Origin: Iamia majanohamensis
Lineage (GTDB): Bacteria > Actinomycetota > Acidimicrobiia > Acidimicrobiales > Iamiaceae
NCBI RefSeq assembly: GCF_028532485.1
Contig: NZ_CP116942.1
Coordinates: 4,278,001-4,342,000 of the forward strand
Reading direction: 5' to 3'
Length of the DNA: 64,000 nt
Both the position numbers and the translations under genes were made by a program. This document shows, one piece after another, positions 1 to 64,000 of this stretch (positions are counted from its first letter, which is position 1; every line of letters starts with the position of its first letter). Below the pieces are notes generated by a model. That model was not told the origin of the DNA. It made no database searches and saw only the letters and a list, made by a program, of their open reading frames with translations.

Positions 1-137
1 GCCGGGGCGGCCTCCGGGGTGCGCTCGCCCAGGCCGTGGACGGCGAGCAGCGGGCGGACCGCGGGGTCCGAGCCGTCGCGGAGGTGGTGGAGGGCGAGGG
101 CGACCCGGTTGTGGGTGAGGGTCACGGTGGCGGTCAC
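1..137 (-). CDS. Alpha/beta hydrolase, N-terminal part, cut by window edge
   Basis: Only the first 45 codons are visible. The reading begins MTATVTLTHNRVALALHHL and continues to LLAVHGLGERTPE. The pattern of a beta strand followed by V-H-G-L-G is the oxyanion-loop region typical of alpha/beta hydrolases. The GTG start overlaps the stop of the upstream hydrolase by four bases (GTGA), so the two are probably co-transcribed and translationally coupled. The nucleophile and acid/base residues lie outside the window, so substrate cannot be guessed. Confidence 0.6.
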   Translation of the reverse strand, partial: MTATVTLTHNRVALALHHLRDGSDPAVRPLLAVHGLGERTPEAAP

Positions 138-1108
138 GACAGGTGCTCCAGGACCAGGTCGGCGATGCGCCGGGGCTGCTCGATGTGGAGGAAGTGGCCG
201 GCGCCGTCGAGGCCGACGTAGCGGCCGCCGGGCGGCAGGTTGGGCACCACGTCCTCCGGCAGCGTGCCCCAGCCCATGACCTCCAGCTCCAGGCCGAGGA
301 CGCAGAGCACCGGCATGCCCAGGCTGGGGAGGCGCCACATGGACCACTCCGGCCGCCACGGGCCGAAGCCCCCCATGCGCATCGAGGGGTCGATCTTCCA
401 GCGCCAGCCGTCGTCGGACCGGCGGGCCCCGATGGGCACGACGTAGCGCAGCCACGCCGGGTCGAGGCGGGGGTTCATGCGGCCCCGGCGGGTGGCCAGG
501 TCCTCGATGGTGCCGGGGCGCCGGTCCTTGGTGCCCGCCGCGGCGCGGTGGTCGAGCCAGGCCTCGAGCTCCTCGGCCCGCAGGCGGGTGCGGTGGTGCT
601 CGGGGACGTCGGGCCAGCTGCGGGCGGAGGGCAGGCCGTCGAGGTTGACCAGGCGGCTGACCCGGTGGGGGCAGGCGTCGGCCAGCTGGAGGGCGAGGGC
701 GCCCCCCTTGCTGTGGCCGAGGACGGGGAGGGCGCCGTCGGTGACCGAGGCCAGCACCGCGGCGGCGTCGCGCAGGTCGGCCTCCCACGAGTACAGGGGG
801 GCGTGGTCGGAGTCGCCGTGGCCCCGCTGGTCCCAGGCCACGACCCGCCAGCCCTCGTCCGCGAGGAGGGGGGCCAGGCAGTCGTAGGTGCCGGCGAAGT
901 CGAACCCGCCGTGGGCGAACAGCACCGGCGGCCCGTCGGCCGGGCCCCACTCCCAGGTGCTGAGGCGCAGGCCGTGGCTGTCGACCCACCGGTGGCGGTC
1001 GGGGCGACGGGCCCCCGGGTAGCTGTGGTCGACGCCCTCGGGCCCCGGCTCGGAGGCCAGGCGGGCCCGGTCCCGGCCGGCGGTGGGGACGGGGGCCGCG
1101 ATGGTCAC
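134..1108 (-). CDS. Alpha/beta fold hydrolase
   Basis: A 324-residue alpha/beta hydrolase. Visible signatures are the oxyanion-hole motif FAHGGFDF near residue 65, the nucleophile elbow GHSKGG (Ser near residue 133) and the C-terminal GAGHFLHIEQP, which supplies the catalytic His. The family covers esterases, epoxide hydrolases, haloalkane dehalogenases and C-C hydrolases. The sequence does not decide between these, so the substrate is unknown. No signal peptide is seen, so it is probably cytoplasmic. It is the first gene of a two-gene unit with the partial hydrolase at the left edge. Its GTG start lies only a few bases downstream of a TATCCT -10-like element, so the mRNA may be leaderless. 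A 16-bp palindrome lies just upstream. Confidence 0.85.
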   Translation of the reverse strand: MTIAAPVPTAGRDRARLASEPGPEGVDHSYPGARRPDRHRWVDSHGLRLSTWEWGPADGPPVLFAHGGFDFAGTYDCLAPLLADEGWRVVAWDQRGHGDSDHAPLYSWEADLRDAAAVLASVTDGALPVLGHSKGGALALQLADACPHRVSRLVNLDGLPSARSWPDVPEHHRTRLRAEELEAWLDHRAAAGTKDRRPGTIEDLATRRGRMNPRLDPAWLRYVVPIGARRSDDGWRWKIDPSMRMGGFGPWRPEWSMWRLPSLGMPVLCVLGLELEVMGWGTLPEDVVPNLPPGGRYVGLDGAGHFLHIEQPRRIADLVLEHLS

Positions 1109-1114
1109 CGGGCG

Positions 1115-1145
1115 AGGATACCGAGCCGGTTGACCGCGCGGTCAA
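1115..1145 (-). promoter_or_regulatory. Promoter with perfect 16-bp palindrome upstream of hydrolase operon
   Basis: Positions 1130-1145 read TTGACCGCGCGGTCAA, a perfect palindrome. On the minus strand its first half doubles as a -35-like TTGACC (1145-1140), followed 19 bases later by TATCCT (1120-1115). The GTG start is at 1108. The pattern resembles operators of TetR-family repressors such as RutR (TTGACCAnnTGGTCAA). No regulator gene lies next to it. Operator function is inference. Confidence 0.5.
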
Positions 1146-1222
1146 GACGACGGTGGGCCCGGCCGACACTTCGACGGCGACGGAGGAGATGGGAGCGCGT
1201 GACCGATGACCGGTAGCCTCTG

Positions 1223-2596
1223 GTGCCTGTGAGGAGCCCTGTCCCCAAGGCCCGCCTGCGTCGGGCGCAGGGCCATCGCAACCTCCTCACCGGCTCGGCG
1301 ATGCTCGTCGTGGGCGCCGGCATCCAGGCCCTCTCGGGGGCGGTGTTCTGGCTCATCGCGGCCAAGCTCGACACCACCGCCGACGTCGGCGACGCGGCCA
1401 AGCTCTTCCAGTCGGTCCTGTTCGTGACCTACCTGGCCGGGCTCGGCCTCCCCATCTCGCTGGCCCGCTACGCGGCCGGGCGCGACGAGGAGAGCGACGT
1501 CACCTTCACCTGGGGGGTGGTGGCCACCGTCAGCGCCGGGGTGGTGATGGGGCTGGCCTACGTGGCGGCCCTGCACTCGTCGGCCACCGACGTCCTCACC
1601 GACTGGAACCCGGTGCTCGGGCCGATGCTGTTCGCCGTCATCGTGGCCGGCGCCGCCCTGTCGATGATCGCCGACGTGCGGTGCATGACCGCCCGGCGCT
1701 GGAACCTCGTCATCCTCCGCATCAGCCTCGTGGGCCTGGCCCGGTTCCCCCTGCTGTTCCTCATGCGCGACGGCGAGCACCGGGGCCTGTGGCTGTTCGT
1801 CTTCGCCACCGCCCCGCTGGCCGCCTCCGGCATCATCACCGCCGTGGTCGCCCCCCGCCTGGCCGGGGGCCGGCTCCGCCTCGGGCCCCGCCCGTCGACG
1901 GCCCGCCAGGCCGTGCGGTACTCCGGGGTCAACTACGTGTCCCAGCTGGCCTACCAGGCGCCCTACTTCGCCCTGCCGGTGATCGTGCTCACCTTCGTCA
2001 CCTCCGACGCCTACGCCAGCTTCAACGTGGCGTGGGGCATCGTGGCGGTGGCCTTCTACGTGCCCATCGCCCTGGGCCAGGCCCTGCTCGCCGAGGGTGG
2101 GCGCGACGGGGCCCACCTCCGCTCGCAGGTGAAGCTGGCGATGGTGCTGGCCCTCGGGCTCATGACGGCGGGCGCGCTGTTCACCTGGTTCGGCCGCGAC
2201 CTGGTCACCACCATCTACGGGCCCGACTACTCCGAGGCGGCCCGCGTGCTGCCGGCCATGGTGGCTGCCGGCATCCCCTGGGCCGTGACCTCGCTGCTGC
2301 TCTCCGAGGTGCGGATCCTGCACCGCCACGCCGCCACCGTGGTGATCACCCTCGGGCTGACCGCGGCGATCGTGGTGCCCGCCCTCATCCTGGTGCCCGA
2401 CGACGGCATCGACGGGGCCAGCGTGTCGTGGTTCATCGGCAACCTGGTGGCCGCGGCCATCGCCATCGGGGCCACCCTGGTGAGCCGGGCCCGGGTGGCG
2501 GCCGGGGCGCCGGTGGAGGACCCGTCGCTCTCCGCCCCCGAGACCGCGGCCGACGCCGCCGAGGTGGGCATCACCCTGGCCGAGCACTCGGCCTGA
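1223..2596 (+). CDS. Oligosaccharide flippase family membrane protein (Wzx/MOP-like)
   Basis: A 457-residue protein with about 12-14 hydrophobic segments spread over its whole length, beginning with LLTGSAMLVVGAGIQALSG. Segment layout and size fit the polysaccharide-flippase branch of the MOP superfamily (Wzx/RfbX), which flips lipid-linked oligosaccharides across the cytoplasmic membrane. The soluble C-terminal tail (about 40 residues, Ala/Glu/Asp rich) is short. No glycosyltransferase genes are adjacent, so the glycan cannot be named. The GTG at 1223 is used; a second GTG two codons later is possible. Low sequence conservation in this superfamily limits certainty. Confidence 0.75.
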   Translation: MPVRSPVPKARLRRAQGHRNLLTGSAMLVVGAGIQALSGAVFWLIAAKLDTTADVGDAAKLFQSVLFVTYLAGLGLPISLARYAAGRDEESDVTFTWGVVATVSAGVVMGLAYVAALHSSATDVLTDWNPVLGPMLFAVIVAGAALSMIADVRCMTARRWNLVILRISLVGLARFPLLFLMRDGEHRGLWLFVFATAPLAASGIITAVVAPRLAGGRLRLGPRPSTARQAVRYSGVNYVSQLAYQAPYFALPVIVLTFVTSDAYASFNVAWGIVAVAFYVPIALGQALLAEGGRDGAHLRSQVKLAMVLALGLMTAGALFTWFGRDLVTTIYGPDYSEAARVLPAMVAAGIPWAVTSLLLSEVRILHRHAATVVITLGLTAAIVVPALILVPDDGIDGASVSWFIGNLVAAAIAIGATLVSRARVAAGAPVEDPSLSAPETAADAAEVGITLAEHSA

Positions 2597-2672
2597 GGGG
2601 CCCCGGCTCGGGGAGCAGGGCCCGGGGGGCCGGGAGCCAGGCGCAGCGGCGTCCGGCCCACGGCCCCGGCGG

Positions 2673-2819
2673 TCAGATGAGCGCCCGGGCCAGCACCAGG
2701 GCGAGCAGCACGATCAACCCGGCTGCGACCAGCACCTCGGCGCGCGCCCGCCCGTGCTGGTGGGTGGCGGGGGAGGTGCGGCCGCCGGGGGGACGACCGC
2801 GACCGGGGTCGGGGCGCAT
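2673..2819 (-). CDS. Possible small C-terminally anchored membrane protein
   Basis: An ATG at 2819 opens 48 codons: a basic, Gly/Pro-rich N-terminus followed by a single hydrophobic helix (VLVAAGLIVLLALVLARALI) ending the protein. It follows pilT on the same strand and could be its last operon partner. No convincing ribosome-binding site is visible. A longer in-frame version could start at a GTG at 2909, directly after the pilT stop. It may be a chance reading frame. Confidence 0.3.
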   Translation of the reverse strand: MRPDPGRGRPPGGRTSPATHQHGRARAEVLVAAGLIVLLALVLARALI

Positions 2820-2910
2820 CGGCGCGGAGGCTAACCGAGAAGGCCCCCGGCTCCGCTCGGGGCCGGGCCGGGCCGGTCCCCCACCACCGCGCCCGGGGCC
2901 GGCGCCCACC

Positions 2911-4473
2911 TCAGCCGGTGGGGACGAGGCCGAGGCCGAGCGAGGTGGACAGGCCCTGGGGGTCGCGGGCCCGCTTGACGGCCTCGTGGGGGTCGACCGC
3001 CCCCGAGCGCACGAGGTCGGCGAGGGACTCGTCGAGGGTCTGCATGCCCAGCTTGCGACCGGAGGTGATGGTGTTGGGGATCTGGTGCACCTTGCCGTCG
3101 CGGATGAGGGCCCGCAGCGCCGGCGTGGCGAGCAGGATCTCGCAGGCGGGCACCCGACGGCGACCGTCGGTGGTGGGCAGCAGCTGCTGGGCCACGATGC
3201 CCTGGAGGGTGGCGGCCAGCTGGGTGCGGACCTGGGCCTGCTGCTCGGGCGGGAACACGTCGACGATGCGGTCGACGGTCTGGCTCGAGTCCTGGGTGTG
3301 CAGGGTGGCGAAGACGAGGTGGCCGGTCTCGGCCGCGGTGATGGCGGTGCTCACCGTCTCCAGGTCGCGCATCTCGCCCACCAGCACGACGTCGGGGTCC
3401 TGGCGCAGGGCCTGGGTGAGGGCGACGTTGAAGCCGTCGGTGTCGTCGCCGACCTCGCGCTGGTTGACCAGGGCGGTCTTCGACGTGTGGACGAACTCGA
3501 TGGGGTCCTCGATGGTGACGACGTGGGCCTGGCGCCGCTGGTTCACCAGGTCGATGACCGACGCCAGGGTGGTGGACTTGCCCGACCCGGTGGGCCCGGT
3601 GACGAGGACGAGGCCGCGGGGCAGGTCGGCGAGGGAGGCCACCACCGGTGGCATGCCGATGTGGTCGAAGGGGACCACCTCGAAGGGGATGAGCCGGAGG
3701 GCCATTCCCACCGCCCCCTTCTGCACGTAGAGGTTGACCCGGAGGCGCAGGCGGCCGGGGATGGCGTAGGCCAGGTCGAGCTCGCGCCGCTCCTCGAAGC
3801 GGGCCCGCTGGCGGCCGTTGATGATCGACATGGCCATGTCGCGCACCTCGGCCGCGCCCAGGCGCTCGCTCTCGGGCATGCGCACCAGCTCGCCGAGGAT
3901 GCGGACGAAGGGCTGCTCGTCGGCCGCGAGGTGCAGGTCGGACGCCCCCAGCTCGAGGGTGCGCTCGATGAGGGCGACGAGCCGCTTCTCGGGGGCGGAC
4001 ACGATGGTGGCGGCGCCACCGGCGCCCGGACCGCCGGTGAGCTGGGCGGCGGCGCTGGCGATCTCGGCCCGCTCGCCGGCGACGGCGTCGACCTCGTAGC
4101 CCGCCTGGGAGAGGGCCTCGCTGACGGCGTGCATCACCTCGCCGTCGGCCGGCATGGGGAAGGCGACGGTGACCCGGTGGCCGTCGACGTCGAGGCCGAG
4201 CACACCGTGGGCGTCGGCCAGCTCCCGGGGCACGGCGGCCAGGGCCTCGGGGTTGACCACCGCGTCCTCGAGGTCGACGAAGCGCAGGCCCGAGGCGGCG
4301 GCGTGGCCGATGGCCAGGTCCTTGTCGCCCAGCTCGGCGTGGCGTCGGACGAGGGCGTCGACGGGCTCACCGGAGGTGGCGGCCTCGCCCAGCACCTCCT
4401 GCGCCGTCTGCTTGGTGATGACGTGGCGGGCGACGAGCGCCTCCACGAACCGGCGGCCCTGGCTGGCGAGCAT
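2911..4473 (-). CDS. pilT: Type IV pilus retraction ATPase PilT with N-terminal MshEN-like domain
   Basis: A 520-residue hexameric AAA+-type secretion ATPase. Residues 163-520 match PilT: Walker A GPTGSGKS (293-300), Walker B region DPDVVLVGEMRD (360-370), His box GHLVFATLHT (384-393) and ALRALIRDG (452-460), which corresponds to the AIRNLIRE retraction motif of PilT. Classical PilT is about 345 residues. The extra N-terminal 150 or so residues resemble the MshEN/T2SSE_N domain normally found on PilB-type extension ATPases. Role by family: depolymerises the pilus from the cytoplasmic face, allowing twitching or DNA uptake. It is downstream of the major pilin, separated by a strong hairpin that may lower its expression relative to pilin. 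The ATG is preceded by AGGGGGAA. Confidence 0.93.
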   Translation of the reverse strand: MLASQGRRFVEALVARHVITKQTAQEVLGEAATSGEPVDALVRRHAELGDKDLAIGHAAASGLRFVDLEDAVVNPEALAAVPRELADAHGVLGLDVDGHRVTVAFPMPADGEVMHAVSEALSQAGYEVDAVAGERAEIASAAAQLTGGPGAGGAATIVSAPEKRLVALIERTLELGASDLHLAADEQPFVRILGELVRMPESERLGAAEVRDMAMSIINGRQRARFEERRELDLAYAIPGRLRLRVNLYVQKGAVGMALRLIPFEVVPFDHIGMPPVVASLADLPRGLVLVTGPTGSGKSTTLASVIDLVNQRRQAHVVTIEDPIEFVHTSKTALVNQREVGDDTDGFNVALTQALRQDPDVVLVGEMRDLETVSTAITAAETGHLVFATLHTQDSSQTVDRIVDVFPPEQQAQVRTQLAATLQGIVAQQLLPTTDGRRRVPACEILLATPALRALIRDGKVHQIPNTITSGRKLGMQTLDESLADLVRSGAVDPHEAVKRARDPQGLSTSLGLGLVPTG

Positions 4474-4525
4474 GGTGTGGTTCCCCCTGGGTGGTGTGGG
4501 TGGCCCGGGTCGGGCCGAACGTGTC

Positions 4526-4556
4526 GGAGGCCCGCCCCTCTTGGGGACGGGCCTCC
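4526..4556 (-). terminator. Hairpin between major pilin and pilT
   Basis: GGAGGCCCG (4526-4534) pairs with CGGGCCTCC (4548-4556), extended by CCCC/GGGG with one bulged base around a TCTT loop: a 13-bp stem. It sits between the pilin stop (4599) and pilT start (4473). No T-run follows on the minus strand, so it is either a factor-assisted or leaky terminator, or an mRNA-stabilising 3' hairpin for pilin. The role is inferred. Confidence 0.6.
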
Positions 4557-4598
4557 TTCACAGGCTTGGCGATGTGACAGAGCGCAGCGCTGAGTGGA

Positions 4599-4979
4599 CT
4601 AGCAGCGCCCGTTCGAGTCCGGGGTCACGGTGACCTCGCCCTCCGAGCCCGTTGCGGTGCTGATGCTCACGTTGGCGAGCTCGGTGGCCACGTCGGCGGG
4701 CTCGGTCTCGATGTAGTTGCCGGTCGCCAGCTGGGACTTGCTGGGGACAGAGCCGCCATTGTCGGTCATGTACGCCACCACGGCGGCCTGGATCGACTGC
4801 GTCTCGGTCTCGCAGGCCTCCTCCTCGCCGCGGTCCTGGAGCGCACCGACGCCCAGGATGACCACCGCAGCGAGCACGCCGAGGATCGCGATGACGACGA
4901 GGAGCTCGATGAGCGTGAAGCCCTTCTGACCCACGGACTTGTCGGTCCAGCGATCGCTGGCATGGATGTGCTTCAGCAC
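4599..4979 (-). CDS. Major type IV pilin (prepilin)
   Basis: A 126-residue class III-signal pilin. A basic leader of 20 residues ends in QKG, then FTLIELLVVIAILGVLAAVVI. Cleavage is expected after Gly20, giving Phe+1 and Glu+5 (Glu25). The mature part is about 106 residues, with Cys at 56 and at the C-terminus (NGRC) that could form the usual pilin disulfide loop. It polymerises into the pilus shaft via the hydrophobic helix. Its size, its own promoter region and strong RBS (AAGGGGGGA before GTG) suggest it is the major pilin. The cluster lacks a visible prepilin peptidase, which must be encoded elsewhere. Confidence 0.92.
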   Translation of the reverse strand: MLKHIHASDRWTDKSVGQKGFTLIELLVVIAILGVLAAVVILGVGALQDRGEEEACETETQSIQAAVVAYMTDNGGSVPSKSQLATGNYIETEPADVATELANVSISTATGSEGEVTVTPDSNGRC

Positions 4980-5053
4980 GGGTCCCCCCTTGGGATTTCT
5001 GACGTCGTTGTGGCCTTCACGCCACGTTGACCAGCGGGCTGCTGGACTGCAGC

Positions 5054-5081
5054 ATCCTAGACCATCCCTAGCAAGTGTTGC
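5054..5081 (-). promoter_or_regulatory. Candidate promoter of the major pilin
   Basis: The 159-bp gap upstream of the pilin is less GC-rich than its surroundings. On the minus strand GCAACA (5081-5076), a 16-base spacer and TAGGAT (5059-5054) form a sigma70-like pair. This predicts a leader of roughly 65-70 bases. CTAGG is repeated just upstream (CTAGGGAT then CTAGGAT). The calls are by eye only. Confidence 0.35.
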
Positions 5082-5138
5082 CCTGGGCCAAACGACCCAT
5101 ACGGCGGAAGGTGCCGCTGAGGCCCGTGCGGCTCGAGA

Positions 5139-5783
5139 TCACTCGTACAGGGTCCAGGTGAGGATCTTGGGAACGATGGCCCGCTCGGAGGGGGTCGCGA
5201 AGCCGGGGTCGATGTCGAAGCGAACGCGAGCCCTTCCGAGCTCCTGCACGTCGGGGCCGTCCATGCACTCGTAGCGGTCGCCCTGCGCCCTGTCGGTGCC
5301 GGGCGCGCCGCACGTCACGACGAAGGTGACGTCTCGCGCCGCCTGAGTGGGGACGGAGGCGGTGCTGTCGATGTCGGGCCCCCCGGATGCGGCGACGCCT
5401 GATGTCGGCTCGCACGTGACGGTCAGGTACGAGCCCGACACCATGACCTGGGACGCCCCGGGGACCGTGGCCTCATCCAGGGGGAGCTGGACGGCGCAGG
5501 GAGGGACGGTGCCACTTGGCGTGACCGGGCTGCTCTGGGCCATGGCCGGGTTGGCCTTGACCATCTGGACTGCGACCTCGAGTGCCGCATCAGTGCCGTA
5601 GCGCAGCGTGCGGTCCACCCGGTACGTGTGCAGCGCCTTGGTGCCCGTGATCGTGAACCCGAGCAGGGACACGAGCAGCGCGAAGGAGATCGCGATGAAC
5701 AGAAGCACGAAGATGAGGGAGGCACCGTCCTCGGCTCCGGTTCGCGGACCGGCACCCCGACGGCGACCATGGCGGAGGGTCAC
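5139..5783 (-). CDS. PilX-like minor pilus-assembly protein
   Basis: A 214-residue protein with a short basic N-terminus and then EDGASLIFVLLFIAISFALL, a hydrophobic helix at about residues 19-45 like that of PilX/GspK-type minor pilins. It lacks a canonical F-T-L-I-E site. The rest is a soluble domain containing Cys residues (PPCAVQL, VTCEP, VTCGA, YECMD) that could form disulfides outside the membrane. The GTG start overlaps the stop of the large pilin by four bases, so it belongs to the same operon. By position it should prime or modulate pilus assembly. The family match is weak. Confidence 0.65.
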   Translation of the reverse strand: MTLRHGRRRGAGPRTGAEDGASLIFVLLFIAISFALLVSLLGFTITGTKALHTYRVDRTLRYGTDAALEVAVQMVKANPAMAQSSPVTPSGTVPPCAVQLPLDEATVPGASQVMVSGSYLTVTCEPTSGVAASGGPDIDSTASVPTQAARDVTFVVTCGAPGTDRAQGDRYECMDGPDVQELGRARVRFDIDPGFATPSERAIVPKILTWTLYE

Positions 5784-8593
5784 GGTGTGCAGGTCCCGCC
5801 GGTCGCCAAGGCGGCCACCTGTGTCCCGCAGGCGCGACCGTCGAAGCCGGGGAGGCTGGGATCGGCGGCCGGGCCACGAGAGCCGTTGGGGCCCGCATCG
5901 CCCCGTGTCGTGTAGAAGGTCCAGCCGAAGACGGCCAGGCCGGACTGGGTGGCGGCCCCGCCGCCGCCGCCGGGCCCGCCGTTGCCGCTGAACGCTGGGA
6001 TGCCCGGGTTCTGGGGGTTGCCGGGCAGGCCGGGGTGGTTCTTCTGGTTGCTTGCGCCGAGGTTGCCCTTGGTCCCGGCCACCAGGTCGGCGCCGGAGGC
6101 CGCGGTCACCCCGCCGGCCACGTTCGTCTGGAGGGCCACCGACCAGCCTCCGTTGCCGCCGGCGCCGGACGCACCGCCGCCACCGCCACCGCCGCCACCA
6201 CCGCCGGCGCTCTCCCCGCCGCCGTCGCCGGCGCGAGAGGCGCCGCTGCCGCCCTTGCCTCCGGCACCGCCGAGACCGCCGACCCCGCCTGCCCCGCCGT
6301 CGCCCCCGTCGCCGGCCTGGACGCGGCTGGCGGCGTCGACGGTAACGGTGGAGCCAGTGCCGAACACGTAGACGCCGAAGGACGAGCCGCCGCTCACGCC
6401 GCCGCCGCCGCCGCCGCCGCCTTCGCCGCCCTGGCCGCCGGCGCCGCCGGAGTTCCCGGTGGCGTACCAGTTGCCGCCGCCGCCGCCACTGCCGCCCCCG
6501 CCGAGGCCCGCGTTGCCCTTGGCGCCGTTGCCGCCGGGCCCGGAGGTCCAGATGGTGTCCACGGTGATGGCTCCGCGACCAGCGCCGCCGACCTTTGCGA
6601 CCCCCTGGACACCACCGCCGGCCTTACCGTTCTCGCCCCCAGAACCGCCGCCACGCCCTTCGCCGCCCTCGCCACCGGTGCCTCCGCTGGCCCCGGTGCC
6701 GCCGGGCAGACCGTCCACCCCGTCGTCACCGGTGCCGAGGAAGTTGGCGTCGCCGCCGCCACCGCCGGAGCCGGCGCTCCGCTCCGGGTTGGCCGAAGTG
6801 TTGCAGGTCGTGTCGCGGTTCGAGCCGTTGGCCGGGTTGGCCGGGGTGCCGGCGCCCGAGGTGGTCGATGTGCTGTTGACCGTCCCGTTCAGGCCCCAGC
6901 AGGCGTTGGGCGCATCGGCCCCGTTGGCCCCCGGCGTCCCGTCACGGCCGTCGCGGGCCCGCACGAAGCTGCGCTGGAGGGTCGTGGTCGCCCCGCCCAG
7001 CACGCGCATGCCGTAGGAGGTGGGGTGGGAGTCGGCCAGGGTGCCGGCGTCGACGTACATGTGGCGGAGGGTGAGGCCCTGCACGCCGTCGACGACCGCG
7101 CCGGTGCCGAACTGGCTCTTGTTCCCCCGGATGGTGCTGGTGCCCGAGTAGGCCTCGCTCCCGGTGACGGCGGGGAGGGCGCCGGTCGGGATCTGCGGCA
7201 ACCGGCGCAACAGGTACACGGGGTCCAGGCCGCCGGTGACGACGCGATTGGCCGGGAACCCGGCGCCGCTCACCGTGAGGGGGCCGTAGCCGGCACCGTC
7301 GTTGTTCATCACCAGCACCTGGGGGCGCTGGGCCGTGCCCGACTTGCGCAGCCCCTCGGCCACGGTGGCTACAGCCTGGGAGGGGACGGTGCCGCTGTTG
7401 GCGTTGTTGCCGATGTAGGGGCGGGTGGCAGTCCCGTCGCCGTTGGATACCCAGATCGCATCGCCCGGACGCCAGTCGAACCAGAGGGGAAACCCGCTGG
7501 ACCCGCCGTAATCCTTCGTCGCGCCACCGTCGGGGGTCAGGCGCGTCCAGATCCGGTACTCCCCGCCACGCGTGATCTGGCTGATCGGCAGATCGGTGTA
7601 CCACTGGCCCTGGCTCCCGTCGTAGGACATGGAGAACCAAGCGTTGGACGGCGGCGGATTCGGGCCGGGGGTATAGTCGAACCGGCCGAAGGTCGTGGCC
7701 CCGGCGCTTCCTGGGTTGTAGAAGTAGCCACCGCTGTTTGCTGGCGGGAGGGGGGCATCGGCCACGGCCTGCTGGATGGCCACCTCGACGGTGAGGTTGC
7801 TCGGCCCGTCGAGGCCGGGGGCAAGGGAGATGCGCCCGCCCCATGGGAGCTCGGTGCCCGCAGGGGCGCCTGTGGCCGTTGCGAGTGGATAGGTGAGGCT
7901 GGTCGACGAGTAGACCTTGCCGACCTCCAACGGCACACCGGCTCCGAACACCCGCCGATTCGCCTTCACGATGTAGCCGAACCGTCCGTCGACCTCGATG
8001 GCGCAGGCAAACTCGTCACACACCTCTGTACCTGGGGGTTCGACCGCGCCGAATATCGTGCTCGCAGGCAACGAGCTGCTGTCGCCGACGGCTTGCACGA
8101 GCTCGAGAGCCCGACCGGATGTCGACGCCGAGGTCGGGCTGACGCCATCGCACACGGCGCGGGTGAGGCCTATGTCCGTGCCTGATCCAGTGATCCAGTA
8201 CGAGGCCCGACGAGTGCTCGTCCCCGAGGCGTCGACGGTGGTTGCATTCAGGCTGACGAGGAGCTCGGCGGCCCCGGGCACCGACGAGGGCTTGCAACCA
8301 CGGGCAGGATCGGTGCTGACCCCCGTTGCGTCCACCGAGGCGACGTCACCGGTGAAGTAGGCGGCGAGCTGCTCCCGACTGGTCGAGGCGGTGAGGGAGT
8401 CCGAGACACGCTCGGTGCCTTGCACCGTGGAGTAGAACGCCAGGCCGAGTGGGCCCATGATCAGCCCGAGCAGCACGATCGCCACCAGCAGCTCGATCAT
8501 CGTGAACCCGGCCTGTGACGAGAGGCACCGGCACTGCCGACAGGTGCGCCGGGGCGGGGCAAGCCGGGGTTGGCGTCCGACGTGGCTCAGCAT
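5780..8593 (-). CDS. Very large pilin-like protein with Gly-rich C-terminal domain (putative pilus-tip adhesin)
   Basis: A 937-residue protein from the ATG at 8593, preceded by AGGGACC and overlapping the upstream gene by 7 bases. Residues 1-29 are a long basic leader with a Cys cluster (CRQCRC). Cleavage is expected at G29|FTMIELLVAIVLLG, with Glu34 as Glu+5. A PilW-like region follows. Residues of about 430-570 contain parallel beta-helix-like strands (RPQVLVMNNDG, STIRGN, LTLRHMYVDAG). Residues of about 604-881 are extremely Gly-rich (runs of up to 12 Gly, GGxGG repeats), then a short unique tail. Normal pilins are 120-250 residues. The architecture suggests a minor pilin that carries a large surface domain at the pilus tip. 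No homologue is recognised for the C-terminal half. An upstream start at 8635 is possible but would overlap more. Confidence 0.75.
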   Translation of the reverse strand: MLSHVGRQPRLAPPRRTCRQCRCLSSQAGFTMIELLVAIVLLGLIMGPLGLAFYSTVQGTERVSDSLTASTSREQLAAYFTGDVASVDATGVSTDPARGCKPSSVPGAAELLVSLNATTVDASGTSTRRASYWITGSGTDIGLTRAVCDGVSPTSASTSGRALELVQAVGDSSSLPASTIFGAVEPPGTEVCDEFACAIEVDGRFGYIVKANRRVFGAGVPLEVGKVYSSTSLTYPLATATGAPAGTELPWGGRISLAPGLDGPSNLTVEVAIQQAVADAPLPPANSGGYFYNPGSAGATTFGRFDYTPGPNPPPSNAWFSMSYDGSQGQWYTDLPISQITRGGEYRIWTRLTPDGGATKDYGGSSGFPLWFDWRPGDAIWVSNGDGTATRPYIGNNANSGTVPSQAVATVAEGLRKSGTAQRPQVLVMNNDGAGYGPLTVSGAGFPANRVVTGGLDPVYLLRRLPQIPTGALPAVTGSEAYSGTSTIRGNKSQFGTGAVVDGVQGLTLRHMYVDAGTLADSHPTSYGMRVLGGATTTLQRSFVRARDGRDGTPGANGADAPNACWGLNGTVNSTSTTSGAGTPANPANGSNRDTTCNTSANPERSAGSGGGGGDANFLGTGDDGVDGLPGGTGASGGTGGEGGEGRGGGSGGENGKAGGGVQGVAKVGGAGRGAITVDTIWTSGPGGNGAKGNAGLGGGGSGGGGGNWYATGNSGGAGGQGGEGGGGGGGGVSGGSSFGVYVFGTGSTVTVDAASRVQAGDGGDGGAGGVGGLGGAGGKGGSGASRAGDGGGESAGGGGGGGGGGGASGAGGNGGWSVALQTNVAGGVTAASGADLVAGTKGNLGASNQKNHPGLPGNPQNPGIPAFSGNGGPGGGGGAATQSGLAVFGWTFYTTRGDAGPNGSRGPAADPSLPGFDGRACGTQVAALATGGTCTP

Positions 8594-9147
8594 GGTCCCT
8601 GGTCCCTGTTCTGGTAGAGGCCGCTGTAGTTGCACCGGGAGTCCCGCTTCACCAACACGACCGTCTCGACCTCGCCAGCGGTTCCCTCAGGGGTCGACAC
8701 CTCCACGGTGATGCGTTGCAGTCCTTGGTCCGTCGTGCACGTCGAGGTCCACGTCGGTGCGCTGGGTGTGGTCGAGCTCGACGCCGGTGGGATGGGTGCC
8801 GCGAGGTACTCGACCTCGATGACGTCGGCAGTGAACGACCCCGGCAGGGAAGAGGTGAGCGCCGGGTAGGGGTCGCTGCCCGAGGACGCCGTGGCGCACG
8901 GCTTGTACTCCATCGCCTCGACCGGCTGCTTGATCTGCTCGGCGTAGGCCTGGCTCCCATTGGCGGCTCGGGTGGCCAGGTCCACGTCCCCAGAGATGCG
9001 GATCGCAGTGAGGACCCCGCCCAAGATGGCTGTGACCACCAACCCCATCAGCGCCACGGTCATGAGCGTCTCGATGAGCGTCTCACCACCCTCGCTCGAG
9101 GATGGACCTCCTCGGGCTCGGACCGCCACTCGACGGAAACCGATCAC
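8587..9147 (-). CDS. PilV-like minor pilin with G|ETLIE processing site
   Basis: A 186-residue minor pilin. Its leader ends SSSEGG, followed by ETLIETLMTVALMGLVVTAIL. Cleavage after Gly21 leaves Glu at +1 and Glu26 at +5. The +1 Glu in place of the usual Phe/Met is unusual. The soluble part has four Cys (PCATA, STCTTD, SRCNY, GPC). Start overlaps the pilC stop by four bases (GTGA) and its end overlaps the large pilin start, so all three are translationally coupled. The likely role is in the initiation complex that caps the pilus. Confidence 0.75.
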   Translation of the reverse strand: MIGFRRVAVRARGGPSSSEGGETLIETLMTVALMGLVVTAILGGVLTAIRISGDVDLATRAANGSQAYAEQIKQPVEAMEYKPCATASSGSDPYPALTSSLPGSFTADVIEVEYLAAPIPPASSSTTPSAPTWTSTCTTDQGLQRITVEVSTPEGTAGEVETVVLVKRDSRCNYSGLYQNRDQGPC

Positions 9148-10355
9148 GAGTCCAGGTCCTGCCCGCTGTACACGCCGTACATCGCAGAGATCAGAGCCAC
9201 GGCGACGAAGCCGACGACGACGCCCATGAAGATGATGACGGCGGGCTCGAACACCGTCGTGAGGCGCTTCAGCTTGTACTGGAGCTCGCGAGAGTAGAAG
9301 TCCGCTGCACTTGCCATCTGCTCGTCAAGGGTCCCGGTCTCCTCGCCGACGCGGATCATCTGCACCGCAGCCACGGGGAACAAGCCGGTGCGGGAGATGG
9401 GCCCGGCGATGCCCTCACCCTGGATCATCTCCTCTCGAGCCGGCTCGAGGGCACGGAGGAACACCTCGTTGCTGGTTCCCTCGATGGCCGCCGACATGGC
9501 CACCGGGAGGGGCACGCCTGCCCGCATCATGGCCCCGATGACTCGGCAGAAGCGTTCGATCACCGAGTACTCGATGATCGTCCCGACGAGGGGGACCTTG
9601 AGGAACACACTGTGCCTCAGGTACCGACCGCGAGAGGTCCTCCCGGATGCCACGTAGCCCGCCATGACGAGGACGAGGACGAGGGCGATGGCCCACCACC
9701 ACGTGCCCACGAAGTCCGTGAACCCAAGGAGCATGCGAGTCGGCAGCGGGAGCTCGGAGTCGAAGTCCTCGAAGAACTCGACGAAGCGGGGCAGCACGAA
9801 CAGCACCATCACGGCGACCACCACGATCGACATGCCCAAGATGACGCTCGGGTAGATCATGGCGCTCTTGACGCTGGATCTGGCCTCTTCGTCGCGCTCG
9901 ATGTAGGTGGCCAGCTGGTCGAGCACGATGTCGAGGCGCCCAGTGAGCTCGGCCGAGCCGAGGATGCTCACGTAGTAGGAGGGGAAGACATCGGCGTGGC
10001 GACCGATGGCCGTCGAGAAGGGCACGCCGGCCTGGATGGCCTCCTCGACCTCGACCAGTATGGCCTGGAAGCGCTTGCTCTGGACGCCGTCGGCCACGAT
10101 GCGGATGGCCTCGTTCAGCGGGATCCCGGTGCGGGTGAAGGCCGCCAGCTGCCGGGAGAAGAGCATCACCTCGGCGGTGGGCACCCGCTCCTTGGTGATC
10201 TCGATCTGGGTGAATGACTTGCGCTCACGCACCTGTACAGCGGTGTGGCCCTGGAGCAGCAGCTCGTTCTCCAGCACCGACGCGCTCAGGGCCTCGCTGG
10301 TGCCCTTCACCGCCCGTCCGTCCGCGCCGACGGCGCTGTACTTGAACTCCGGCAC
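9144..10355 (-). CDS. pilC: Type IV pilus inner-membrane platform protein PilC
   Basis: A 403-residue GspF/PilC family protein. It contains two repeated T2SSF domains, the first near 65-190 (FSRQLAAFTRTGIPLNEAIRI) and the second near 265-390 (FCRVIGAMMRAGVPLPVAMSAA). Each is followed by membrane helices (ILGMSIVVVAVMVLFVLP; ALVLVLVMAGYV; AVIIFMGVVVGFVAVALI). It sits in the cytoplasmic membrane and couples the PilB/PilT ATPases to pilin insertion and extraction. Length and order match the family. The GTG start is preceded by AGGGGGG. pilB lies 60 bases upstream. Confidence 0.95.
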   Translation of the reverse strand: MPEFKYSAVGADGRAVKGTSEALSASVLENELLLQGHTAVQVRERKSFTQIEITKERVPTAEVMLFSRQLAAFTRTGIPLNEAIRIVADGVQSKRFQAILVEVEEAIQAGVPFSTAIGRHADVFPSYYVSILGSAELTGRLDIVLDQLATYIERDEEARSSVKSAMIYPSVILGMSIVVVAVMVLFVLPRFVEFFEDFDSELPLPTRMLLGFTDFVGTWWWAIALVLVLVMAGYVASGRTSRGRYLRHSVFLKVPLVGTIIEYSVIERFCRVIGAMMRAGVPLPVAMSAAIEGTSNEVFLRALEPAREEMIQGEGIAGPISRTGLFPVAAVQMIRVGEETGTLDEQMASAADFYSRELQYKLKRLTTVFEPAVIIFMGVVVGFVAVALISAMYGVYSGQDLDS

Positions 10356-10415
10356 GTGCCCCCCTAGGTCGATCGCGGTGCCGCCCGCAGGCGCGGGCCG
10401 ACAACTCGCGAGAAC

Positions 10416-12179
<1,764 letters not shown>

Positions 12180-12359
12180 GACGAGGCCCTGCGGCGTCGC
12201 CTTCTCGGTGCGTCGTCTGATCGCGATGGTCGTCGCCCCCCCTGGTGGCCCCGGCGGCGCCGGGAAGATCACTGCGAGGGGCACGCTAGTCGCGGCGCGT
12301 GCCGGTCGACCCGCGCCGGAGGCTCCGCCGGCGCCGCCGCCAGCGGGCAGGATCAGCGC

Positions 12360-13196
12360 GTGGACATCGCCGTGGAGGACCCCGACGACCCGCGCATCGC
12401 GGTGTTCATGGGCCTGCGAGACCACGACCTGCGCCGCCTCCGGGAGGCCCCCGGCGGCGACATGGAGGGCGTGTTCGTCACCGAGGGCCTGCTCGTCACC
12501 ACCCGGGCCGTGGGCGCCGGCTACCGGCCCCTCTCCGTGCTCGTCGACGCGAGCCGCGACGACGCGTTGCCGGACGGGTTCCCCGACGCGGTGCCGGTCC
12601 ACCGGGCCGGGCCCCGGGTCGTGCAGGCCGTCACCGGCTACCAGACGCACCGAGGCGCACTCGTGGCCTTCGCCCGCCGGGCTCTCCCCTCCCCCGAGGA
12701 GGTGCTGGGCTCGGCCCGGCGGGTCGTGGTGGGCGAGGCCGTCGTCAACCCGACCAACCTGGGCGTCATCCTGCGGAGCGCCGCGGCCCTCGGCTTCGAT
12801 GCCACCCTCCTCGACCCGACCTCCTGCGACCCCCTCTACCGGCGGGCCAACCGGGCCTCGATGGGCGAGGGCTTCGCCCTGCCCCACGCCCGCCTCGGCT
12901 CCCTGCCGCAGGGCCTCGCCCCCCTGCGGGAGGCGGGCTTCCGGGTGGTGGCGCTGACGCCAGCCGCCGACGCCGACGCCCTGCCCGACCTGGCGGCCAC
13001 CATCGGCCCCCAGGACCGGCTCGCGCTCGTCCTCGGCTCCGAGGGACCCGGCCTCACCCCGGAGACCGAGGCCGCCGCCGACCTCCGCGTCCGCATCCCC
13101 CTGGCCCTCGGCGTCGACTCTCTCAACGTGGGCGTGGCCGCCGGCATCGCCTGCTACGCCCTGGGCCGGTCGCCGCGGGCCGGTGACGACCTCTAG
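12360..13196 (+). CDS. SpoU/TrmH family RNA 2'-O-methyltransferase
   Basis: A 278-residue protein with the three SPOUT motifs of the TrmH class: NPTNLGVILRSA (motif 1, about residues 127-138), LGSEGPGL (motif 2) and LNVGVAAGIACY (motif 3) at the C-terminal knot. The N-terminal half fits an RNA-binding extension as in TrmH/RlmB homologues. It uses SAM to methylate a ribose 2'-OH in tRNA or rRNA; the target is not predictable. GTG start at 12360, divergent from pilB across about 180 bases. The GNGV in place of the usual S in motif 3 is a minor variation. Confidence 0.88.
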   Translation: MDIAVEDPDDPRIAVFMGLRDHDLRRLREAPGGDMEGVFVTEGLLVTTRAVGAGYRPLSVLVDASRDDALPDGFPDAVPVHRAGPRVVQAVTGYQTHRGALVAFARRALPSPEEVLGSARRVVVGEAVVNPTNLGVILRSAAALGFDATLLDPTSCDPLYRRANRASMGEGFALPHARLGSLPQGLAPLREAGFRVVALTPAADADALPDLAATIGPQDRLALVLGSEGPGLTPETEAAADLRVRIPLALGVDSLNVGVAAGIACYALGRSPRAGDDL

Positions 13197-13227
13197 CGTC
13201 GGGCCGTCGTCGAGAGGGGGTGGAGGG

Positions 13228-13728
13228 GTGCAGGGAGACGTGGGCCGACGGCTCCGGGCGTGGAGGGCACGGGCCGGGCGCGAACGCCTGGCGTCGGTGG
13301 CCCTGGCCGGCGCGCTGGTCACGATGCTCGTCGTCGGGATCCTCCACCGCGACGAGGCCTGGACCTTGGCCGAGGGCTGGGGCGTCGACCCGCGGCTCTA
13401 CCTCGCGCTCGGCCTCGTCCCGCTCCCCCTCTGCTGGTGGGCGGCGTTCGCGGCCAAGCGGGCCGCCTTCGCCGCCGACGTCGCCGGGCTGTGCGCCTGG
13501 GCGATCGTCAACCGGTGCCTCGCCGCCCTGCCCCTCGCCTACGCCGCCGTCGTGGGCTCGGGGCTCCCCTGGTTCGCCCGCCCGTTGGTCGGCCTCTACG
13601 GACTGCTGGCGGCCGGCACCGTGGTCTGGCGGGTGCGGCGGACCCGCACCGCCGCCGGCCGGGCGAGCACCGCGCCCGGCGCCGTGCCCGCGGGGTCCGA
13701 CGGCCTCGAGGTGGCCACGCCGGGCTGA
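13228..13728 (+). CDS. Hypothetical membrane protein
   Basis: A 166-residue protein with three or four hydrophobic segments (LASVALAGALVTMLVVGIL; LYLALGLVPLPLCWWAAFA; VAGLCAWAIVNRCLAAL; LVGLYGLLAAGTVVWRV) and a polar tail. No family is recognised. The start at 13228 (GTG) follows a purine-rich GGGGGTGGAGGG stretch. A GTG at 13183 would overlap the upstream methyltransferase gene by 14 bases. Function unknown. Confidence 0.6.
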   Translation: MQGDVGRRLRAWRARAGRERLASVALAGALVTMLVVGILHRDEAWTLAEGWGVDPRLYLALGLVPLPLCWWAAFAAKRAAFAADVAGLCAWAIVNRCLAALPLAYAAVVGSGLPWFARPLVGLYGLLAAGTVVWRVRRTRTAAGRASTAPGAVPAGSDGLEVATPG

Positions 13729-13826
13729 CACCCGGTCCGCCGGCCCGGTCACCCGGCGCTGCCTACCCTGGCGCCCGCCGCCGTCCACCCGGGCGGCGAG
13801 CCCGGCCCCGACCCCCAGGGAGCGCC

Positions 13827-14651
13827 ATGATCCTCGACCAGTTCCGCCTCGACGACCAGGTCGCCATCGTCACCGGCGCGGGGAAGGGCATCGGGCGGGC
13901 GACCGCCGTCGCCCTGGCCGAGGCCGGCGCCGACGTGGTCGTGGCGGCCCGCACCGAGGCCGACATCGAGGAGGTGGCGGCCGAGATCGCCGGCATGGGC
14001 CGGCGGTCCCTGGCGGTGCCGACCGACGTCATGGACGACGACGCCCTCGACCACCTGGTCGACGCGGCCGTGGCCGAGATGGGCCACCTCGACCTGCTCG
14101 TCAACAACGCCGGCGGCACCCCGCCGCGCGCCGCGGTCGACACCAGCCGCCGGTTCATGGAGAAGGCCCTCTCGTTCAACGCCATCAGCCCGTTCCTGCT
14201 GTCGGTGCGCGCCGCCCGGGCCATGGTCGACACGTCCGGCTCGGGCGCCATCGTCAACATCTCGTCGCGCTCCAGCCAGCAGATCGTCCCCGGCTTCACC
14301 GCCTACGGCGCGGCCAAGCTCGCCCTCAACAAGATCACCGTCAGCCTGGCGGCCGAGTGGGCGCCTCGGGTGCGGGTCAACGCCCTCTCGGTGGGCGCGG
14401 TGGCCACCGACGCCCTCGAGGTGGTGATGCTCGACGAGGGCATGCGCCGCACCCTCGAGGAGGGCACGCCGATGGGCCGGGCCGGCCAGCCCACCGACAT
14501 CGCCGCGGCCGCCCTCTACCTGCTCTCCCCGGCCGCCGGCTGGGTCACCGGCAAGGTGCTGGAGGTCGACGGCGGCAACGAGACCCCCGCCATCAGCCTC
14601 CCCGTCGCCCCCCTGGAGCCGAGCGCGCCGGAGCCGGCCCCCGAGGCCTGA
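13827..14651 (+). CDS. Short-chain dehydrogenase/reductase
   Basis: A 274-residue classical SDR. The cofactor motif TGAGKGIG is at about residues 16-23, NNAG at about 92-95, and the catalytic set is Ser (NISSRSS) with YGAAK. The C-terminal DGGNE matches FabG/7-alpha-HSDH-like members. It oxidises or reduces a hydroxy/keto substrate with NAD(P)(H); the Arg at the end of beta-2 (AARTE) suggests NADP preference. RBS CCAGGGAG precedes the ATG. It faces the acyl-CoA dehydrogenase gene convergently, with a hairpin between, so it is a separate transcription unit. Confidence 0.9.
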   Translation: MILDQFRLDDQVAIVTGAGKGIGRATAVALAEAGADVVVAARTEADIEEVAAEIAGMGRRSLAVPTDVMDDDALDHLVDAAVAEMGHLDLLVNNAGGTPPRAAVDTSRRFMEKALSFNAISPFLLSVRAARAMVDTSGSGAIVNISSRSSQQIVPGFTAYGAAKLALNKITVSLAAEWAPRVRVNALSVGAVATDALEVVMLDEGMRRTLEEGTPMGRAGQPTDIAAAALYLLSPAAGWVTGKVLEVDGGNETPAISLPVAPLEPSAPEPAPEA

Positions 14652-14673
14652 GCCCGCCCCCGGCTGCAGGAGC

Positions 14674-14689
14674 CCCGCCGTCGGGCGGG
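14674..14689. terminator. Hairpin between convergent SDR and acyl-CoA dehydrogenase genes
   Basis: CCCGCC (14674-14679), loop GTCG, GGCGGG (14684-14689). A short GC stem in a 54-base gap between two convergent stops, probably a shared bidirectional terminator. Confidence 0.4.
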
Positions 14690-14705
14690 ACACCGCCCGC
14701 GAGAC

Positions 14706-15938
14706 CTAGAGCGGCAGGTCGCCGGTGGCGGTGCGGGTGGAGCCGTGGTCCTTCCACGCCGCGATGGTGCGCTGGGCGATGCGCATCTGGTGCACCTCGT
14801 CGGCGCCGTCGGCGAACCGGGCCCAGCGGGCGTGCTGGTACATGTGGGCCAGCGGGGTGTCGGTGGAGTAGCCGAGGGCGCCGTGGACCTGGATCGACCG
14901 GTCGATCACCCGGCCGAGCATGCCGGCCACGAAGTGCTTGGCCATCGAGACCTCGCTCTTGAAGTCGACGCCGGCGTCGATCTTCGACGCGGCGTGCAGC
15001 ACCATCAGCTTGGCCTGGTACAGCTCCATGGCGGAGTCGGCGATCATCCACTGGATGCCCTGCTTCTCGGCCAGCAGGGAGCCGTGGGCGTAGCGGTCGA
15101 GGGACCGCTCCACCATCATGTCGAGCGCCGTCTCGGCCTGGGCGACCCAGCGCATGCAGTGCGCCAGCCGGGCGGGACCGAGCCGGGCCTGGCCCAGCAG
15201 GTGGCCCTGGCCCCGACCCCCCAGCATCTGGTCCTGGTGGACCCGCAGGTCCTCGATGCGGATCTCGGAGTGGCCGGTCGAGCCGTGCATGGTCTCGATC
15301 TGGCGCACCTCGGTCCAGCCGTCGGAGGGGATGTCGACGAGGAAGGCGGTGTTGGCCGCCTGGGGGATGTCGGGGTCGTCCTCGGTGCGGGCGATGAGGA
15401 TGGCGAAGCTCGCCCGGTGGGCGTTGGAGATGAACCACTTGTGGCCGCTGATCACCCACTCGTCGCCGTCCTGGTAGGCGTGGGTCCGGATGAGGGTGGG
15501 GTCCGAGCCCGCCACCTCGGGCTCGGTCATGGCGAAGCAGCTCATGGCCTTCCCCTCGCAGAGGGGGCGCAGGTAGCGCTCCTTCTGCTCGTCGGTGGCC
15601 CAGTGCAGGAGGGTGTGCATGTTGCCCTCGTCGGGGGCCATGCAGTTGAGCGCCCACGGGCCCCACTGGGCCTTGGCCGCCTCGGCCTGGACCATGGCCA
15701 GCCCGACGTGGCCCAGCTCCATCCCGCCCCACTCCTTCGGCATGTGCGGCATCCAGAGGCCGGCCTCCTGGGCCTGGACCCGGAGGTCGATGAGGATCTT
15801 GACGTACTCGTCGCGCTCGTCGACCCGGTCGAGGTCGCCGATGCGCGCGTCGGCGGGGCGCACCACCTCGTCGACGAAGGCACGGACCCGGAGGCGGAGC
15901 TCCTCGACGTCGGGGTCGAGCGTGAAGTCGATGGCCAT
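14706..15938 (-). CDS. Acyl-CoA dehydrogenase (ACAD10/11-like)
   Basis: A 410-residue flavoprotein of the acyl-CoA dehydrogenase family. It has the FAMTEPEVAGSDP motif contacting flavin and substrate, and the C-terminal VHGALGYSTDTPLAHMYQHAR with ADEVHQ in the region holding the base and FAD contacts. The pattern is closest to the ACAD10/ACAD11 subgroup. It introduces a C2-C3 double bond into an acyl-CoA and passes electrons to ETF. Substrate is unknown. RBS GAGGAG precedes the ATG. It is divergent from a TetR-family gene, and a dyad lies inside its promoter, which suggests substrate-responsive repression. Confidence 0.9.
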   Translation of the reverse strand: MAIDFTLDPDVEELRLRVRAFVDEVVRPADARIGDLDRVDERDEYVKILIDLRVQAQEAGLWMPHMPKEWGGMELGHVGLAMVQAEAAKAQWGPWALNCMAPDEGNMHTLLHWATDEQKERYLRPLCEGKAMSCFAMTEPEVAGSDPTLIRTHAYQDGDEWVISGHKWFISNAHRASFAILIARTEDDPDIPQAANTAFLVDIPSDGWTEVRQIETMHGSTGHSEIRIEDLRVHQDQMLGGRGQGHLLGQARLGPARLAHCMRWVAQAETALDMMVERSLDRYAHGSLLAEKQGIQWMIADSAMELYQAKLMVLHAASKIDAGVDFKSEVSMAKHFVAGMLGRVIDRSIQVHGALGYSTDTPLAHMYQHARWARFADGADEVHQMRIAQRTIAAWKDHGSTRTATGDLPL

Positions 15939-15968
15939 GGGTGCTCCTCTGGGGTCGGCGGGTCGACC

Positions 15969-15996
15969 GGTCTAATGCATGTGCATCAGATGTCAA
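15969..15996 (-). promoter_or_regulatory. Acyl-CoA dehydrogenase promoter with dyad between -35 and -10
   Basis: On the minus strand TTGACA (15996-15991) is a perfect -35. After 16 bases TAGACC (15974-15969) is a weak -10. Between them ATGCA-TG-TGCAT (15975-15986) forms an inverted repeat. This AT-richer stretch is conspicuous in GC-rich surroundings. The next gene is a divergent TetR-family regulator, the natural candidate to bind it and block RNA polymerase. Binding is inferred. Confidence 0.55.
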
Positions 15997-16040
15997 GGCG
16001 AGCGCATGGGTCGGTACCCGGGCCGGGCTACGGTCGGGTC

Positions 16041-16706
16041 GTGGCCGCCACCCGCCCCGCCCCCGCCGGTGACGGCACCCGGGAGCGGCTGGTCGCGGCG
16101 GCCGCCGGGCTCTTCGCGGAGCGGGGCGTCGACGCCGTCAGCCTCCGGGAGATCACCCGGGCCGCCGGCGCCCGCAACGCCAGCGCCCTCCAGTACCACT
16201 TCGGCGACCGGGCCGGGCTGGTGCGGGCCGTGCTCGCCCCCCACCACGCCGACGTCGAGGCCCGCCGCCACGCCCTGCTCGACGCCGTGGAGGACGCCGG
16301 GGGCACCGACCTGGCCACCCTGGCCGGCGCCCTGGTGCGGCCCTCGGCGGCGCGCCTGGCCGACCGGCCCGGCGGCCCCGCCTACCTCCGCATCGTGGCC
16401 GACCTCCTCGATCGGCCCCGGCCCGCCATCTCCCCCGCCGCCCTCGAGGACCCCTCCGACAGCATGTTCCGGTGGCGGGCCCTCGTCGCCCCCCTGATGG
16501 CGCCCGAGGCGGTGGCGCTCCACCGCCGCTTCGCCGCCTACCGGCTGATGGCCGCCCAGCTGGCCCAGCGGGCCCGGTCCGGCCCCCACGCCGACGACCG
16601 CCTCTTCACCAGCGACCTGGTCGACATGGTCGCCGCCCTCCTGGCCGCTCCTCTCTCCGACGCCACCCGTCGCCTGGCCGAGGCCCGCGCCCGCGCCACC
16701 GGCTGA
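16041..16706 (+). CDS. TetR family transcriptional regulator
   Basis: A 221-residue protein with a TetR N-terminal helix-turn-helix (TRERLVAAAAGLFAERGVDAVSLREIT to ALQYHFGDRAGLVRAV, about residues 13-60), followed by an all-helical ligand and dimer domain with no recognised subfamily. TetR members usually repress a divergent neighbour and release on ligand binding; here that is an acyl-CoA dehydrogenase, so an acyl-CoA ligand is plausible. GTG at 16041. A paired-hairpin repeat follows the stop. Confidence 0.85.
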   Translation: MAATRPAPAGDGTRERLVAAAAGLFAERGVDAVSLREITRAAGARNASALQYHFGDRAGLVRAVLAPHHADVEARRHALLDAVEDAGGTDLATLAGALVRPSAARLADRPGGPAYLRIVADLLDRPRPAISPAALEDPSDSMFRWRALVAPLMAPEAVALHRRFAAYRLMAAQLAQRARSGPHADDRLFTSDLVDMVAALLAAPLSDATRRLAEARARATG

Positions 16707-16748
16707 TCTCCCGCCGGTCCCCGCCACAGCCCGCGACCGGGACCTCCC

Positions 16749-16860
16749 CCGTCCTGAGTGCTGAGCGCGCCCTCCAGGGCCACCCGAACACTCAGAACGG
16801 CCCCACCCCGGTTCTGGGTGCTGAGCGCGCCCTCCAGGGCCGCATGAGCACCCAGAACGG
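16749..16860. repeat. Tandem pair of 28-nt-loop hairpin repeats
   Basis: Two copies in 112 bases. Copy A arms are GTCCTGAGTG (16751-16760) and CACTCAGAAC (16789-16798), flanked by CC/GG. Copy B arms are GTTCTGGGTGCT (16811-16822) and AGCACCCAGAAC (16847-16858), perfect. Measured to the shared 10-bp arms, both loops are 28 bases and contain GCCCTCCAGGGC, itself able to fold. The A:T pair in copy A is G:C in copy B at the same stem position, a compensatory change. It lies in the gap between the TetR gene and the next plus-strand gene. Confidence 0.75.
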
Positions 16861-16914
16861 CGCGGCGTGCCCACCGGGCGGGCTGCGCCGGGGCCGGGGT
16901 GCCAGGCTGGGGCC

Positions 16915-17877
16915 ATGGCCGCGGACCCCGGACCCGTCGGTGCCGGGCCCACGGTGGCGACGATGGTCCCCTCGGCCACCGACCTGGTGGTGGCCCTGGG
17001 CGCGGCGGACCGGATCGTCGGCATCAGCCACGAGTGCGACCACCCCGCCGTGGCCGGCCGCCCCGTGCTCACCCGGTCCGCCCTCGCCTCGGCGCCGGCG
17101 CCGGGCGCCGCCGCGACCGACCCGGCCGCCCTCGACCGGGACGTGGCGGCGGCCCGGGCCGCCGACGACCCGCTCTACCTGACCGACCGAGAGGCCCTCC
17201 ACCGCCTCGCCCCCGCCGTGGTGGTGGCCCAGGACGTGTGCGACGTCTGCGCCGTCACCGGCGATCAGGTCGCCTGCGAGGTCCCGCCCGGCACCGAGGT
17301 GGTGCGCCTCGGCGCCGTCGACCTCGACGGGCTGGCCGCCGACCTCCACGCCGTCGGCACGGCCCTCGGGGGTGAGGGCCCGACGCGGGCCGCGCGCGAG
17401 GTGGCCGCGCTGGGTGCCGACCTGGCCGGGACCCGCCGGGCGGTGGCGGGCCGAGACCGGCCCGGGGTGCTCCTGCTGGAGTGGGGCGACCCGCCCTTCG
17501 TCGCCGGCCACTGGGTGCCCGAGCTGCTCGATGCCGCCGGCGGGCGCGACGTGCTCGGCGCCCCGGGGGCGGCGTCGCGGCGGGTGACCTGGGACGAGGT
17601 GGCCGCAGCCGACCCCGACGTGGTCGTGTTCCTGCCCTGCGGCTACCACCTCGAGGGTGCGGTCGCCGAGGGGCGGGCCCTGCTCGCCCGGCCCGAGGTG
17701 GCCCGGCTCCGCGCCGTGCGCGACGGCCGGGTGTGGGCCACCGACGCCACCCGCCTCTTCTCCCGCTGCACGCCCGTCGCCCGCGAGGCGGCCCGGGTGC
17801 TGGCCGCCGTCCTCCACCCCGGCGTCGTGGGCCCACCCGACCCCGCTGACGCCCTGCGCATCGAGGCGGCGCCGTGA
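16915..17877 (+). CDS. Cobalamin/siderophore-type substrate-binding protein without signal peptide
   Basis: A 320-residue member of the helical-backbone metal-receptor fold (BtuF/FhuD, COG0614). Features are the N-terminal TVATMVPSATDLVVALG strand-helix, VVVAQDVCDVCAVTGDQV in the centre, and the late VVVFLPCGYHLEGA and RDGRVWATDA strands. No lipobox or signal peptide precedes the domain, so it would be cytoplasmic, unlike periplasmic-type binding proteins. CDVCAV occurs in the cobalamin-binding-protein subgroup. No ABC permease or ATPase is adjacent. Its stop overlaps the start of an adenylate cyclase by four bases, which hints at a sensing role. Confidence 0.7.
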   Translation: MAADPGPVGAGPTVATMVPSATDLVVALGAADRIVGISHECDHPAVAGRPVLTRSALASAPAPGAAATDPAALDRDVAAARAADDPLYLTDREALHRLAPAVVVAQDVCDVCAVTGDQVACEVPPGTEVVRLGAVDLDGLAADLHAVGTALGGEGPTRAAREVAALGADLAGTRRAVAGRDRPGVLLLEWGDPPFVAGHWVPELLDAAGGRDVLGAPGAASRRVTWDEVAAADPDVVVFLPCGYHLEGAVAEGRALLARPEVARLRAVRDGRVWATDATRLFSRCTPVAREAARVLAAVLHPGVVGPPDPADALRIEAAP

Positions 17878-19598
17878 CCGGGCCCGCCCGCCCGTCGACC
17901 GACCGGGGACCGGAGCAGGCGGACGGCGGGGACCCGCCGGGCGGCACCGGGCCGAGCGCAGCCCGGCGGGAGGAGGAGCCCACCGGGCACGACGGGGCGA
18001 CGTCGGCCGCGGCCGACGACGGACCGCCCGCGCGCCTGGAGGCGCCGGCGGGCGAGGGCGACCGGCCCGCCCCCGACGAAGACGACGCCGGCGACGCCCG
18101 CGACCCCCGGCACACGGGGCGGCGGCTGGCCCGTCGGGTGCAGGTCTGGGTGACGCTGTCCACCGCCCTCACCAACCTGCTGGGCGCGGCCGCCGTGTTC
18201 GTCTTCATCGTGTGGGTGCTCCCGTCGGAGCCCATCGCCGACGAGGGGCGGGTCATCGTCGTCAACGCGGTGATGGCGGTCCTGTGGGTGCCGCTCGCCG
18301 TGCTCGTCGGGACGCTGTGGGGCCTGCGCACGCTGCGCCCGGCCCGCCGCTGGCTGGTCGAGGACCGGGCCCCGACCGAGCGCGAGGAGCTGGCCGTGCT
18401 GCGCGGCCCCCTCCGCCTGTTCCGCCTCCAGATGGTCCTGTGGCTGGGCTCGGCCGCGGTCTTCACCCTCGGCAACGGCCTGTTCGAGCCCCGCCTCATC
18501 GCCCGGGTGGCCTTCGCCGTGGTGCTGGGCGGGCTCACCACCAGCGCCATCGCCTACCTGACCACCGAGCGGCTCATGCGGCCCATGGCGGCCCGAGCCC
18601 TGTCGGAGGGGACCATCGACCGGCCTCGGCTGCCCGGGGTCACCGTGCGCCAGGTGCTCACGTGGGGCCTCGGCACCGGCGTGCCCGTGCTCGGTCTGGT
18701 GATCACCGGGATCTTCGGCGCGGTGGAGGCCGAGACGTCGCGGCTGTCGCTGGCCGTGACCATGATCGTGCTGGGGGGCACCACCCTCGTGGTCGGGCTG
18801 TGGACCACCCTGCTGGCATCCCGGGCGGTGGCCGACCCCGTGCGGTCGGTGCGCCGGGGCATGGGCCAGGTGCGCCAGGGCGACCTCGACGTGGCCATCG
18901 ACGTCTACGACGGCAGCGAGGTCGGGCTCCTCCAGGACGGCTTCAACCGGATGGTGGACGGCCTGCGGGAGCGGGAGCGGATCCGCGACCTCTTCGGCCG
19001 CCAGGTCGGCGCCGACGTCGCCCGCGACGCCCTCTCCGGCGACGTCCACCTCGGCGGCGAGGTGCGCGACGTGGCCGTGCTCTTCGCCGACATCGTGGGC
19101 TCGACCCGCCTGGCCACCGAGGTCCCGCCGGAGGAGGTGGTCGACATCCTCAACCGCTTCTTCGCCGTGGTGGTCGAGGTGGTCGACGACCACGGCGGCT
19201 GGATCAACAAGTTCCAGGGCGACGCCGCCCTCGCCGTCTTCGGCGCCCCCGGCGAGCGGGCCGACCCTGCGGGCAGCGCCCTGGCCACCGCTCGCGCCCT
19301 CGCCCGCCGGCTGGAGGCCGAGGTCCCCGACTGCGAGGCCGGCATCGGGGTGGCCTTCGGCGCCGCCGTGGCCGGCAACATCGGCGCCGAGGAGCGCTTC
19401 GAGTACACCGTCATCGGCGACCCCGTGAACGCCGCGTCCCGGCTCTCGGAGCTGGCCAAGCACCGGCCCGCCCGGGTGCTGGCCTCCGGCGGCGCCATCG
19501 CCGCGGCCGACGGGGTCGAGGCCCGGCGCTGGGAGGCCTGTGGCGAGGAGGTCCTCCGCGGCCGCAGCACCCCCACCGCCCTCCACCACCCCCGCTGA
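17874..19598 (+). CDS. Membrane-bound class III adenylate cyclase with HAMP domain
   Basis: A 574-residue protein. Residues 1-90 are disordered and acidic/Pro-rich. About six membrane helices (90-315) follow, then a HAMP domain (VADPVRSVRRGMGQVRQGDLD to GFNRMVDGL, about 315-365), then a class III cyclase catalytic domain (about 400-570). Metal Asp residues occur in LFADIVGSTR and in NKFQGDAALAVF. The Lys of NKFQGD with the Asp of VIGDPVNAASRL indicates ATP rather than GTP as substrate, and Asn/Arg of NAASRL stabilise the transition state. Layout matches the mycobacterial Rv1318c-1320c/Rv3645 group. The GTG start overlaps the upstream binding-protein stop. Confidence 0.9.
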   Translation: MTGPARPSTDRGPEQADGGDPPGGTGPSAARREEEPTGHDGATSAAADDGPPARLEAPAGEGDRPAPDEDDAGDARDPRHTGRRLARRVQVWVTLSTALTNLLGAAAVFVFIVWVLPSEPIADEGRVIVVNAVMAVLWVPLAVLVGTLWGLRTLRPARRWLVEDRAPTEREELAVLRGPLRLFRLQMVLWLGSAAVFTLGNGLFEPRLIARVAFAVVLGGLTTSAIAYLTTERLMRPMAARALSEGTIDRPRLPGVTVRQVLTWGLGTGVPVLGLVITGIFGAVEAETSRLSLAVTMIVLGGTTLVVGLWTTLLASRAVADPVRSVRRGMGQVRQGDLDVAIDVYDGSEVGLLQDGFNRMVDGLRERERIRDLFGRQVGADVARDALSGDVHLGGEVRDVAVLFADIVGSTRLATEVPPEEVVDILNRFFAVVVEVVDDHGGWINKFQGDAALAVFGAPGERADPAGSALATARALARRLEAEVPDCEAGIGVAFGAAVAGNIGAEERFEYTVIGDPVNAASRLSELAKHRPARVLASGGAIAAADGVEARRWEACGEEVLRGRSTPTALHHPR

Positions 19599-19629
19599 CC
19601 CTCACCGGCGGCGGGCGTCGGGAGCCCCG

Positions 19630-19651
19630 CCGGCACCGGGCCCGGTGCCGG
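19630..19651 (+). terminator. 22-bp perfect palindrome after adenylate cyclase
   Basis: CCGGCACCGGG followed by its exact reverse complement CCCGGTGCCGG. Located 32 bases past the cyclase stop and 62 before the next start. A likely intrinsic-type hairpin terminator, although no T-run follows. Confidence 0.5.
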
Positions 19652-19713
19652 TTGCGGGCGGCGGGGCCGGGTAGCGGACGGGCTCGCCCGCCCGTCTCCG
19701 CCGGAGGACCCCC

Positions 19714-20166
19714 ATGGCCCGCTACGTGACCACCCAGCCCACGTCCTGGAGCCCCGACACCGCCTACTCCTGGATGGCCGACCTGCGCCACCTGGCGGTG
19801 TGGGACCCGAGCATCACCTCGGTGGACCAGGTCGAGGGCGACGGACCGGCGGTGGGCGCCGAGTACGACGTCACCCTGAAGGCGGCGGGCGGCGAGCGCA
19901 CCATGCGCTACCGGATCGAGGAGATGGACCAGGCCGCCCGCACCCTCCTGGCCCGCAGCGACACCCCCGTGCTCACCTCCTACGACCGCATCTCGGTGGC
20001 CGAGGACGGGGGCCGGACCCAGGTCACCTACGACGCCGACCTCGTCCTCAAGGGCCCCCTCAAGCTGGGCGACCCGGTCCTCAAGGCCACCTTCGGGAAG
20101 ATGGGCGACAAGGCGGCCGACGGCCTCCGCTCGGAGCTGGCCAAGGACGCCCCTCCCGCCGGCTGA
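19714..20166 (+). CDS. SRPBCC family protein
   Basis: A 150-residue protein with the START/Bet v1-like pattern: N-terminal strand, SWSPDTAYSWMADLRHLAVWDPSI helical pair, curved strands (YRIEEMDQAARTLLAR), and a long C-terminal helix (KMGDKAADGLRSELAKD). The fold binds hydrophobic ligands in a central cavity; members include polyketide cyclases and lipid carriers. Ligand unknown. The ATG is preceded by GGAGGAC. Confidence 0.75.
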   Translation: MARYVTTQPTSWSPDTAYSWMADLRHLAVWDPSITSVDQVEGDGPAVGAEYDVTLKAAGGERTMRYRIEEMDQAARTLLARSDTPVLTSYDRISVAEDGGRTQVTYDADLVLKGPLKLGDPVLKATFGKMGDKAADGLRSELAKDAPPAG

Positions 20167-20219
20167 CCGCCCTCCCGGCACGGCCTCCGGGTTCGGGAAC
20201 AACGGCGGCTCCCAGGTGT

Positions 20220-20231
20220 TTGCACGCGCAA
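20220..20231 (+). promoter_or_regulatory. Small dyad upstream of pirin gene
   Basis: TTGC-ACGC-GCAA, with partial extension outward (GT..TTGC/GCAA..AC). It lies 19 bases upstream of the pirin ATG, just before the AGGAGG ribosome-binding site. It could be an operator or simply leader structure. Confidence 0.3.
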
Positions 20232-20249
20232 GTACCTAGGAGGCCCACC

Positions 20250-21191
20250 ATGCCCGCCACCACCGTCGACGACCTCACCACCCTCGACCGCATCCCGTCC
20301 GCCGACCGGCTGCGCTCCCGGCCCGTCCGTTCCGTCACCACCGCCCCCCGAGGCTTCGAGGGCGAGGGCTTCCCCGTCCGCCGGGCCTTCGCCGGGGTCG
20401 ACGTGGCCGACCTCGACCCCTTCGTCCACATGGACCAGATGGGCGAGGTCGAGTACGCCCCCGGCGAGCCCCGGGGCACCTCGTGGCACCCCCACCGGGG
20501 CTTCGAGACCGTCACCTACATGATCGACGGGGTCATGGAGCACCAGGACTCCGAGGGGGGTGGCGGCGTCATCACCAACGGCGACACCCAGTGGATGACC
20601 GCCGGCTCCGGCCTGCTCCACATCGAGCGCCCGCCCGAGGCCCTGGTCGCGAGCGGCGGGCTCTTCCACGGCATCCAGCTGTGGGTGAACCTCCCGTCGG
20701 CCCAGAAGATGACCGACCCCCGCTACCAGGACCTGCGGGCCACCGAGGTGGCGCTGGCCGCCTCGCCCGACGCCGGGTCGCTGGTCCGGGTCATCGCCGG
20801 GGATGTGGCCGGGCTGCGGGGCCCGGGCTCGACCCACACGCCGATGGCCATGGTCCACGCCACCGTCGCCCCCGGCGCCGAGCTGGTGCTGCCCTGGCCC
20901 GAGGGGTTCAACGCCCTGGCCTACGTGCTCGCCGGCGACGGCGAGGTGGGCCCCGACCGGCGCCCGGTCACCTCCGGCCAGACCGTCGTGCTCGGCTCCG
21001 GGGAGTCGGTCGCCGTCTCGGCGGCCGCGACCCAGGACAGCCGGACCGAGGCCCTCGAGGTCCTGTTCCTCGGCGGCCGCCCCATCCGCGAGCCCGTCGC
21101 CATGATGGGCCCGTTCGTGATGAACACCCGGGCCGAGGTGCTCCAGGCGGTGGAGGACTTCCAGGCCGGCCGCCTGGGCCGGGCCCACTGA
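20250..21191 (+). CDS. Pirin family protein
   Basis: A 313-residue two-domain cupin of the pirin family. The N-terminal cupin carries the metal-ligand pattern HMDQMG, WHPHRGFETVTY and H at VMEHQD, with E at LLHIERP. The second cupin and the RPIREPVAMMGPFVMNT signature close the protein. Some bacterial pirins (YhhW type) have quercetin 2,3-dioxygenase activity; most have unknown physiological roles. A textbook RBS AGGAGG (20238-20243) precedes the ATG by six bases. Two strong hairpins follow the stop. Confidence 0.9.
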   Translation: MPATTVDDLTTLDRIPSADRLRSRPVRSVTTAPRGFEGEGFPVRRAFAGVDVADLDPFVHMDQMGEVEYAPGEPRGTSWHPHRGFETVTYMIDGVMEHQDSEGGGGVITNGDTQWMTAGSGLLHIERPPEALVASGGLFHGIQLWVNLPSAQKMTDPRYQDLRATEVALAASPDAGSLVRVIAGDVAGLRGPGSTHTPMAMVHATVAPGAELVLPWPEGFNALAYVLAGDGEVGPDRRPVTSGQTVVLGSGESVAVSAAATQDSRTEALEVLFLGGRPIREPVAMMGPFVMNTRAEVLQAVEDFQAGRLGRAH

Positions 21192-21208
21192 CGCCCTCCC
21201 TCTGGCAA

Positions 21209-21289
21209 CCCGACGGGGTGTGCCTGGCACACTCCGTCGGGTCCTTCCGCATCCGGCGGGCGTCACGAGGTGCCGGGCACCTCGTGACG
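21209..21289. terminator. Two consecutive hairpins sharing a GTGCC-GGCAC core
   Basis: The first, at 21209-21241, pairs CCCGACGGGGTGTGC with GCACACTCCGTCGGG (15 bp, one G.T) around CTG and is followed by TCCTT. The second, at 21261-21289, pairs CGTCACGAGGTGC with GCACCTCGTGACG (13 bp, perfect) around CGG. They separate pirin (+) from the convergent YjbR gene (-), so each may serve one strand. Confidence 0.65.
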
Positions 21290-21294
21290 TCGGG

Positions 21295-21681
21295 TCAGCC
21301 GTCGGGGCGGACCTGGCGGGCGAGGGTCTTGGGGGCGACGGTGCAGTAGGCGTCGGTGACGATGCCGGCGACCTCGTCCCAGTCCGGCTCGACGTCGAGC
21401 CGGACGCCGAGCCAGCCCCGGTGGCCCACGTAGGGCGGCCGGAAGAAGCGCGCCGGCTCGGTGTCGACCAGCTCCTGCTGGACCCCGGGCGGCGCCGCGC
21501 ACCAGAAGCCGAGCACGCCGTCGCCGTGGTGGTCGTCGACGAACATCACGAAGGTCGTCTTCCCCCGCACGAACCAGGCCGGGGACCCGTGGCTGAGGCG
21601 CTCCTCGACCTCCGGGAGCGCGGCGCAGGCCCGGCGCAGGCGGGCCAGGGTCTCGCCGTCGGGGTCGAAGGATCCGGGCAC
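21295..21681 (-). CDS. MmcQ/YjbR family protein
   Basis: A 128-residue protein with the YjbR fold pattern: LARLRRACAALPEVEERLSHG, then PAWFVRGKTTFVMFVDDHH and the C-terminal RGWLGVRLDVEPDWDEVAGIVTDAYCTVAPKTLA. The family is small, double-wing DNA-binding-like and mostly of unknown function. The GTG at 21681 starts just before the domain; an upstream TTG at 21720 would add 13 unconserved residues. Convergent with the pirin gene. Confidence 0.8.
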   Translation of the reverse strand: MPGSFDPDGETLARLRRACAALPEVEERLSHGSPAWFVRGKTTFVMFVDDHHGDGVLGFWCAAPPGVQQELVDTEPARFFRPPYVGHRGWLGVRLDVEPDWDEVAGIVTDAYCTVAPKTLARQVRPDG

Positions 21682-21796
21682 GGCCCGAGTCTGCCCCGGC
21701 CGGCCACCGGACGCCGGCAACGGGCCGGGCGGGTGGGCTCACCGGGCGCCCTTCCTCGATGGCGTCGGCCAGGACGGGACCGGCGCGGCGCGGCGC

Positions 21797-21940
21797 CTAC
21801 TCGAGCACCGACCCGTCGTCGGAAAGGAGGTCGTCGACGACCTCGCGGGCCGCCGCCTCGTCGTAGCCGCTCTCGACCACGAGCCGCTGCACGATCTGCT
21901 CACGCGGGGCGTCCAGATCGAGGTCTGGGGGCAAGAGCAT
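21797..21940 (-). CDS. Small hypothetical protein (47 aa)
   Basis: An ATG at 21940 is preceded by an excellent RBS, AAGGAGGG, six bases upstream. It encodes an acidic peptide starting MLLPPDLDLDAPREQIVQRL and ending DLLSDDGSVLE, with two predicted helices. No family is recognised. The strong initiation signal argues that it is real despite its size. Confidence 0.6.
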   Translation of the reverse strand: MLLPPDLDLDAPREQIVQRLVVESGYDEAAAREVVDDLLSDDGSVLE

Positions 21941-22174
21941 CGGGGTCCCTCCTTGGCGACGAGTGTGCCCGAGGCGAGGCGACGGGACGGAGCGCATCGG
22001 GCGTCCCCGACGGCCCGACCGGGCGCCGACGGCACACCTGCTCCGCACCTGGTCAGGGAGGTGGACGCCGTCTCAAGGGGGCTCCACGTGCGCTCCAACC
22101 CTGCCGCGGTCCACTGACCGTGTCCCCGAGGGGCCGCAGGGTGCGGCGCCGGGCGAGGGGCGGGGAGGGACCCG

Positions 22175-23686
22175 ATGCACCAGCACCTGCGGCTGCGGCT
22201 CCTCCTCGTCCTCTTCCTCGCCGTCCCCACCGTCGCCGTGACCGCCACGGCGGCGGGGAGCGCCGTCGCCCCGGCCGCCCCGGGCCGTCCCGCCCGCACC
22301 GCCCTCGCCACCCCGGCCGCCGGGGCGGGGCGCGACCTGCGCCGCCCCGGCCCCCGTCCTGCGCCGGGCCCCGAGGTCTCGACCGGGTCGCCCCGGGCCC
22401 ACCGCCCCCTCGCCCTGCGGGTCGCCCCGGCGGGCCCCACCGCCGGCGCCTCGACCCTCGCGCCGATGGGCGCCGCCATCGGCCCCGCCCTGGCCCTGCC
22501 CCCCCGACCGGCTCCCGCCCCGATGGGCAGCCTCGTCGGGCGGACCCTCCCTCCCCCGGCGGGGCCGGCGACGGCCCGGGCCCTCCCCCACGTCGAGGCC
22601 GGGGCCATGGCCCGCCTCGTCGGGGCCGGCCTCCCCCGCCCCGACGTCCCGGTGCGCGCGGCCGGTGCGGCCACCGGCGCCCCCCAGGCCCGCCGTCCCC
22701 GACCCGACGTCGGCCCTGTCGCTCCCGCCGCCATGGCCGACCTCGTCGGGCGCCGTCTGCCCGGCCTCGCGGCGGCGGCCACCTCCGGCCCGGCGGGCGA
22801 CCGCACCGAGCAGCACCACCTCGCCCCCGTGCGCCGGGACCTCGGCCCGGCCGGGGCCGAGGAGCGGGCCACCCGCACGCGGGTGGCGCCCGCGTCCACC
22901 TCCCGGCCCGCGCCGGCCCGGACGGTTCAGGGTGGCGGGGCCAACGGGCCCGCCACCTCGTCGGCCGGGACCCGCGCCGCGGCCCGCCCGCAGAGCGGCA
23001 CCGCCACCAGGGCCACGGCCCCGAGCACGACGATGGGCGCCATGTCGCCGGTCCGGGCCACGGCCACGCCGATCAGGGCGATCACCGAGGTGGCGCCGAT
23101 GTTGGCCGCGAGGAGCTGCCAGCCGCTCACCCGCCCGGCTGCGGCCCGGCCCACCCGGTCGACGGTCGTGGAGAGGATGGTCGGGAACACCACGCCTTGC
23201 ACCGCCCCCACCGCGACGAGGGCCACCATGGCCACCGGAGGTGGGGAGACGCCGACGACGACGTACCCGACGAGCACGGCCGCCGGGGCGCGGGTGAGGA
23301 TGGTGGCGGCCCGGGCCCGGCTGCGGCCCAGCAGCAGCCGCCCCACCGTGACCCCGCCCCAGAACCCGGACACCGCGAGGGCGGCGGCGGAGGCGCCGGT
23401 GCCCCGTCCGTCCTCGAACCAGGTGGCCATCCAGCTGCCGGTCCCTGCCTCCAGGGCCACGGCCGACGCGGCCAGGGCGAGCGACAGCACCACGCCCCGC
23501 ACGTCGAGCGTGGCGGTCCGCTCCGCCCGCGGGGGCGGGCGGTCGCCCATCCCGGCCGGCCACGCCACCCCCGGTCGGCCGGCCGCGATCGCCGCCGCCG
23601 TGGCCGCGGCGGCGGCGGTGGCGAACCCCGCGGTCCAGCCGGCCACGGCCACCATCGCGGGGCCGACGGTCGCCCCCACGCCGTAG
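22175..23686 (+). CDS. Secreted Pro/Ala/Arg-rich repeat protein; 3' part antisense to MFS gene
   Basis: The ATG follows GGGAGGGACCCG. The first 30 residues are a clear signal peptide (MHQHLRLRLLLVLFLAVPTV ... ATAAGSA). Residues 40-250 are Pro/Ala/Arg-rich with a degenerate repeat of about 14 residues seen four times: APMGAAIGPALALPP, APMGSLVGRTLPPP, GAMARLVGAGLPRP and AAMADLVGRRLPGL. Third codon positions are almost all G/C up to about 22926. Beyond that the frame stays open for 760 bases but lies entirely antisense to a well-supported MFS gene. The real end may be a frameshift or early stop near 22930; as read, it would be a 503-residue protein. No family is recognised. Confidence 0.5.
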   Translation: MHQHLRLRLLLVLFLAVPTVAVTATAAGSAVAPAAPGRPARTALATPAAGAGRDLRRPGPRPAPGPEVSTGSPRAHRPLALRVAPAGPTAGASTLAPMGAAIGPALALPPRPAPAPMGSLVGRTLPPPAGPATARALPHVEAGAMARLVGAGLPRPDVPVRAAGAATGAPQARRPRPDVGPVAPAAMADLVGRRLPGLAAAATSGPAGDRTEQHHLAPVRRDLGPAGAEERATRTRVAPASTSRPAPARTVQGGGANGPATSSAGTRAAARPQSGTATRATAPSTTMGAMSPVRATATPIRAITEVAPMLAARSCQPLTRPAAARPTRSTVVERMVGNTTPCTAPTATRATMATGGGETPTTTYPTSTAAGARVRMVAARARLRPSSSRPTVTPPQNPDTARAAAEAPVPRPSSNQVAIQLPVPASRATADAARASDSTTPRTSSVAVRSARGGGRSPIPAGHATPGRPAAIAAAVAAAAAVANPAVQPATATIAGPTVAPTP

Positions 23687-24102
23687 CTGCCGAACATGAG
23701 ACCCGCCCGGCGCACGTCGCGGATCTCGGCCTGGTAGCGGGCGCCGAGGGAGTCGAGGACGCCGCTGGTCAGGCCGACGACGGCGATGCCGGCGAGCAGC
23801 AGCGGGAAGGCGCGGGTCAGGCCGAGGAGCCCCTCCACCGCGGCCAGGCCGAGGCAGACGGCCACGGTGACCGCACGCACCGACACCCGCGCCAGCAGCA
23901 CGGTGGACGAGGCCGACGTGGCCAGGCGCCCGATGCCGTAGACCACGGCGAGGGTGCCGAGGGCCGCCGCCGACTGCCCGAAGGCGCCCCGCTCCTGGGG
24001 CCAGCCCGCGGGGTAGACGCCGATGGGCATGGCGAAGGCGAAGAACACCAGGCACTGCGCCAGCAACGGCGACCGGCCACGGTCGTCGTCCGGCGCAGCC
24101 AT
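22927..24102 (-). CDS. MFS transporter
   Basis: A 391-residue protein with about 12 hydrophobic helices in two halves. Loop features typical of MFS include GRLATSASSTVLLARVSVRAV after helix 2 and WGGVTVGRLLLGRSRAR in the second half. It lacks a recognisable substrate motif; the layout resembles sugar/drug:H+ type permeases. It is in the cytoplasmic membrane. It is divergent from the mutase gene, with a start-to-start gap of 123 bases. Its 3' end overlaps, on the other strand, the tail of a secreted-protein ORF. Confidence 0.85.
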   Translation of the reverse strand: MAAPDDDRGRSPLLAQCLVFFAFAMPIGVYPAGWPQERGAFGQSAAALGTLAVVYGIGRLATSASSTVLLARVSVRAVTVAVCLGLAAVEGLLGLTRAFPLLLAGIAVVGLTSGVLDSLGARYQAEIRDVRRAGLMFGSYGVGATVGPAMVAVAGWTAGFATAAAAATAAAIAAGRPGVAWPAGMGDRPPPRAERTATLDVRGVVLSLALAASAVALEAGTGSWMATWFEDGRGTGASAAALAVSGFWGGVTVGRLLLGRSRARAATILTRAPAAVLVGYVVVGVSPPPVAMVALVAVGAVQGVVFPTILSTTVDRVGRAAAGRVSGWQLLAANIGATSVIALIGVAVARTGDMAPIVVLGAVALVAVPLCGRAAARVPADEVAGPLAPPP

Positions 24103-24225
24103 GGCCGATCGACACTACGGCGGCGCTCCCCCGATGCCGCCCCGACCTCCCGTCGCCTGCCCGGCGCAGGCCGGGCGGCCCACGGACTAGGGGGGTCCTC
24201 GGGCGCAGGCGTACCGTTGGGGGCC

Positions 24226-26265
24226 ATGAGCGACGAGACCGGGACCGAGCGCGAGGCGCACCGCCTCTACGACGCCGAGGGCGAGCCGACCACCGATCGC
24301 CCCTGGATCATCCGCACCTACTCCGGGCACTCCAGCCCGCGGGCGTCCAACGAGCTCTACCGGTCGAACCTGGCCGCGGGCCAGACCGGCCTGTCCATCG
24401 CCTTCGACCTGCCCACCCAGTGCGGCTACGACTCCGACGACCCCATCGCCAAGCCCGAGGTCGGCAAGGTCGGCGTGCCCATCACCAGCCTCGACGACAT
24501 GCACCTGCTGTTCGACGAGATCCCCATCGAGAAGATGAACACCTCGATGACGATCAACGGCACGGCCATGTGGCTGCTGGCCCTCTACGTGGCCCTGGCC
24601 CGCGAGCGGGGCGTCGACGTGGCCGAGCTCACCGGCACCACCCAGAACGACCTGGTCAAGGAGTACCTGGCCCGGGGCACCTACATCTACCCGCCGGCCG
24701 AGAGCATGCGGATCATCGCCGAGATGTACGAGTACTGCCTCGAGGAGATCCCCCGCTGGAACCCCTCGAACATCTGCTCGTACCACCTCCAGGAGGCGGC
24801 GGCCACGCCCACCCAGGAGGTCGCCTTCGCCCTGGCCAACGCCATCAGCCTCCTCGACCTCATCAAGGAGCGGGGCCACTTCACCGACGAGCAGTTCGAG
24901 CGGGCCGTCGGGCGCATCAGCTTCTTCGTCAACGCCGGCATCCGCTTCGTCGAGGAGACGTGCAAGATGCGCGCCTTCGGCGAGCTGTGGGACGAGTACT
25001 GCCGGGAGCGCTTCGGCGTCACCGACCCCAAGTACCGGCGCTTCCGCTACGGCGTGCAGGTCAACTCCCTCGGCCTCACCGAGACCCAGCCCGAGAACAA
25101 CGCCTGGCGCATCCTCATCGAGGCCCTGGGCGTCACCCTCAGCCGCGACGCCCGGGCCCGGGCCGTGCAGCTCCCGGCGTGGAACGAGGCCCTGTCGCTG
25201 CCCCGCCCCTGGGACCAGCAGTGGTCGCTGCGGCTCCAGCAGATCCTCGCCTACGAGACCGACCTGCTCGAGTACCCGGACCTCTTCGAGGGCTCGGTCG
25301 TGGTCGAGTCCAAGGTGGCCGAGATCAAGCGGGACGCCAAGGCCGAGATCGAGACCATCCTCGGCATGGGCGGCGTCATCCCCGCCATCGAGTCCGGCTA
25401 CATGAAGGGCGCCCTGGTCCGCTCCATGAGCGAGCGCATGACGGCCATCAACAGCGGCGAGCAGATCGTGGTCGGCGTCAACCGCTGGACCGAGGGCCTC
25501 CCCTCGCCGCTCCTCCAGGGCGACGACGGCGGCGTGTTCACCCTCGACGAGGCCGCCATCGCCGAGGCCATCGGGAGCCTGGAGGACGTCCGCGGCCGTC
25601 GCGACCAGGCCCGGGCCGATGCGGCCGTGGAGGCCCTCAAGGCCGCCGCCCGCGACGGCAGCAGCATGATGGAGCCCTCCATCGAGTGCGCCCTGGCCCG
25701 GGTGACCACCGGTGAGTGGGCCGGCGCCCTCCGCGAGGTGTTCGGCGAGTACCGCCCGTCGACCGGCGTCGAGGGCCAGCGCCTGGGCCTGGCCGGCGAC
25801 CGGGTCGACGCCCTGCGCACCCGGGTCCAGGCCCTGGCCGACACCCTGGGCCACCGGCCCAAGATCCTGGTCGGCAAGCCCGGCCTCGACGGCCACTCCA
25901 ACGGGGCCGAGGTCATCGCCGTCTCCGCCCGCCACGTCGGCTTCGACGTCGTCTACTCCGGCATCCGCCTGAGCCCGGAGGACATCGTGCAGTCGGCGGT
26001 GGAGGAGGGCGTCGACCTCATCGGCGCCTCGGTGCTCTCGGGCAGCCACGTGGAGCTGGCCCAGCAGATCGTCGACGGCCTCCGGGCCCACGGCGCCGAG
26101 GACACCCACGTGGTGGTGGGCGGCATCATCCCGCCGGGCGACGTGGCCAAGCTCAAGGGCATCGGCGTGGAGCGGGTGTACACCCCGGCCGACTACGAGC
26201 TCATCGACATCATGGAGTCGATCACCGACGTCATCGAGGCCACCCCCGCCTCCGGCGCCGCCTGA
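24226..26265 (+). CDS. Acyl-CoA mutase, MeaA/ethylmalonyl-CoA mutase-like, B12-dependent
   Basis: A 679-residue single-chain mutase. Residues 20-500 form the TIM-barrel substrate domain (RTYSGHSSPRASNELYR, FDLPTQCGYDSD, NTSMTINGTAMWLLALY, TGTTQNDLVKEYLARGTY). Residues 545-675 form the cobalamin-binding domain with base-off motif LDGHSNG (Asp555, His557), SVLSGSH and GGIIPPGD. FDLPTQ and NTSMTIN match MeaA/Ecm-type enzymes better than methylmalonyl-CoA mutase MutB, which has FDLATH/SMTMNG. Family reaction: carbon-skeleton rearrangement of an acyl-CoA (ethylmalonyl- to methylsuccinyl-CoA for Ecm). Other ethylmalonyl-CoA pathway genes are not in the window, so the exact substrate is inferred. 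The MeaB chaperone gene follows. Confidence 0.85.
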   Translation: MSDETGTEREAHRLYDAEGEPTTDRPWIIRTYSGHSSPRASNELYRSNLAAGQTGLSIAFDLPTQCGYDSDDPIAKPEVGKVGVPITSLDDMHLLFDEIPIEKMNTSMTINGTAMWLLALYVALARERGVDVAELTGTTQNDLVKEYLARGTYIYPPAESMRIIAEMYEYCLEEIPRWNPSNICSYHLQEAAATPTQEVAFALANAISLLDLIKERGHFTDEQFERAVGRISFFVNAGIRFVEETCKMRAFGELWDEYCRERFGVTDPKYRRFRYGVQVNSLGLTETQPENNAWRILIEALGVTLSRDARARAVQLPAWNEALSLPRPWDQQWSLRLQQILAYETDLLEYPDLFEGSVVVESKVAEIKRDAKAEIETILGMGGVIPAIESGYMKGALVRSMSERMTAINSGEQIVVGVNRWTEGLPSPLLQGDDGGVFTLDEAAIAEAIGSLEDVRGRRDQARADAAVEALKAAARDGSSMMEPSIECALARVTTGEWAGALREVFGEYRPSTGVEGQRLGLAGDRVDALRTRVQALADTLGHRPKILVGKPGLDGHSNGAEVIAVSARHVGFDVVYSGIRLSPEDIVQSAVEEGVDLIGASVLSGSHVELAQQIVDGLRAHGAEDTHVVVGGIIPPGDVAKLKGIGVERVYTPADYELIDIMESITDVIEATPASGAA

Positions 26266-26277
26266 CCCGTCGCCGTT

Positions 26278-26405
26278 GTGCCCGTTCTGGTCTAGCGACG
26301 AGCCCCCGAGGGCGGATCTCCAGACCAGAAGGGCACCGCCCTGGACGTCCTCCGCTTCTGGTCTCGGAACAGGCCCTGGAGGGCCGATCCTCAGACCAGA
26401 AGCGG
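26278..26405. repeat. Tandem pair of 28-nt-loop hairpin repeats between mutase and meaB
   Basis: Copy A (26278-26336): GTGCCC-g-TTCTGGTCT pairs with AGACCAGAAGGGCAC, 15 bp with one bulge. Copy B (26352-26405): CCGCTTCTGGTCT pairs perfectly with AGACCAGAAGCGG. Both loops are 28 bases. Copy B's loop holds GGCCCTGGAGGGCC, the reverse complement of the motif at 16.8 kb and at the same offset; copy A has GCCCCCGAGGGC. It could terminate mutase transcription or act as a REP-like element. Confidence 0.75.
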
Positions 26406-26467
26406 TCAGACCGGGAGCGCCCCCTCGGGGTTCGGCGGGGGGAGGGGGACGGCCTACCGTCGGCGGG

Positions 26468-27472
26468 GTGAGCGGGGCGCCCACCACCGACGACGAGCTG
26501 GCCGACCTGGTCGACCGGGCGCGCACGCTCGACAAGGTGGCCGTGGCCCGCCTCATCGGGGTGTTCGAGGACGCCCGGCCCGCGGCCGCGGCGACCCGGG
26601 CCCGGGTGCTGGAGCTGCTCGACGACGGCGCCGAGCCCGACGACGGGGGCTGCACCGTGCTCGGCATCACCGGCACACCCGGCTCGGGCAAGTCCTCGCT
26701 GCTGGCCCGCCTGACCGTCGACATGCTCGCCGCCGAGGCCGACCTCACCGTCGCGGTGCTGGCCATCGACCCCTCCAGCCCCATCTCCGGCGGCGCCCTG
26801 CTGGGCGACCGCACCCGCATGCGCGCCCCCCTCGACGAGCGGCGGCTGTTCTTCCGCAGCCAGGCGTCGGCCACCGAGCTGGGCGGGCTCTCGCCCTCCA
26901 GCTTCCAGGTCTGCCGCCTGCTCACCCGCCTGTTCCGCTGCGTGCTGGTCGAGACCGTCGGCATCGGCCAGAGCGAGGCCGACATCCGCCACCTGGCCGA
27001 CAAGGTGTACCTCGTGCTCCAGCCCCTCGGCGGCGACGAGGTCCAGTTCCTGAAGGCCGGGATCATCGAGGTGCCCGATGCCTTCGTCCTCAACAAGAGC
27101 GACGAGCCCACCGCCGAGCAGAGCTACCACCACCTGAAGGCGAGCCTCGGCCTGGCCCGGCCCTTCGAGGAGCACCCGCCCGAGATCCACCGCACCAGCG
27201 CCCGCACCGGCGCCGGCATGGACGAGCTGGCCGGTGCCCTGCTGACCGAGCTGGCCGAGGGCACGTCCCGGACCCACGCCGAGCGCGAGCCCCACTTCCT
27301 CGAGCGCTGGGTGGAGGACGAGTGGGGTCGCCAGGGCCGGCGCCACCTGGTCGACTCCTGCGGCGGGGCGGCGGCCCTCCTCGCCGAGGCCGGCGGCTTC
27401 GACCAGGCCCAGCTGGCCCTCGACGCCAGCATCCGCGCCGCCCTGGCCGGGGCCGACACCTCCGACACCTGA
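26468..27472 (+). CDS. meaB: Methylmalonyl-CoA mutase-associated GTPase MeaB
   Basis: A 334-residue G3E-type P-loop GTPase of the MeaB/ArgK family. It has the P-loop GTPGSGKS (69-76), the switch region IDPSSPISGGALLGDRTRM, ETVGIGQSE (G3-like) and NKSD (base specificity). It protects and reloads B12-dependent acyl-CoA mutases by gating cobalamin delivery and ejecting damaged cofactor. It lies directly downstream of the mutase, in the usual pairing, although a double hairpin intervenes. The GTG at 26468 is used. C-terminal helices are Ala-rich. Confidence 0.92.
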   Translation: MSGAPTTDDELADLVDRARTLDKVAVARLIGVFEDARPAAAATRARVLELLDDGAEPDDGGCTVLGITGTPGSGKSSLLARLTVDMLAAEADLTVAVLAIDPSSPISGGALLGDRTRMRAPLDERRLFFRSQASATELGGLSPSSFQVCRLLTRLFRCVLVETVGIGQSEADIRHLADKVYLVLQPLGGDEVQFLKAGIIEVPDAFVLNKSDEPTAEQSYHHLKASLGLARPFEEHPPEIHRTSARTGAGMDELAGALLTELAEGTSRTHAEREPHFLERWVEDEWGRQGRRHLVDSCGGAAALLAEAGGFDQAQLALDASIRAALAGADTSDT

Positions 27473-27637
27473 GCGCCCGCCTCACGGGTCGCATCCGGCC
27501 CCGGCCACGGGGCCGGGGGCGCGCACGGACGAGGGCCCCTCGCCCGGGCCGCCGCCCCTCCGTGTACCCGCAAGACGGGTAGAGGTCCCCGCCCGGATCG
27601 CCGGCCCGGGCCGGGTCGCCAGCCGTAGCGTCGACCC

Positions 27638-28210
27638 GTGCCCCGATCCCGAACCCTGCGCCCCCGCCTCGTGGCCCTCGTCGCGCTCGCCGCCCTCACC
27701 CTCGCCGCCGCGTGCGGGAGCGACCCGGAGCCGACCGCCACGGTCGCCTCCACCGCCCCCGCGGCCGACGCCGGCACCCCGTTCGGGGCCGACGAGCCGG
27801 ACGCGCCCGACGCCCCGGATGAGCCGACCGAGCCCGACACCGGTGGGGAGCCCGCCGACCCGCTCGACGCCTGCACCCTCCTCACCGCCGACGACGCGGC
27901 CGAGGCCCTCGGCGACGAGGTCGAGCCCGGACCCGTCCAGGAGGCCGAGGAGTGCGAGTGGACGACGGCCGACGACCGCACCGTCCAGGTCGCCCTCATC
28001 TCCGACGACGTCGACCTCTGGCGGGAGGCCCACGCCGCCTACGAGCCGGTCGAGGGCCTCGGCGACGAGGCCTACTACGGACCGGTCTTCGACGACGTGT
28101 CCTTCCTGGTGGACGGCCAGATCTACGAGGTCGACGTCGAGCTGCGGGGCGACGGCGACGGCGAGGAGGTCGCCATCGCCCTGGCCGAGGTGGTGCTGGC
28201 CCGGGTCTGA
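27638..28210 (+). CDS. Lipoprotein of unknown function (DUF3558-like)
   Basis: A 190-residue lipoprotein. The signal peptide LVALVALAALTLAAAC puts the lipobox Cys at about residue 26, followed by an acidic Pro/Thr/Asp-rich linker to about residue 70. The folded domain starts DACTLLTADDAAEALGDEVEPG and continues EECEWTTADDRTVQVAL, a two-Cys pattern like DUF3558 lipoproteins of actinobacteria. It is anchored outside the membrane. Role unknown. GTG start. It may be its own unit. Confidence 0.75.
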   Translation: MPRSRTLRPRLVALVALAALTLAAACGSDPEPTATVASTAPAADAGTPFGADEPDAPDAPDEPTEPDTGGEPADPLDACTLLTADDAAEALGDEVEPGPVQEAEECEWTTADDRTVQVALISDDVDLWREAHAAYEPVEGLGDEAYYGPVFDDVSFLVDGQIYEVDVELRGDGDGEEVAIALAEVVLARV

Positions 28211-28318
28211 GGGCCGTGCCGGGGGCGGGGAGGCCGGATCCCCGAAGGCGGGTGTGACGTCGGGTGCGAGGCTGGGGTCGAAGCCGGAGCCACCCGGCCC
28301 CCGACCCGGAAGGACCCG

Positions 28319-29263
28319 ATGCCCTCCCACCCCCGCCCGTTCCGCTTCGGCGTGCAGTGCTCGTCGCCGCCGGAGGTCGACGCCCGGTCGTGGGCCGCCC
28401 TGGCCCGTCGGCTGGAGGACCTGGGCGTGCACCGGATGACGGTGTCGGACCACCTCGACGACCAGCTCGCCCCCATCGCCTCGCTCATGGCCGCGGCCGA
28501 CGCCACCACCACCCTCCGGCTGGGCGCCCTGGTGCTCTGCAACGACTACCGCCACCCGGTGGTGATGGCCAAGGAGGCGGCGACCCTCGACGTCCTCTCC
28601 GACGGGCGCTTCGAGCTGGGCCTCGGGGCGGGCTGGATGACGAGCGACTACCTCCAGGCCGGCATCCCCTTCGACCCGGCCCCGGAGCGCATCGCCCGGC
28701 TGGAGGAGGCCATCACCATCGTCCGGGGCCTGTTCTCGGGCGAGCCGGTGACCTTCGCCGGCGACCACTACCGGGTCGACGGCATGACCGGGAGCCCGGC
28801 CCCCCGCCAGTCGCCGCTGCCCCTCCTGGTCGGCGGCGGCGGCCGGAAGGTGCTGGAGCTGGCCGGGCGCCACGCCGACATCGTCGGGCTCAACCCCCGC
28901 CTCCCCGGGGGCGTGATCGACGCCTCGGTGGGCCCCGACGCCACCGCCGCCGCGACCGAGCGCAAGCTGGGCTGGGTCCGGGCCGCCGCCGGCGACCGCT
29001 TCGCCGAGCTCGAGATCCAGACCCGGATCCACCTGGTGGCCATCACCGACGACCGCCGGGGCACGGCCGACGCCCTGGCCGAGGGGTTCGGCCTGAGCCC
29101 GGACGAGGCGCTGGCCTCGCCCCACGCCCTCTGCGGCACCCCGGAGCAGGTCGCCGACGACCTGGAGGAACGCCGAGAGCGCTTCGGCATCAGCGCCATC
29201 GGCCTGTCGCTCGGCGACCTCGACGCCATGGAGCCCGTCATCGCGCGCCTGGCCGGCACCTGA
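28319..29263 (+). CDS. LLM-class F420-type oxidoreductase (TIGR03621-like)
   Basis: A 314-residue luciferase-like monooxygenase-fold protein. It has FRFGVQCSSPPEVDARSWAALARRLEDLG at the N-terminus, TVSDHLDDQLAPIASLMAAAD, the flavin-binding strand LGALVLCNDYRHPVVMAKEAATLDVLSDGR-FELGLGAGW, and LPLLVGGGGRKVLELAGRHAD. The pattern is that of the TIGR03621 group of probable F420-dependent oxidoreductases in actinobacteria. Substrate unknown. ATG follows a GGAAGG ribosome-binding site. Confidence 0.85.
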   Translation: MPSHPRPFRFGVQCSSPPEVDARSWAALARRLEDLGVHRMTVSDHLDDQLAPIASLMAAADATTTLRLGALVLCNDYRHPVVMAKEAATLDVLSDGRFELGLGAGWMTSDYLQAGIPFDPAPERIARLEEAITIVRGLFSGEPVTFAGDHYRVDGMTGSPAPRQSPLPLLVGGGGRKVLELAGRHADIVGLNPRLPGGVIDASVGPDATAAATERKLGWVRAAAGDRFAELEIQTRIHLVAITDDRRGTADALAEGFGLSPDEALASPHALCGTPEQVADDLEERRERFGISAIGLSLGDLDAMEPVIARLAGT

Positions 29264-29301
29264 CGCGCACCTGACGCGCTCGGTGAAGAGCGGGAGAAAC
29301 G

Positions 29302-29364
29302 GGATCTGACGGGGTTTCAGATCCATCGCCGTGGGGATTGGACAGGGGTCCACCCATCGGTGGA
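29302..29364 (+). promoter_or_regulatory. Two inverted repeats in the leader region of a methyltransferase gene
   Basis: GGATCTGA (29302-29309) pairs with TCAGATCC (29317-29324) around a 7-base loop. TCCACC (29349-29354) pairs with GGTGGA (29359-29364) around CATC. TTGGAC (29338-29343) lies between them and TAGGAT (29365-29370) just after; their 21-base spacing is too long for a standard promoter. The first hairpin may end the upstream gene; the second may be an operator. Confidence 0.35.
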
Positions 29365-29486
29365 TAGGATCAACCGACCCCGTGTCGTGCCGCTTCCCGG
29401 TGCCGCTGCCCCTGACCCGGCCCCCGCACCTCCCCCGGCCCCGCCACGGCGCGATCCGCGAACCCGCGACCCACCGGAGGGACCCC

Positions 29487-30335
29487 GTGACCGAGAAGGC
29501 CGACTTCACCGACGAGTACAACGCCGCCGACCCCAGGGCGTACTACGCCAACCTGGGCTCGCTGGCCTACCAGGTGCCCGAGCACGGGGCCGCCGTGTTC
29601 CGCCACCTGGCCGAGGTGCTCGACGTCGAGGAGCGACCGCCGACCGTGCTCGACGTCTGCTGCTCCTACGGCATCAACGCCGCCCTCATGAACCACGACC
29701 TCTCCTTCGACGACCTCCGCCGCCACTACACCTCCCCCGAGGTGCGGGCCATGTCCCGGGCCGAGCTGGTGGAGGCCGACCGGGCCCTGCTGGCCGAGCA
29801 CCGCCGCGACGACGCCCACCGGGTGGTGGGCCTCGACATCTCCGAGGCCGCGGTCGGCTACGCGGTCGACGTCGGCCTCCTCGACGGGGGCATCGTCGCC
29901 GACCTGGAGACCGAGGCCGCGCCCTCCTCGGTCGTCGACGCCATGGGCCAGGCCGACCTGGTCACCGTCACCGGTGGCATCGGCTACGTCAACGAGCGCA
30001 CCTTCGACCAGATCGTCGCCGCCCGCGACGGCGCGCCGCCGTGGGTCGCGGCGCTCACCCTGCGCTGGATCGGCTTCGACGACGTGGCCCGCTCCCTCGA
30101 GGACCAGGGCCTGGTCACCGAGCGGGTCGACGGCTACGCCGTGCGCCAGCGCCGCTTCGCCGACGCCAGCGAGCGGGACCACGTGTTCTCGGCCCTCGAC
30201 GAGAAGGGTCTCGAGCCCACCCCCCTCGAGGAGGACGGCTGGCACTGCGCCGAGCTGTTCGTGGCCCGCCCGGCCGCCGCCGTCGACGACACGCCGGTCC
30301 AGGAGCTCATGGCCGGCGCCATCGTCGACGAGTAG
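29487..30335 (+). CDS. SAM-dependent methyltransferase-like protein
   Basis: A 282-residue protein from the GTG at 29487, preceded by GGAGGG five bases upstream. Residues of about 55-65 (TVLDVCCSYGINAALM) look like the SAM-binding motif I of class I methyltransferases, though D-x-x-C-S-Y-G is unusual. VVGLDISEAAVGYAVDVGL fits motif II, and ADLVTVTGGIGYV fits motif IV. The C-terminal ends with HCAELFVARP. Substrate not identifiable. A perfect 17-bp-arm hairpin follows the stop. Confidence 0.7.
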   Translation: MTEKADFTDEYNAADPRAYYANLGSLAYQVPEHGAAVFRHLAEVLDVEERPPTVLDVCCSYGINAALMNHDLSFDDLRRHYTSPEVRAMSRAELVEADRALLAEHRRDDAHRVVGLDISEAAVGYAVDVGLLDGGIVADLETEAAPSSVVDAMGQADLVTVTGGIGYVNERTFDQIVAARDGAPPWVAALTLRWIGFDDVARSLEDQGLVTERVDGYAVRQRRFADASERDHVFSALDEKGLEPTPLEEDGWHCAELFVARPAAAVDDTPVQELMAGAIVDE

Positions 30336-30371
30336 CCCCCACCCCCGCCGCTCGGGCCCCCCGCGGCCGCA

Positions 30372-30406
30372 GGTGATCAGGGTGTGCCCGGCACACCCTG
30401 ATCACC
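30372..30406. terminator. Perfect hairpin with 17-base arms
   Basis: GGTGATCAGGGTGTGCC, a single C, then its exact reverse complement. It lies between convergent genes (stops at 30335 and 30423) and shares the GTGTGCC-GGCACAC core with the hairpin at 21209. Probably a bidirectional terminator. Confidence 0.7.
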
Positions 30407-30422
30407 CGGTCGGCGGGGTGGG

Positions 30423-31163
30423 TCAGGTGGTGCCGGCGGCCAGGGCGAACATCTCGCGCAGGCCGTCCTCGCCCTGCTCGCCGGAGGCCCGGGCCACCAC
30501 CTCGCCGTCGGCGTCGATGGCCACCAGGAAGGGGAAGCCGGCCTCGCCGTAGGCCGCGGCGGCGGTGGGCAGCTGGCCGGCCTCGGCCTCGGAGTCCACG
30601 AGCACCGGGCCGGGCCAGCCCTCGTCGGCCAGCCAGGGGCCAGGCGGGAAGTTGGGTCGGGCCGGGTCGCTGCTGGTGGCCACGGCGGCCATGGACACGC
30701 CGTCGACGGTGCCGTCCTCGTCGGCCACGTCCACCAGGCGGGGGACCTCGGCCTGGCAGTGCGGGCACCAGTGGGCCAGGAACGCCACCACCATGGGGCC
30801 GTCGGTCGCCGGGTCGATGGTCACGGGGCCGCCGGAGGGGTCGACACCGGTGAGGGTGGGTGCGGCCATGCCGACGGCCGGGTCGGGCTCGGCCCCCGTG
30901 TACTCGGGGAGCGGCTCGCCCTCCACGGTCACCTTGCCGAAGGCCAGGTCGCCGTCGACGCCGGCGGCCGCCGGGGCGTCGGACCCGCCGCTGGTGACGC
31001 TCTCGTCGTCGTCGCCGCTGGTCAGGGCCACGACCACGATGGCGATCACCAGGACCACGGCCAGGCCTCCCGCCACCAGGGCGAACACGGGCACCCGGGG
31101 GCCGGAGCGGGCCGCCTCCACCCTGCTGAGCGGGCGTCCGGCGGTGGGCTTCTTCTGGGACAT
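30423..31163 (-). CDS. Membrane-anchored thioredoxin-domain protein (TlpA/DsbA-like)
   Basis: A 246-residue protein. One N-terminal membrane helix (FALVAGGLAVVLVIAIVVVAL, about 28-48) is followed by an acidic linker and then a thioredoxin-fold domain with FLAHWCPHCQAEVPRL. CPHC is the DsbA/DsbE-type active site. A cis-Pro region appears at GEAGFPFLVAID. Its start overlaps the stop of the DsbB-like gene by one base (TGATG). The pair suggests a disulfide-forming system outside the membrane of this monoderm, with the DsbB-like partner re-oxidising the thioredoxin domain. A reducing role cannot be excluded. Confidence 0.85.
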   Translation of the reverse strand: MSQKKPTAGRPLSRVEAARSGPRVPVFALVAGGLAVVLVIAIVVVALTSGDDDESVTSGGSDAPAAAGVDGDLAFGKVTVEGEPLPEYTGAEPDPAVGMAAPTLTGVDPSGGPVTIDPATDGPMVVAFLAHWCPHCQAEVPRLVDVADEDGTVDGVSMAAVATSSDPARPNFPPGPWLADEGWPGPVLVDSEAEAGQLPTAAAAYGEAGFPFLVAIDADGEVVARASGEQGEDGLREMFALAAGTT

Positions 31164-31738
31164 CAGACCTCCTGGAGGCGACCGGCGTCGGTCGGGACGG
31201 TGGGGGCGGGGCCGGCGGGGGCCGGTCCGCGGTCGAGGGCGAGGGCGGTGATCACGAGGGCGAAGGCCACGCCCGCCATGCGGGGGATGGTCCAGAACCC
31301 GAGCTGCTCCACCCAGCGGAGGGAGCAGGGGTTGGTGGGGTCGCAGCTGCCGCCCTCGAGCGTGGGGCGGATCTCGACGGCCACGTGCCACAGGTTGACG
31401 GCCAGGCCGAGGCCGGCCAGGACCAGGCCGGTGATCCGGGGGCTGCGGTCGCGCACGAACCAGCCCACGCCCAGCACCACGACCAGCGGGTACATGGCGA
31501 TGCGCTGGTACCAGCACAGCCGGCAGGGCGGGAAGTGGGCCACCTCGGAGAGGTAGAGGCTGCCCAGGGTGGCGACGGTGGCGACCAGCCACGCCAGGGG
31601 CAGGCCCTGGCCCGCCATCCGGTCGCGGAGCGGGCCACGGGTGGAGGGGAGGGCGGCGCCCACGAGCAGGGCGACGACGAGGACCGAGCCGGCGATGGCC
31701 AGCACGGCGAAGACGGTGGTGACCTGGTCCGGGGTCAC
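31163..31738 (-). CDS. Disulfide bond formation protein DsbB/BdbC-like
   Basis: A 191-residue membrane protein with about four to five helices. It has the quinone-side CxxC in HFPPCRLCWYQRIAMYPLV and a second Cys pair in GGSCDPTNPCSLRWVEQLGF, the standard DsbB layout. It passes electrons from a thiol oxidase to quinone. First gene of a two-gene operon with the thioredoxin-domain protein. GTG start. Confidence 0.9.
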   Translation of the reverse strand: MTPDQVTTVFAVLAIAGSVLVVALLVGAALPSTRGPLRDRMAGQGLPLAWLVATVATLGSLYLSEVAHFPPCRLCWYQRIAMYPLVVVLGVGWFVRDRSPRITGLVLAGLGLAVNLWHVAVEIRPTLEGGSCDPTNPCSLRWVEQLGFWTIPRMAGVAFALVITALALDRGPAPAGPAPTVPTDAGRLQEV

Positions 31739-31939
31739 GGGCGCGCCCCGCGGGTGGGCGGTCGTCGGCTCACGGTGTGCAGGTCGGTGCCCCGAGGGTC
31801 GTGGTTCCCGGCGCGGCCGCGACCCGGGACCGGGCGGAGGGGGCGTCGCACGCCCGGAAACCTACGGCGTCCCGGGGTCCGTCCCGGGGGCGGGGGCGGG
31901 CCCGCCGGGGCCGGTGGCCGCCTCCACCACACTGGGGGC

Positions 31940-34492
31940 GTGACCGTCGCCCCCACCGGACTGCCCGTGGAGGAGGCGGTCGCCGAGGTGCGGACGGCCC
32001 TGGCCGGGGCGGGGGTGGCCGTGGTCCAGGCCCCGCCGGGGGCGGGCAAGACGACGGTCGTGCCCCTGCGGCTGCTGGAGGAGCCCTGGCTGGGCGGGCG
32101 GCGCATCGTGGTGCTCGAGCCCCGGCGCCTGGCGGCGCGGGCCGCGGCCCGGCGGATGGCGGCGCTGCTCGGCGAGGAGGTGGGCGCCACGGTCGGCTAC
32201 CGGACCCGCGACGACTCCGCCGTCTCCCGCCGCACGCGCGTCGAGGTGGTCACCGAGGGGATCCTCGTCCGACGCCTCCAGGGCGACCCCTCGCTGGAGG
32301 GGGTCGGGCTGGTGGTGCTCGACGAGGTCCACGAGCGCAGCATCCACTCCGACCTGGCCCTCGCCCTGCTGGTCGACGCCCGCTCGGCGCTGTGCCCGGA
32401 GCTGCGGGTGCTGGCCATGTCGGCCACCCTCGAGGCCGACCGCCTGGCACCGGTGCTGGGCGGCGACACCACACCGGCGCCGGTGGTCACGAGCGAGGGC
32501 CGGACCCACCCGGTCGAGCTGCGGTGGGAACCGGGCCGCGACCGGGAGCGCCTCGACGCCCACGTGGCCCGGGTGGTGGCCGACGTGGTGCGGCGGGAGG
32601 CGGGCGACGTCCTCGTGTTCCTGCCCGGCGCGGCCGACATCCGGCGGGCGGCCGGCGCCCTCGGCGGGGGCACCCTCCCCCCGGGGGTCGACGTCCGCCC
32701 CCTCTTCGGCGCCCTGCCCGTGGCCGAGCAGGACCTGGCCCTGGCCCCGTCGCCCGCCGGGCGGCGCCGGGTGGTGCTGGCCACCGACATCGCCGAGACC
32801 AGCCTCACCGTGGCCGGCGTCCGGGTCGTGGTCGACGCCGGGCGGGCCCGCGTGCCCCTCCTGGACCCCCGCACCGGCCTCACCCGGCTCCGCACCGTCA
32901 CCGCGTCGCAGGCCTCGGCGGACCAGCGCGCCGGGCGGGCGGGGCGGACCGAGCCGGGTGTCGCCGTCCGCCTCTGGAGCGAGGCCTCCCACGCCACCCG
33001 CCCCGCCTTCGCCACCCCGGAGATCGCCCAGGTCGACCTGGCCGCCCTGGTCCTCGACCTCGCCCTGTGGGGGGCGTCGCCCGACGAGCTGCGGTTCCTC
33101 GACCCGCCGCCCGCCCCGGCGCGGGCCGAGGCCCACGCCCTGCTGCGCGAGCTGGGCGCCCTCGACGGCGACGGCCGGCCCACGGCCACGGGCCGGGCCG
33201 TGGCCCGCCTGCCCCTGCACCCCCGCCTGGCCCGGATGGTGGTGGACGGCGCCCGCCGGCACCGGGGGTGGGAGGCCTGCCTGCTGGCCGCGGCCCTGGA
33301 GGAGCGCGACGTGCTCCGGGGCCGCCCCGGCGAGGTCCCCGTCGACGCGGCCGAGCGGCTCCGGGTGCTGGCCGACCGCCGGGCCTCGCACCCCCGGGCC
33401 GACGAGCGGTCCGTGCGCGCCGCCGGGCGGCGGGCCCGCCAGATCGCCCGGCGGGCCGACGTCGACCCCGTCGACCGGGTCGACCCCACCGCGTGCGGCC
33501 CCCTCCTCGGGCTGGCCTACCCCGACCGCCTGGCCCAGGTCCGCCCCGGCCACCGGGTGCGGCTCCGCAACGGCACCGGGGCGGCCCTGCCCGCCGCCGA
33601 CCCGATGGCGGCCGAGGCCTGGCTGGCCGTGGCCGAGGTCGACACCGCACCGACCCGGCCCGGCACCCCCGGCGCAGCGGCCGACCAGGGGCAGGTCCGC
33701 ATCGCCGCCGCCCTCGACGAGGCCGACGTCGTCGCCCTGGGGGGTGCGGCCGTGGCGACCACCGCAGAGGTGGTGTGGGACGAGGGCCGCGACGACCTGC
33801 GGGCCCGCACCGAGCGCCGCCTCGGCGCCCTCGTCCTCTCGTCCCACGACGCGCCGGTGGCCCCGGGCGCGGCGACCGTCGCCGCCCTCGTCGAGCTGGT
33901 CGCGGCCCGGGGCGTCGCCGCCCTGGGCTGGACCGAGGCCGCGCGCGAGCTCCAGCAGCGGGCCGTGTTCGCGGCCCGGGCCCACCCCGGGGAGGGCTGG
34001 CCCGACGTGACCGACAACGGGCTGGCGGCCGACCTCGAGGGGTGGCTGGCCCCCCGGCTCGCCCGTGCCCGGGGCCGGCGCGACCTGGAGCGGGTCGACG
34101 TCCTCGACGCCCTCCGGGGCCTGCTGGCGTGGCCCTGGCTGGGGCGCCTGGACGAGGTCGCGCCCCGCACGGTCGCCGTCGCCTCGGGGCGGGAGCTGCG
34201 GGTGGACTACTCGGCCGACGCCCCCGCCGCCCACGTGCGGGTCCAGGACCTCTACGGCACCACCACCCACCCGACCGTCGACGGCGGGCGGGTGCCGCTG
34301 GTGCTGCACCTGCTCTCGCCGGCGGGCCGCGACGTGCAGGTCACCGCCGACCTGCCCGGCTTCTGGGCCGGGTCGTGGGCTGACGTCCGCAAGGACATGG
34401 CCGGCCGCTACCCCAAGCACCCCTGGCCCGACGACCCCGCCGCGGCCGCACCCCCGCCGCCCCGACGAGGGGGCCGCCCCCGCCGCCGGTAG
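31940..34492 (+). CDS. hrpB: ATP-dependent helicase HrpB
   Basis: An 850-residue DEAH-box helicase. Motif I PPGAGKT is at 32-38, motif II DEVH at 128-131 (DEVHER), motif III SAT, motif V ATDIAETSLT and motif VI QRAGRAGR. The helicase_C, HA2-like and HrpB-specific C-terminal regions (LAWPWLGRLDEVAPRTV, PVLHLLSPAGRDVQVTADLPGFW) are present. HrpB unwinds RNA in vitro-studied relatives, but its physiological role in actinobacteria is unclear. The GTG at 31940 begins seven residues before conserved sequence. It is separate from the DsbB operon, which is divergent. Confidence 0.93.
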   Translation: MTVAPTGLPVEEAVAEVRTALAGAGVAVVQAPPGAGKTTVVPLRLLEEPWLGGRRIVVLEPRRLAARAAARRMAALLGEEVGATVGYRTRDDSAVSRRTRVEVVTEGILVRRLQGDPSLEGVGLVVLDEVHERSIHSDLALALLVDARSALCPELRVLAMSATLEADRLAPVLGGDTTPAPVVTSEGRTHPVELRWEPGRDRERLDAHVARVVADVVRREAGDVLVFLPGAADIRRAAGALGGGTLPPGVDVRPLFGALPVAEQDLALAPSPAGRRRVVLATDIAETSLTVAGVRVVVDAGRARVPLLDPRTGLTRLRTVTASQASADQRAGRAGRTEPGVAVRLWSEASHATRPAFATPEIAQVDLAALVLDLALWGASPDELRFLDPPPAPARAEAHALLRELGALDGDGRPTATGRAVARLPLHPRLARMVVDGARRHRGWEACLLAAALEERDVLRGRPGEVPVDAAERLRVLADRRASHPRADERSVRAAGRRARQIARRADVDPVDRVDPTACGPLLGLAYPDRLAQVRPGHRVRLRNGTGAALPAADPMAAEAWLAVAEVDTAPTRPGTPGAAADQGQVRIAAALDEADVVALGGAAVATTAEVVWDEGRDDLRARTERRLGALVLSSHDAPVAPGAATVAALVELVAARGVAALGWTEAARELQQRAVFAARAHPGEGWPDVTDNGLAADLEGWLAPRLARARGRRDLERVDVLDALRGLLAWPWLGRLDEVAPRTVAVASGRELRVDYSADAPAAHVRVQDLYGTTTHPTVDGGRVPLVLHLLSPAGRDVQVTADLPGFWAGSWADVRKDMAGRYPKHPWPDDPAAAAPPPPRRGGRPRRR

Positions 34493-34507
34493 CGACGCCG
34501 GCCCGGG

Positions 34508-34540
34508 CCCGACGAGGTGCGCCTGGCCCACTCCGTCGGG
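34508..34540. terminator. Imperfect hairpin of the GTGCC-GGCAC family
   Basis: CCCGACGAGGTGCGCC pairs imperfectly with GGCCCACTCCGTCGGG (two mismatches, one G.T), leaving a loop of one T. It lies between convergent hrpB (+) and gdh (-) and abuts the gdh stop. It looks like a decayed copy of the hairpin at 21209. Confidence 0.45.
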
Positions 34541-34543
34541 CGC

Positions 34544-35869
34544 TCAGCCCTCCCCGTCGGCGAAGTAGGAGCGGGTGCCGGTGGCCTCGACGGCCTCGGA
34601 GAGGCGCTCGAGGGCGAGGGCGTAGGCGGCGGTGCGGAGGTCGCAGTCGAGCTCGTCGGCCCGGTCGAGGACGTTGTTCGTCTCCCGGGCCATGACCTCC
34701 TCGAGCCCGTTGTTGACCTGCTCCAGGTTCCAGGGCAGGCCGGTGCGGTTCTGCACCCACTCGAAGTAGCTCACCGTCACCCCGCCGGCGTTGGCCAGGA
34801 TGTCGGGGAGCACGTCGAGCTCGCGGTCGCGCAGGATCTCGTCGGCCCGACTGGTGGTGGGCCCGTTGGCCACCTCGACCACGAGGGAGGCCCGGATGTC
34901 CTCTGCGTTGTCCGCGGTGATGACGCCCTCCAGGGCGGCGGGGATGAGCACGTCGACCTCGAGCTCGAGGAGCTGGTCGTTGGAGATCTCGGTGGCGTCG
35001 ACGGTCTCGCACACCGACCCGTCGCAGTAGACGGCCTTCAGCTGGCGGCTCTCGTTCTTCTGCTGCATGAGGCTGGGCACGTCGAAGCCGTCGTCGGACT
35101 GGATGCCGCCCTTGGAGTCGCTCACCGCGACGACCGTGTAGCCGTCCTCCTGGAGCAGGCGGGCCACGTGCTGGCCGGCGTTGCCGAACCCCTGCACCGC
35201 CACGGTCTTCTCGGTGGGGTCCCAGTCGTGGCGCTCGGCGTACTGGGTGATGGCGTAGTAGGCGCCCCGCCCGGTGGCCTGGTCGCGGCCCAGGCTGCCC
35301 CCCAGGGCCAGGGGCTTGCCGGTGATGACGGCGGGGGTGCGCTGGCGGCGGGCCTTGGAGTACTCGTCCATCATCCAGCCCATCACCATCTCGTTGGTGT
35401 AGACGTCCGGCGCCGGGATGTCGGTGTCGGGGCCGATGAAGTCCCCGAGGGCGGTGACCAGGCCCCGGGAGAGCCGCTCCAGCTCCATGCGGGACAGCTC
35501 CTTGGGGTTGACGATGACGCCCCCCTTGCCGCCGCCGTAGGGGATGCCCACCACCGCGCACTTGAGGGTCATCCACAGGGCCAGGGCCTTGACCTCGCTG
35601 ATGCTGACGTCGGGGTGGTAGCGGATGCCGCCCTTGGCCGGGCCCCGGGTGTCGTCGTGACGCACCCGGTAGGCCTCGAAGGTCCGGAGGCTGCCGTCGT
35701 CCATGCGCACCGGCACCGACACCTGCAGGACCGCCTTGGGGTGGCGGAGGCGCTCGGTGACCTCCTCCTCGACGCCGCCGAACTCGGCGGCCCGGTCCAG
35801 CTTGCGGATGGCGTCGGTGAACACGTCGCCGTGGTCCGAGCCGTCCTCGTGGGTGTCGTCGTCGGTCAC
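34544..35869 (-). CDS. Glutamate dehydrogenase (Glu/Leu/Phe/Val dehydrogenase family)
   Basis: A 441-residue protein. It has the substrate-binding KGGIRYHP (Lys79), MTLKCAVVGIPYGGGKGGV with catalytic Lys115, the GFGNAG nucleotide motif (about 237) and IPAALEGVIT. Length and motifs fit hexameric glutamate dehydrogenases, which interconvert glutamate and 2-oxoglutarate plus ammonia. The N-terminal 15 residues are acidic. The GTG at 35869 is placed by the strong AGGAGG five bases upstream. NAD versus NADP use is not determined. Confidence 0.92.
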   Translation of the reverse strand: MTDDDTHEDGSDHGDVFTDAIRKLDRAAEFGGVEEEVTERLRHPKAVLQVSVPVRMDDGSLRTFEAYRVRHDDTRGPAKGGIRYHPDVSISEVKALALWMTLKCAVVGIPYGGGKGGVIVNPKELSRMELERLSRGLVTALGDFIGPDTDIPAPDVYTNEMVMGWMMDEYSKARRQRTPAVITGKPLALGGSLGRDQATGRGAYYAITQYAERHDWDPTEKTVAVQGFGNAGQHVARLLQEDGYTVVAVSDSKGGIQSDDGFDVPSLMQQKNESRQLKAVYCDGSVCETVDATEISNDQLLELEVDVLIPAALEGVITADNAEDIRASLVVEVANGPTTSRADEILRDRELDVLPDILANAGGVTVSYFEWVQNRTGLPWNLEQVNNGLEEVMARETNNVLDRADELDCDLRTAAYALALERLSEAVEATGTRSYFADGEG

Positions 35870-36060
35870 TGGGGCCTCCTGTCGCGGGTCGGTGCGGGAG
35901 GCGCCCTGCCCTCCGCCCGCGCCCGGAACCACGTCCGGGCGCCGCCAGTGTGCACCGCCCCCGGGCGCCGTGCCCCCGGTCACCGCGGGTGAGCCCACCC
36001 CGGTCGGCACCGACGGCCGACCGCACCTGCCCGGGCGCCTCCGCCCGGGCCGCGGACACC

Positions 36061-36660
36061 TCAGCCCGCGTGGCTCGGCGGCGGGTCGTCGTGGGTCGTG
36101 GGCTGGATCACGACCAGCACGGTGTCGAGCGGGCGCTTGTGTGCGTTGCGGTAGGCGTGGGGGCGGTCGCCGTCGAAGAGCACCGCGCCCCCGGCGCGCA
36201 CCACGAAGGGCTCGTCGTCGACCTCGAGGGTGAGGGTGCCGGCGAGCACGGCCATCATCTCGCGGGTCCCCTCCAGGTGGCCCTCGGACTCGTGGCCGTC
36301 GCCGGGGGCGAGGGTCCAGCGCCAGAGCTCGACGTGCTCGCGGCGGTCGGAGCCCACCAGCAGGTCGCCCACCGAGCCCTCCTCGCCGTGCCACAGGCGG
36401 ACGACCTCGTCGGGCGAGACGGCGCGGACGGTGGCGGTGTCGCTCAGCTCGACGATGCGGGCGAGGGTCTCGCCGAAGGCGTCGGCCAGGCGGCACAGGG
36501 TGCCGATGCTGGGGTTGGTGCGGGCCTGCTCGATCTGCACGAGCATCCCCTTGCTGACCCCGGACCGGGTGGCCAGGTGGTCGAGGGTCCACTGGCGCTC
36601 GGTCCGCAACCGGCGGGTGTTGCGTGCGATCGCAGCTGCGACCTCGTCGGCGTCGGGCAC
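36061..36660 (-). CDS. XRE-family regulator with C-terminal cupin
   Basis: A 199-residue protein. Residues 8-62 form an HTH_XRE domain (LRTERQWTLDHLATRSGVSKGMLVQIEQARTNPSIGTLCRLADAF). Residues 110-185 form a cupin_2 sensor domain (RWTLAPGDGHESEGHLEGTREMMAVLAGTL). The class regulates amino-acid, amine or efflux genes in response to small molecules bound in the cupin. It is divergent from an EamA transporter gene, and the 134-base gap holds several TGCA-centred half-sites, making transporter control likely. Confidence 0.9.
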   Translation of the reverse strand: MPDADEVAAAIARNTRRLRTERQWTLDHLATRSGVSKGMLVQIEQARTNPSIGTLCRLADAFGETLARIVELSDTATVRAVSPDEVVRLWHGEEGSVGDLLVGSDRREHVELWRWTLAPGDGHESEGHLEGTREMMAVLAGTLTLEVDDEPFVVRAGGAVLFDGDRPHAYRNAHKRPLDTVLVVIQPTTHDDPPPSHAG

Positions 36661-36723
36661 GGGCCCACGCTACCCAGCCCCTCGGCGGCCCTCGACCCCG
36701 CTGGTCACTGTGGTGGACGGTCT

Positions 36724-36767
36724 GGTGCAATGGGCAGCACCTTCTCTACACTGCACCGGCCAGTGCA
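36724..36767 (+). promoter_or_regulatory. Divergent control region between XRE-cupin and EamA genes
   Basis: GGTGC (36724-36728) pairs with GCACC (36737-36741). TGCAC (36752-36756) pairs with GTGCA (36763-36767). A -10-like TACACT (36747-36752) abuts the second dyad. TGCA occurs three times in 44 bases. This fits operator sites for the XRE-cupin regulator overlapping the transporter promoter. Confidence 0.45.
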
Positions 36768-36794
36768 ACACGATGACCGTAGGGAGGTCGAGAA

Positions 36795-37676
36795 GTGTCC
36801 GTGGTCCTCGCCCTCGGAGCCGCCGTCGGCTTCGGGTCCGCCGACTTCCTGGGCGGCGTGGCCTCACGTCGCCGCACCGCCCTCTCGGTCGCCCTGGCCG
36901 CCCAGGCCGCCGGCCTGCTGGTGCTGTCGCTCACCCTCCCGCTGCTGGGCCCGGCCCAGGCCACGCCCCGGGACCTCGCCCTCGGCTGGGTCGGCGGCCT
37001 CTTCGGCGGCGGCGGGCTCACCCTGCTGTTCCGCACCCTGGCCCGGGGCCCCATGAGCGTGGTCGCCCCCGTGGCCGCCGTGGTCGCCACCACCGTCCCC
37101 GTCGCCGCCGGACTGCTCCTGGGCGAGCGCCCCGGGCTGCCCGCGGTGGTCGGCATCGCCGTGGCCCTCTCGGCCGTGGTGCTGATCACGCGCGAGGGCC
37201 CCGAGGAGACCGCGCCCGACCACCTCGACCCCGACGCGGCCCGCGCCCGCCCGGCCCGGGCCACCCCGGCCATCGTCGGCGTGGCCCTGCTGTCGGGGGC
37301 CATGTTCGGGCTCTTCTTCGTCTGCCTCCACGGCACCGCCCCCGCCTCCGGCATGGTCCCGCTGCTCGCCGCCCGCCTGGCCTCGGTCCCCCTCATCGCG
37401 CTCCTCGCCTTCGGCCGGGGCGAGGGGGTCCGCTCGGTCCTCGGGGGCCAGGGCGTCGCCGTGGCCCTGCTCAGCGGCGTGGTCGACATGGTCGCCAACG
37501 TCGCCTGCCTGGTGGCCCTCCGCCACGGGATGCTCTCGGTGGTCTCGGCCACCACCGGCCTCTACCCGGTGGCCACCGTCGTCCTGGCCCAGGCCGTGCT
37601 GGGGGAGCGCCTGCGCCGCCCGCAGCTGGCCGGCCTCGGCGTGGCCGCCCTGGCCGCCGGGCTGGTGTCGCTCTGA
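36795..37676 (+). CDS. EamA/DMT family transporter
   Basis: A 293-residue membrane protein with about ten helices in two EamA repeats (residues 1-133 and 155-292). It starts VVLALGAAVGFGSADFLGG and ends with PVATVVLAQAVLGERLRRPQLAG, the E-x-L/x-P signature of the family. Members export amino acids, nucleosides or metabolites. GTG start with AGGGAGG seven bases upstream. Divergent from, and probably controlled by, the XRE-cupin protein. Confidence 0.88.
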   Translation: MSVVLALGAAVGFGSADFLGGVASRRRTALSVALAAQAAGLLVLSLTLPLLGPAQATPRDLALGWVGGLFGGGGLTLLFRTLARGPMSVVAPVAAVVATTVPVAAGLLLGERPGLPAVVGIAVALSAVVLITREGPEETAPDHLDPDAARARPARATPAIVGVALLSGAMFGLFFVCLHGTAPASGMVPLLAARLASVPLIALLAFGRGEGVRSVLGGQGVAVALLSGVVDMVANVACLVALRHGMLSVVSATTGLYPVATVVLAQAVLGERLRRPQLAGLGVAALAAGLVSL

Positions 37677-37748
37677 CCCACCCGGGCGGCCGGGCCGACG
37701 TCGCCGGGCGTCGCCGCCGGCGACCCAGGTCCTACATTGGGTCGGCCC

Positions 37749-38897
37749 ATGGCCGCTCCCCCCTCCCCGTCGTGGCGGCCCCCGTCCGTCGTGCTCAAGG
37801 TCACCGCCTGGGCCGGGTGCACCATCGTCGTGCTGGCCGCGGGCTGGCTCTTCCTGAAGATCGCCAGCGCCCTCGCCCTGGTCCTCTTCCCCCTCGTCGT
37901 CACCGCCTTCCTGAGCCGCATCCTGGCCCCGCCCTCCCAGTGGCTGCGGCGTCGGGGCTGGCGCCCGGCCCCGGCGGCGGCCGCCACGGTGGTCGGGTTC
38001 CTCGTCCTGCTGGGCGGGCTCACCGCGGCCATGGCCCCGTCGATGGTCAGCGAGTTCCGGGGCCTCGGCGACGCGGTGGCCGACGGCGTGGCCGACATCG
38101 AGGACTGGGTCGTCGAGGACAGCGGGCTCGACGTGACCCGCCAGGACATCGAGGAGGCCAAGGACGACGCCTCGGACCGGGCCTCCGAGGTGGTGCGCAA
38201 CAGCGGCGACCAGATCGTCTCCGGGGCCCGGCTCGTCCTCACCGCCCTCGTCGGCCTGGTGCTGTCGCTGATCCTCACCTTCTTCGCCCTCAAGGACGGG
38301 CCCGACACCCTCGAGCGGGCCCATCGCGCCCTGCCCGAGCACCGCCGCCGCGACGCCGAGGTCGTGGCCTCCGCCTCGTGGGCCAGCCTGGGTGGGTACC
38401 TGCGGGGGGCGGCCCTCCTCGGGCTGCTGGAGGCCGTCGTCATCGGGGCCACCATGGCGATCCTCGGGGTCGACCTGATCCTGCCGGTGATGCTGCTCAC
38501 CTTCCTCGCCGCCTTCGTCCCCCTGGTCGGGGCCACCGTGGCCGGCGTCCTGGCCGTGCTCGTCACCCTCGCGGCCGGGGGCCTCGTCCCCGCCCTGATC
38601 GTGGGGGTGGTGGCCCTGCTGGTCCAGCAGTTCGACAACGACCTGCTGGCGCCCTGGATCTACGGCAAGGCCCTGGAGATGCACCCGGTGGTCATCCTCC
38701 TGGCCATCACCACCGGCACCGCCGCCTTCGGCGTGGTCGGCACGTTCCTCGCCGTCCCCCTCACCGCGGTGGTGCTCACCTCGGTGAAGGCCCTGCGGGC
38801 GGAGCGGACCGACCCGACCGAGAGCGCTGCGGCCGGCGGGGACGGTTCCGACCCGCCCCCGTCGCCGCAGGGCGGGCCCGTGCCGGAGCCGACGTGA
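37749..38897 (+). CDS. AI-2E family transporter
   Basis: A 382-residue membrane protein of the AI-2E/UPF0118 family. N-terminal helices (VTAWAGCTIVVLAAGWLFL) and a long amphipathic segment (ADIEDWVVEDSGLDVTRQDIEEAKDDASDRA) precede the conserved C-terminal core: ALKDGPDTLERA, GGYLRGAALLGLLEAVV, QFDNDLLAPWIYGKALEMHPVVILLAI. Some members export signals or act as Na+/H+ antiporters; its substrate is unknown. ATG at 37749. The stop overlaps the next gene by four bases. Confidence 0.88.
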   Translation: MAAPPSPSWRPPSVVLKVTAWAGCTIVVLAAGWLFLKIASALALVLFPLVVTAFLSRILAPPSQWLRRRGWRPAPAAAATVVGFLVLLGGLTAAMAPSMVSEFRGLGDAVADGVADIEDWVVEDSGLDVTRQDIEEAKDDASDRASEVVRNSGDQIVSGARLVLTALVGLVLSLILTFFALKDGPDTLERAHRALPEHRRRDAEVVASASWASLGGYLRGAALLGLLEAVVIGATMAILGVDLILPVMLLTFLAAFVPLVGATVAGVLAVLVTLAAGGLVPALIVGVVALLVQQFDNDLLAPWIYGKALEMHPVVILLAITTGTAAFGVVGTFLAVPLTAVVLTSVKALRAERTDPTESAAAGGDGSDPPPSPQGGPVPEPT

Positions 38898-39490
38898 CCG
38901 ACGCCCGGTGGAACCACAACGTCGAGCACTACGAGGTCCTCCTGCGGGCCCTCCCCCCGCACTGCTCGCGGGTCCTCGACGTCGGCTGCGGCGACGGCCT
39001 GCTCACCCGGGCCGTGGCCGAGCGGGGCATCCCGGTGGTCGCCCTCGACGTCGATGCCGGCAGCGTGGCCACCACCCGGGCCGAGGTGGCCGACCTCGAC
39101 GACGTCGAGGTCGTGCAGGGCGACGTGATGGACCCGGACCTCGACCTGGGCATCTTCGACGCGGTCCTGTCGGTGGCCACCCTCCACCACCTGCCCCTGG
39201 AGGACGGGCTGCGCCGGATGTCGGAGCTGGTCGCCCCCGGCGGGGTCCTGGGCGTCGTCGGCATCGCCCGCAGCCGGTCCCTGTGGGACCTGTCCCACGA
39301 CGCCGTCGGGGCCGTGCTGGCCCGGGTGCGCCGGCGCCGTCGCGGGTGGTGGGAGGTCACCGCCCCGACCCGTCGGCCCACCACCAGCTACACGCGCGTC
39401 CTCCGGGTGGCCACCCTGCTGCTGCCCGGCGTCCGCTACCGCCGCCACCTGCTGTTCCGCTACTCCCTCGTCTGGACCCGCCCCGGCTGA
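38894..39490 (+). CDS. Class I SAM-dependent methyltransferase
   Basis: A 198-residue protein with motif I VLDVGCGDGLLT (residues 27-38), VVALDVDAGSV (motif II), VEVVQGDVMDPDLDLGIFDAVLSVATLHHLP (motifs III-IV) and LVAPGGVLGVVGI. Resembles small-molecule methyltransferases such as the UbiE/methyltransf_11 group. The C-terminus is basic (VRRRRRGWWEV, RYRRHLLFRYS). Translationally coupled to the AI-2E family transporter by a GTGA overlap. Confidence 0.88.
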   Translation: MTDARWNHNVEHYEVLLRALPPHCSRVLDVGCGDGLLTRAVAERGIPVVALDVDAGSVATTRAEVADLDDVEVVQGDVMDPDLDLGIFDAVLSVATLHHLPLEDGLRRMSELVAPGGVLGVVGIARSRSLWDLSHDAVGAVLARVRRRRRGWWEVTAPTRRPTTSYTRVLRVATLLLPGVRYRRHLLFRYSLVWTRPG

Positions 39491-39505
39491 CGCGCCCGCC
39501 GCGCC

Positions 39506-39620
39506 CACGAACCAGACACCAGACGCGTCGTCCTGGCCACGCGTCTGGTCGCTGCTTCACCCCTCACCACGAACCAGAGACCAGACGCGTCGTCCTGGCC
39601 ACGCGTCTGGTCGCTGCTTC
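39506..39620. repeat. Tandem 53-bp hairpin repeat, two copies
   Basis: Copies at 39506-39558 and 39568-39620 differ at one base. Each contains ACCAGACGCGT, the loop CGTCCTGGCC and ACGCGTCTGGT. Flanks extend the stem imperfectly (GAACCAG/CTGCTTC). They lie between convergent genes. A related hairpin occurs at 60.7 kb. Confidence 0.8.
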
Positions 39621-39640
39621 GCCCGGAGCCGGGGTCGGCG

Positions 39641-40861
39641 TCAGGGGAGGGCGGCGCGGCGGGCGGCGAGGAAGCGGCGCTCGGCCGGGTTGGTGGCCAG
39701 GGCGAGGGCGGCGTCGTAGGCCGCGACGGCCTCCGCCGGGCGGTCGAGGCGCACCAGCAGGTCGGCCCGGGTGGCCGGCAGCAGGTGGTAGCGGTCGAGG
39801 CCGGCGAGGGCGTCGACCTCGGCCAGGGCGACGGCGGGCCCCTCGACCTCGGCCACCGCCACCGCCCGGTTGAGGGCCACCACCGGGGTGGGGTGGAGGG
39901 CCAGGAGCTGGTCGTAGATGCGCACGATCTGGGCCCAGTCGGTGGCCGCTGCGTCCGGGGCCTCGCTGTGCACGGCGGCGATGCAGGCCTGCAGCTGGTA
40001 CGGACCGGGCCGGCCCCGCCGCAGGCACGCAGCCACCTCGGCCCGCCCCTCGGCGGCCAGGTCGTGGTCCCACAGGGAGCGGTCCTGGTCGGCCAGCAGC
40101 ACCAGGTCGCCGGCCGCGTCGGTGCGGGCCGGGCGCCGGGCCTCGGTGAGCAGGAGCAGGCCGAGCAGGCCCCGGGCCTCGGGCTCGTCGGGCATGAGCT
40201 CGACGAGGGTGCGGGCCAGGCGGATGGCCTCGGCGCCCAGGTCCTCCCGGTCGAGGTCGTCGCCCGAGGTGGCGGTGTGGCCCTCGGTGGAGACGAGGTA
40301 GAGGACGGCCAGCACCGCGCCGAGGCGGTCCGGCAGCTCGGCATCGCCCGGGACCCGGTAGGGGATGTGCGCGTCGCGGATCTTGCGCTTGGCCCGCACC
40401 AGGCGCTGGGCCATGGTCGCCTCGGGGACCAGGAACGCCCGGGCGATGGCCTCGGTCTCCAGGCCGCCCAGCAGCTTGAGGGTGAGGGCCACCTGGGCGC
40501 TGGTCGCCAGGGCCGGGTGGCAGCAGGTGAAGATGAGCCGCAGGCGGTCGTCGGCCACCGGTCCCACCTCCTCGGGGGGATCGTCGTGGGTGTGCAGGCG
40601 GGTGGCGGCGACGTGGCGGTCGTGGCGCGTGGACTCCCGCCGCAGGCGGTCGATGGCCCGGTTGCGGGCCGTGGTGAGGATCCAGCCGCCGGGGTTCGGG
40701 GGCGTGCCCCGGGCCGGCCAGCGCTCGCTGGCCACCACGAAGGCCTCCTGGACCGCCTCCTCGGCGACGTCGATGTCGCCGAAGAGGCGGATCAGGGTGG
40801 CGACCACCCGCCCCCGCTCGTCGCGGTAGGTGCGGGCCAGGTCGGCGGCCGGGTCCGGCAC
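39641..40861 (-). CDS. ECF sigma factor with DUF6596/TPR-like extension (ECF42 type)
   Basis: A 406-residue protein. Sigma2 is at about 8-75 ([38 protein letters not shown]) and sigma4 at about 110-165 ([35 protein letters not shown]). A 220-residue C-terminal extension ([70 protein letters not shown]) is the hallmark of ECF42, where it is needed for activity in place of an anti-sigma factor. It lies seven bases after a DGPF/YCII gene, the known partner. Targets are commonly DGPF genes. Confidence 0.92.
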
Positions 40862-40868
40862 CGCGACG

Positions 40869-41234
40869 TCAGTCCTCGGGCTCGGACTGGAAGGGGCGGA
40901 CCTCGACGGCGCCGCGACAGGCGGCCGAGCCCTTCTTCGCCCACTCCAGGGCGGCGTCGAGGTCGGCGACGTCGATCACCCAGAAGCCGCCCAGGAACTC
41001 CTTGGTCTCGGCGAAGGGACCGTCGGTCAGCAGGACCTCTCCCTCGTGGGCCCGCACGGTCGTGGCCGTGTCGGGCATCTCCAGGCCGCCGGCGAACACC
41101 CAGGCCCCCTCGGCCTGCAGCTCGGTGTTGAAGGCGTCCACCGCGGCGAACGTGGCCTGCATGTCCTCGGGGGACATCTCGAAGGCGGCATCGTCGGTGC
41201 CGTCGTGGTGGACGGAGAGCATGTACTCGGCCAT
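40869..41234 (-). CDS. YCII-related DGPF-domain protein
   Basis: A 121-residue protein with [54 protein letters not shown] and VEVRPF: the complete YCII/DGPF family pattern. Its biochemical role is unknown; it is linked genetically to ECF42 sigma factors. First gene of a two-gene operon with the sigma factor. ATG at 41234 with AGGAGGAAG upstream. Confidence 0.92.
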
Positions 41235-41286
41235 CGGGGGCTTCCTCCTGTGTCGGGGACCGGCGCTCTGCCGGCCTCTGGGATGT

Positions 41287-41314
41287 CCACGAACGGGATC
41301 CCGCCGATTCGACA
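41287..41314 (-). promoter_or_regulatory. Candidate ECF42-dependent promoter of the DGPF-sigma operon
   Basis: On the minus strand TGTCGA (41314-41309) is followed after 17 bases by CGTGG (41291-41287). TGTCGA is the published -35 motif of ECF42 sigma factors. It lies about 55 bases upstream of the DGPF start, fitting autoregulation. The -10 match is weaker. Confidence 0.55.
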
Positions 41315-41380
41315 CCTCCGGCGAGATCTTTCCCGAAGATGTGTCGCAGGGCGACGGCGGTGGCCGAGGGGGCGCGGCGC

Positions 41381-41416
41381 GAAGTGTGATCACCGGGGCG
41401 GCCCGCACCTCTCACC
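41381..41416 (+). promoter_or_regulatory. Shared ECF-type promoter, copy 1 (own sigma gene)
   Basis: The element begins GAAGTGTGATCACC and ends ACCTCTCACC. TGTGATC (41385-41391) and CTCTCA (41409-41414) are 17 bases apart, typical of ECF -35/-10 spacing. The same 36 bases recur upstream of the sortase operon with 33 identities. The ECF gene starts at 41441, behind an AGGAGAGGG ribosome-binding site. Confidence 0.65.
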
Positions 41417-41440
41417 TCTGACCGACCAGAGGAGAGGGCC

Positions 41441-42037
41441 ATGCCCACCACGACCACCCCCCACCACCCGGCCCCCGACGGGCCCTCCGTCGGCGAGAGC
41501 ACCCTGCGGACCGTCGAGCGGCGCCTCGTCGCCCGGGCCGCCGAGGGCGACACCGAGGCCCTGGGCCGGCTGGTGGGCCTCCACCGGCGCCGCCTGGTCG
41601 CCGTGGCCCGCCGCACCACCCGCTGCCCGGCCGCGGCGGAGGACGCGGTGCAGGACGCCCTGGTGAAGATCTGGCGCCACGCCGCGCGCCTCGACCCGGA
41701 CCGCCCCTTCCTGGCCTGGGCCGCCACCGTCGTCCGGCGCACGGCCATCGACCACGTCCGGGCCGACGCCCGGGCCCGGGCGCTGGCCCGGCGGGCCGAC
41801 CGGCCCACGACCGAGGCCTGCCCCTTCGCGGCCGTCGACGACCGCCTCGACGCCGGGGTGCTGGCCGGGCGGCTCGGGGGCCACGCCGACGACCGGCGCC
41901 TGCTGTCGTGGATCCACGTCGACGGGGACAGCGTCGAGCACGTGGCCGACCGCCTCGGGGTCCCGGTGGGGACGGTGAAGTCCCGCAGCGCCCGGGCCCG
42001 CACCCGGCTGGCCGGCCACCTCGCCCCGGCGGCGTGA
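41441..42037 (+). CDS. ECF-family RNA polymerase sigma factor
   Basis: A 198-residue sigma factor. Sigma2 is at about 25-95 (LVARAAEGDTEALGRLVGLHRRRLVAVARR, AEDAVQDALVKIWRHAARLDPDRPFLAWAATVVRRTAIDHVR). Sigma4 is at about 140-190 (LGGHADDRRLLSWIHVDGDSVEHVADRLGVPVGTVKSRSARARTRL). No anti-sigma gene is adjacent in the usual form; the next gene encodes a second sigma factor fused to an anti-sigma-like segment. A promoter-like element upstream is repeated before the sortase operon, so this protein probably drives itself and that operon. Confidence 0.92.
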   Translation: MPTTTTPHHPAPDGPSVGESTLRTVERRLVARAAEGDTEALGRLVGLHRRRLVAVARRTTRCPAAAEDAVQDALVKIWRHAARLDPDRPFLAWAATVVRRTAIDHVRADARARALARRADRPTTEACPFAAVDDRLDAGVLAGRLGGHADDRRLLSWIHVDGDSVEHVADRLGVPVGTVKSRSARARTRLAGHLAPAA

Positions 42038-42170
42038 CCAGGGCGGGGAGGCGGTCGTGGACGGTGGCGGCACCGACCGCCGGGCACCCTCCCCCGGGGG
42101 GACCCCACCCGAGACACCGGTGGCGGCCGTCCGTACCCTCGACCGCGGAGGACGCCGAGGAGGTCTCCAC

Positions 42171-43823
42171 GTGCGAGCGGACGTCAGCACCGAGGCGAGC
42201 GACGCCGAGCTGGTGGCTGCGCTGCGCGCCGGCGACCCGGCGGCCCTGGCGACGATCTACGACCGCCACGCGGATGCCCTCTTCGCCTTCGCGGCGAGGA
42301 CGCTGCGCTCGCCCCACGACGCGGCCGACGCCTGCCAGGACGCCTTCGTCCTGGCCAGCCAGCGCATCGACCAGCTGCGGGACCCGTCCCGGCTGCGCCC
42401 CTGGCTCTACGCCATCGTCCGCAACGAGTGCACCCGCATCGGCCGGGCCCGGGCCCGCGTGGTGCCGGTGAGCCCCGAGGGCCACCACGACCGCGACGCC
42501 GGGCCCGGGGCGGACCTGGCCGCCGGGCGCACCGGCGACACCGCCGGGCCCGACCCGGTCGGCAGTGCGGCGGTGCGCACCGACGACGCCACCGTGGTGC
42601 GCGACGCGCTGGGCGGCCTCGACGAGCGGGACCGGGCCCTCTTCGCGCTCCAGGCCGGGGCGGGCCTGCAGGGCCGGGACCTGGCCGACGCCGCCGGCAT
42701 CCCGCCCCGCCAGCTGGGCCAGGCCACCGCCCGCCTGCGCGACCGCCTCGAGCGGTCGATCGTCTCGCTCCTCGTCTCCCGGCACGGCCGACGGGACTGC
42801 CCCGAGCTGGGGGCGATCCTGGCCACCTGGGACGGCCACCTCACCGTGCTGCTGCGCAAGCGGGTCTCCCGCCACATCGACGCGTGCGCCACCTGCTCCT
42901 CGCGCCGGGCCGCCCTGGTCCTCCCGGTCCGGTCGGCGCTGGCCGCACCGCTGCCGCTGCTCCTCGCCCCTGCGGACCTCCGTGGCCGGGTCCTCGACCG
43001 GGTCGCCGCGGCCCTCGACGGCGGGCCGGCCCCCGACCCCGGTGCAGCCGCGGACTGGCCCGGCGGCTTCCCGCCCGGCGCGCGCCGCCGGGGGCCCGTG
43101 CCGCCCCGCCGGGCCCTCGCCGCGGTGGCGGCGGTCGTGGCGATGGCGCTGGCCCTGGCCGTCCTGGTCGGGGCAGGCAGCGGGGGGGACGCGGTGGCCG
43201 GCGCCCCGGCGGCCCCCACCACGGCCGCCGTCCCGCCGCCGGACACCACCACCACGAACGTGCCCCCCACCCCCACGACGGGCGCCCCGGCGGCCCCCGA
43301 CGCCCCGCCGGCGGCCCCACCCGAGCCGGCCCCGGCGCCCCCGCCCGCGGCCCCGTCGCCGACCGAGCCGGCCCCTCCTCCCCCGCCGGCACCGACGGCG
43401 GACGCGCCCGGCGCGCCGACCCCCGAGGTGACGAGCGACCCGTCCCCGCCACCCCCACCGCCGCCGCCGCCCGAGCCGGAGAGGCCGGGGCGCGCCGACG
43501 ACCCGGTCGCCCCGGCGCCGGCGCCGGAGGTCGCGGTCGTCCGCGCCCCCACCTCGCTCGTGCGGACCGGCTGCCCCGGCCCCACCGAGGGCGTCGTGGC
43601 CGCCACCGCCTCCGGCGCCAGGCTGGTGGTGGAGCTCCTCACCGAGGGGATCGGCGGACCCCGGTCGACAGCGATGGCGGCGGCCGGCGGGGGCTGGACG
43701 GGGCCGGTCGGCCCCTTCGACGAGCCCGGGACGCTGACCGGCCGGGTCCGGGTGACCGACGAGGCGGGGCGCACCGCCACCAGCGCCCCGTCCACGGTGG
43801 TCGTCCAACCCTGCGCCGGCTGA
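42171..43823 (+). CDS. Membrane-tethered ECF sigma factor with zinc-finger, TM and extracellular domain
   Basis: A 550-residue fusion. Residues 10-90 form sigma2 (ELVAALRAGDPAALATIYDRHADALF, ADACQDAFVLASQRIDQLRDPSRLRPWLYAIVRNE). Residues 140-200 form sigma4 (LGGLDERDRALFALQAGAGLQGRDLADAAGI). His235-x3-Cys239-x2-Cys242 matches anti-sigma zinc fingers. A single helix at about 315-336 is followed by a Pro/Ala-rich stalk to about residue 475, then a folded domain ending VVQPCAG. The sigma domain would be held at the membrane until released, a one-component design known from ECF groups such as ECF52/53. The GTG at 42171 follows GAGGAGG by seven bases. Confidence 0.85.
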   Translation: MRADVSTEASDAELVAALRAGDPAALATIYDRHADALFAFAARTLRSPHDAADACQDAFVLASQRIDQLRDPSRLRPWLYAIVRNECTRIGRARARVVPVSPEGHHDRDAGPGADLAAGRTGDTAGPDPVGSAAVRTDDATVVRDALGGLDERDRALFALQAGAGLQGRDLADAAGIPPRQLGQATARLRDRLERSIVSLLVSRHGRRDCPELGAILATWDGHLTVLLRKRVSRHIDACATCSSRRAALVLPVRSALAAPLPLLLAPADLRGRVLDRVAAALDGGPAPDPGAAADWPGGFPPGARRRGPVPPRRALAAVAAVVAMALALAVLVGAGSGGDAVAGAPAAPTTAAVPPPDTTTTNVPPTPTTGAPAAPDAPPAAPPEPAPAPPPAAPSPTEPAPPPPPAPTADAPGAPTPEVTSDPSPPPPPPPPPEPERPGRADDPVAPAPAPEVAVVRAPTSLVRTGCPGPTEGVVAATASGARLVVELLTEGIGGPRSTAMAAAGGGWTGPVGPFDEPGTLTGRVRVTDEAGRTATSAPSTVVVQPCAG

Positions 43824-44140
43824 GGCCGGCGCTCCGGTGCAGGGCGGTCGACGACCGCGAGGGGGCTCCTGCGTCCGCAGGCCTCGGAGGTCCACCGGCC
43901 CCGGCGGCTCGCAGGGCCGAGCCGGGCCGAGGGAGGCCGACGCTCGCCGTGTGCCGTCACGGTCGCGAGCCCGAGGTGCAGACCGGTGGTGGGCGGCGGT
44001 GCGGGCGCGGTCGTCGGGGCCCCCGAGCGGGCCCCACCCCAGAGGCCGGGGTGGGGTGCCCGGCCCCGGCCGGCACGGGAACCGGGGTCCACCGCCAGCC
44101 GTACCCGGGGTGACACCCACACCGCCCCAGGAGGCACCCC
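43824..44140. other. 317-base gene-free gap with hairpin and promoter-like element
   Basis: No coding frame is supported. CCCCACCCC (44032-44040) pairs with GGGGTGGGG (44048-44056) around a 7-base loop, a probable terminator for the sigma fusion gene. Downstream, GGGAACC (44077-44083), 17 bases, then GTACCC (44101-44106) resembles the GGAAC-N16/17-GTT class of ECF promoters and precedes the acidic wall-protein gene by 34 bases. Both are by-eye calls. Confidence 0.45.
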
Positions 44141-44848
44141 ATGTCGAAGACCCTGCACCTGCTCAGCGCGACGGCCGTGGCCGCCGCCCTCACCCTGATC
44201 CCGGCCGTGGCCGGGGCCACCGACACGCCGACCCACGACTGCCGGCCGAGCGCCGACGGCGTGGTGGCCGACGGCCCGGCGCCCGACGACAGCGTCACCC
44301 CCGACGACGGCGCTGCGCCCGACGACGACGGCGTCACCCCCGACGACGGGGCCGTGCCCGACGACGACGGCGTCGACCCGGACGACGGGTCCCCCGACGG
44401 CGACGGCCTCGACGGCGACGACCTGGTCCCCGAGGACCTGGGCGACATCACGGCCCCTGACGACGGCGACACGCCCGACGGCGTCGACCTCGTCCCCGAG
44501 GACCTCGGCGACATCACGGCCCCCGACGACGCCGGGGACGACCTGCCCCCGCCCGACGACCTGGGCGACATCGTGCTCCCCGACGGCCAGCCCGACGACG
44601 GGGCCGACGACGCCACGCCCACCGACCTGGGCGCCGGCGACGGCGACCTGGCCGTCCCGACCTCCTTCCGGGGCGACGTCGGCTCCCAGGGCGAGCCCTG
44701 CCCCGTCCCCCAGGACGGGATCCAGACCGGGGCCGGCGGCACCGCCGGGACCGGCGACCCGACCGGCGCCCTGCTCGCCGCCGGCGTGGGCGGCCTGGCC
44801 CTCGCCGCCGGGGTGAGCGCGGCCCGGGCCCGGCGGCGCACCGCCTGA
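44141..44848 (+). CDS. Secreted Asp-rich repeat protein with C-terminal sorting-like tail
   Basis: A 235-residue protein. The signal peptide is TLHLLSATAVAAALTLIPAVAGA, cleaved near residue 26. Residues 35-165 are very acidic, with PDD/PDDDG/TPDDGA repeats and two copies of DLVPEDLGDITAPDD. The C-terminus has TAGTGD (201-206), a hydrophobic stretch GALLAAGVGGLALAAGVSA and a basic end ARARRRTA. That is the architecture of a sortase substrate, but TAGTG replaces LPxTG. A sortase gene lies 190 bases downstream. Asp-rich repeats could bind Ca2+ or form an acidic surface layer. RBS AGGAGG. Confidence 0.7.
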   Translation: MSKTLHLLSATAVAAALTLIPAVAGATDTPTHDCRPSADGVVADGPAPDDSVTPDDGAAPDDDGVTPDDGAVPDDDGVDPDDGSPDGDGLDGDDLVPEDLGDITAPDDGDTPDGVDLVPEDLGDITAPDDAGDDLPPPDDLGDIVLPDGQPDDGADDATPTDLGAGDGDLAVPTSFRGDVGSQGEPCPVPQDGIQTGAGGTAGTGDPTGALLAAGVGGLALAAGVSAARARRRTA

Positions 44849-44869
44849 CCCGCACCACCCCCGGCCGAC

Positions 44870-44900
44870 GGCCCGGGTCCCTCCTCGAGGGGCCCGGGCC
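44870..44900 (+). terminator. Strong terminator hairpin after acidic protein gene
   Basis: GGCCCGGGTCCCTC pairs with GAGGGGCCCGGGCC (14 bp including one T.G) around CTC. It begins 22 bases after the stop and separates this gene from the sortase promoter. Confidence 0.7.
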
Positions 44901-44997
44901 CCGTCGCGCCCGGGCCCGCAGGCGCGCCCGTCCCGGCCGCCCCCAGCCGCTCCGGCCCCGACGGCGTCCGGAACCAGGTCCTCGCGAGGTGGCGACA

Positions 44998-45033
44998 GAA
45001 GTGTGATCACCCGGGCGGCCGGGACCTCTCACC
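44998..45033 (+). promoter_or_regulatory. Shared ECF-type promoter, copy 2 (sortase operon)
   Basis: Aligned to 41381-41416 without gaps, 33 of 36 bases match: the 14-base start, an inner GGGCGGCC and the last 10 bases are identical. TGTGATC is at 45002-45008 and CTCTCA at 45026-45031. The sortase ATG is at 45037, so transcription would start at or next to the start codon. No ribosome-binding site is visible, suggesting a leaderless mRNA. Confidence 0.65.
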
Positions 45034-45036
45034 CCC

Positions 45037-45738
45037 ATGGACACCCACACCGACCCCACCCCGACCACCTCATCCCCACCCCCGCACCGGGGCCGAGGAC
45101 CCGACCGTCGGGCCCGGAGCTGGACGGTGCTCACCGCCGTCGTGGTCCTGGCCGCCCTCGCCTCCGCCGCCATCGTGCTCCTGGGCACCGAGCCACCCCC
45201 CGACGTCGTCGCCGAGGAGGTGGTCGTCCCCCGCTCCGGGAGCTCCACCACCGCGGCTCCCACCACCACCGAGGCCGCACCCCGGGCAGGGGAGCCGGGA
45301 CGGGTGGTGATCGACCGCATCGGCGTCGACGCCGAGGTCATCGACCTGGGCCTCGACGACGAGGGCGCCCTCGAGGTCCCCACCGACTTCAGCCAGACGG
45401 GCTGGTGGACCGGCGGGGCCCGCCCCGGCGAGGACGGCCCGGCGGTCATCGTCGGCCACGTCGACTCGGTCGACGGGCCCGCCGTGTTCTTCCGGCTCGA
45501 GGAGCTGGAGCCCGGCGACGAGGTCACCGTCGTGGCCGACGACGGCACCCCGACCACCTTCGTGGTCGAGCGGTCCCGCCAGGTCGCCAAGGACGAGTTC
45601 CCCACCGAGGAGGTCTACGGCGCCACCGACGACGCCGAGCTCCGCCTGGTCACCTGCGACGGCGACTTCGACCGCAGCACGGGCCACTACGACGACAACC
45701 TCATCGTCTTCCTGCGGGAGGTGGGCCCCGATGCCTGA
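45037..45738 (+). CDS. Class F sortase
   Basis: A 233-residue membrane-anchored transpeptidase. A signal-anchor helix spans about 29-50 (WTVLTAVVVLAALASAAIVLL), followed by a Ser/Thr linker and the beta-barrel sortase domain from residue 88. Catalytic candidates are His141 (VIVGHVDS), Cys207 (LRLVTCDG) and Arg213 (FDRSTGHY). GHVDS and VTC match class F of actinobacteria. It would attach secreted proteins to the wall or to another acceptor. It starts an operon with DUF5819 and HTTM genes and overlaps the next gene by eight bases. Confidence 0.88.
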   Translation: MDTHTDPTPTTSSPPPHRGRGPDRRARSWTVLTAVVVLAALASAAIVLLGTEPPPDVVAEEVVVPRSGSSTTAAPTTTEAAPRAGEPGRVVIDRIGVDAEVIDLGLDDEGALEVPTDFSQTGWWTGGARPGEDGPAVIVGHVDSVDGPAVFFRLEELEPGDEVTVVADDGTPTTFVVERSRQVAKDEFPTEEVYGATDDAELRLVTCDGDFDRSTGHYDDNLIVFLREVGPDA

Positions 45739-46318
45739 GCCCACCACCCCACCCACTGCCGAGGCGACCGCCCTCCGCCCCGGCCTCCAGGAGCGGGTCG
45801 AGGCCCACCCCGTGGGTCGGGCGCTGGTGGCCGCGGCCATCGCCCTGGTGCTCGCCACCCTGGTGGCCCACAACCTGCCCGACTCGGCGCTGCGGGAGCG
45901 CCTGGCCGACGCCGTCGCCCCCGTCGACCGCCACTCCGGGCTGGCCCAGGACTGGAAGCTCTTCGCCCCCGACCCCAGCGCCGTCGGCGTCGAGCTCGTC
46001 GCCGTGGTGCGCCGGGCCGACGGGACGACCGGCACCTGGCGGCCGCCGGTGGGCGGCGACACCCCGCTCAGCGCCTACCGGGGCTTCCGGTGGCGGAAGT
46101 GGGCCAGCGCCCTGGCCCGCAGCGAGAGCCCGGTGGCCCTGGCCGGTGCGGCCCGCCTCGTGGCCGCGGCCGACGACGGCGCGCCGGCGGTGGAGGTGGC
46201 CTTCTACCGGGTGGGCCTGGGGGAGCACGCCTCCCTCGAGCCCCGGTCCCTCGGGCGGGTCGCGGTGCGCGAGGGCGCCTCCCCGGGCGCCGAGCAGCAG
46301 GCCGGAGGTGGGTCGTGA
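45731..46318 (+). CDS. DUF5819 family protein
   Basis: A 195-residue protein with one N-terminal membrane helix (GRALVAAAIALVLATLVAHNL). It then has GLAQDWKLFAPDPSAVGVELVAVVRRADG, the WxLFAPDP motif of DUF5819, and an outside domain. The family commonly sits next to HTTM proteins, as here. Function unknown. It overlaps both the sortase gene and the HTTM gene, so expression is coupled. Confidence 0.8.
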   Translation: MPEPTTPPTAEATALRPGLQERVEAHPVGRALVAAAIALVLATLVAHNLPDSALRERLADAVAPVDRHSGLAQDWKLFAPDPSAVGVELVAVVRRADGTTGTWRPPVGGDTPLSAYRGFRWRKWASALARSESPVALAGAARLVAAADDGAPAVEVAFYRVGLGEHASLEPRSLGRVAVREGASPGAEQQAGGGS

Positions 46319-47264
46319 CCGCCGCCCGACGCGCCACCGACTGGTTCCTCGTCCCCCAGCGGGCCGAGCCCCTCGCCCTCCTGCGCATCGGGTTCGGGCT
46401 CCTGGTCCTCGTCTGGTGCCTGGCGGTCGCCGGCGACGCCACCACCTTCTTCGGCCCCGAGGGCCTGCTCCCCGGGTACGCGGGCACGGCCTCGCCTCTC
46501 GCCGTGCTGTCGTGGTGGACCGGCCCCGCCGCCGCCCCCGTCGTGCTGGCGGTGCTCGCCCTGGCGGGCGCCGCCCTGGTGGTCGGCTGGCACACCCGGC
46601 TGGCCGCCCTCCTCGTCTTCGTGGGCGTGCTGTCGCTGCAGCGGCGCGACCCCTTCGTGCTCAACGGCGGCGACCTGCTGCTGCGGATCATGGCCCTGGC
46701 CGTGGTGGCCATGCCGACGGGCCGGGTGGCCTCGCTCGACGCCCGGCGGGCCGCCCGCCGCGGACGCCCGCTGTCGCCGGTGGCCTCGGTGTGGGCCCTG
46801 CGCCTGCTCCAGGTCCAGGTGGCCGTGCTCTACGCCGACTCCGTGTGGGAGAAGCTGGCCGGGGAGACCTGGCGCGACGGCACGGCGGTCGGACGGGCGG
46901 TCTCGGCCGAGCACCTCCAGCGGCTCGTCGTGCCGGAGTGGTTCCTGTCCAACACGTTCCTCGTGGCCCTGGCCACCTGGGGCGCCCTCGCCGTCGAGGC
47001 CGCCATCCCCGCCCTGGTGTGGAACCGGCGGTGGCGGCCCTGGGTGCTGGGAGCGGGCGTCGCCCTCCACCTCGGCATCGAGGTGACCCTCGACCTCGGG
47101 TTCTTCCCGGCCACGATCCTGGTCTCCTACCTGGCCTTCGTGCCCCCGGAGACGGCGCGCCACGTGCTGGCCCGGATCGGCCTGCTCGACGACGACCGCC
47201 CCGCTCCCGTCGAGGTGGCCCGACCGACCGAGGCGCTGTCGCAGGGGGGTGGGAGGATGGCCGG

Positions 47265-47268
<4 letters not shown>
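46315..47268 (+). CDS. HTTM domain membrane protein (vitamin K-dependent carboxylase-like)
   Basis: A 317-residue membrane protein with several helices (LALLRIGFGLLVLVWCLAVAGD at the start; VVLAVLALAGAALVVGWHTRLAALLVF; YADSVWEKLAGETWRDGTAVG in a loop; GALAVEAAIPALVWNRRWRPWVLGAGVALHLGIEVTL). LLRIGFG and the tandem helix pattern fit HTTM, the horizontally transferred membrane domain related to vitamin K gamma-carboxylase. Catalytic activity is not established in bacteria. The GTG start overlaps the DUF5819 stop. Confidence 0.85.
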
Positions 47269-49370
<2,102 letters not shown>

Positions 49371-49698
49371 GGCCGCCCGCGCGGGCCCGCCGCGGGCACC
49401 TGCCGACCGCTGCGCCCCGGCCACCGCTCGAGACGGCGGCCCTCGTGGGCGCATGAAGCCCTCCTGGGCGCATGCCGTCCACCTGGGCGGCCGTTCCCGC
49501 CACCCGCCGCCCTGCGCCACCCGCCCGCCGACGCGCCGACGGTCGCGCCGACACGGCGACCCTCCTCGGCGCGTGCCGCCCACCAGGGCGGCAGCCCCCC
49601 TTCCACTGCCCGGGAGCGGCGGCCGGGGCGCGTCACCCGGAGAGGTGTCCGTCTCCCTTCCTTGATTGGTTCCAGTCTCGGCGGGGCAGGGTGCAGGG
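49371..49698. other. 328-base gene-free gap with direct repeats
   Basis: No convincing gene. A 32-base unit at 49460-49491 recurs at 49561-49592 with 28 identities; both start CCTCCT and end GGGCGGC. A shorter relative (CCTCGTGGGCGCATG) begins at 49441. The second copy contains a 7-bp hairpin GCCGCCC-ACCA-GGGCGGC (49575-49592). The right end (about 49655-49678) is unusually AT-rich and precedes the fur gene. Confidence 0.5.
49655..49678 (+). promoter_or_regulatory. AT-rich candidate operator/promoter of fur-catalase
   Basis: CCTTCCTTGATTGGTTCCAG stands out in a very GC-rich region, about 20-40 bases before the fur start. Fur/PerR proteins bind AT-rich sites upstream of their own gene in several actinobacteria. 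No clear 19-bp Fur box symmetry is visible, so this is only a location hint. Confidence 0.35.
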
Positions 49699-50178
49699 GT
49701 GCCCGCCCTGACCCCCGACCTCGCCGATGTCCTGCGCGACGCCGGCCTCCGGGTCACCGCGGCTCGCCTGGCCACCCTCCGGGTCCTCGACGACACCCCC
49801 CACGCCGCGGCCGATGCCATCGCCACCTCGGTCCGGGCCGAGCTGGGCAGCGTGTCGACCCAGGCCGTCTACGACGTGCTCCGGGCCCTCACCACCGCCG
49901 GGTTGGTCCGACGCATCGAGCCCGCCGGCAGCGCCGCCCTCTTCGAGACGCGCACCGGCGACAACCACCACCACCTCGTGTGCCGCACCTGCGGCGCCGT
50001 CGCCGACGTCGACTGCGCCGTCGGCGACGTCCCCTGCCTGGAGCCCGCCCAGAGCCAGGGCTACGAGATCGACGAGGCCGAGGTCGTCTACTGGGGCCTG
50101 TGCCCCGACTGCCGCCCCGACGACGCCACCACCACCCCCGCCCCCGAACCGACCCCCACCCCCAGGAGCACACCGTGA
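49699..50178 (+). CDS. Fur family transcriptional regulator
   Basis: A 159-residue regulator. The N-terminal winged helix has [34 protein letters not shown] and [22 protein letters not shown]. The metal-binding half has [19 protein letters not shown] and YWGLCPDC, giving two CxxC zinc pairs. Its coupling to catalase (GTGA overlap) suggests a peroxide-sensing FurA/PerR-like role rather than iron uptake control. GTG at 49699; a TTG 33 bases upstream is possible. The C-terminal tail is Thr/Pro-rich. Confidence 0.9.
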
Positions 50179-51692
50179 CCGAGACCAAGCCCACCACCAC
50201 CGACGCCGGGATCCCGGTCGAGAGCGACGAGCACAGCCTCACCGTCGGCGCCGGCGGCCCGATCCTGCTCCAGGACCACTACCTGATCGAGCAGATGGCC
50301 CAGTTCAACCGGGAGCGCATCCCGGAGCGCCAGCCCCACGCCAAGGGCAGCGGCGCCTTCGGCCACTTCGAGGTGACCGACGACGTCAGCCAGTACACCA
50401 AGGCGGCGGTGTTCCAGCCCGGCACCACGACCGACACCCTCATCCGCTTCTCCACCGTCGCCGGTGAGCGGGGCTCCCCCGACACCTGGCGCGACCCCCG
50501 TGGCTTCTCGCTGAAGATGTACACGAGCGAGGGCAACTACGACATGGTCGGCAACAACACGCCGGTCTTCTTCGTGAAGGACCCGATGAAGTTCCAGCAC
50601 TTCATCCGCTCCCAGAAGCGCCGGGCCGACAACGGCCTCCGCGACCACGACATGCAGTGGGACTTCTGGACGCTCTCCCCCGAGTCCGCCCACCAGGTCA
50701 CCTGGCTCATGGGCGACCGGGGCATCCCCCGGACCTGGCGCCACATGAACGGCTACAGCTCCCACACCTACATGTGGGTCAACGCCAAGGGCGAGAAGTT
50801 CTGGGTCAAGTACCACTTCAAGACCGACCAGGGCATCGAGAACTTCACCCAGCACGAGGCCGACCAGATGGCCTCGATCGACACCGACTACCACCGGCGC
50901 GACCTCTACGAGCACATCGCCGACGGCGAGTTCCCGTCCTGGACCCTCAAGGTGCAGGTCATGCCGTTCGAGGACGCCAAGGACTACCGGTTCAACCCCT
51001 TCGACCTGACGAAGGTCTGGCCCCACGGCGACTACCCGCTGATCGACGTGGGCCGCCTCACCCTCGACCGGAACCCCACCGACTTCCACACCGAGATCGA
51101 GCAGGCCGCGTTCCAGCCCAACAACCTGGTCCCCGGCATCGGGCCCAGCCCCGACCGCATGCTGCTGGGGCGGCTGTTCTCCTACGCCGACGCCCACCGG
51201 GCCCGGCTGGGCGTGAACTACACCCAGATCCCGGTCAACAGCCCCCAGGCGCCCGTCCACAGCTACAGCAAGGACGGCGCCATGCGGGTCCAGAACGTGT
51301 CGGACCCGGTCTACGCCCCGAACTCCTACGGCGGTCCGTCCGCCGACGTGGCCCGCTACGGCGAGCCCGCCGGGTGGGAGTCCGACGGCGAGATGGTGCG
51401 GTCCTCCTACGTCGACCACGCCGAGGACGACGACTGGGGCCAGGCCGGCACCATGGTCCGCGAGGTCCTCGACGACGACGCCCGGGAGCGGCTGGTCGAC
51501 AACATCGTCGGCCACCTGCTGAACGGCGTGTCCGAGCCCATCCTGGAGCGGGCCTTCACCTACTGGCGCAACGTCGACAAGGACCTGGGTGACCGGGTCG
51601 CCGACGGCGTGCGCTCCAAGCAGGACGAGACCGACCCCAAGGCCGACGAGCAGGACAACCCCGCCCGCAAGGGGGCCAAGGCCAAGGCCTGA
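50175..51692 (+). CDS. Heme catalase (monofunctional, KatA type)
   Basis: A 505-residue small-subunit catalase. Distal His lies in [17 protein letters not shown], Asn in [16 protein letters not shown], and the proximal heme ligand Tyr in [39 protein letters not shown] and [12 protein letters not shown] are further family blocks. It degrades hydrogen peroxide in the cytoplasm. RBS AGGAGC. Overlap with the upstream fur gene predicts peroxide- or iron-responsive expression. The C-terminal 30 residues are a charged Asp/Lys tail. Confidence 0.96.
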
Positions 51693-51724
51693 GCCGCAGC
51701 GACGCCGCTCCCGCGAGGAGCCGA

Positions 51725-51756
51725 CCACCGCCCCGGGCCCCCGCCCGGGGCGGTGG
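51725..51756 (+). terminator. Catalase terminator hairpin
   Basis: CCACCGCCCCGGGC pairs perfectly with GCCCGGGGCGGTGG (14 bp) around CCCC, 32 bases after the catalase stop. A second, weaker hairpin CTGATCG/CGATCAG follows at 51761-51786. Confidence 0.75.
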
Positions 51757-51864
51757 CGCGCTGATCGTCGCGATCCCTGCGATCAGGTCCCTCCCCGACG
51801 GTGGGAACCGGGGACGCCGGGCTAGCCTGGAGGCACCTGATCCCGCCTCTCGTGCGGGGTCTGG

Positions 51865-51905
51865 GCACCGCCCCGGGTCACCCCTCCCCCCGCCCGGGGC
51901 GGTGC
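51865..51905 (-). terminator. Terminator hairpin for the lipoprotein gene
   Basis: GCACCGCCCCGGG (51865-51877) pairs with CCCGGGGCGGTGC (51893-51905), 13 bp, loop 15. It lies 35 bases past the lipoprotein stop on the minus strand. Its stem shares CACCGCCCCGGG with the catalase hairpin 110 bases away. Confidence 0.65.
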
Positions 51906-51939
51906 CGCGCCCGGGCCCGGGTCCGGGGTCCCGCTCGGG

Positions 51940-53379
51940 TCAGGGGCGGTAGGGGGTGGTGGAGGTGCGCACCGGCTCCTGGAGGTCGCGGGTGAGGGCC
52001 CAGGCCGTGGCGGCCAGGCGATCGGGGTCCTGGTGCGGGGCCAGGAAGTGCACGGTGCGGGTGCTGCGCACGGTGGCCGCCGGCCCGATGCCGGGGTCGG
52101 TGTTGGGGATGCCGCCGGTGAGCACGGGACCGGCGGCGCCGTAGAACGAGCCGTCGCCCCAGCACTGAGTCTCGGGCGGCCGGGCCTCGTCGCGCTGGAA
52201 CCAGGTGAGCCGCAACCCCGACGCCGAGGTCGTGAACGTGGACCGGGAGTAGACCGCGCCCTGGGGGCCGTTCCACGTCTCCCACTCGGCCGGGCGGGTG
52301 CCGACGCCGTCGCGCCGGCCGTCGACGGTCACCCCGCCGGGGGCGGTCGAGCTGGCGTAGGTCATGCCCCGGGCCGCGGCGCTGAGGTCGACGAAGTCCA
52401 TGATCTGGGGGATCTGGTGGACCCGCAGGTCGGTGATGCTGACCTCCCGGTCCCGGTACATGAGGTGGGTGCGCTGCGTGCGGGGCCCGCTGTTGGCGCC
52501 CACGTAGGACCGGATGGCGCGCACCGGCCCGTCGACGTTGGCCACGAAGGCGCCCTCGGCCTCGGCGAAGGTGGCGTTGCTCCGCCCGCAGGTGTCCACC
52601 GCGAACTGGTCCTTCACGCCGTCGAGGACGTCGACGCCGGAGGCCGAGCCGGACCGGACCCGCCAGCCGTCCTCGATCCAGCGGTCGCCGAAGGTGATCT
52701 CGTAGGTGGGGGTGCGCACCCGGGAGCGCTCCGGGTTGGGGCCCTCGTGGCGGCCGTAGGTCGTCGTGTAGTCGCCGCTGTCGAGGACGAAGTCGTAGTC
52801 GACGTAGTCGACCCCGGCCGAGGGGTCGAGCGACCCGTCGGAGCGGAAGAGGAACACCCAGCCCAGCCGGCCCGGGGCCTGGGGGTCGAGCACCTCGACC
52901 CGCACCCCGCTGCCGGGCACCACCCCGGCGGGCTCGGACTCGTCCCCGCCGCGGGGCAGGCCGCCGGCGTCGGAGGCCATGAACACCAGCTCGTCGTCGG
53001 CGTCGAAGGTGGGGTCGCCGTCGGCGCCGACGAAGGTGGCGGGGTCGGCGTACTGCAGGGCGGTGGGGCCACCGGCGCCGTTGCCGTACACCGTGCCGGT
53101 CGTCCCCGGCGCGTCGTTGGTGCCGGGCTGGGTGCCGAAGGGCACCACCTTGCGCTCGTCGACCTGCACCGGCACCTGGGTCCAGCGGGCGGCGTCGCCG
53201 GCGTAGGAGTGCCGGAAGGCGACGATGCGGCCCGGGGCCTGGCCCCGGAGGGCGGGGAGGCGGGCGCCGGTGAGCACCACCGGCTCGCCCGGGCGGGGGA
53301 CGGTGGAGCGGTCCGGGTCGCAGGCGGCCAGGCCCAGCACGAGGACCGCGGCCATGCCGATCGCCAGAGCACGCCGCAT
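51940..53379 (-). CDS. Lipoprotein of unknown function
   Basis: A 479-residue exported lipoprotein. The signal is RALAIGMAAVLVLGLAAC, with lipobox Cys at residue 20. The remainder is beta-rich and soluble: PVQVDERKVVPFGTQPG, TFDADDELVFMASDAGG, GWVFLFRSDGSLDPSAGVDYVDYDF, VRAIRSYVGANSGPRTQRTHLMYRDREV. No family is recognised. Two or three Cys (VDTCGRS, TQCWGDG) may form a disulfide. It is monocistronic with its own terminator; convergent with catalase. It could be a carbohydrate- or surface-binding protein, but nothing decides this. Confidence 0.75.
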   Translation of the reverse strand: MRRALAIGMAAVLVLGLAACDPDRSTVPRPGEPVVLTGARLPALRGQAPGRIVAFRHSYAGDAARWTQVPVQVDERKVVPFGTQPGTNDAPGTTGTVYGNGAGGPTALQYADPATFVGADGDPTFDADDELVFMASDAGGLPRGGDESEPAGVVPGSGVRVEVLDPQAPGRLGWVFLFRSDGSLDPSAGVDYVDYDFVLDSGDYTTTYGRHEGPNPERSRVRTPTYEITFGDRWIEDGWRVRSGSASGVDVLDGVKDQFAVDTCGRSNATFAEAEGAFVANVDGPVRAIRSYVGANSGPRTQRTHLMYRDREVSITDLRVHQIPQIMDFVDLSAAARGMTYASSTAPGGVTVDGRRDGVGTRPAEWETWNGPQGAVYSRSTFTTSASGLRLTWFQRDEARPPETQCWGDGSFYGAAGPVLTGGIPNTDPGIGPAATVRSTRTVHFLAPHQDPDRLAATAWALTRDLQEPVRTSTTPYRP

Positions 53380-53441
53380 GTGTGACCTCCCGGTGGTGGG
53401 CCACCGAACCTACCGCCTGCCCGGATCGCAGGAGGGCGCCC

Positions 53442-55079
53442 TCAGGCCACGTCGCGGCGGACGAAGCCGGCGACGCCCGCGGTGAGCAGGAGGGCGGCCA
53501 CGCCCGTCAGCGCCGCCAGCGGGACGACGTCCACGTCGACGGCGGGCACGCCGGGCACGTGGGTGAACGGCGAGAGGTCGCGGACCCACTGGGGCAGGTC
53601 GAGCCCCTCGCCCAGCACCCCGACGACGACGGCGAGCGCGAGCACCGCCCACACCGCCGCGGTGGCCCGGGGCACCAGCCCGTAGAGGGCGACGCCCACC
53701 CCGACCACGAGCGCGACGGCGGGGGCGAAGGCCAGGCTGGCCAGGCCGATGCGGGTGACCTGGCCGGCATCGCCGACCGAGGCCCCGTAGGACGCCCCGG
53801 TGCCGAGCCCGCCGGCCCCGAGCACGACCGCGCTGCCGGCCAGGGCGACCGCCAGGTGGCTGCCGAGCCAGCGGGGCCGCGACGCGCCGCCGGCCAGCAC
53901 CCACTCGGCCCGGTGGGCCGCCTCCTCGGACCGCGGTCGCAGGGCGGCCTGGAGGGCGAAGCCGGTGGCCACCAGGGCGACGTAGAGGAGCACGGTGGCG
54001 AGGAAGACCTCGGCCAGCGACGCCCCACCCAGCTGGGCCGGGTAGGCCCGGATCTGCTCGTTGTCGCCGACCAGGTCGTCGGCGCTGGCGGCGACCGAGC
54101 CGAAGGCCAGCCCACCCGCCCCCACGCCGACGGCCCAGGCCAGCAGGCCGGCCCGCTGCAGCCGCCAGGCCAGGCCCAGCGGGCGCCCCAGCCCGGGCGC
54201 GCCCCGCGGGGGCCCGGGCCGGGGCCGGACCAGGCCCGCGCCCACGTCGCGCCGGGCCTCGAGGGCGAGGGCCACCGCCACCAGGGCCGCCGCCGCCACG
54301 AGGCAGAGGGCGAGGGGCCACCAGCGATCACCCGCGTAGGGGCGAGTGGCCTGGACCCAGCCGAAGGGCGACGCCCACGACAGGGCCCCGCTGCCCACGT
54401 CGCCGAGGGCGCGCAGCACGAAGGACAGGGCGACGACCGCCGAGGCCATGCCGGTGGCGGCGCGGCCGTGCTCGGTGACCTGGGCCGTCACCAGGGCGAC
54501 GGCGCCGAACACGATGCCGAGGGCGGCGAAGCCGGCGGCCAGCAGCAGCGAGCCGACCACGGGCAGGCCGAGGGCGAGCAGGGCGAGGGCGAAGCCGACC
54601 CCGACCAGCAGGCTGGCGCCTGCGCTGACGGCGAGGGCCGAGGCGCTGTGGGCGTGGCGGCCCACCACCGTGGCCCGCACCAGCTCGGTGCGTCCGGCCT
54701 CCTCCTCGCTCCGGGTGTGGCGGCCCACGGCGAAGGCGGCCATGAGCGCCACCGCCACGCCGAAGGGCCAGATCTCCCACGCGATGCGCCCGCCGTAGGT
54801 GTCGAGGCCCACCGCCGGCCCGCTCAGGGCGATCAGCGACGAGCTGCCCTCGACGGTCGCCGCGTACTGGGCCAGGGCGGCCTCGTCGGCGTAGGCCCCG
54901 AAGATGCTGGCCCCGCTGAAGCCGACCAGGGCGGTGAGCGACAGGACCCAGACGGCCACCCGCACGCGGTCGAGGCGCAGGACCAGGCGGGTGAGGGCTG
55001 CGGCGCCGGCGACGGGCGCCCGCCCGGGCCGACGGCGCTCGGGCGCCACGCTCCCGGCGGCAGCGGTGGGTGCGGTCAC
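53442..55079 (-). CDS. ABC exporter permease (ABC-2-like, Rv1217c type)
   Basis: A 545-residue membrane protein with about 12 helices in two halves of six, starting [33 protein letters not shown]. It contains [47 protein letters not shown], the repeated EEE-A-GR-E loop typical of the tetronasin/polyketide-antibiotic exporter permeases (compare [15 protein letters not shown] in the second half). It pairs with the upstream ATPase through a GTGA overlap. Substrates are probably hydrophobic drugs or lipids. Confidence 0.85.
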
Positions 55080-56005
55080 GACGGCGCGGCAGCGTCTGCG
55101 TCGACGGGCGCGCCCTCGGCGAGGGTGTCGCCGTAGTGGCGGAGGAAGAGCTCCTCGAGGGTCGGCGGGTGGCTGGTCAGCGAGCGGATGCCGAGCTCAC
55201 CGAGGCGGGCCACCGCGGCGCCCAGGTGCACCGTGTCGACGTCGAAGCGGGCCCGGTGGTCGTCGACGACGAGGTCGTGCACGCCGGTCAGGCGCTCGAG
55301 CCCGGTCGGCGCCTCCTCGGTCTCGACGTCGAGCGAGGTGCGGGTCAGGTGCCGCAGCTCGTCGAGGGTGCCGCTCTCGACGGTGCGGCCCTGGCGGATG
55401 ATGCTGACCCGGTCGCCCAGGGCCTCGACCTCGGCCAGGATGTGGCTCGACAGCAGGACGGTGCGCCCGGCGTCGCGGGCCTCGCGGATGCAGCCCTGGA
55501 ACTCCGACTCCATCAGGGGGTCGAGCCCGGACGTGGGCTCGTCGAGGACGAGGAGCTCGACATCGCTCGCCAGGGCGGCGACGAGGGCCACCTTCTGGCG
55601 GTTGCCCTTGGAGTAGGTGCGGGCCCGCTTGGTGGGGTCGAGGGCGAAGCGGTCGAGCATCTCCGCCCGGCGGGCCTCGTCGAGCCCGCCCCGGAGCCGG
55701 CCGAGGAGGTCGATGACCTCTCCGCCGGTGAGGTTGGGCCAGAGGTCGACGTCGCCGGGGACGTAGGCCAGCCGCCGGTGCAGGTCGACCGCGTCGCGCC
55801 ACGGGTCGCCGCCGAGGAGGCTGACCCGCCCGGCGTCGGCGCGCAGCAGTCCGAGCAGGACCCGGATCGTCGTGGACTTGCCCGAGCCGTTGGGGCCCAG
55901 GAAGCCGTGGACCTCGCCCGGCGCCACCTCGAGGTCGAGCCCGTCGAGGGCGCGCGTCGCGCCGAAGTCCTTGACCAGCCCCTCCACCGCGATGACGGGG
56001 TCCAT
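55076..56005 (-). CDS. ABC transporter ATP-binding protein (exporter type)
   Basis: A 309-residue ATPase. Walker A is GPNGSGKST (about 37-45), the signature is [18 protein letters not shown], Walker B is [13 protein letters not shown], and the H-loop follows in [16 protein letters not shown]. The C-terminal 90 residues form the accessory domain seen in drug-exporter ATPases (DrrA-like). Drives the adjacent permease. ATG at 56005. Confidence 0.93.
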
Positions 56006-56116
56006 GCGGCCAAGGTACCGGCGCCGTCGGCGCGGGCCCAGGGACCTCCGTCGCCGCCACCCCCGGCGGCAACGGCCTCTGCGGACCCGCCCGGGGGCCG
56101 GGTCGGGTCCCGGCGG

Positions 56117-56602
56117 TCAGCCGGTCAGGTGGCGGGCCATGGGCCAGTGCGGGCCGATGCCCTCCACCTCGTAGCCCTCGCCCTCGACGGTGAAGCCGTG
56201 GCGCTCGTAGAAGGCCCGGGCCGCCACCCGGGCGTCGCACCACACCAGGCGACCGCCCTCGGCGGCCACGTGGTCGACCGCGGCCCGGAGCACGGCCGCA
56301 CCGACGCCCCGGCCCCGCAGCCCGGCCTCGGTGGCCATGGCCCGCAGCCGCCACGCGCCCGCCTCGGACGGCGCCCACGGGCACGGCGCCGGGAACACGG
56401 TCGCCGTGCCCACCGGCGCCTCGTCGGGGTCCGGGCCGAGGGTGGCGGCGAAGGTGGCCGTGCGCGGGTCGGCGTCCTGCTCGTAGCGCAGCGCGTCGAG
56501 ACCCGTGCCGGCCCGCAGCACCCGGGCGCGCAGGGCCTCGACCGCGCCGGGGCCGACGCGCGCCACGGCCACCACGGGCGACTCGGGGGCGGGCTCGCTC
56601 AC
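56117..56602 (-). CDS. GNAT family N-acetyltransferase
   Basis: A 161-residue protein with the GNAT core: WRLRAMATEAGLRGRGVGAAVLRAAVDHVAAEGGRLVWCDA. The Q/RxxGxG/A acetyl-CoA loop is RGRGVG, and RVAARAFYERHGFTVEGEGYEV supplies motif B. Target substrate unknown. GTG at 56602. It is divergent from a serine hydrolase gene across about 100 bases. Confidence 0.9.
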   Translation of the reverse strand: MSEPAPESPVVAVARVGPGAVEALRARVLRAGTGLDALRYEQDADPRTATFAATLGPDPDEAPVGTATVFPAPCPWAPSEAGAWRLRAMATEAGLRGRGVGAAVLRAAVDHVAAEGGRLVWCDARVAARAFYERHGFTVEGEGYEVEGIGPHWPMARHLTG

Positions 56603-56701
56603 GGCGCCCACCCTAGGGACCGGCCCGGATCGGTCCCCGATGGGCTGCGGGGACGGCGCCACGTCGCTACCGTCGCCCCGCCGACCACCAGGGAGACCAC
56701 C

Positions 56702-57838
56702 GTGACCGAGATCCAGGGGACCTGCGACGACGCCTTCGCGCCGGTGCGCGACACCTTCGCCGCCGCCTTCGACCGAGGCGAGGAGCGGGGGGCGTCGGTG
56801 GTGGTCACCGTCGACGGCCGTCCCGTCGTCGACCTCTGGGGCGGGGTGGCCACCGACGACGGCGACCCGTGGGAGCGCGACACCATCGTCAACGTCTGGT
56901 CGACGACCAAGACCATGGCCGCCCTGTGCGTGCTGATGCTGGCCGACCGGGGCGAGGTCGACCTGCACGCCCCGGTGGCCACCTACTGGCCCGATTTCGC
57001 GGCGGCCGGCAAGGAGGGCGTGACCGTCGCCCAGGTGATGAGCCACACCGCCGGGCTCTCGGGCTTCGCCCCGGCCATCACCCCCGAGGACCTCTACGAC
57101 TGGGACGGCGTGGTCAAGGGCCTTGCCGCCCAGGAGCCGTGGTGGGAGCCGGGCAGCCGCTCCGGCTACCACGCCATCACCCAGGGCTACCTGCAGGGCG
57201 AGATCGTGCGGCAGGTCACCGGGCGGTCGATCGGCACGTTCTTCCGCGAGGAGGTGGCCGAGCCGCTCGGGGCCGACGTCCACATCGGGCTCCCCGCGTC
57301 GGAGGACGGGCGGGTGGCCGACCTGGTGCCCCCGCCGGGCGGGGGGATGGAGGCGCTGGCCCAGGCCGACACCGACTCGATCGCCGTGCGCACCTTCCTC
57401 AGCTGCCCCCTCGACACCACCGAGACCCGGACCCGGGCCTGGCGGGCCGCCGAGATCCCCGCCGCTGGCGGCACGGCCAACGCCCGGGGCGTGGCCCGGG
57501 TCCACTCCGCCCTGGCCTGCGGTGGCGAGGTCGACGGCGTGCGCCTGCTCTCCGAGGCCGGCGTGGAGCGCATCCTCGAGGAGCAGTCCGAGACCGACGA
57601 CCTCGTCCTGGGGCTGAAGGTCCGGTTCGGCATGGGGTTCGGGCTGATGAACGAGTCCATCCCGCTGAGCCCGAGCCCCCGGTCGTTCTTCTGGGGCGGC
57701 TACGGCGGCTCCCTGGCCGTGACCGACCTCGACCGGCGCATGACCGTCACCTACGTCATGAACAAGATGAGCACCGGCCTGGCGGGCGACCTCCGGGGCG
57801 CGTCCCTGGTGTTCGCCGCCTACGGCGCCCTCGGGTAG
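56702..57838 (+). CDS. Serine hydrolase, beta-lactamase class C/esterase family
   Basis: A 378-residue cytoplasmic protein without a signal peptide. Nucleophile motif SxxK is STTK (Ser67, Lys70). The Tyr motif lies in SRSGYHAITQGYLQGEIV, and a late WGGYGGS replaces the KTG triad. This pattern fits EstB/LACTB-type esterases rather than true beta-lactamases. Likely an esterase or transesterase; substrate unknown. GTG at 56702. Confidence 0.88.
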   Translation: MTEIQGTCDDAFAPVRDTFAAAFDRGEERGASVVVTVDGRPVVDLWGGVATDDGDPWERDTIVNVWSTTKTMAALCVLMLADRGEVDLHAPVATYWPDFAAAGKEGVTVAQVMSHTAGLSGFAPAITPEDLYDWDGVVKGLAAQEPWWEPGSRSGYHAITQGYLQGEIVRQVTGRSIGTFFREEVAEPLGADVHIGLPASEDGRVADLVPPPGGGMEALAQADTDSIAVRTFLSCPLDTTETRTRAWRAAEIPAAGGTANARGVARVHSALACGGEVDGVRLLSEAGVERILEEQSETDDLVLGLKVRFGMGFGLMNESIPLSPSPRSFFWGGYGGSLAVTDLDRRMTVTYVMNKMSTGLAGDLRGASLVFAAYGALG

Positions 57839-57848
57839 CCGCTCCCGA

Positions 57849-57899
57849 CGTTCCTCGGACGCGTGTCGCCCCGTGGCGCGAACAAGCGTCCAAGGTTCG
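57849..57899. terminator. Imperfect hairpin between convergent genes
   Basis: CCTCGGACGCGTGT on the left pairs with ACAAGCGTCCAAGG on the right (12 of 14 positions). Located between the serine hydrolase and APH genes. The GACGC core resembles the hairpins at 39.5 and 60.7 kb. Confidence 0.45.
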
Positions 57900-57917
57900 A
57901 GGGGTCCGACCGGGTGA

Positions 57918-58808
57918 TCAGGGGGCGTCGGCGAGGACGGCGGCCAGGGCCCTGCGGCCCAGGGCGCCGTAGGCGGGGCGGTCGCCCGAGTGCAGGAGGT
58001 AGGCGCAGCCCAGGTGCAGCGCCCACGCGCGGGCCCGATCCCAGGTGGCGGTGTCGCCCTCGTGCCCGGCGGCGGCGCGGAGCGCAGGACGGTCGGCCGG
58101 CTCCAGCAGGGTCCAGGCCACGGCCAGGTCCGTGGCCGGGTCACCGGAGGTGATGTCGCCGAAGTCGATGACCCCGGCGAGGGCGCCGGCGCGCACGACG
58201 AGGTTCCCGGGGTGGAGGTCGCCGTGGACCCACACCGGCGGGCCGGGCCAGGGCGGGGTGTGGACGAGGCGGTCCCAGAGGGCGAGCAGGGCGGGGGCGT
58301 CGACCTCGTCGCCCAGGCGGCCCAGCCGCTCGCGGACGACGGGGTCGCACACCGCGAGGGGCACGCCGCGGAATGGGTTGGGCGGGGCATCGGCAGGGGC
58401 CGGGTGGTGGAGGGCGGCGAGGAACGCGCCGAGGACCGTCGGGGTCGCCGGGTCGGTGGGCGGGGCCTCGAGGGCGCTGTCGCCGGGCATCCACCGGCAG
58501 ATGCTCCAGGGCCACGGGTAGCCCGGGCCCGGGGCGCCGGTCCGCACCGGGGCCGGCACCGGCAGCGGCAGGGTCGCGGCCAGCCCCGGCAGCCACCGCT
58601 GCTCGTGCTCCACCAGGGCCACCCCGGCGTGGCGTCGGGGCAGGCGGACCACCAGGTCGTCGCCCAGGCGGAGGATGGCGTTGTCCCACCCGGAGCCGAC
58701 CGGGCGGAGGACCAGGGCGGCCAGGTCCGGGTGCTGGTCGACGAGCAGGGCGCGCACCAGCTCCTCGGTGACGTCGACCTCGGCCGCCGGGCTCGGCTCC
58801 ACCGCCAT
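57918..58808 (-). CDS. Aminoglycoside phosphotransferase (APH) family protein
   Basis: A 296-residue kinase-fold protein. DNAILRLGDDLVVRLPRRHAGV provides the ATP-site Lys/Arg region, VWVHGDLHPGNLVV is the catalytic loop (HGDxxxxN), and GVIDFGDITSGDPATDLA is the metal-binding DFG-like segment. The family includes antibiotic kinases and small-molecule kinases such as those for fructosamine or choline. A true resistance function cannot be inferred. ATG at 58808, convergent with the serine hydrolase and divergent from an SDR gene. Confidence 0.88.
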   Translation of the reverse strand: MAVEPSPAAEVDVTEELVRALLVDQHPDLAALVLRPVGSGWDNAILRLGDDLVVRLPRRHAGVALVEHEQRWLPGLAATLPLPVPAPVRTGAPGPGYPWPWSICRWMPGDSALEAPPTDPATPTVLGAFLAALHHPAPADAPPNPFRGVPLAVCDPVVRERLGRLGDEVDAPALLALWDRLVHTPPWPGPPVWVHGDLHPGNLVVRAGALAGVIDFGDITSGDPATDLAVAWTLLEPADRPALRAAAGHEGDTATWDRARAWALHLGCAYLLHSGDRPAYGALGRRALAAVLADAP

Positions 58809-58850
58809 GGGGCCATCGTCGCACCCTTCGTCCCTACCCCGGACCGGCGA

Positions 58851-58886
58851 TTGGAATATCGCAAGTAAACACTTGTTAAAAGGAGG
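58851..58886 (+). promoter_or_regulatory. AT-rich promoter/operator upstream of SDR-QueA operon
   Basis: TTGGAA (58851-58856) then, 17 bases on, TGTTAA (58874-58879). Between them CAAGT-AAAC-ACTTG (58862-58875) is an inverted repeat. CAAG-N6-CTTG resembles TetR-type operators (KstR2 uses CAAGnnCTTG). The stretch is far more AT-rich than its neighbourhood. No regulator gene is adjacent. Confidence 0.45.
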
Positions 58887-58905
58887 ACGACCAAGGAGCG
58901 AGACC

Positions 58906-59604
58906 ATGAGCACCGCACTGATCACCGGAGCGTCCGAGGGCCTGGGCCGGGCCCTCGCCCTCTCCCTCGCCGACGACGGCTGGGAGCTCGTCATCGATGC
59001 CCGCCGCGCCGGACCCCTCGAGGAGGTGGCCACCGCGGCGCGGGAGGCCGGGGCGACCGTCCACGCCCTCCCCGGCGACGTGGCCGACCCCGCCCACCGC
59101 GACGCGCTGGTGGCTGCGGCCGAGGCCACCGGGTCCCTCGACCTGCTGGTGGCCAACGCCGGCACCCTCGGCCCCACCCCTCTGCCGTCGGTGGCCGAGC
59201 TGTCCCTCGCGGAGCTCGACCGCACCCTGCGGGTGAACACCGTCGCCCAGGTGGGCCTGGTGCAGCGGGGCCTGCCTGCGCTGCGGGCGGCCGAGGGCAC
59301 CGTCGTGGTGGTGACCTCCGACGCCGCCGTGGAGGGCTACGAGGGCTGGGCCGCCTACGGCGCCTCCAAGGCCGCCCTCGAGCAGGTGGCCCACATCCTC
59401 GGCGCCGAGGAGCCCTCCCTCCACGTGCACCGCTTCGACCCCGGCGACATGCGGACCCGGATGCACCAGGACGCCTTCCCCGGCGAGGACATCTCCGACC
59501 GGCCCGAGCCCGAGGCGGTCGTGCCCGCCCTCCGCGCCCTGGTCGCCGACCGCCGACCGTCCGGTCGCCACCGGGCGTCGGACCTGGCCGAGGCGGCGAC
59601 GTGA
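58906..59604 (+). CDS. Short-chain dehydrogenase/reductase
   Basis: A 232-residue SDR. TGASEGLG lies at residues 7-14, ANAG near 84, and YGASKAALEQ holds the catalytic Tyr/Lys. It is shorter than classical SDRs. The last part (FDPGDMRTRMHQDAFPGEDI) fits members that act on fatty or aromatic alcohols. The ATG is preceded by AAGGAG. Its stop overlaps the QueA-like gene by four bases. Confidence 0.88.
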   Translation: MSTALITGASEGLGRALALSLADDGWELVIDARRAGPLEEVATAAREAGATVHALPGDVADPAHRDALVAAAEATGSLDLLVANAGTLGPTPLPSVAELSLAELDRTLRVNTVAQVGLVQRGLPALRAAEGTVVVVTSDAAVEGYEGWAAYGASKAALEQVAHILGAEEPSLHVHRFDPGDMRTRMHQDAFPGEDISDRPEPEAVVPALRALVADRRPSGRHRASDLAEAAT

Positions 59605-60674
59605 CCCCGGCGACCACGGCCGAGGGGCCCGTGCGCGCCGCCTCGGGGCGGCTGGCCTTCGACCTGTCCCCCGAGCTGGAGGCCACCGAGCCGCCCGAGG
59701 CCCGGGGCCTGTCCCGGGACGCGGTGCGGCTGATGGTGGCCCGGGGCGACGAGCCCCTCGTCCACTCCACCTTCGCCCTGCTGCCCACCTTCCTCGACGC
59801 CGGCGACCTGGTCGTGGTCAACACCTCCGGCACCCGCCCCGGCGCCGTCGACGCCCGCGCCGCGGACGGCACGCCGGTGGTGGTCCACCTGTCGACCCAC
59901 CTCGACGACGGGCGCTGGGTGGTGGAGCCCCGCCGACCCGCGGGGCGCACCACCGAGCGGTGGGAGGGCCCGGTCCCGGGCCCGACCCTGCTGCTCGGCG
60001 GGGGCGCCACCCTGACCCTGGAGGAGCCCTACGGCGACGCCCGCCGCCTCTGGGTGGCCACCCTCGCCACCCCGGCGCCGTGGGCGACCTGGCTCTCGGC
60101 CCACGGCCGGGCCATCCGCTACGGCTACGTCGAGCGGCCGTGGCCGCTGTCGGCCTACCAGAGCGTCTACGCCACCGAGGCCGGCTCGGCCGAGATGCCG
60201 AGCGCGGGTCGGCCCTTCACCGCCGAGATCGTCACCCGCCTGGTCGCCAAGGGCGTGGGGGTGGCCCCCGTGCTGCTCCACACCGGCGTGGCCTCCCTGG
60301 AGGCCGACGAGCTGCCCTACCCGGAGCGGGTGCAGGTGGGGCCGGGCACCGCCGAGGCGGTCAACCGGACCCGGGCCGCAGGGGGACGGGTGGTCGCGGT
60401 GGGCACCACCGTGGTCCGCTCGCTCGAGGCCGCGGCCGGCGACGACGGGGTGGTGCGGCCCGTCGACGGGTGGACCGACCTGGTCATCACCCCGGAGCGG
60501 GGCGTGCGCGTCGTCGACGGCCTCGTCACCGGGTGGCACGAACCCGAGGCGTCGCACCTGCTCATGCTGGAGGCCATCGCCGGCGACGACCTGCTGCGCC
60601 GCTCCTACGCGGCCGCCATCGAGGAGCGCTACCTCTGGCACGAGTTCGGCGACGTCCACCTCCTCCTCCCCTGA
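59601..60674 (+). CDS. QueA-like S-adenosylmethionine:tRNA ribosyltransferase-isomerase
   Basis: A 357-residue QueA family protein. It has ARGLSRDAVRLMVARG and DAGDLVVVNTSGTRPGAV near the N-terminus, then PWPLSAYQSVYATEAGSAEMPSAGRPFT and VAPVLLHTGVASLE; VGTTVVRSLEAAA, WTDLVITPERGVRVVDGLVTGWHEPEASHLLMLEA and RRSYAAAIEERYLWHEFGDVHLLL close it. Canonical QueA adds the cyclopentene ring in queuosine synthesis. Several motifs are looser than in QueA, and no other queuosine gene is present, so this may be a paralogue with another role. GTG start overlaps the SDR stop. Confidence 0.85.
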   Translation: MTPATTAEGPVRAASGRLAFDLSPELEATEPPEARGLSRDAVRLMVARGDEPLVHSTFALLPTFLDAGDLVVVNTSGTRPGAVDARAADGTPVVVHLSTHLDDGRWVVEPRRPAGRTTERWEGPVPGPTLLLGGGATLTLEEPYGDARRLWVATLATPAPWATWLSAHGRAIRYGYVERPWPLSAYQSVYATEAGSAEMPSAGRPFTAEIVTRLVAKGVGVAPVLLHTGVASLEADELPYPERVQVGPGTAEAVNRTRAAGGRVVAVGTTVVRSLEAAAGDDGVVRPVDGWTDLVITPERGVRVVDGLVTGWHEPEASHLLMLEAIAGDDLLRRSYAAAIEERYLWHEFGDVHLLLP

Positions 60675-60705
60675 CCTCCCGCCGGCCTTCCGACCCGCCT
60701 CCACC

Positions 60706-60757
60706 CGAACCAGAGACCAAACGCGCTGCGGGGGCGACGCGTCTGGTCGCCGGTTCG
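60706..60757. repeat. Hairpin related to the 39.5-kb repeats
   Basis: CGAACCAGAGACCAAACGCG (60706-60725) pairs with CGCGTCTGGTCGCCGGTTCG (60738-60757) at 17 of 20 positions. Left arm shares GAACCAGAGACCA with the second copy at 39.5 kb. Between convergent genes. Confidence 0.65.
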
Positions 60758-60792
60758 CAGCGAGGCGTCGGCGCCGGCCCTGCGCGCCCGGG

Positions 60793-61161
60793 TCAGCCGG
60801 GCGGGGTGACGGCGTGCTGCTGGAGGTCGTGGAGGTCCACCCACTCGAGGGTGGCCACGTGGGTCGCCTCCAGCACCACCGCGGGGGCGGCCCCGGCCTC
60901 CAGGGCCTCCTGCCAGCGCGGCGCGCACAGGCACCACTGGTCGCCCGGCGACAGCCCGGCGAAGCCGTGCTCGGGCATCGGGGTGGCCAGGTCGTTGCCC
61001 ACCGACGCCGAGAACTCGAGGAAGGCGGCGGTGACCCGGGCACAGACGGTGTGCACGCCGACGTCGTCGCCGCCGGTGTTGCAGCACCCGTCGCGGTAGA
61101 AGCCGGTCAGCGGCTCGGTGCTGCAGGACTGGAGCTCGGTGCCGAGGACGTTGCGGGCCAT
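60793..61161 (-). CDS. DUF2237 family protein
   Basis: A 122-residue protein matching the DUF2237 pattern: ARNVLGTELQSCSTEPLTGFYRDGCCNTGGDDVGVHTVCARVT, then FLEFSASVGNDLATPMPEHGFAGLSPGDQWCLCAPRWQEAL and HVATLEWVDLHDLQQHAV. Six conserved Cys are visible. Function unknown across the family. ATG at 61161. Confidence 0.92.
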   Translation of the reverse strand: MARNVLGTELQSCSTEPLTGFYRDGCCNTGGDDVGVHTVCARVTAAFLEFSASVGNDLATPMPEHGFAGLSPGDQWCLCAPRWQEALEAGAAPAVVLEATHVATLEWVDLHDLQQHAVTPPG

Positions 61162-61232
61162 CCCTCATGGCACCACACCGGCCGCCCCGCCGACGAGTCG
61201 TCCCGCCCGCCCGACGCTGGGCCGGGGCGCGC

Positions 61233-61262
61233 CACCGCCGCCCGCGCGGGCGGGCGGCGGTG
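61233..61262 (-). terminator. Terminator of the OmpA-domain lipoprotein gene
   Basis: CACCGCCGCCCGC pairs perfectly with GCGGGCGGCGGTG (13 bp) around GCGG, 20 bases past the stop at 61282. Confidence 0.65.
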
Positions 61263-61281
61263 ACGGCGACGTCGCGAGGCG

Positions 61282-63594
61282 TCAGGCGCCGTAGGTGATG
61301 GTCACCCGGCGGTTGCGGGCCCGGCCGTCGGGGTTGTCCCGACCGTCGACCTCGTTGGCCGCCACCGGGTCGGACTCACCCGCACCGGAGACCACCAGCT
61401 CGACCGAGCTGCCCAGGATGGGGCGGAGGACGTCGGCCACGGCCTGGGCCCGCTGCTCGGAGAGGGCCTGGTTGGCGGCGTCGTCGCCGACGCTGTCGGT
61501 GTGGCCCACCACCTCGACGGTGCCCGAGGCGACGGGGACCAGCCGCTCGCCGACCTCCTGGAGGCGGGCGGCGGCCGCGGGGGCGATCTCGGCCGAGCCG
61601 AAGGCGAAGAGGACGTCGGTGTCGAGGTCCAGCTCCACCTCGTCGCCCCGGCGCGTCTCGCTCTGGAGGTCGTCGGCCACGCCCACCGAGCCGACCAGCG
61701 TGTCGCCCCGGGGGGCGTCGGAGGGACGGGGCAGGTCGAGGTACCAGGGGGCGGCCTCGTCGGCGACGTCGACGGGCGCCGAGCCCAGCCAGCCGTCCAG
61801 CTCGGCCACCACCGCCTCGACGTCGGCAGGCAGCTCCGGGAAGCGGACCTCCTGGACGAGCGCCTCGCCCACCCCCAGCCCGCGGGACCACTCGGTCGTG
61901 ACGCACGGCGGCAGGGGCTGGAAGCGACGGCCGGAGGCCGGGTCCGAGAGGGTGAGGTCGCACAGGCCGGCCTCGGGCTCGAAGGCGTCGGGGGCGGCGT
62001 CGTTGACGCGGCGGGCCCGGACGAGCACGCCGGCCGAGCCGGGCAGGCGCCCCACCGACAGGATGTCGGTGCGGACCTCGCCGGAGCGGTCGTCCACCAG
62101 GGAGGCCGCCACCTCGTCGCCGGGGGCGGCGGGCTCGGGCCCGTCGACCACGGGCACGTCGGCGAGGGTGCCGAAGCCGGGGACGTCGACGCTGACCGCG
62201 TCGGACCCGTCGGCCACGGGGGCCACCGCCACGTGGAGCGTGCGGGTGGTCCCCTCGGCCACACCGGCCGCGGCGGTGGAGCCGTCGGCGCCGTCGCTGC
62301 CCTCGAGGGTGCCCAGGCGCTGGCGCTCGGCCGGGTCGATGACGGCCCAGTCGTCGAGGTCGACGTCGAGGCCCTGGGGCCAGGTGCGGTCCGACCCGCT
62401 CCGGGTGAGGTCCACGTAGACGGTGCTGCGGGCCTCGCCGGTGCGCACCACGGCGCGGGCAGCGACCGACCAGCCCGGCTCCGCCTCGGAGCTCAGCGCC
62501 GGGCCGGGGTCGGGGAGGGAGACCTGGGGCCCCTCGGCGTCGGCCGAGACGTCGTCGGGCTCGGCCAGGGTGATCAGGTCGCCCTCGTCTCGGGCCGGGC
62601 CGTCGAGCGTCGCCGTCCGGGGCTCGTCGAGGTCGTCGGGGGCGAGGGTGGTCGTGGGGGCGTCGTCGGCCACCGTCACCGGGAGGCTGCGGCGGACGCC
62701 CGGGATGCGGACCAGCACCGTGTCGGGGTCGCCGCCGGGGGCCGCCACCAGGACGTCCCGGGTGACCGACCGGCCCGAGGGGACCGGGTCCTCGGCCAGC
62801 TCGGCCACCGACCGGCTGCTCTCGGTGCGCACCTGGCCGAGGCGGCCGGTGGCGGGATCGACGACCGAGGCGTCGGCCAGGTCGGCGAGGGCGGACGGCG
62901 AGAGGGCGTCACCGGTGCCGTTGCGGTCCTCGACGCGCAGGAGGATGCCGTCCGGCGTCCGCCAGGCGCCCTGGACGGCGACCTCGTGGTCCGGGGCCAG
63001 CTCGTCGACGGTGACCGTCGAGGGCGCCGGCGCGAACCGGACGTGGCGGACGGGGACGTCGTCGGCCGGCCGCCACCCGGGCAGGGCCACCCGCACCGAG
63101 CCGGCACCGGGGTCGACGTCGGCGAAGGTCACGTGCACGATCGCGGTGGCGCCGGACGGGACCGTCGTGGGCGAGCCCGAGCACAGGCAGGGCGAGCCGC
63201 CGTCGCCGGCCACGGGTGCGTGGCGCACGGTGCCCTCGGTGGTGACGATCCGCGTGGCGACGAGCCCGTCGAAGCCGAACAGGCTCGAGAGCGACGCCGA
63301 GCCCGACCCCTCGTTGGTGACCTCGGCGACGAGGGTGGTGGTGCCGTCGGGCTCCCGGAGGAGGGGCCGGAGGGCGACCGAGGCGTCGGGCTGGGCGGGC
63401 GAGGCCACCTCGACCACCGGCTCGTCCTCGGGCCAGGCCCGCAGCTCGGCGGCGGGCTCGGTGGTGGTCGTGGTGTCGGTGTCCTCACCGCTGCGGAGGG
63501 CCCCGGTGCACCCGGTGGCGAGCAGCCCGGCGACGGCCAGGGCCACGCCGACGAGGCGCGCCCGGCGGTGGGGGTGGTTCGGTGTCGTGGTCAT
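61282..63594 (-). CDS. Lipoprotein with C-terminal OmpA-like peptidoglycan-binding domain
   Basis: A 770-residue lipoprotein. The signal LVGVALAVAGLLATGC has lipobox Cys at about residue 29, followed by a Thr-rich linker and a large, weakly repetitive beta-rich region (about 45-640) with recurring VPG/LPGxR/VxVAxxPGG strands. The final 115 residues are an OmpA domain: DVLFAFGSAEIAPAAAARLQEVGERL, VVGHTDSVGDDAANQALSEQRAQAV and GESDPVAANEVDGRDNPDGRARNRRVTI, including the Asp and Arg that grip diaminopimelate. In a monoderm it would link the membrane to peptidoglycan. The middle region is unrecognised. Confidence 0.88.
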   Translation of the reverse strand: MTTTPNHPHRRARLVGVALAVAGLLATGCTGALRSGEDTDTTTTTEPAAELRAWPEDEPVVEVASPAQPDASVALRPLLREPDGTTTLVAEVTNEGSGSASLSSLFGFDGLVATRIVTTEGTVRHAPVAGDGGSPCLCSGSPTTVPSGATAIVHVTFADVDPGAGSVRVALPGWRPADDVPVRHVRFAPAPSTVTVDELAPDHEVAVQGAWRTPDGILLRVEDRNGTGDALSPSALADLADASVVDPATGRLGQVRTESSRSVAELAEDPVPSGRSVTRDVLVAAPGGDPDTVLVRIPGVRRSLPVTVADDAPTTTLAPDDLDEPRTATLDGPARDEGDLITLAEPDDVSADAEGPQVSLPDPGPALSSEAEPGWSVAARAVVRTGEARSTVYVDLTRSGSDRTWPQGLDVDLDDWAVIDPAERQRLGTLEGSDGADGSTAAAGVAEGTTRTLHVAVAPVADGSDAVSVDVPGFGTLADVPVVDGPEPAAPGDEVAASLVDDRSGEVRTDILSVGRLPGSAGVLVRARRVNDAAPDAFEPEAGLCDLTLSDPASGRRFQPLPPCVTTEWSRGLGVGEALVQEVRFPELPADVEAVVAELDGWLGSAPVDVADEAAPWYLDLPRPSDAPRGDTLVGSVGVADDLQSETRRGDEVELDLDTDVLFAFGSAEIAPAAAARLQEVGERLVPVASGTVEVVGHTDSVGDDAANQALSEQRAQAVADVLRPILGSSVELVVSGAGESDPVAANEVDGRDNPDGRARNRRVTITYGA

Positions 63595-63694
63595 GGCGCC
63601 AGGGGACCACCGCGGGCGGGGTGGCGACCATGGGGGACGACCCCCACGCGGCACGGCCGGGGCCGTGACCAGGGACGTCCGGGCGGCGGCGGGG

Positions 63695-64000
63695 TCACGG
63701 CCCGAGGAAGAGGTAGGCGGTGACGAGGGCGGCGACCGCCACGGCGACGGCGGCGGCCACGATCCGCACCCCCGGCGCCGCAGCCACCCGCCGACCGAGG
63801 AGGGCGGCGGCGCCCAGCAGGGCGGTGGTGAGGACCAGGTGCACGATGCGGCGGGCGGCCAGCCCGCCGGGGGTGACGGTGGCGACGAGGGATGCCACCT
63901 CGGCGGCCACCGCCCCGGCCACGGCACCGCCGGCCACCGCGGCCGCCACGCGACCGGGGGCGACGGGGGCGGGGGCGGGCTCGGCACCTGCGGCCGGGGC
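63695..64000 (-). CDS. Small membrane protein, cut by right window edge
   Basis: The frame is open to the right edge. The visible part has an Ala/Pro-rich start, then three hydrophobic stretches (GGAVAGAVAAEVASLVATV; IVHLVLTTALLGAAALLG; VRIVAAAVAVAVAALVTAYLFL) and ends GP. A GTG at 63949 could be the start (84 residues), but an upstream start beyond the window is equally possible. No family recognised. Confidence 0.5.
   Translation of the reverse strand, partial: APAAGAEPAPAPVAPGRVAAAVAGGAVAGAVAAEVASLVATVTPGGLAARRIVHLVLTTALLGAAALLGRRVAAAPGVRIVAAAVAVAVAALVTAYLFLGP

Follow-up and report, generated by a model that had tools for sequence, protein, structure and literature searches.

A short element as the likely switch by which an ECF sigma factor turns on itself and a class F sortase gene

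Promoters read by ECF sigma factors usually carry AAC at −35 and CGT at −10, and autoregulation is general among these factors (PMC3426412). ECF41 promoters have the form TGTCACA-n16-CGTC, with a spacer of 16 ± 1 bp and a leader of 22/23 bases; like the element described below, their −35 TGTCACA does without AAC, and CCTC is the −10 of one putative target in the ECF41 study (PMC3426412). ECF52 proteins combine an ECF domain, a zinc finger, a transmembrane region, a proline-rich extension and a carbohydrate-binding domain (PMC5826349). As for class F sortases, PMC13251363 calls their physiological roles unknown and describes a strain without four class F sortases whose phenotype was unchanged. 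At the locus analysed here, which lies in a 64 kb stretch of DNA (the window), a short element most likely acts as the switch by which a sigma factor turns on both itself and a sortase gene. Such self-switching is ordinary for ECF factors, the letters of the switch are unusual, and the role of the sortase is little understood. Judged by titles and the starts of abstracts, the openly licensed literature yielded no recognisable case of a class F sortase within an ECF regulon and no TGTGATC ECF promoter; this switch, if real, would add an ECF promoter specificity not found there.

A repeated element with an ECF-type layout

The window contains two same-strand copies of a 36-bp element, one ahead of an ECF sigma gene and the other ahead of a class F sortase gene (Table 1), which align without gaps at 33 of 36 bases. 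When the 64 kb window was shuffled 12 times with its dinucleotides preserved, the best 36-base pair matched at 28–29 bases, and the local 4.6 kb, shuffled 300 times, never gave more than 30, placing the repeat far above shuffle level and counting in favour of promoters; the match had been noticed by an earlier, sequence-only reading at the same coordinates, and it stands. To the left of the copies, four 10-base blocks agree at 4, 4, 2 and 4 of 10, and to the right the first two blocks fully outside agree at 2 and 2, followed by two blocks inside the genes that agree at 7 and 6. Four other pairs in the window also match at 33 bases or more, all of them near-tandem and 39–66 bases apart.

Both copies read TGTGATC-N16-CCTC, a two-block arrangement with the ECF-type spacing of 16 ± 1 bp at a fitting distance from a start codon. 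Copy 1 sits upstream of the ECF gene, with 29 bases between CCTC and the ATG and with AGGAGAGG present, while in copy 2 the distance to the ATG at 45037 is 8 bases and a ribosome site is absent; each of these features counts for the promoter reading. The codon-usage model favours GTG 45127 as the sortase start, which would leave a leader of about 90 bases and counts against it. Because the usual AAC and CGT are missing from both copies, which carry TGTGATC and CCTC, the description of the element as a non-standard promoter is fair. Sigma-70 scans found no matches, nor did terminator scans, and none was expected by these scans. The spacers are identical at 14 of 17 positions, more than promoters require and a further point against the promoter reading; since they are so nearly identical, they suggest that one copy derives from duplication of the other.

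Across its own 4.58 Mb genome, TGTGATC-N17-CTCTCA occurs exactly at these two places only, which again favours promoters, and six more places differ from it by 2 mismatches, compared with 2 for the reversed-pattern control; GAAGTGTGATCACC gave 2 exact places and 1 at 2 mismatches (control, 3). No clear target gene was found by the codon-usage gene finder at the six mismatched places. The looser GTGTGATC-N15-17-CCTC, at up to 1 mismatch, gave 44 places, 2 of them exact (reversed control, 14), and 43 of these were put through the crude codon-usage gene finder, the one left out lying within a long reading frame near window position 54306. Among the 41 inexact places, two (L151 and L205) fall at most 150 bases upstream of a predicted same-strand start and one (L134) overlaps a start; the rest of the element is absent at all three. 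Motif scans and gene finder yielded no convincing third site in this genome, which counts against the promoter reading. The sequence-only reading had spoken of a regulon and proposed a genome search at 1–2 mismatches: two units do carry the element, and that search returned the places above but no further clear targets, leaving the word rather strong. Its proposal of an ECF-type promoter pair is supported by the spacing, the same-strand gene positions, the start geometry at both copies and the uniqueness in the genome, and two candidate promoters with −35 TGTGATC and −10 CCTC are the best reading of the pair.

Sigma and sortase genes at the locus

Table 1. Features of the locus, in window positions
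Feature	Position	Strand	Basis or remark
TGTCGAA-N16-CGTG upstream of YCII gene (ATG at 41234)	41288..41314	−	layout comparison
Element copy 1	41381..41416	+	upstream of ECF gene; 33/36 versus copy 2
Copy 1 blocks	−35 TGTGATC 41385–41391, 16 bp, −10 CCTC 41408–41411	+	layout
ECF sigma factor, 198 aa	41441..42037	+	Sigma70_r2, Sigma70_r4_2, TIGR02937; ATG preceded by AGGAGAGG
ECF52-like protein	42171..43823	+	sigma part, HxxxCxxC, hydrophobic stretch, proline-rich tail
GGAAC-N17-CGTA, candidate ECF-like promoter of putative substrate gene	44078..44103	+	pattern scan, position only
Secreted acidic protein, GVDTG sorting tail	44141..44848	+	NF058571 30.9 bits, cut-off 29
Strong hairpin 3′ of putative substrate gene	44867..44905	+	−36.8 kcal/mol, z −2.43; terminator-like, without T run
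Element copy 2	44998..45033	+	upstream of sortase; 33/36 versus copy 1
Copy 2 blocks	−35 TGTGATC 45002–45008, 16 bp, −10 CCTC 45025–45028	+	layout
Class F sortase	45037..45738	+	NF033748 182.8 bits, cut-off 166; ATG without ribosome site
DUF5819-like protein (sub-threshold)	45731..46318	+	PF19136 18.3 bits, cut-off 27.1
HTTM protein	46315..47268	+	PF05090 61.4 bits, cut-off 27.7
RecQ-family helicase	47265..49370	+	TIGR00614 234.3 bits, cut-off 219.8

The protein of the ECF gene contains hardly anything beyond sigma regions 2 and 4 (Pfam Sigma70_r2, 70.5 bits with cut-off 24, and Sigma70_r4_2, 27.2 bits with cut-off 25.7; TIGR02937, 71.4 bits with cut-off 42.9). It falls into no named ECF subfamily, the superfamily model TIGR02937 alone passing among the 25 NCBIfam matches listed, and it has no anti-sigma gene of its own next to it, a point against the promoter reading. 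Between the copies lies a second sigma-like gene that was absent from the sequence-only reading. Its product, whose start comes from the codon-usage model and whose HxxxCxxC, hydrophobic and proline-rich parts were judged by eye from the translation, matches TIGR02937 at 61.6 bits and Sigma70_r2 above cut-off; zf-HC2 reached 11 bits against a cut-off of 22.2, and no carbohydrate-binding match was found. Four of the gene labels given earlier clear their curated cut-offs (ECF sigma, class F sortase, HTTM, RecQ family), whereas DUF5819 stays below its own.

Directly upstream of the sortase is a GVDTG-tailed gene, also missing from the earlier account, whose product is probably a substrate of the sortase; the genome encodes four GVDTG-tailed proteins, each adjoining a sortase. 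The hairpin and 188 bp part this gene from the sortase, which counts for a separate promoter; in 19 of 19 other judgeable substrate–sortase pairs, a start is no more than 66 bases away or overlaps. A simple terminator scan missed the hairpin, at which the substrate gene message probably stops. The candidate promoter ahead of this gene is one of 4 matches to its pattern in the window.

We consider it slightly better than an even bet that the two copies are ECF-type promoters and that the neighbouring ECF factor most likely reads both, boosting itself and the sortase apart from the substrate. Transcription of the ECF gene from copy 1 would begin near 41420 and leave a leader of about 21 bases, and copy 2 would drive a leaderless sortase-DUF5819-HTTM-RecQ message starting at about 45037. 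It is plausible that the ECF factor acts at both, so that it would amplify its own expression and raise the sortase separately from the substrate gene. A fuller version, which we regard as doubtful, is a split surface-display switch run by two adjacent ECF-like sigma factors, in which one acts on itself and on the leaderless sortase through TGTGATC-CCTC while the hairpin-separated substrate answers to GGAAC-CGTA; anchoring at the surface would in that case depend on the two signals together, in contrast to the close substrate–sortase pairs of relatives.

Relatives and alternative explanations

Matches to the ECF protein were found in 59 of 61 genomes; apart from the protein itself, those listed reach at most 40% identity, which counts against the promoter reading, and a scan of genome contigs gave 10 loci, all at 36% identity or less. 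Only its own genome among the 61 contains GTGTGATC-N15-19-CTCTCA, again a point against. Of the 397 genomes searched in the order, 41 contain TGTGATC-N16-18-CTCTCA, at 43 places in all (reversed control, 5), with two places each in its own genome and in G348, where the pair lies on different contigs; that the core pattern is common, turning up in 40 genomes besides its own, also weighs against promoters. In the class, 164 of the 395 genomes contain a longer element pattern at up to 2 mismatches; the matches listed are mostly 2-mismatch ones, and the exact places among them are the two described here only. We also compared regions upstream of 28 ECF and 8 ECF52-like loci of relatives, leaving out loci L038 and L163: the best match to the motif was 11 of 14 (two loci), with shuffle maxima of 10–12. 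These 36 upstream regions are at shuffle level, counting against the promoter reading, and the genomes searched lend the reading no support: neither a close ECF relative nor the element was found in them. The link between ECF factor and class F sortase does recur, which counts for the promoter reading: two relatives have a different ECF in one operon with such a sortase; at L194, L074 and L222 this RskA-linked ECF and its sortase lie behind GTGCATCC-N17-CG(A/T)A. With one sigma factor linked to a class F sortase here, and separately another ECF group so linked in relatives, there would be a handle on these enzymes, the signal showing when anchoring is needed.

The copies may be ECF-type promoters read by another sigma factor, either the ECF52-like protein or an ECF encoded elsewhere, with the 41441 gene a target and not the master. 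This is unlikely, though an ECF52-like gene with its own TIGR02937 match does lie between the copies, and the 9 matches to the ECF in its own genome at E up to 0.001 provide further candidates. Against it, the 9 ECF52-like loci inspected in relatives have neither this ECF nor a sortase alongside, 8 such loci show no motif above shuffle level, and the motif proposed for an ECF52 factor, CSGYN-17bps-SRHA, is unlike the element (PMC5826349).

More doubtful is a role as operator, with a dimeric regulator bound to the element and both genes controlled from overlapping ordinary promoters. The spacer conservation would fit, the outer hexamers are near-complementary, and 2 of the 3 differences between copies exchange a G-C for a C-G pair within a small central dyad; yet this dyad argument was made after the fact, the copies are only modestly symmetrical (6.6% and 1.8% of the window's 36-base stretches are equally palindromic), and the distance from hexamer to start makes sense for a promoter but is not explained by an operator. 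Improbable, too, is a duplication or recombination scar, in which direct repeats bound a 3.6 kb block and have no role of their own. The repeats do flank the ECF, ECF52-like and substrate genes, and likeness extends over all 36 bases, spacer included, but none of the genes that they enclose was recognised as coding for a recombinase or transposase, three mismatches misfit a fresh target-site duplication, and the copies end 24 and 3 bases from same-strand start codons. That the element works in RNA, as a leader structure hiding or exposing the ribosome site, is highly improbable: CCTCTCACCTCT of copy 1 can pair with AGAGGAGAGG, which holds that site, but folding is ordinary and not clearly above shuffles (z −0.07 for one element and −1.13 for the other, −1.29 when copy 1 is folded with its leader), the window has no Rfam match at gathering scores, and copy 2 lacks a ribosome site that could be hidden.

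Comparison with known ECF systems

ECF42 promoters carry the letters TGTCGAA...CGTC. The site ahead of the nearby YCII gene, which we take to have ECF42-type promoter letters, is the sole match to its pattern, at 0 mismatches, against an expectation of 1.50 matches when up to 1 mismatch is allowed. It shares the layout and 16 bp spacer of the element but has other letters and belongs with another sigma gene (DUF6596 type). Neither copy has the −35 of ECF41 (TGTCACA) or ECF42 (TGTCGAA), both reading TGTGATC. Compared with SCO4117 of the ECF52 family, the second sigma-like protein is alike in its sigma part, HxxxCxxC, hydrophobic stretch and proline-rich tail, but its zinc-finger model is sub-threshold, it lacks the carbohydrate-binding match, and the published motif is unlike the element (PMC5826349).

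The ECF41 promoters resemble the element in their two blocks, TGT-initial −35, 16 bp spacer and short leader at an ECF-linked target, and in having a target gene that adjoins the ECF gene (PMC3426412). The element differs in the letters of both −35 (TGTGATC) and −10 (CCTC), the ECF factor here is without the SnoaL-like extension, and the target is a sortase. The RskA-linked ECF of relatives belongs to another ECF group, with the sortase inside the ECF operon, an anti-sigma gene of its own and a promoter with different letters, but there, as here, an ECF factor goes together with a class F sortase and with a surface protein that carries a sorting signal.

A repeated element ahead of the ECF and sortase genes

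The sequence-only reading had reported a match at 33 of 36 bases between positions 41381-41416 (copy 1, ahead of the small ECF sigma gene) and 44998-45033 (copy 2, ahead of the class F sortase gene), and we found this match at exactly these positions, on the same strand, with the likeness ending at the element's edges. Shuffled sequence gave poorer 36-base pairs: 28-29 identities at best when the whole window was shuffled 12 times, and no more than 30 when the local 4.6 kb was shuffled 300 times. Four other pairs in the window are equally good, their members lying 39-66 bases apart. Across the genome (4.58 Mb, single contig), the motif put forward by that reading, TGTGATC-N17-CTCTCA, occurs exactly at the two copies only. 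Allowing two mismatches gave six further places, against two for a reversed-pattern control, and the left 14 bases of the element gave two exact matches and one with two mismatches (control, three). Among the relatives searched, we found no footprint of either the small ECF gene or the element.

The spacers are identical at 14 of 17 positions, which exceeds what a promoter needs and suggests that the duplication is young or that the spacer is functional. One lead is that the element may be an operator, as two of the three differences between the copies compensate within a small central dyad; the palindrome is weak, however, with 6.6% and 1.8% of window stretches equally palindromic. Read as promoters, both copies consist of TGTGATC, 16 bases and CCTC. 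At copy 2, CCTC lies 8 bases from the ATG at 45037 and no ribosome site was seen, which fits a leaderless sortase message. The same offset, itself inferred, would place a start near 41420 at copy 1, giving a short leader with AGGAGAGG. A codon-usage model favours GTG 45127 as the sortase start; we retained 45037 because the later start loses the basic residues before the membrane stretch, and because G+C at third positions reaches 83% in the initial 30 codons read from 45037. A sigma-70 scan of 41200-45400 returned no match, and none was expected in shuffles either. We consider it likely that the copies are an ECF-type promoter pair, and the chance that the small ECF factor reads both is about even. 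The earlier proposal that this factor activates itself and the sortase operon as a regulon is supported in part: an ECF-type promoter pair is likely, and the genome yielded no convincing third site.

TGTCGAA-N16-CGTG, with the letters of ECF42 promoters, was found ahead of the YCII gene; since 1.50 chance matches are expected at one mismatch or fewer, its position alone is informative.

Other repeats are present. Imperfect palindromes around GTGTGCC(T/A)GGCACAC are dispersed in the window (21210, 34509, 30372-30406) and genome (near 270548 and 1796700), apparently as a repeat family of this genome. A 75-79-base repeat with the core ACGCGTCGTCCTGGCCACGCGTCTGGTCGCTGCTTC occupies 39500-39640, its copies being exact over 36 bases at 39523 and at 39585, and has a third copy at 60698-60776 (73%).

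The sortase, its probable substrate and the gap between them

Genes around the repeated element
Feature	Position	Strand	Remark
DUF6596-type sigma gene	39641-40861	minus	
YCII gene	40869-41234	minus	
Small ECF gene	41441-42037	plus	
Sigma-like gene with long extension (ECF52-like)	42171-43823	plus	
Secreted acidic protein, GVDTG sorting tail	44141-44848	plus	tail 30.9 bits, cut-off 29
Class F sortase	45037-45738	plus	
DUF5819-like, HTTM and RecQ-family helicase genes	behind sortase	plus	ends overlap

Exactly four GVDTG tails score over the cut-off in the genome, one of them only when neighbours are included in frame, and each adjoins one of four sortase genes with at least 44% identity to the window's sortase (the class F model was applied to the latter alone, the other three being grouped by likeness); a fifth sortase match is remote. 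Because each tail adjoins one of four similar sortases, the acidic protein is probably the substrate of the window's sortase. The four pairings appear dedicated and one-to-one.

Thirty-three other sortase loci were checked with a simple test for a sorting-tail gene directly upstream, which was present in 19 and absent from 14 (not counted). In all 19 pairs, among which the similar loci L079 and L080 may be non-independent, an in-frame start lies at most 66 bases past the substrate gene end or overlaps it; at locus L072, starts are either overlapping or at +94. The first in-frame start in the window is 188 bases past this end. The gap contains a hairpin (-36.8 kcal/mol, z -2.43) without a T run, followed by copy 2, and the whole stretch has a z of -3.08 versus 0.78 and 1.02 for two other gaps. 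The window's sortase has probably been turned into a separate transcription unit.

A sequence closer to the usual ECF-like promoters, GGAAC-N17-CGTA, lies at 44078-44103, 37 bases before the substrate ATG; its pattern has 4 matches in the window. Behind the sortase, a DUF5819-like and HTTM pair spans 45731-47268; SdpA and SdpB of Bacillus form such a pair, and the HTTM protein scores 44.2 bits with the SdpB family model, under the cut-off of 178.4. The ECF52-like neighbour has relatives in genomes G017 and G002 (43-44% over its length), and at the 9 loci examined neither an ECF gene of the small type nor a sortase adjoins them.

ECF-linked sortases in relatives and known ECF systems

At loci L194 (3835-6620, genome G002, same genus) and L074 (4094-7166, genome G028, another family of the same order), genes for a DUF4397 protein with a sorting-like tail, a class F-like sortase, an ECF factor and an RskA-type anti-sigma are consecutive. 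The run reads as an operon, with the DUF4397 member as a surface protein. Ahead of both runs GTGCATCC-N17-CG(A/T)A, read by eye, is conserved. An ECF profile run over 33 sortase loci, mostly with 1.5 kb of flank, found a same-strand ECF adjoining the sortase in these two only. Of 248 genomes searched from the order, 105 carry matches to this ECF type at E<=1e-20, and I. majanohamensis has none at that threshold; 50 matches form a separate set (E<1e-33), and a sortase lies directly upstream in three of the 30 set loci inspected (L194, L074 and L222). GCATCC-N16-18-CG occurs within ~270 bases before the ECF match at 13 of these 30 loci, several loci being cut by contig ends, and 22 times elsewhere in them over roughly ten-fold longer sequence. 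Since ECF-linked sortases were found at L194, L074 and L222, a tie between ECF factors and class F sortases recurs, with an ECF group and promoter letters unlike those of the window's element and small ECF gene.

ECF41 promoters read TGTCACA-n16-CGTC with a leader of 22/23 bases (PMC3426412), and the two copies share this layout. The letters TGTGATC and CCTC are unusual, in agreement with the earlier description of a non-standard promoter. A self-switching ECF factor with a local target is a known arrangement, to which the case proposed here would add unusual promoter letters and a class F sortase as target.
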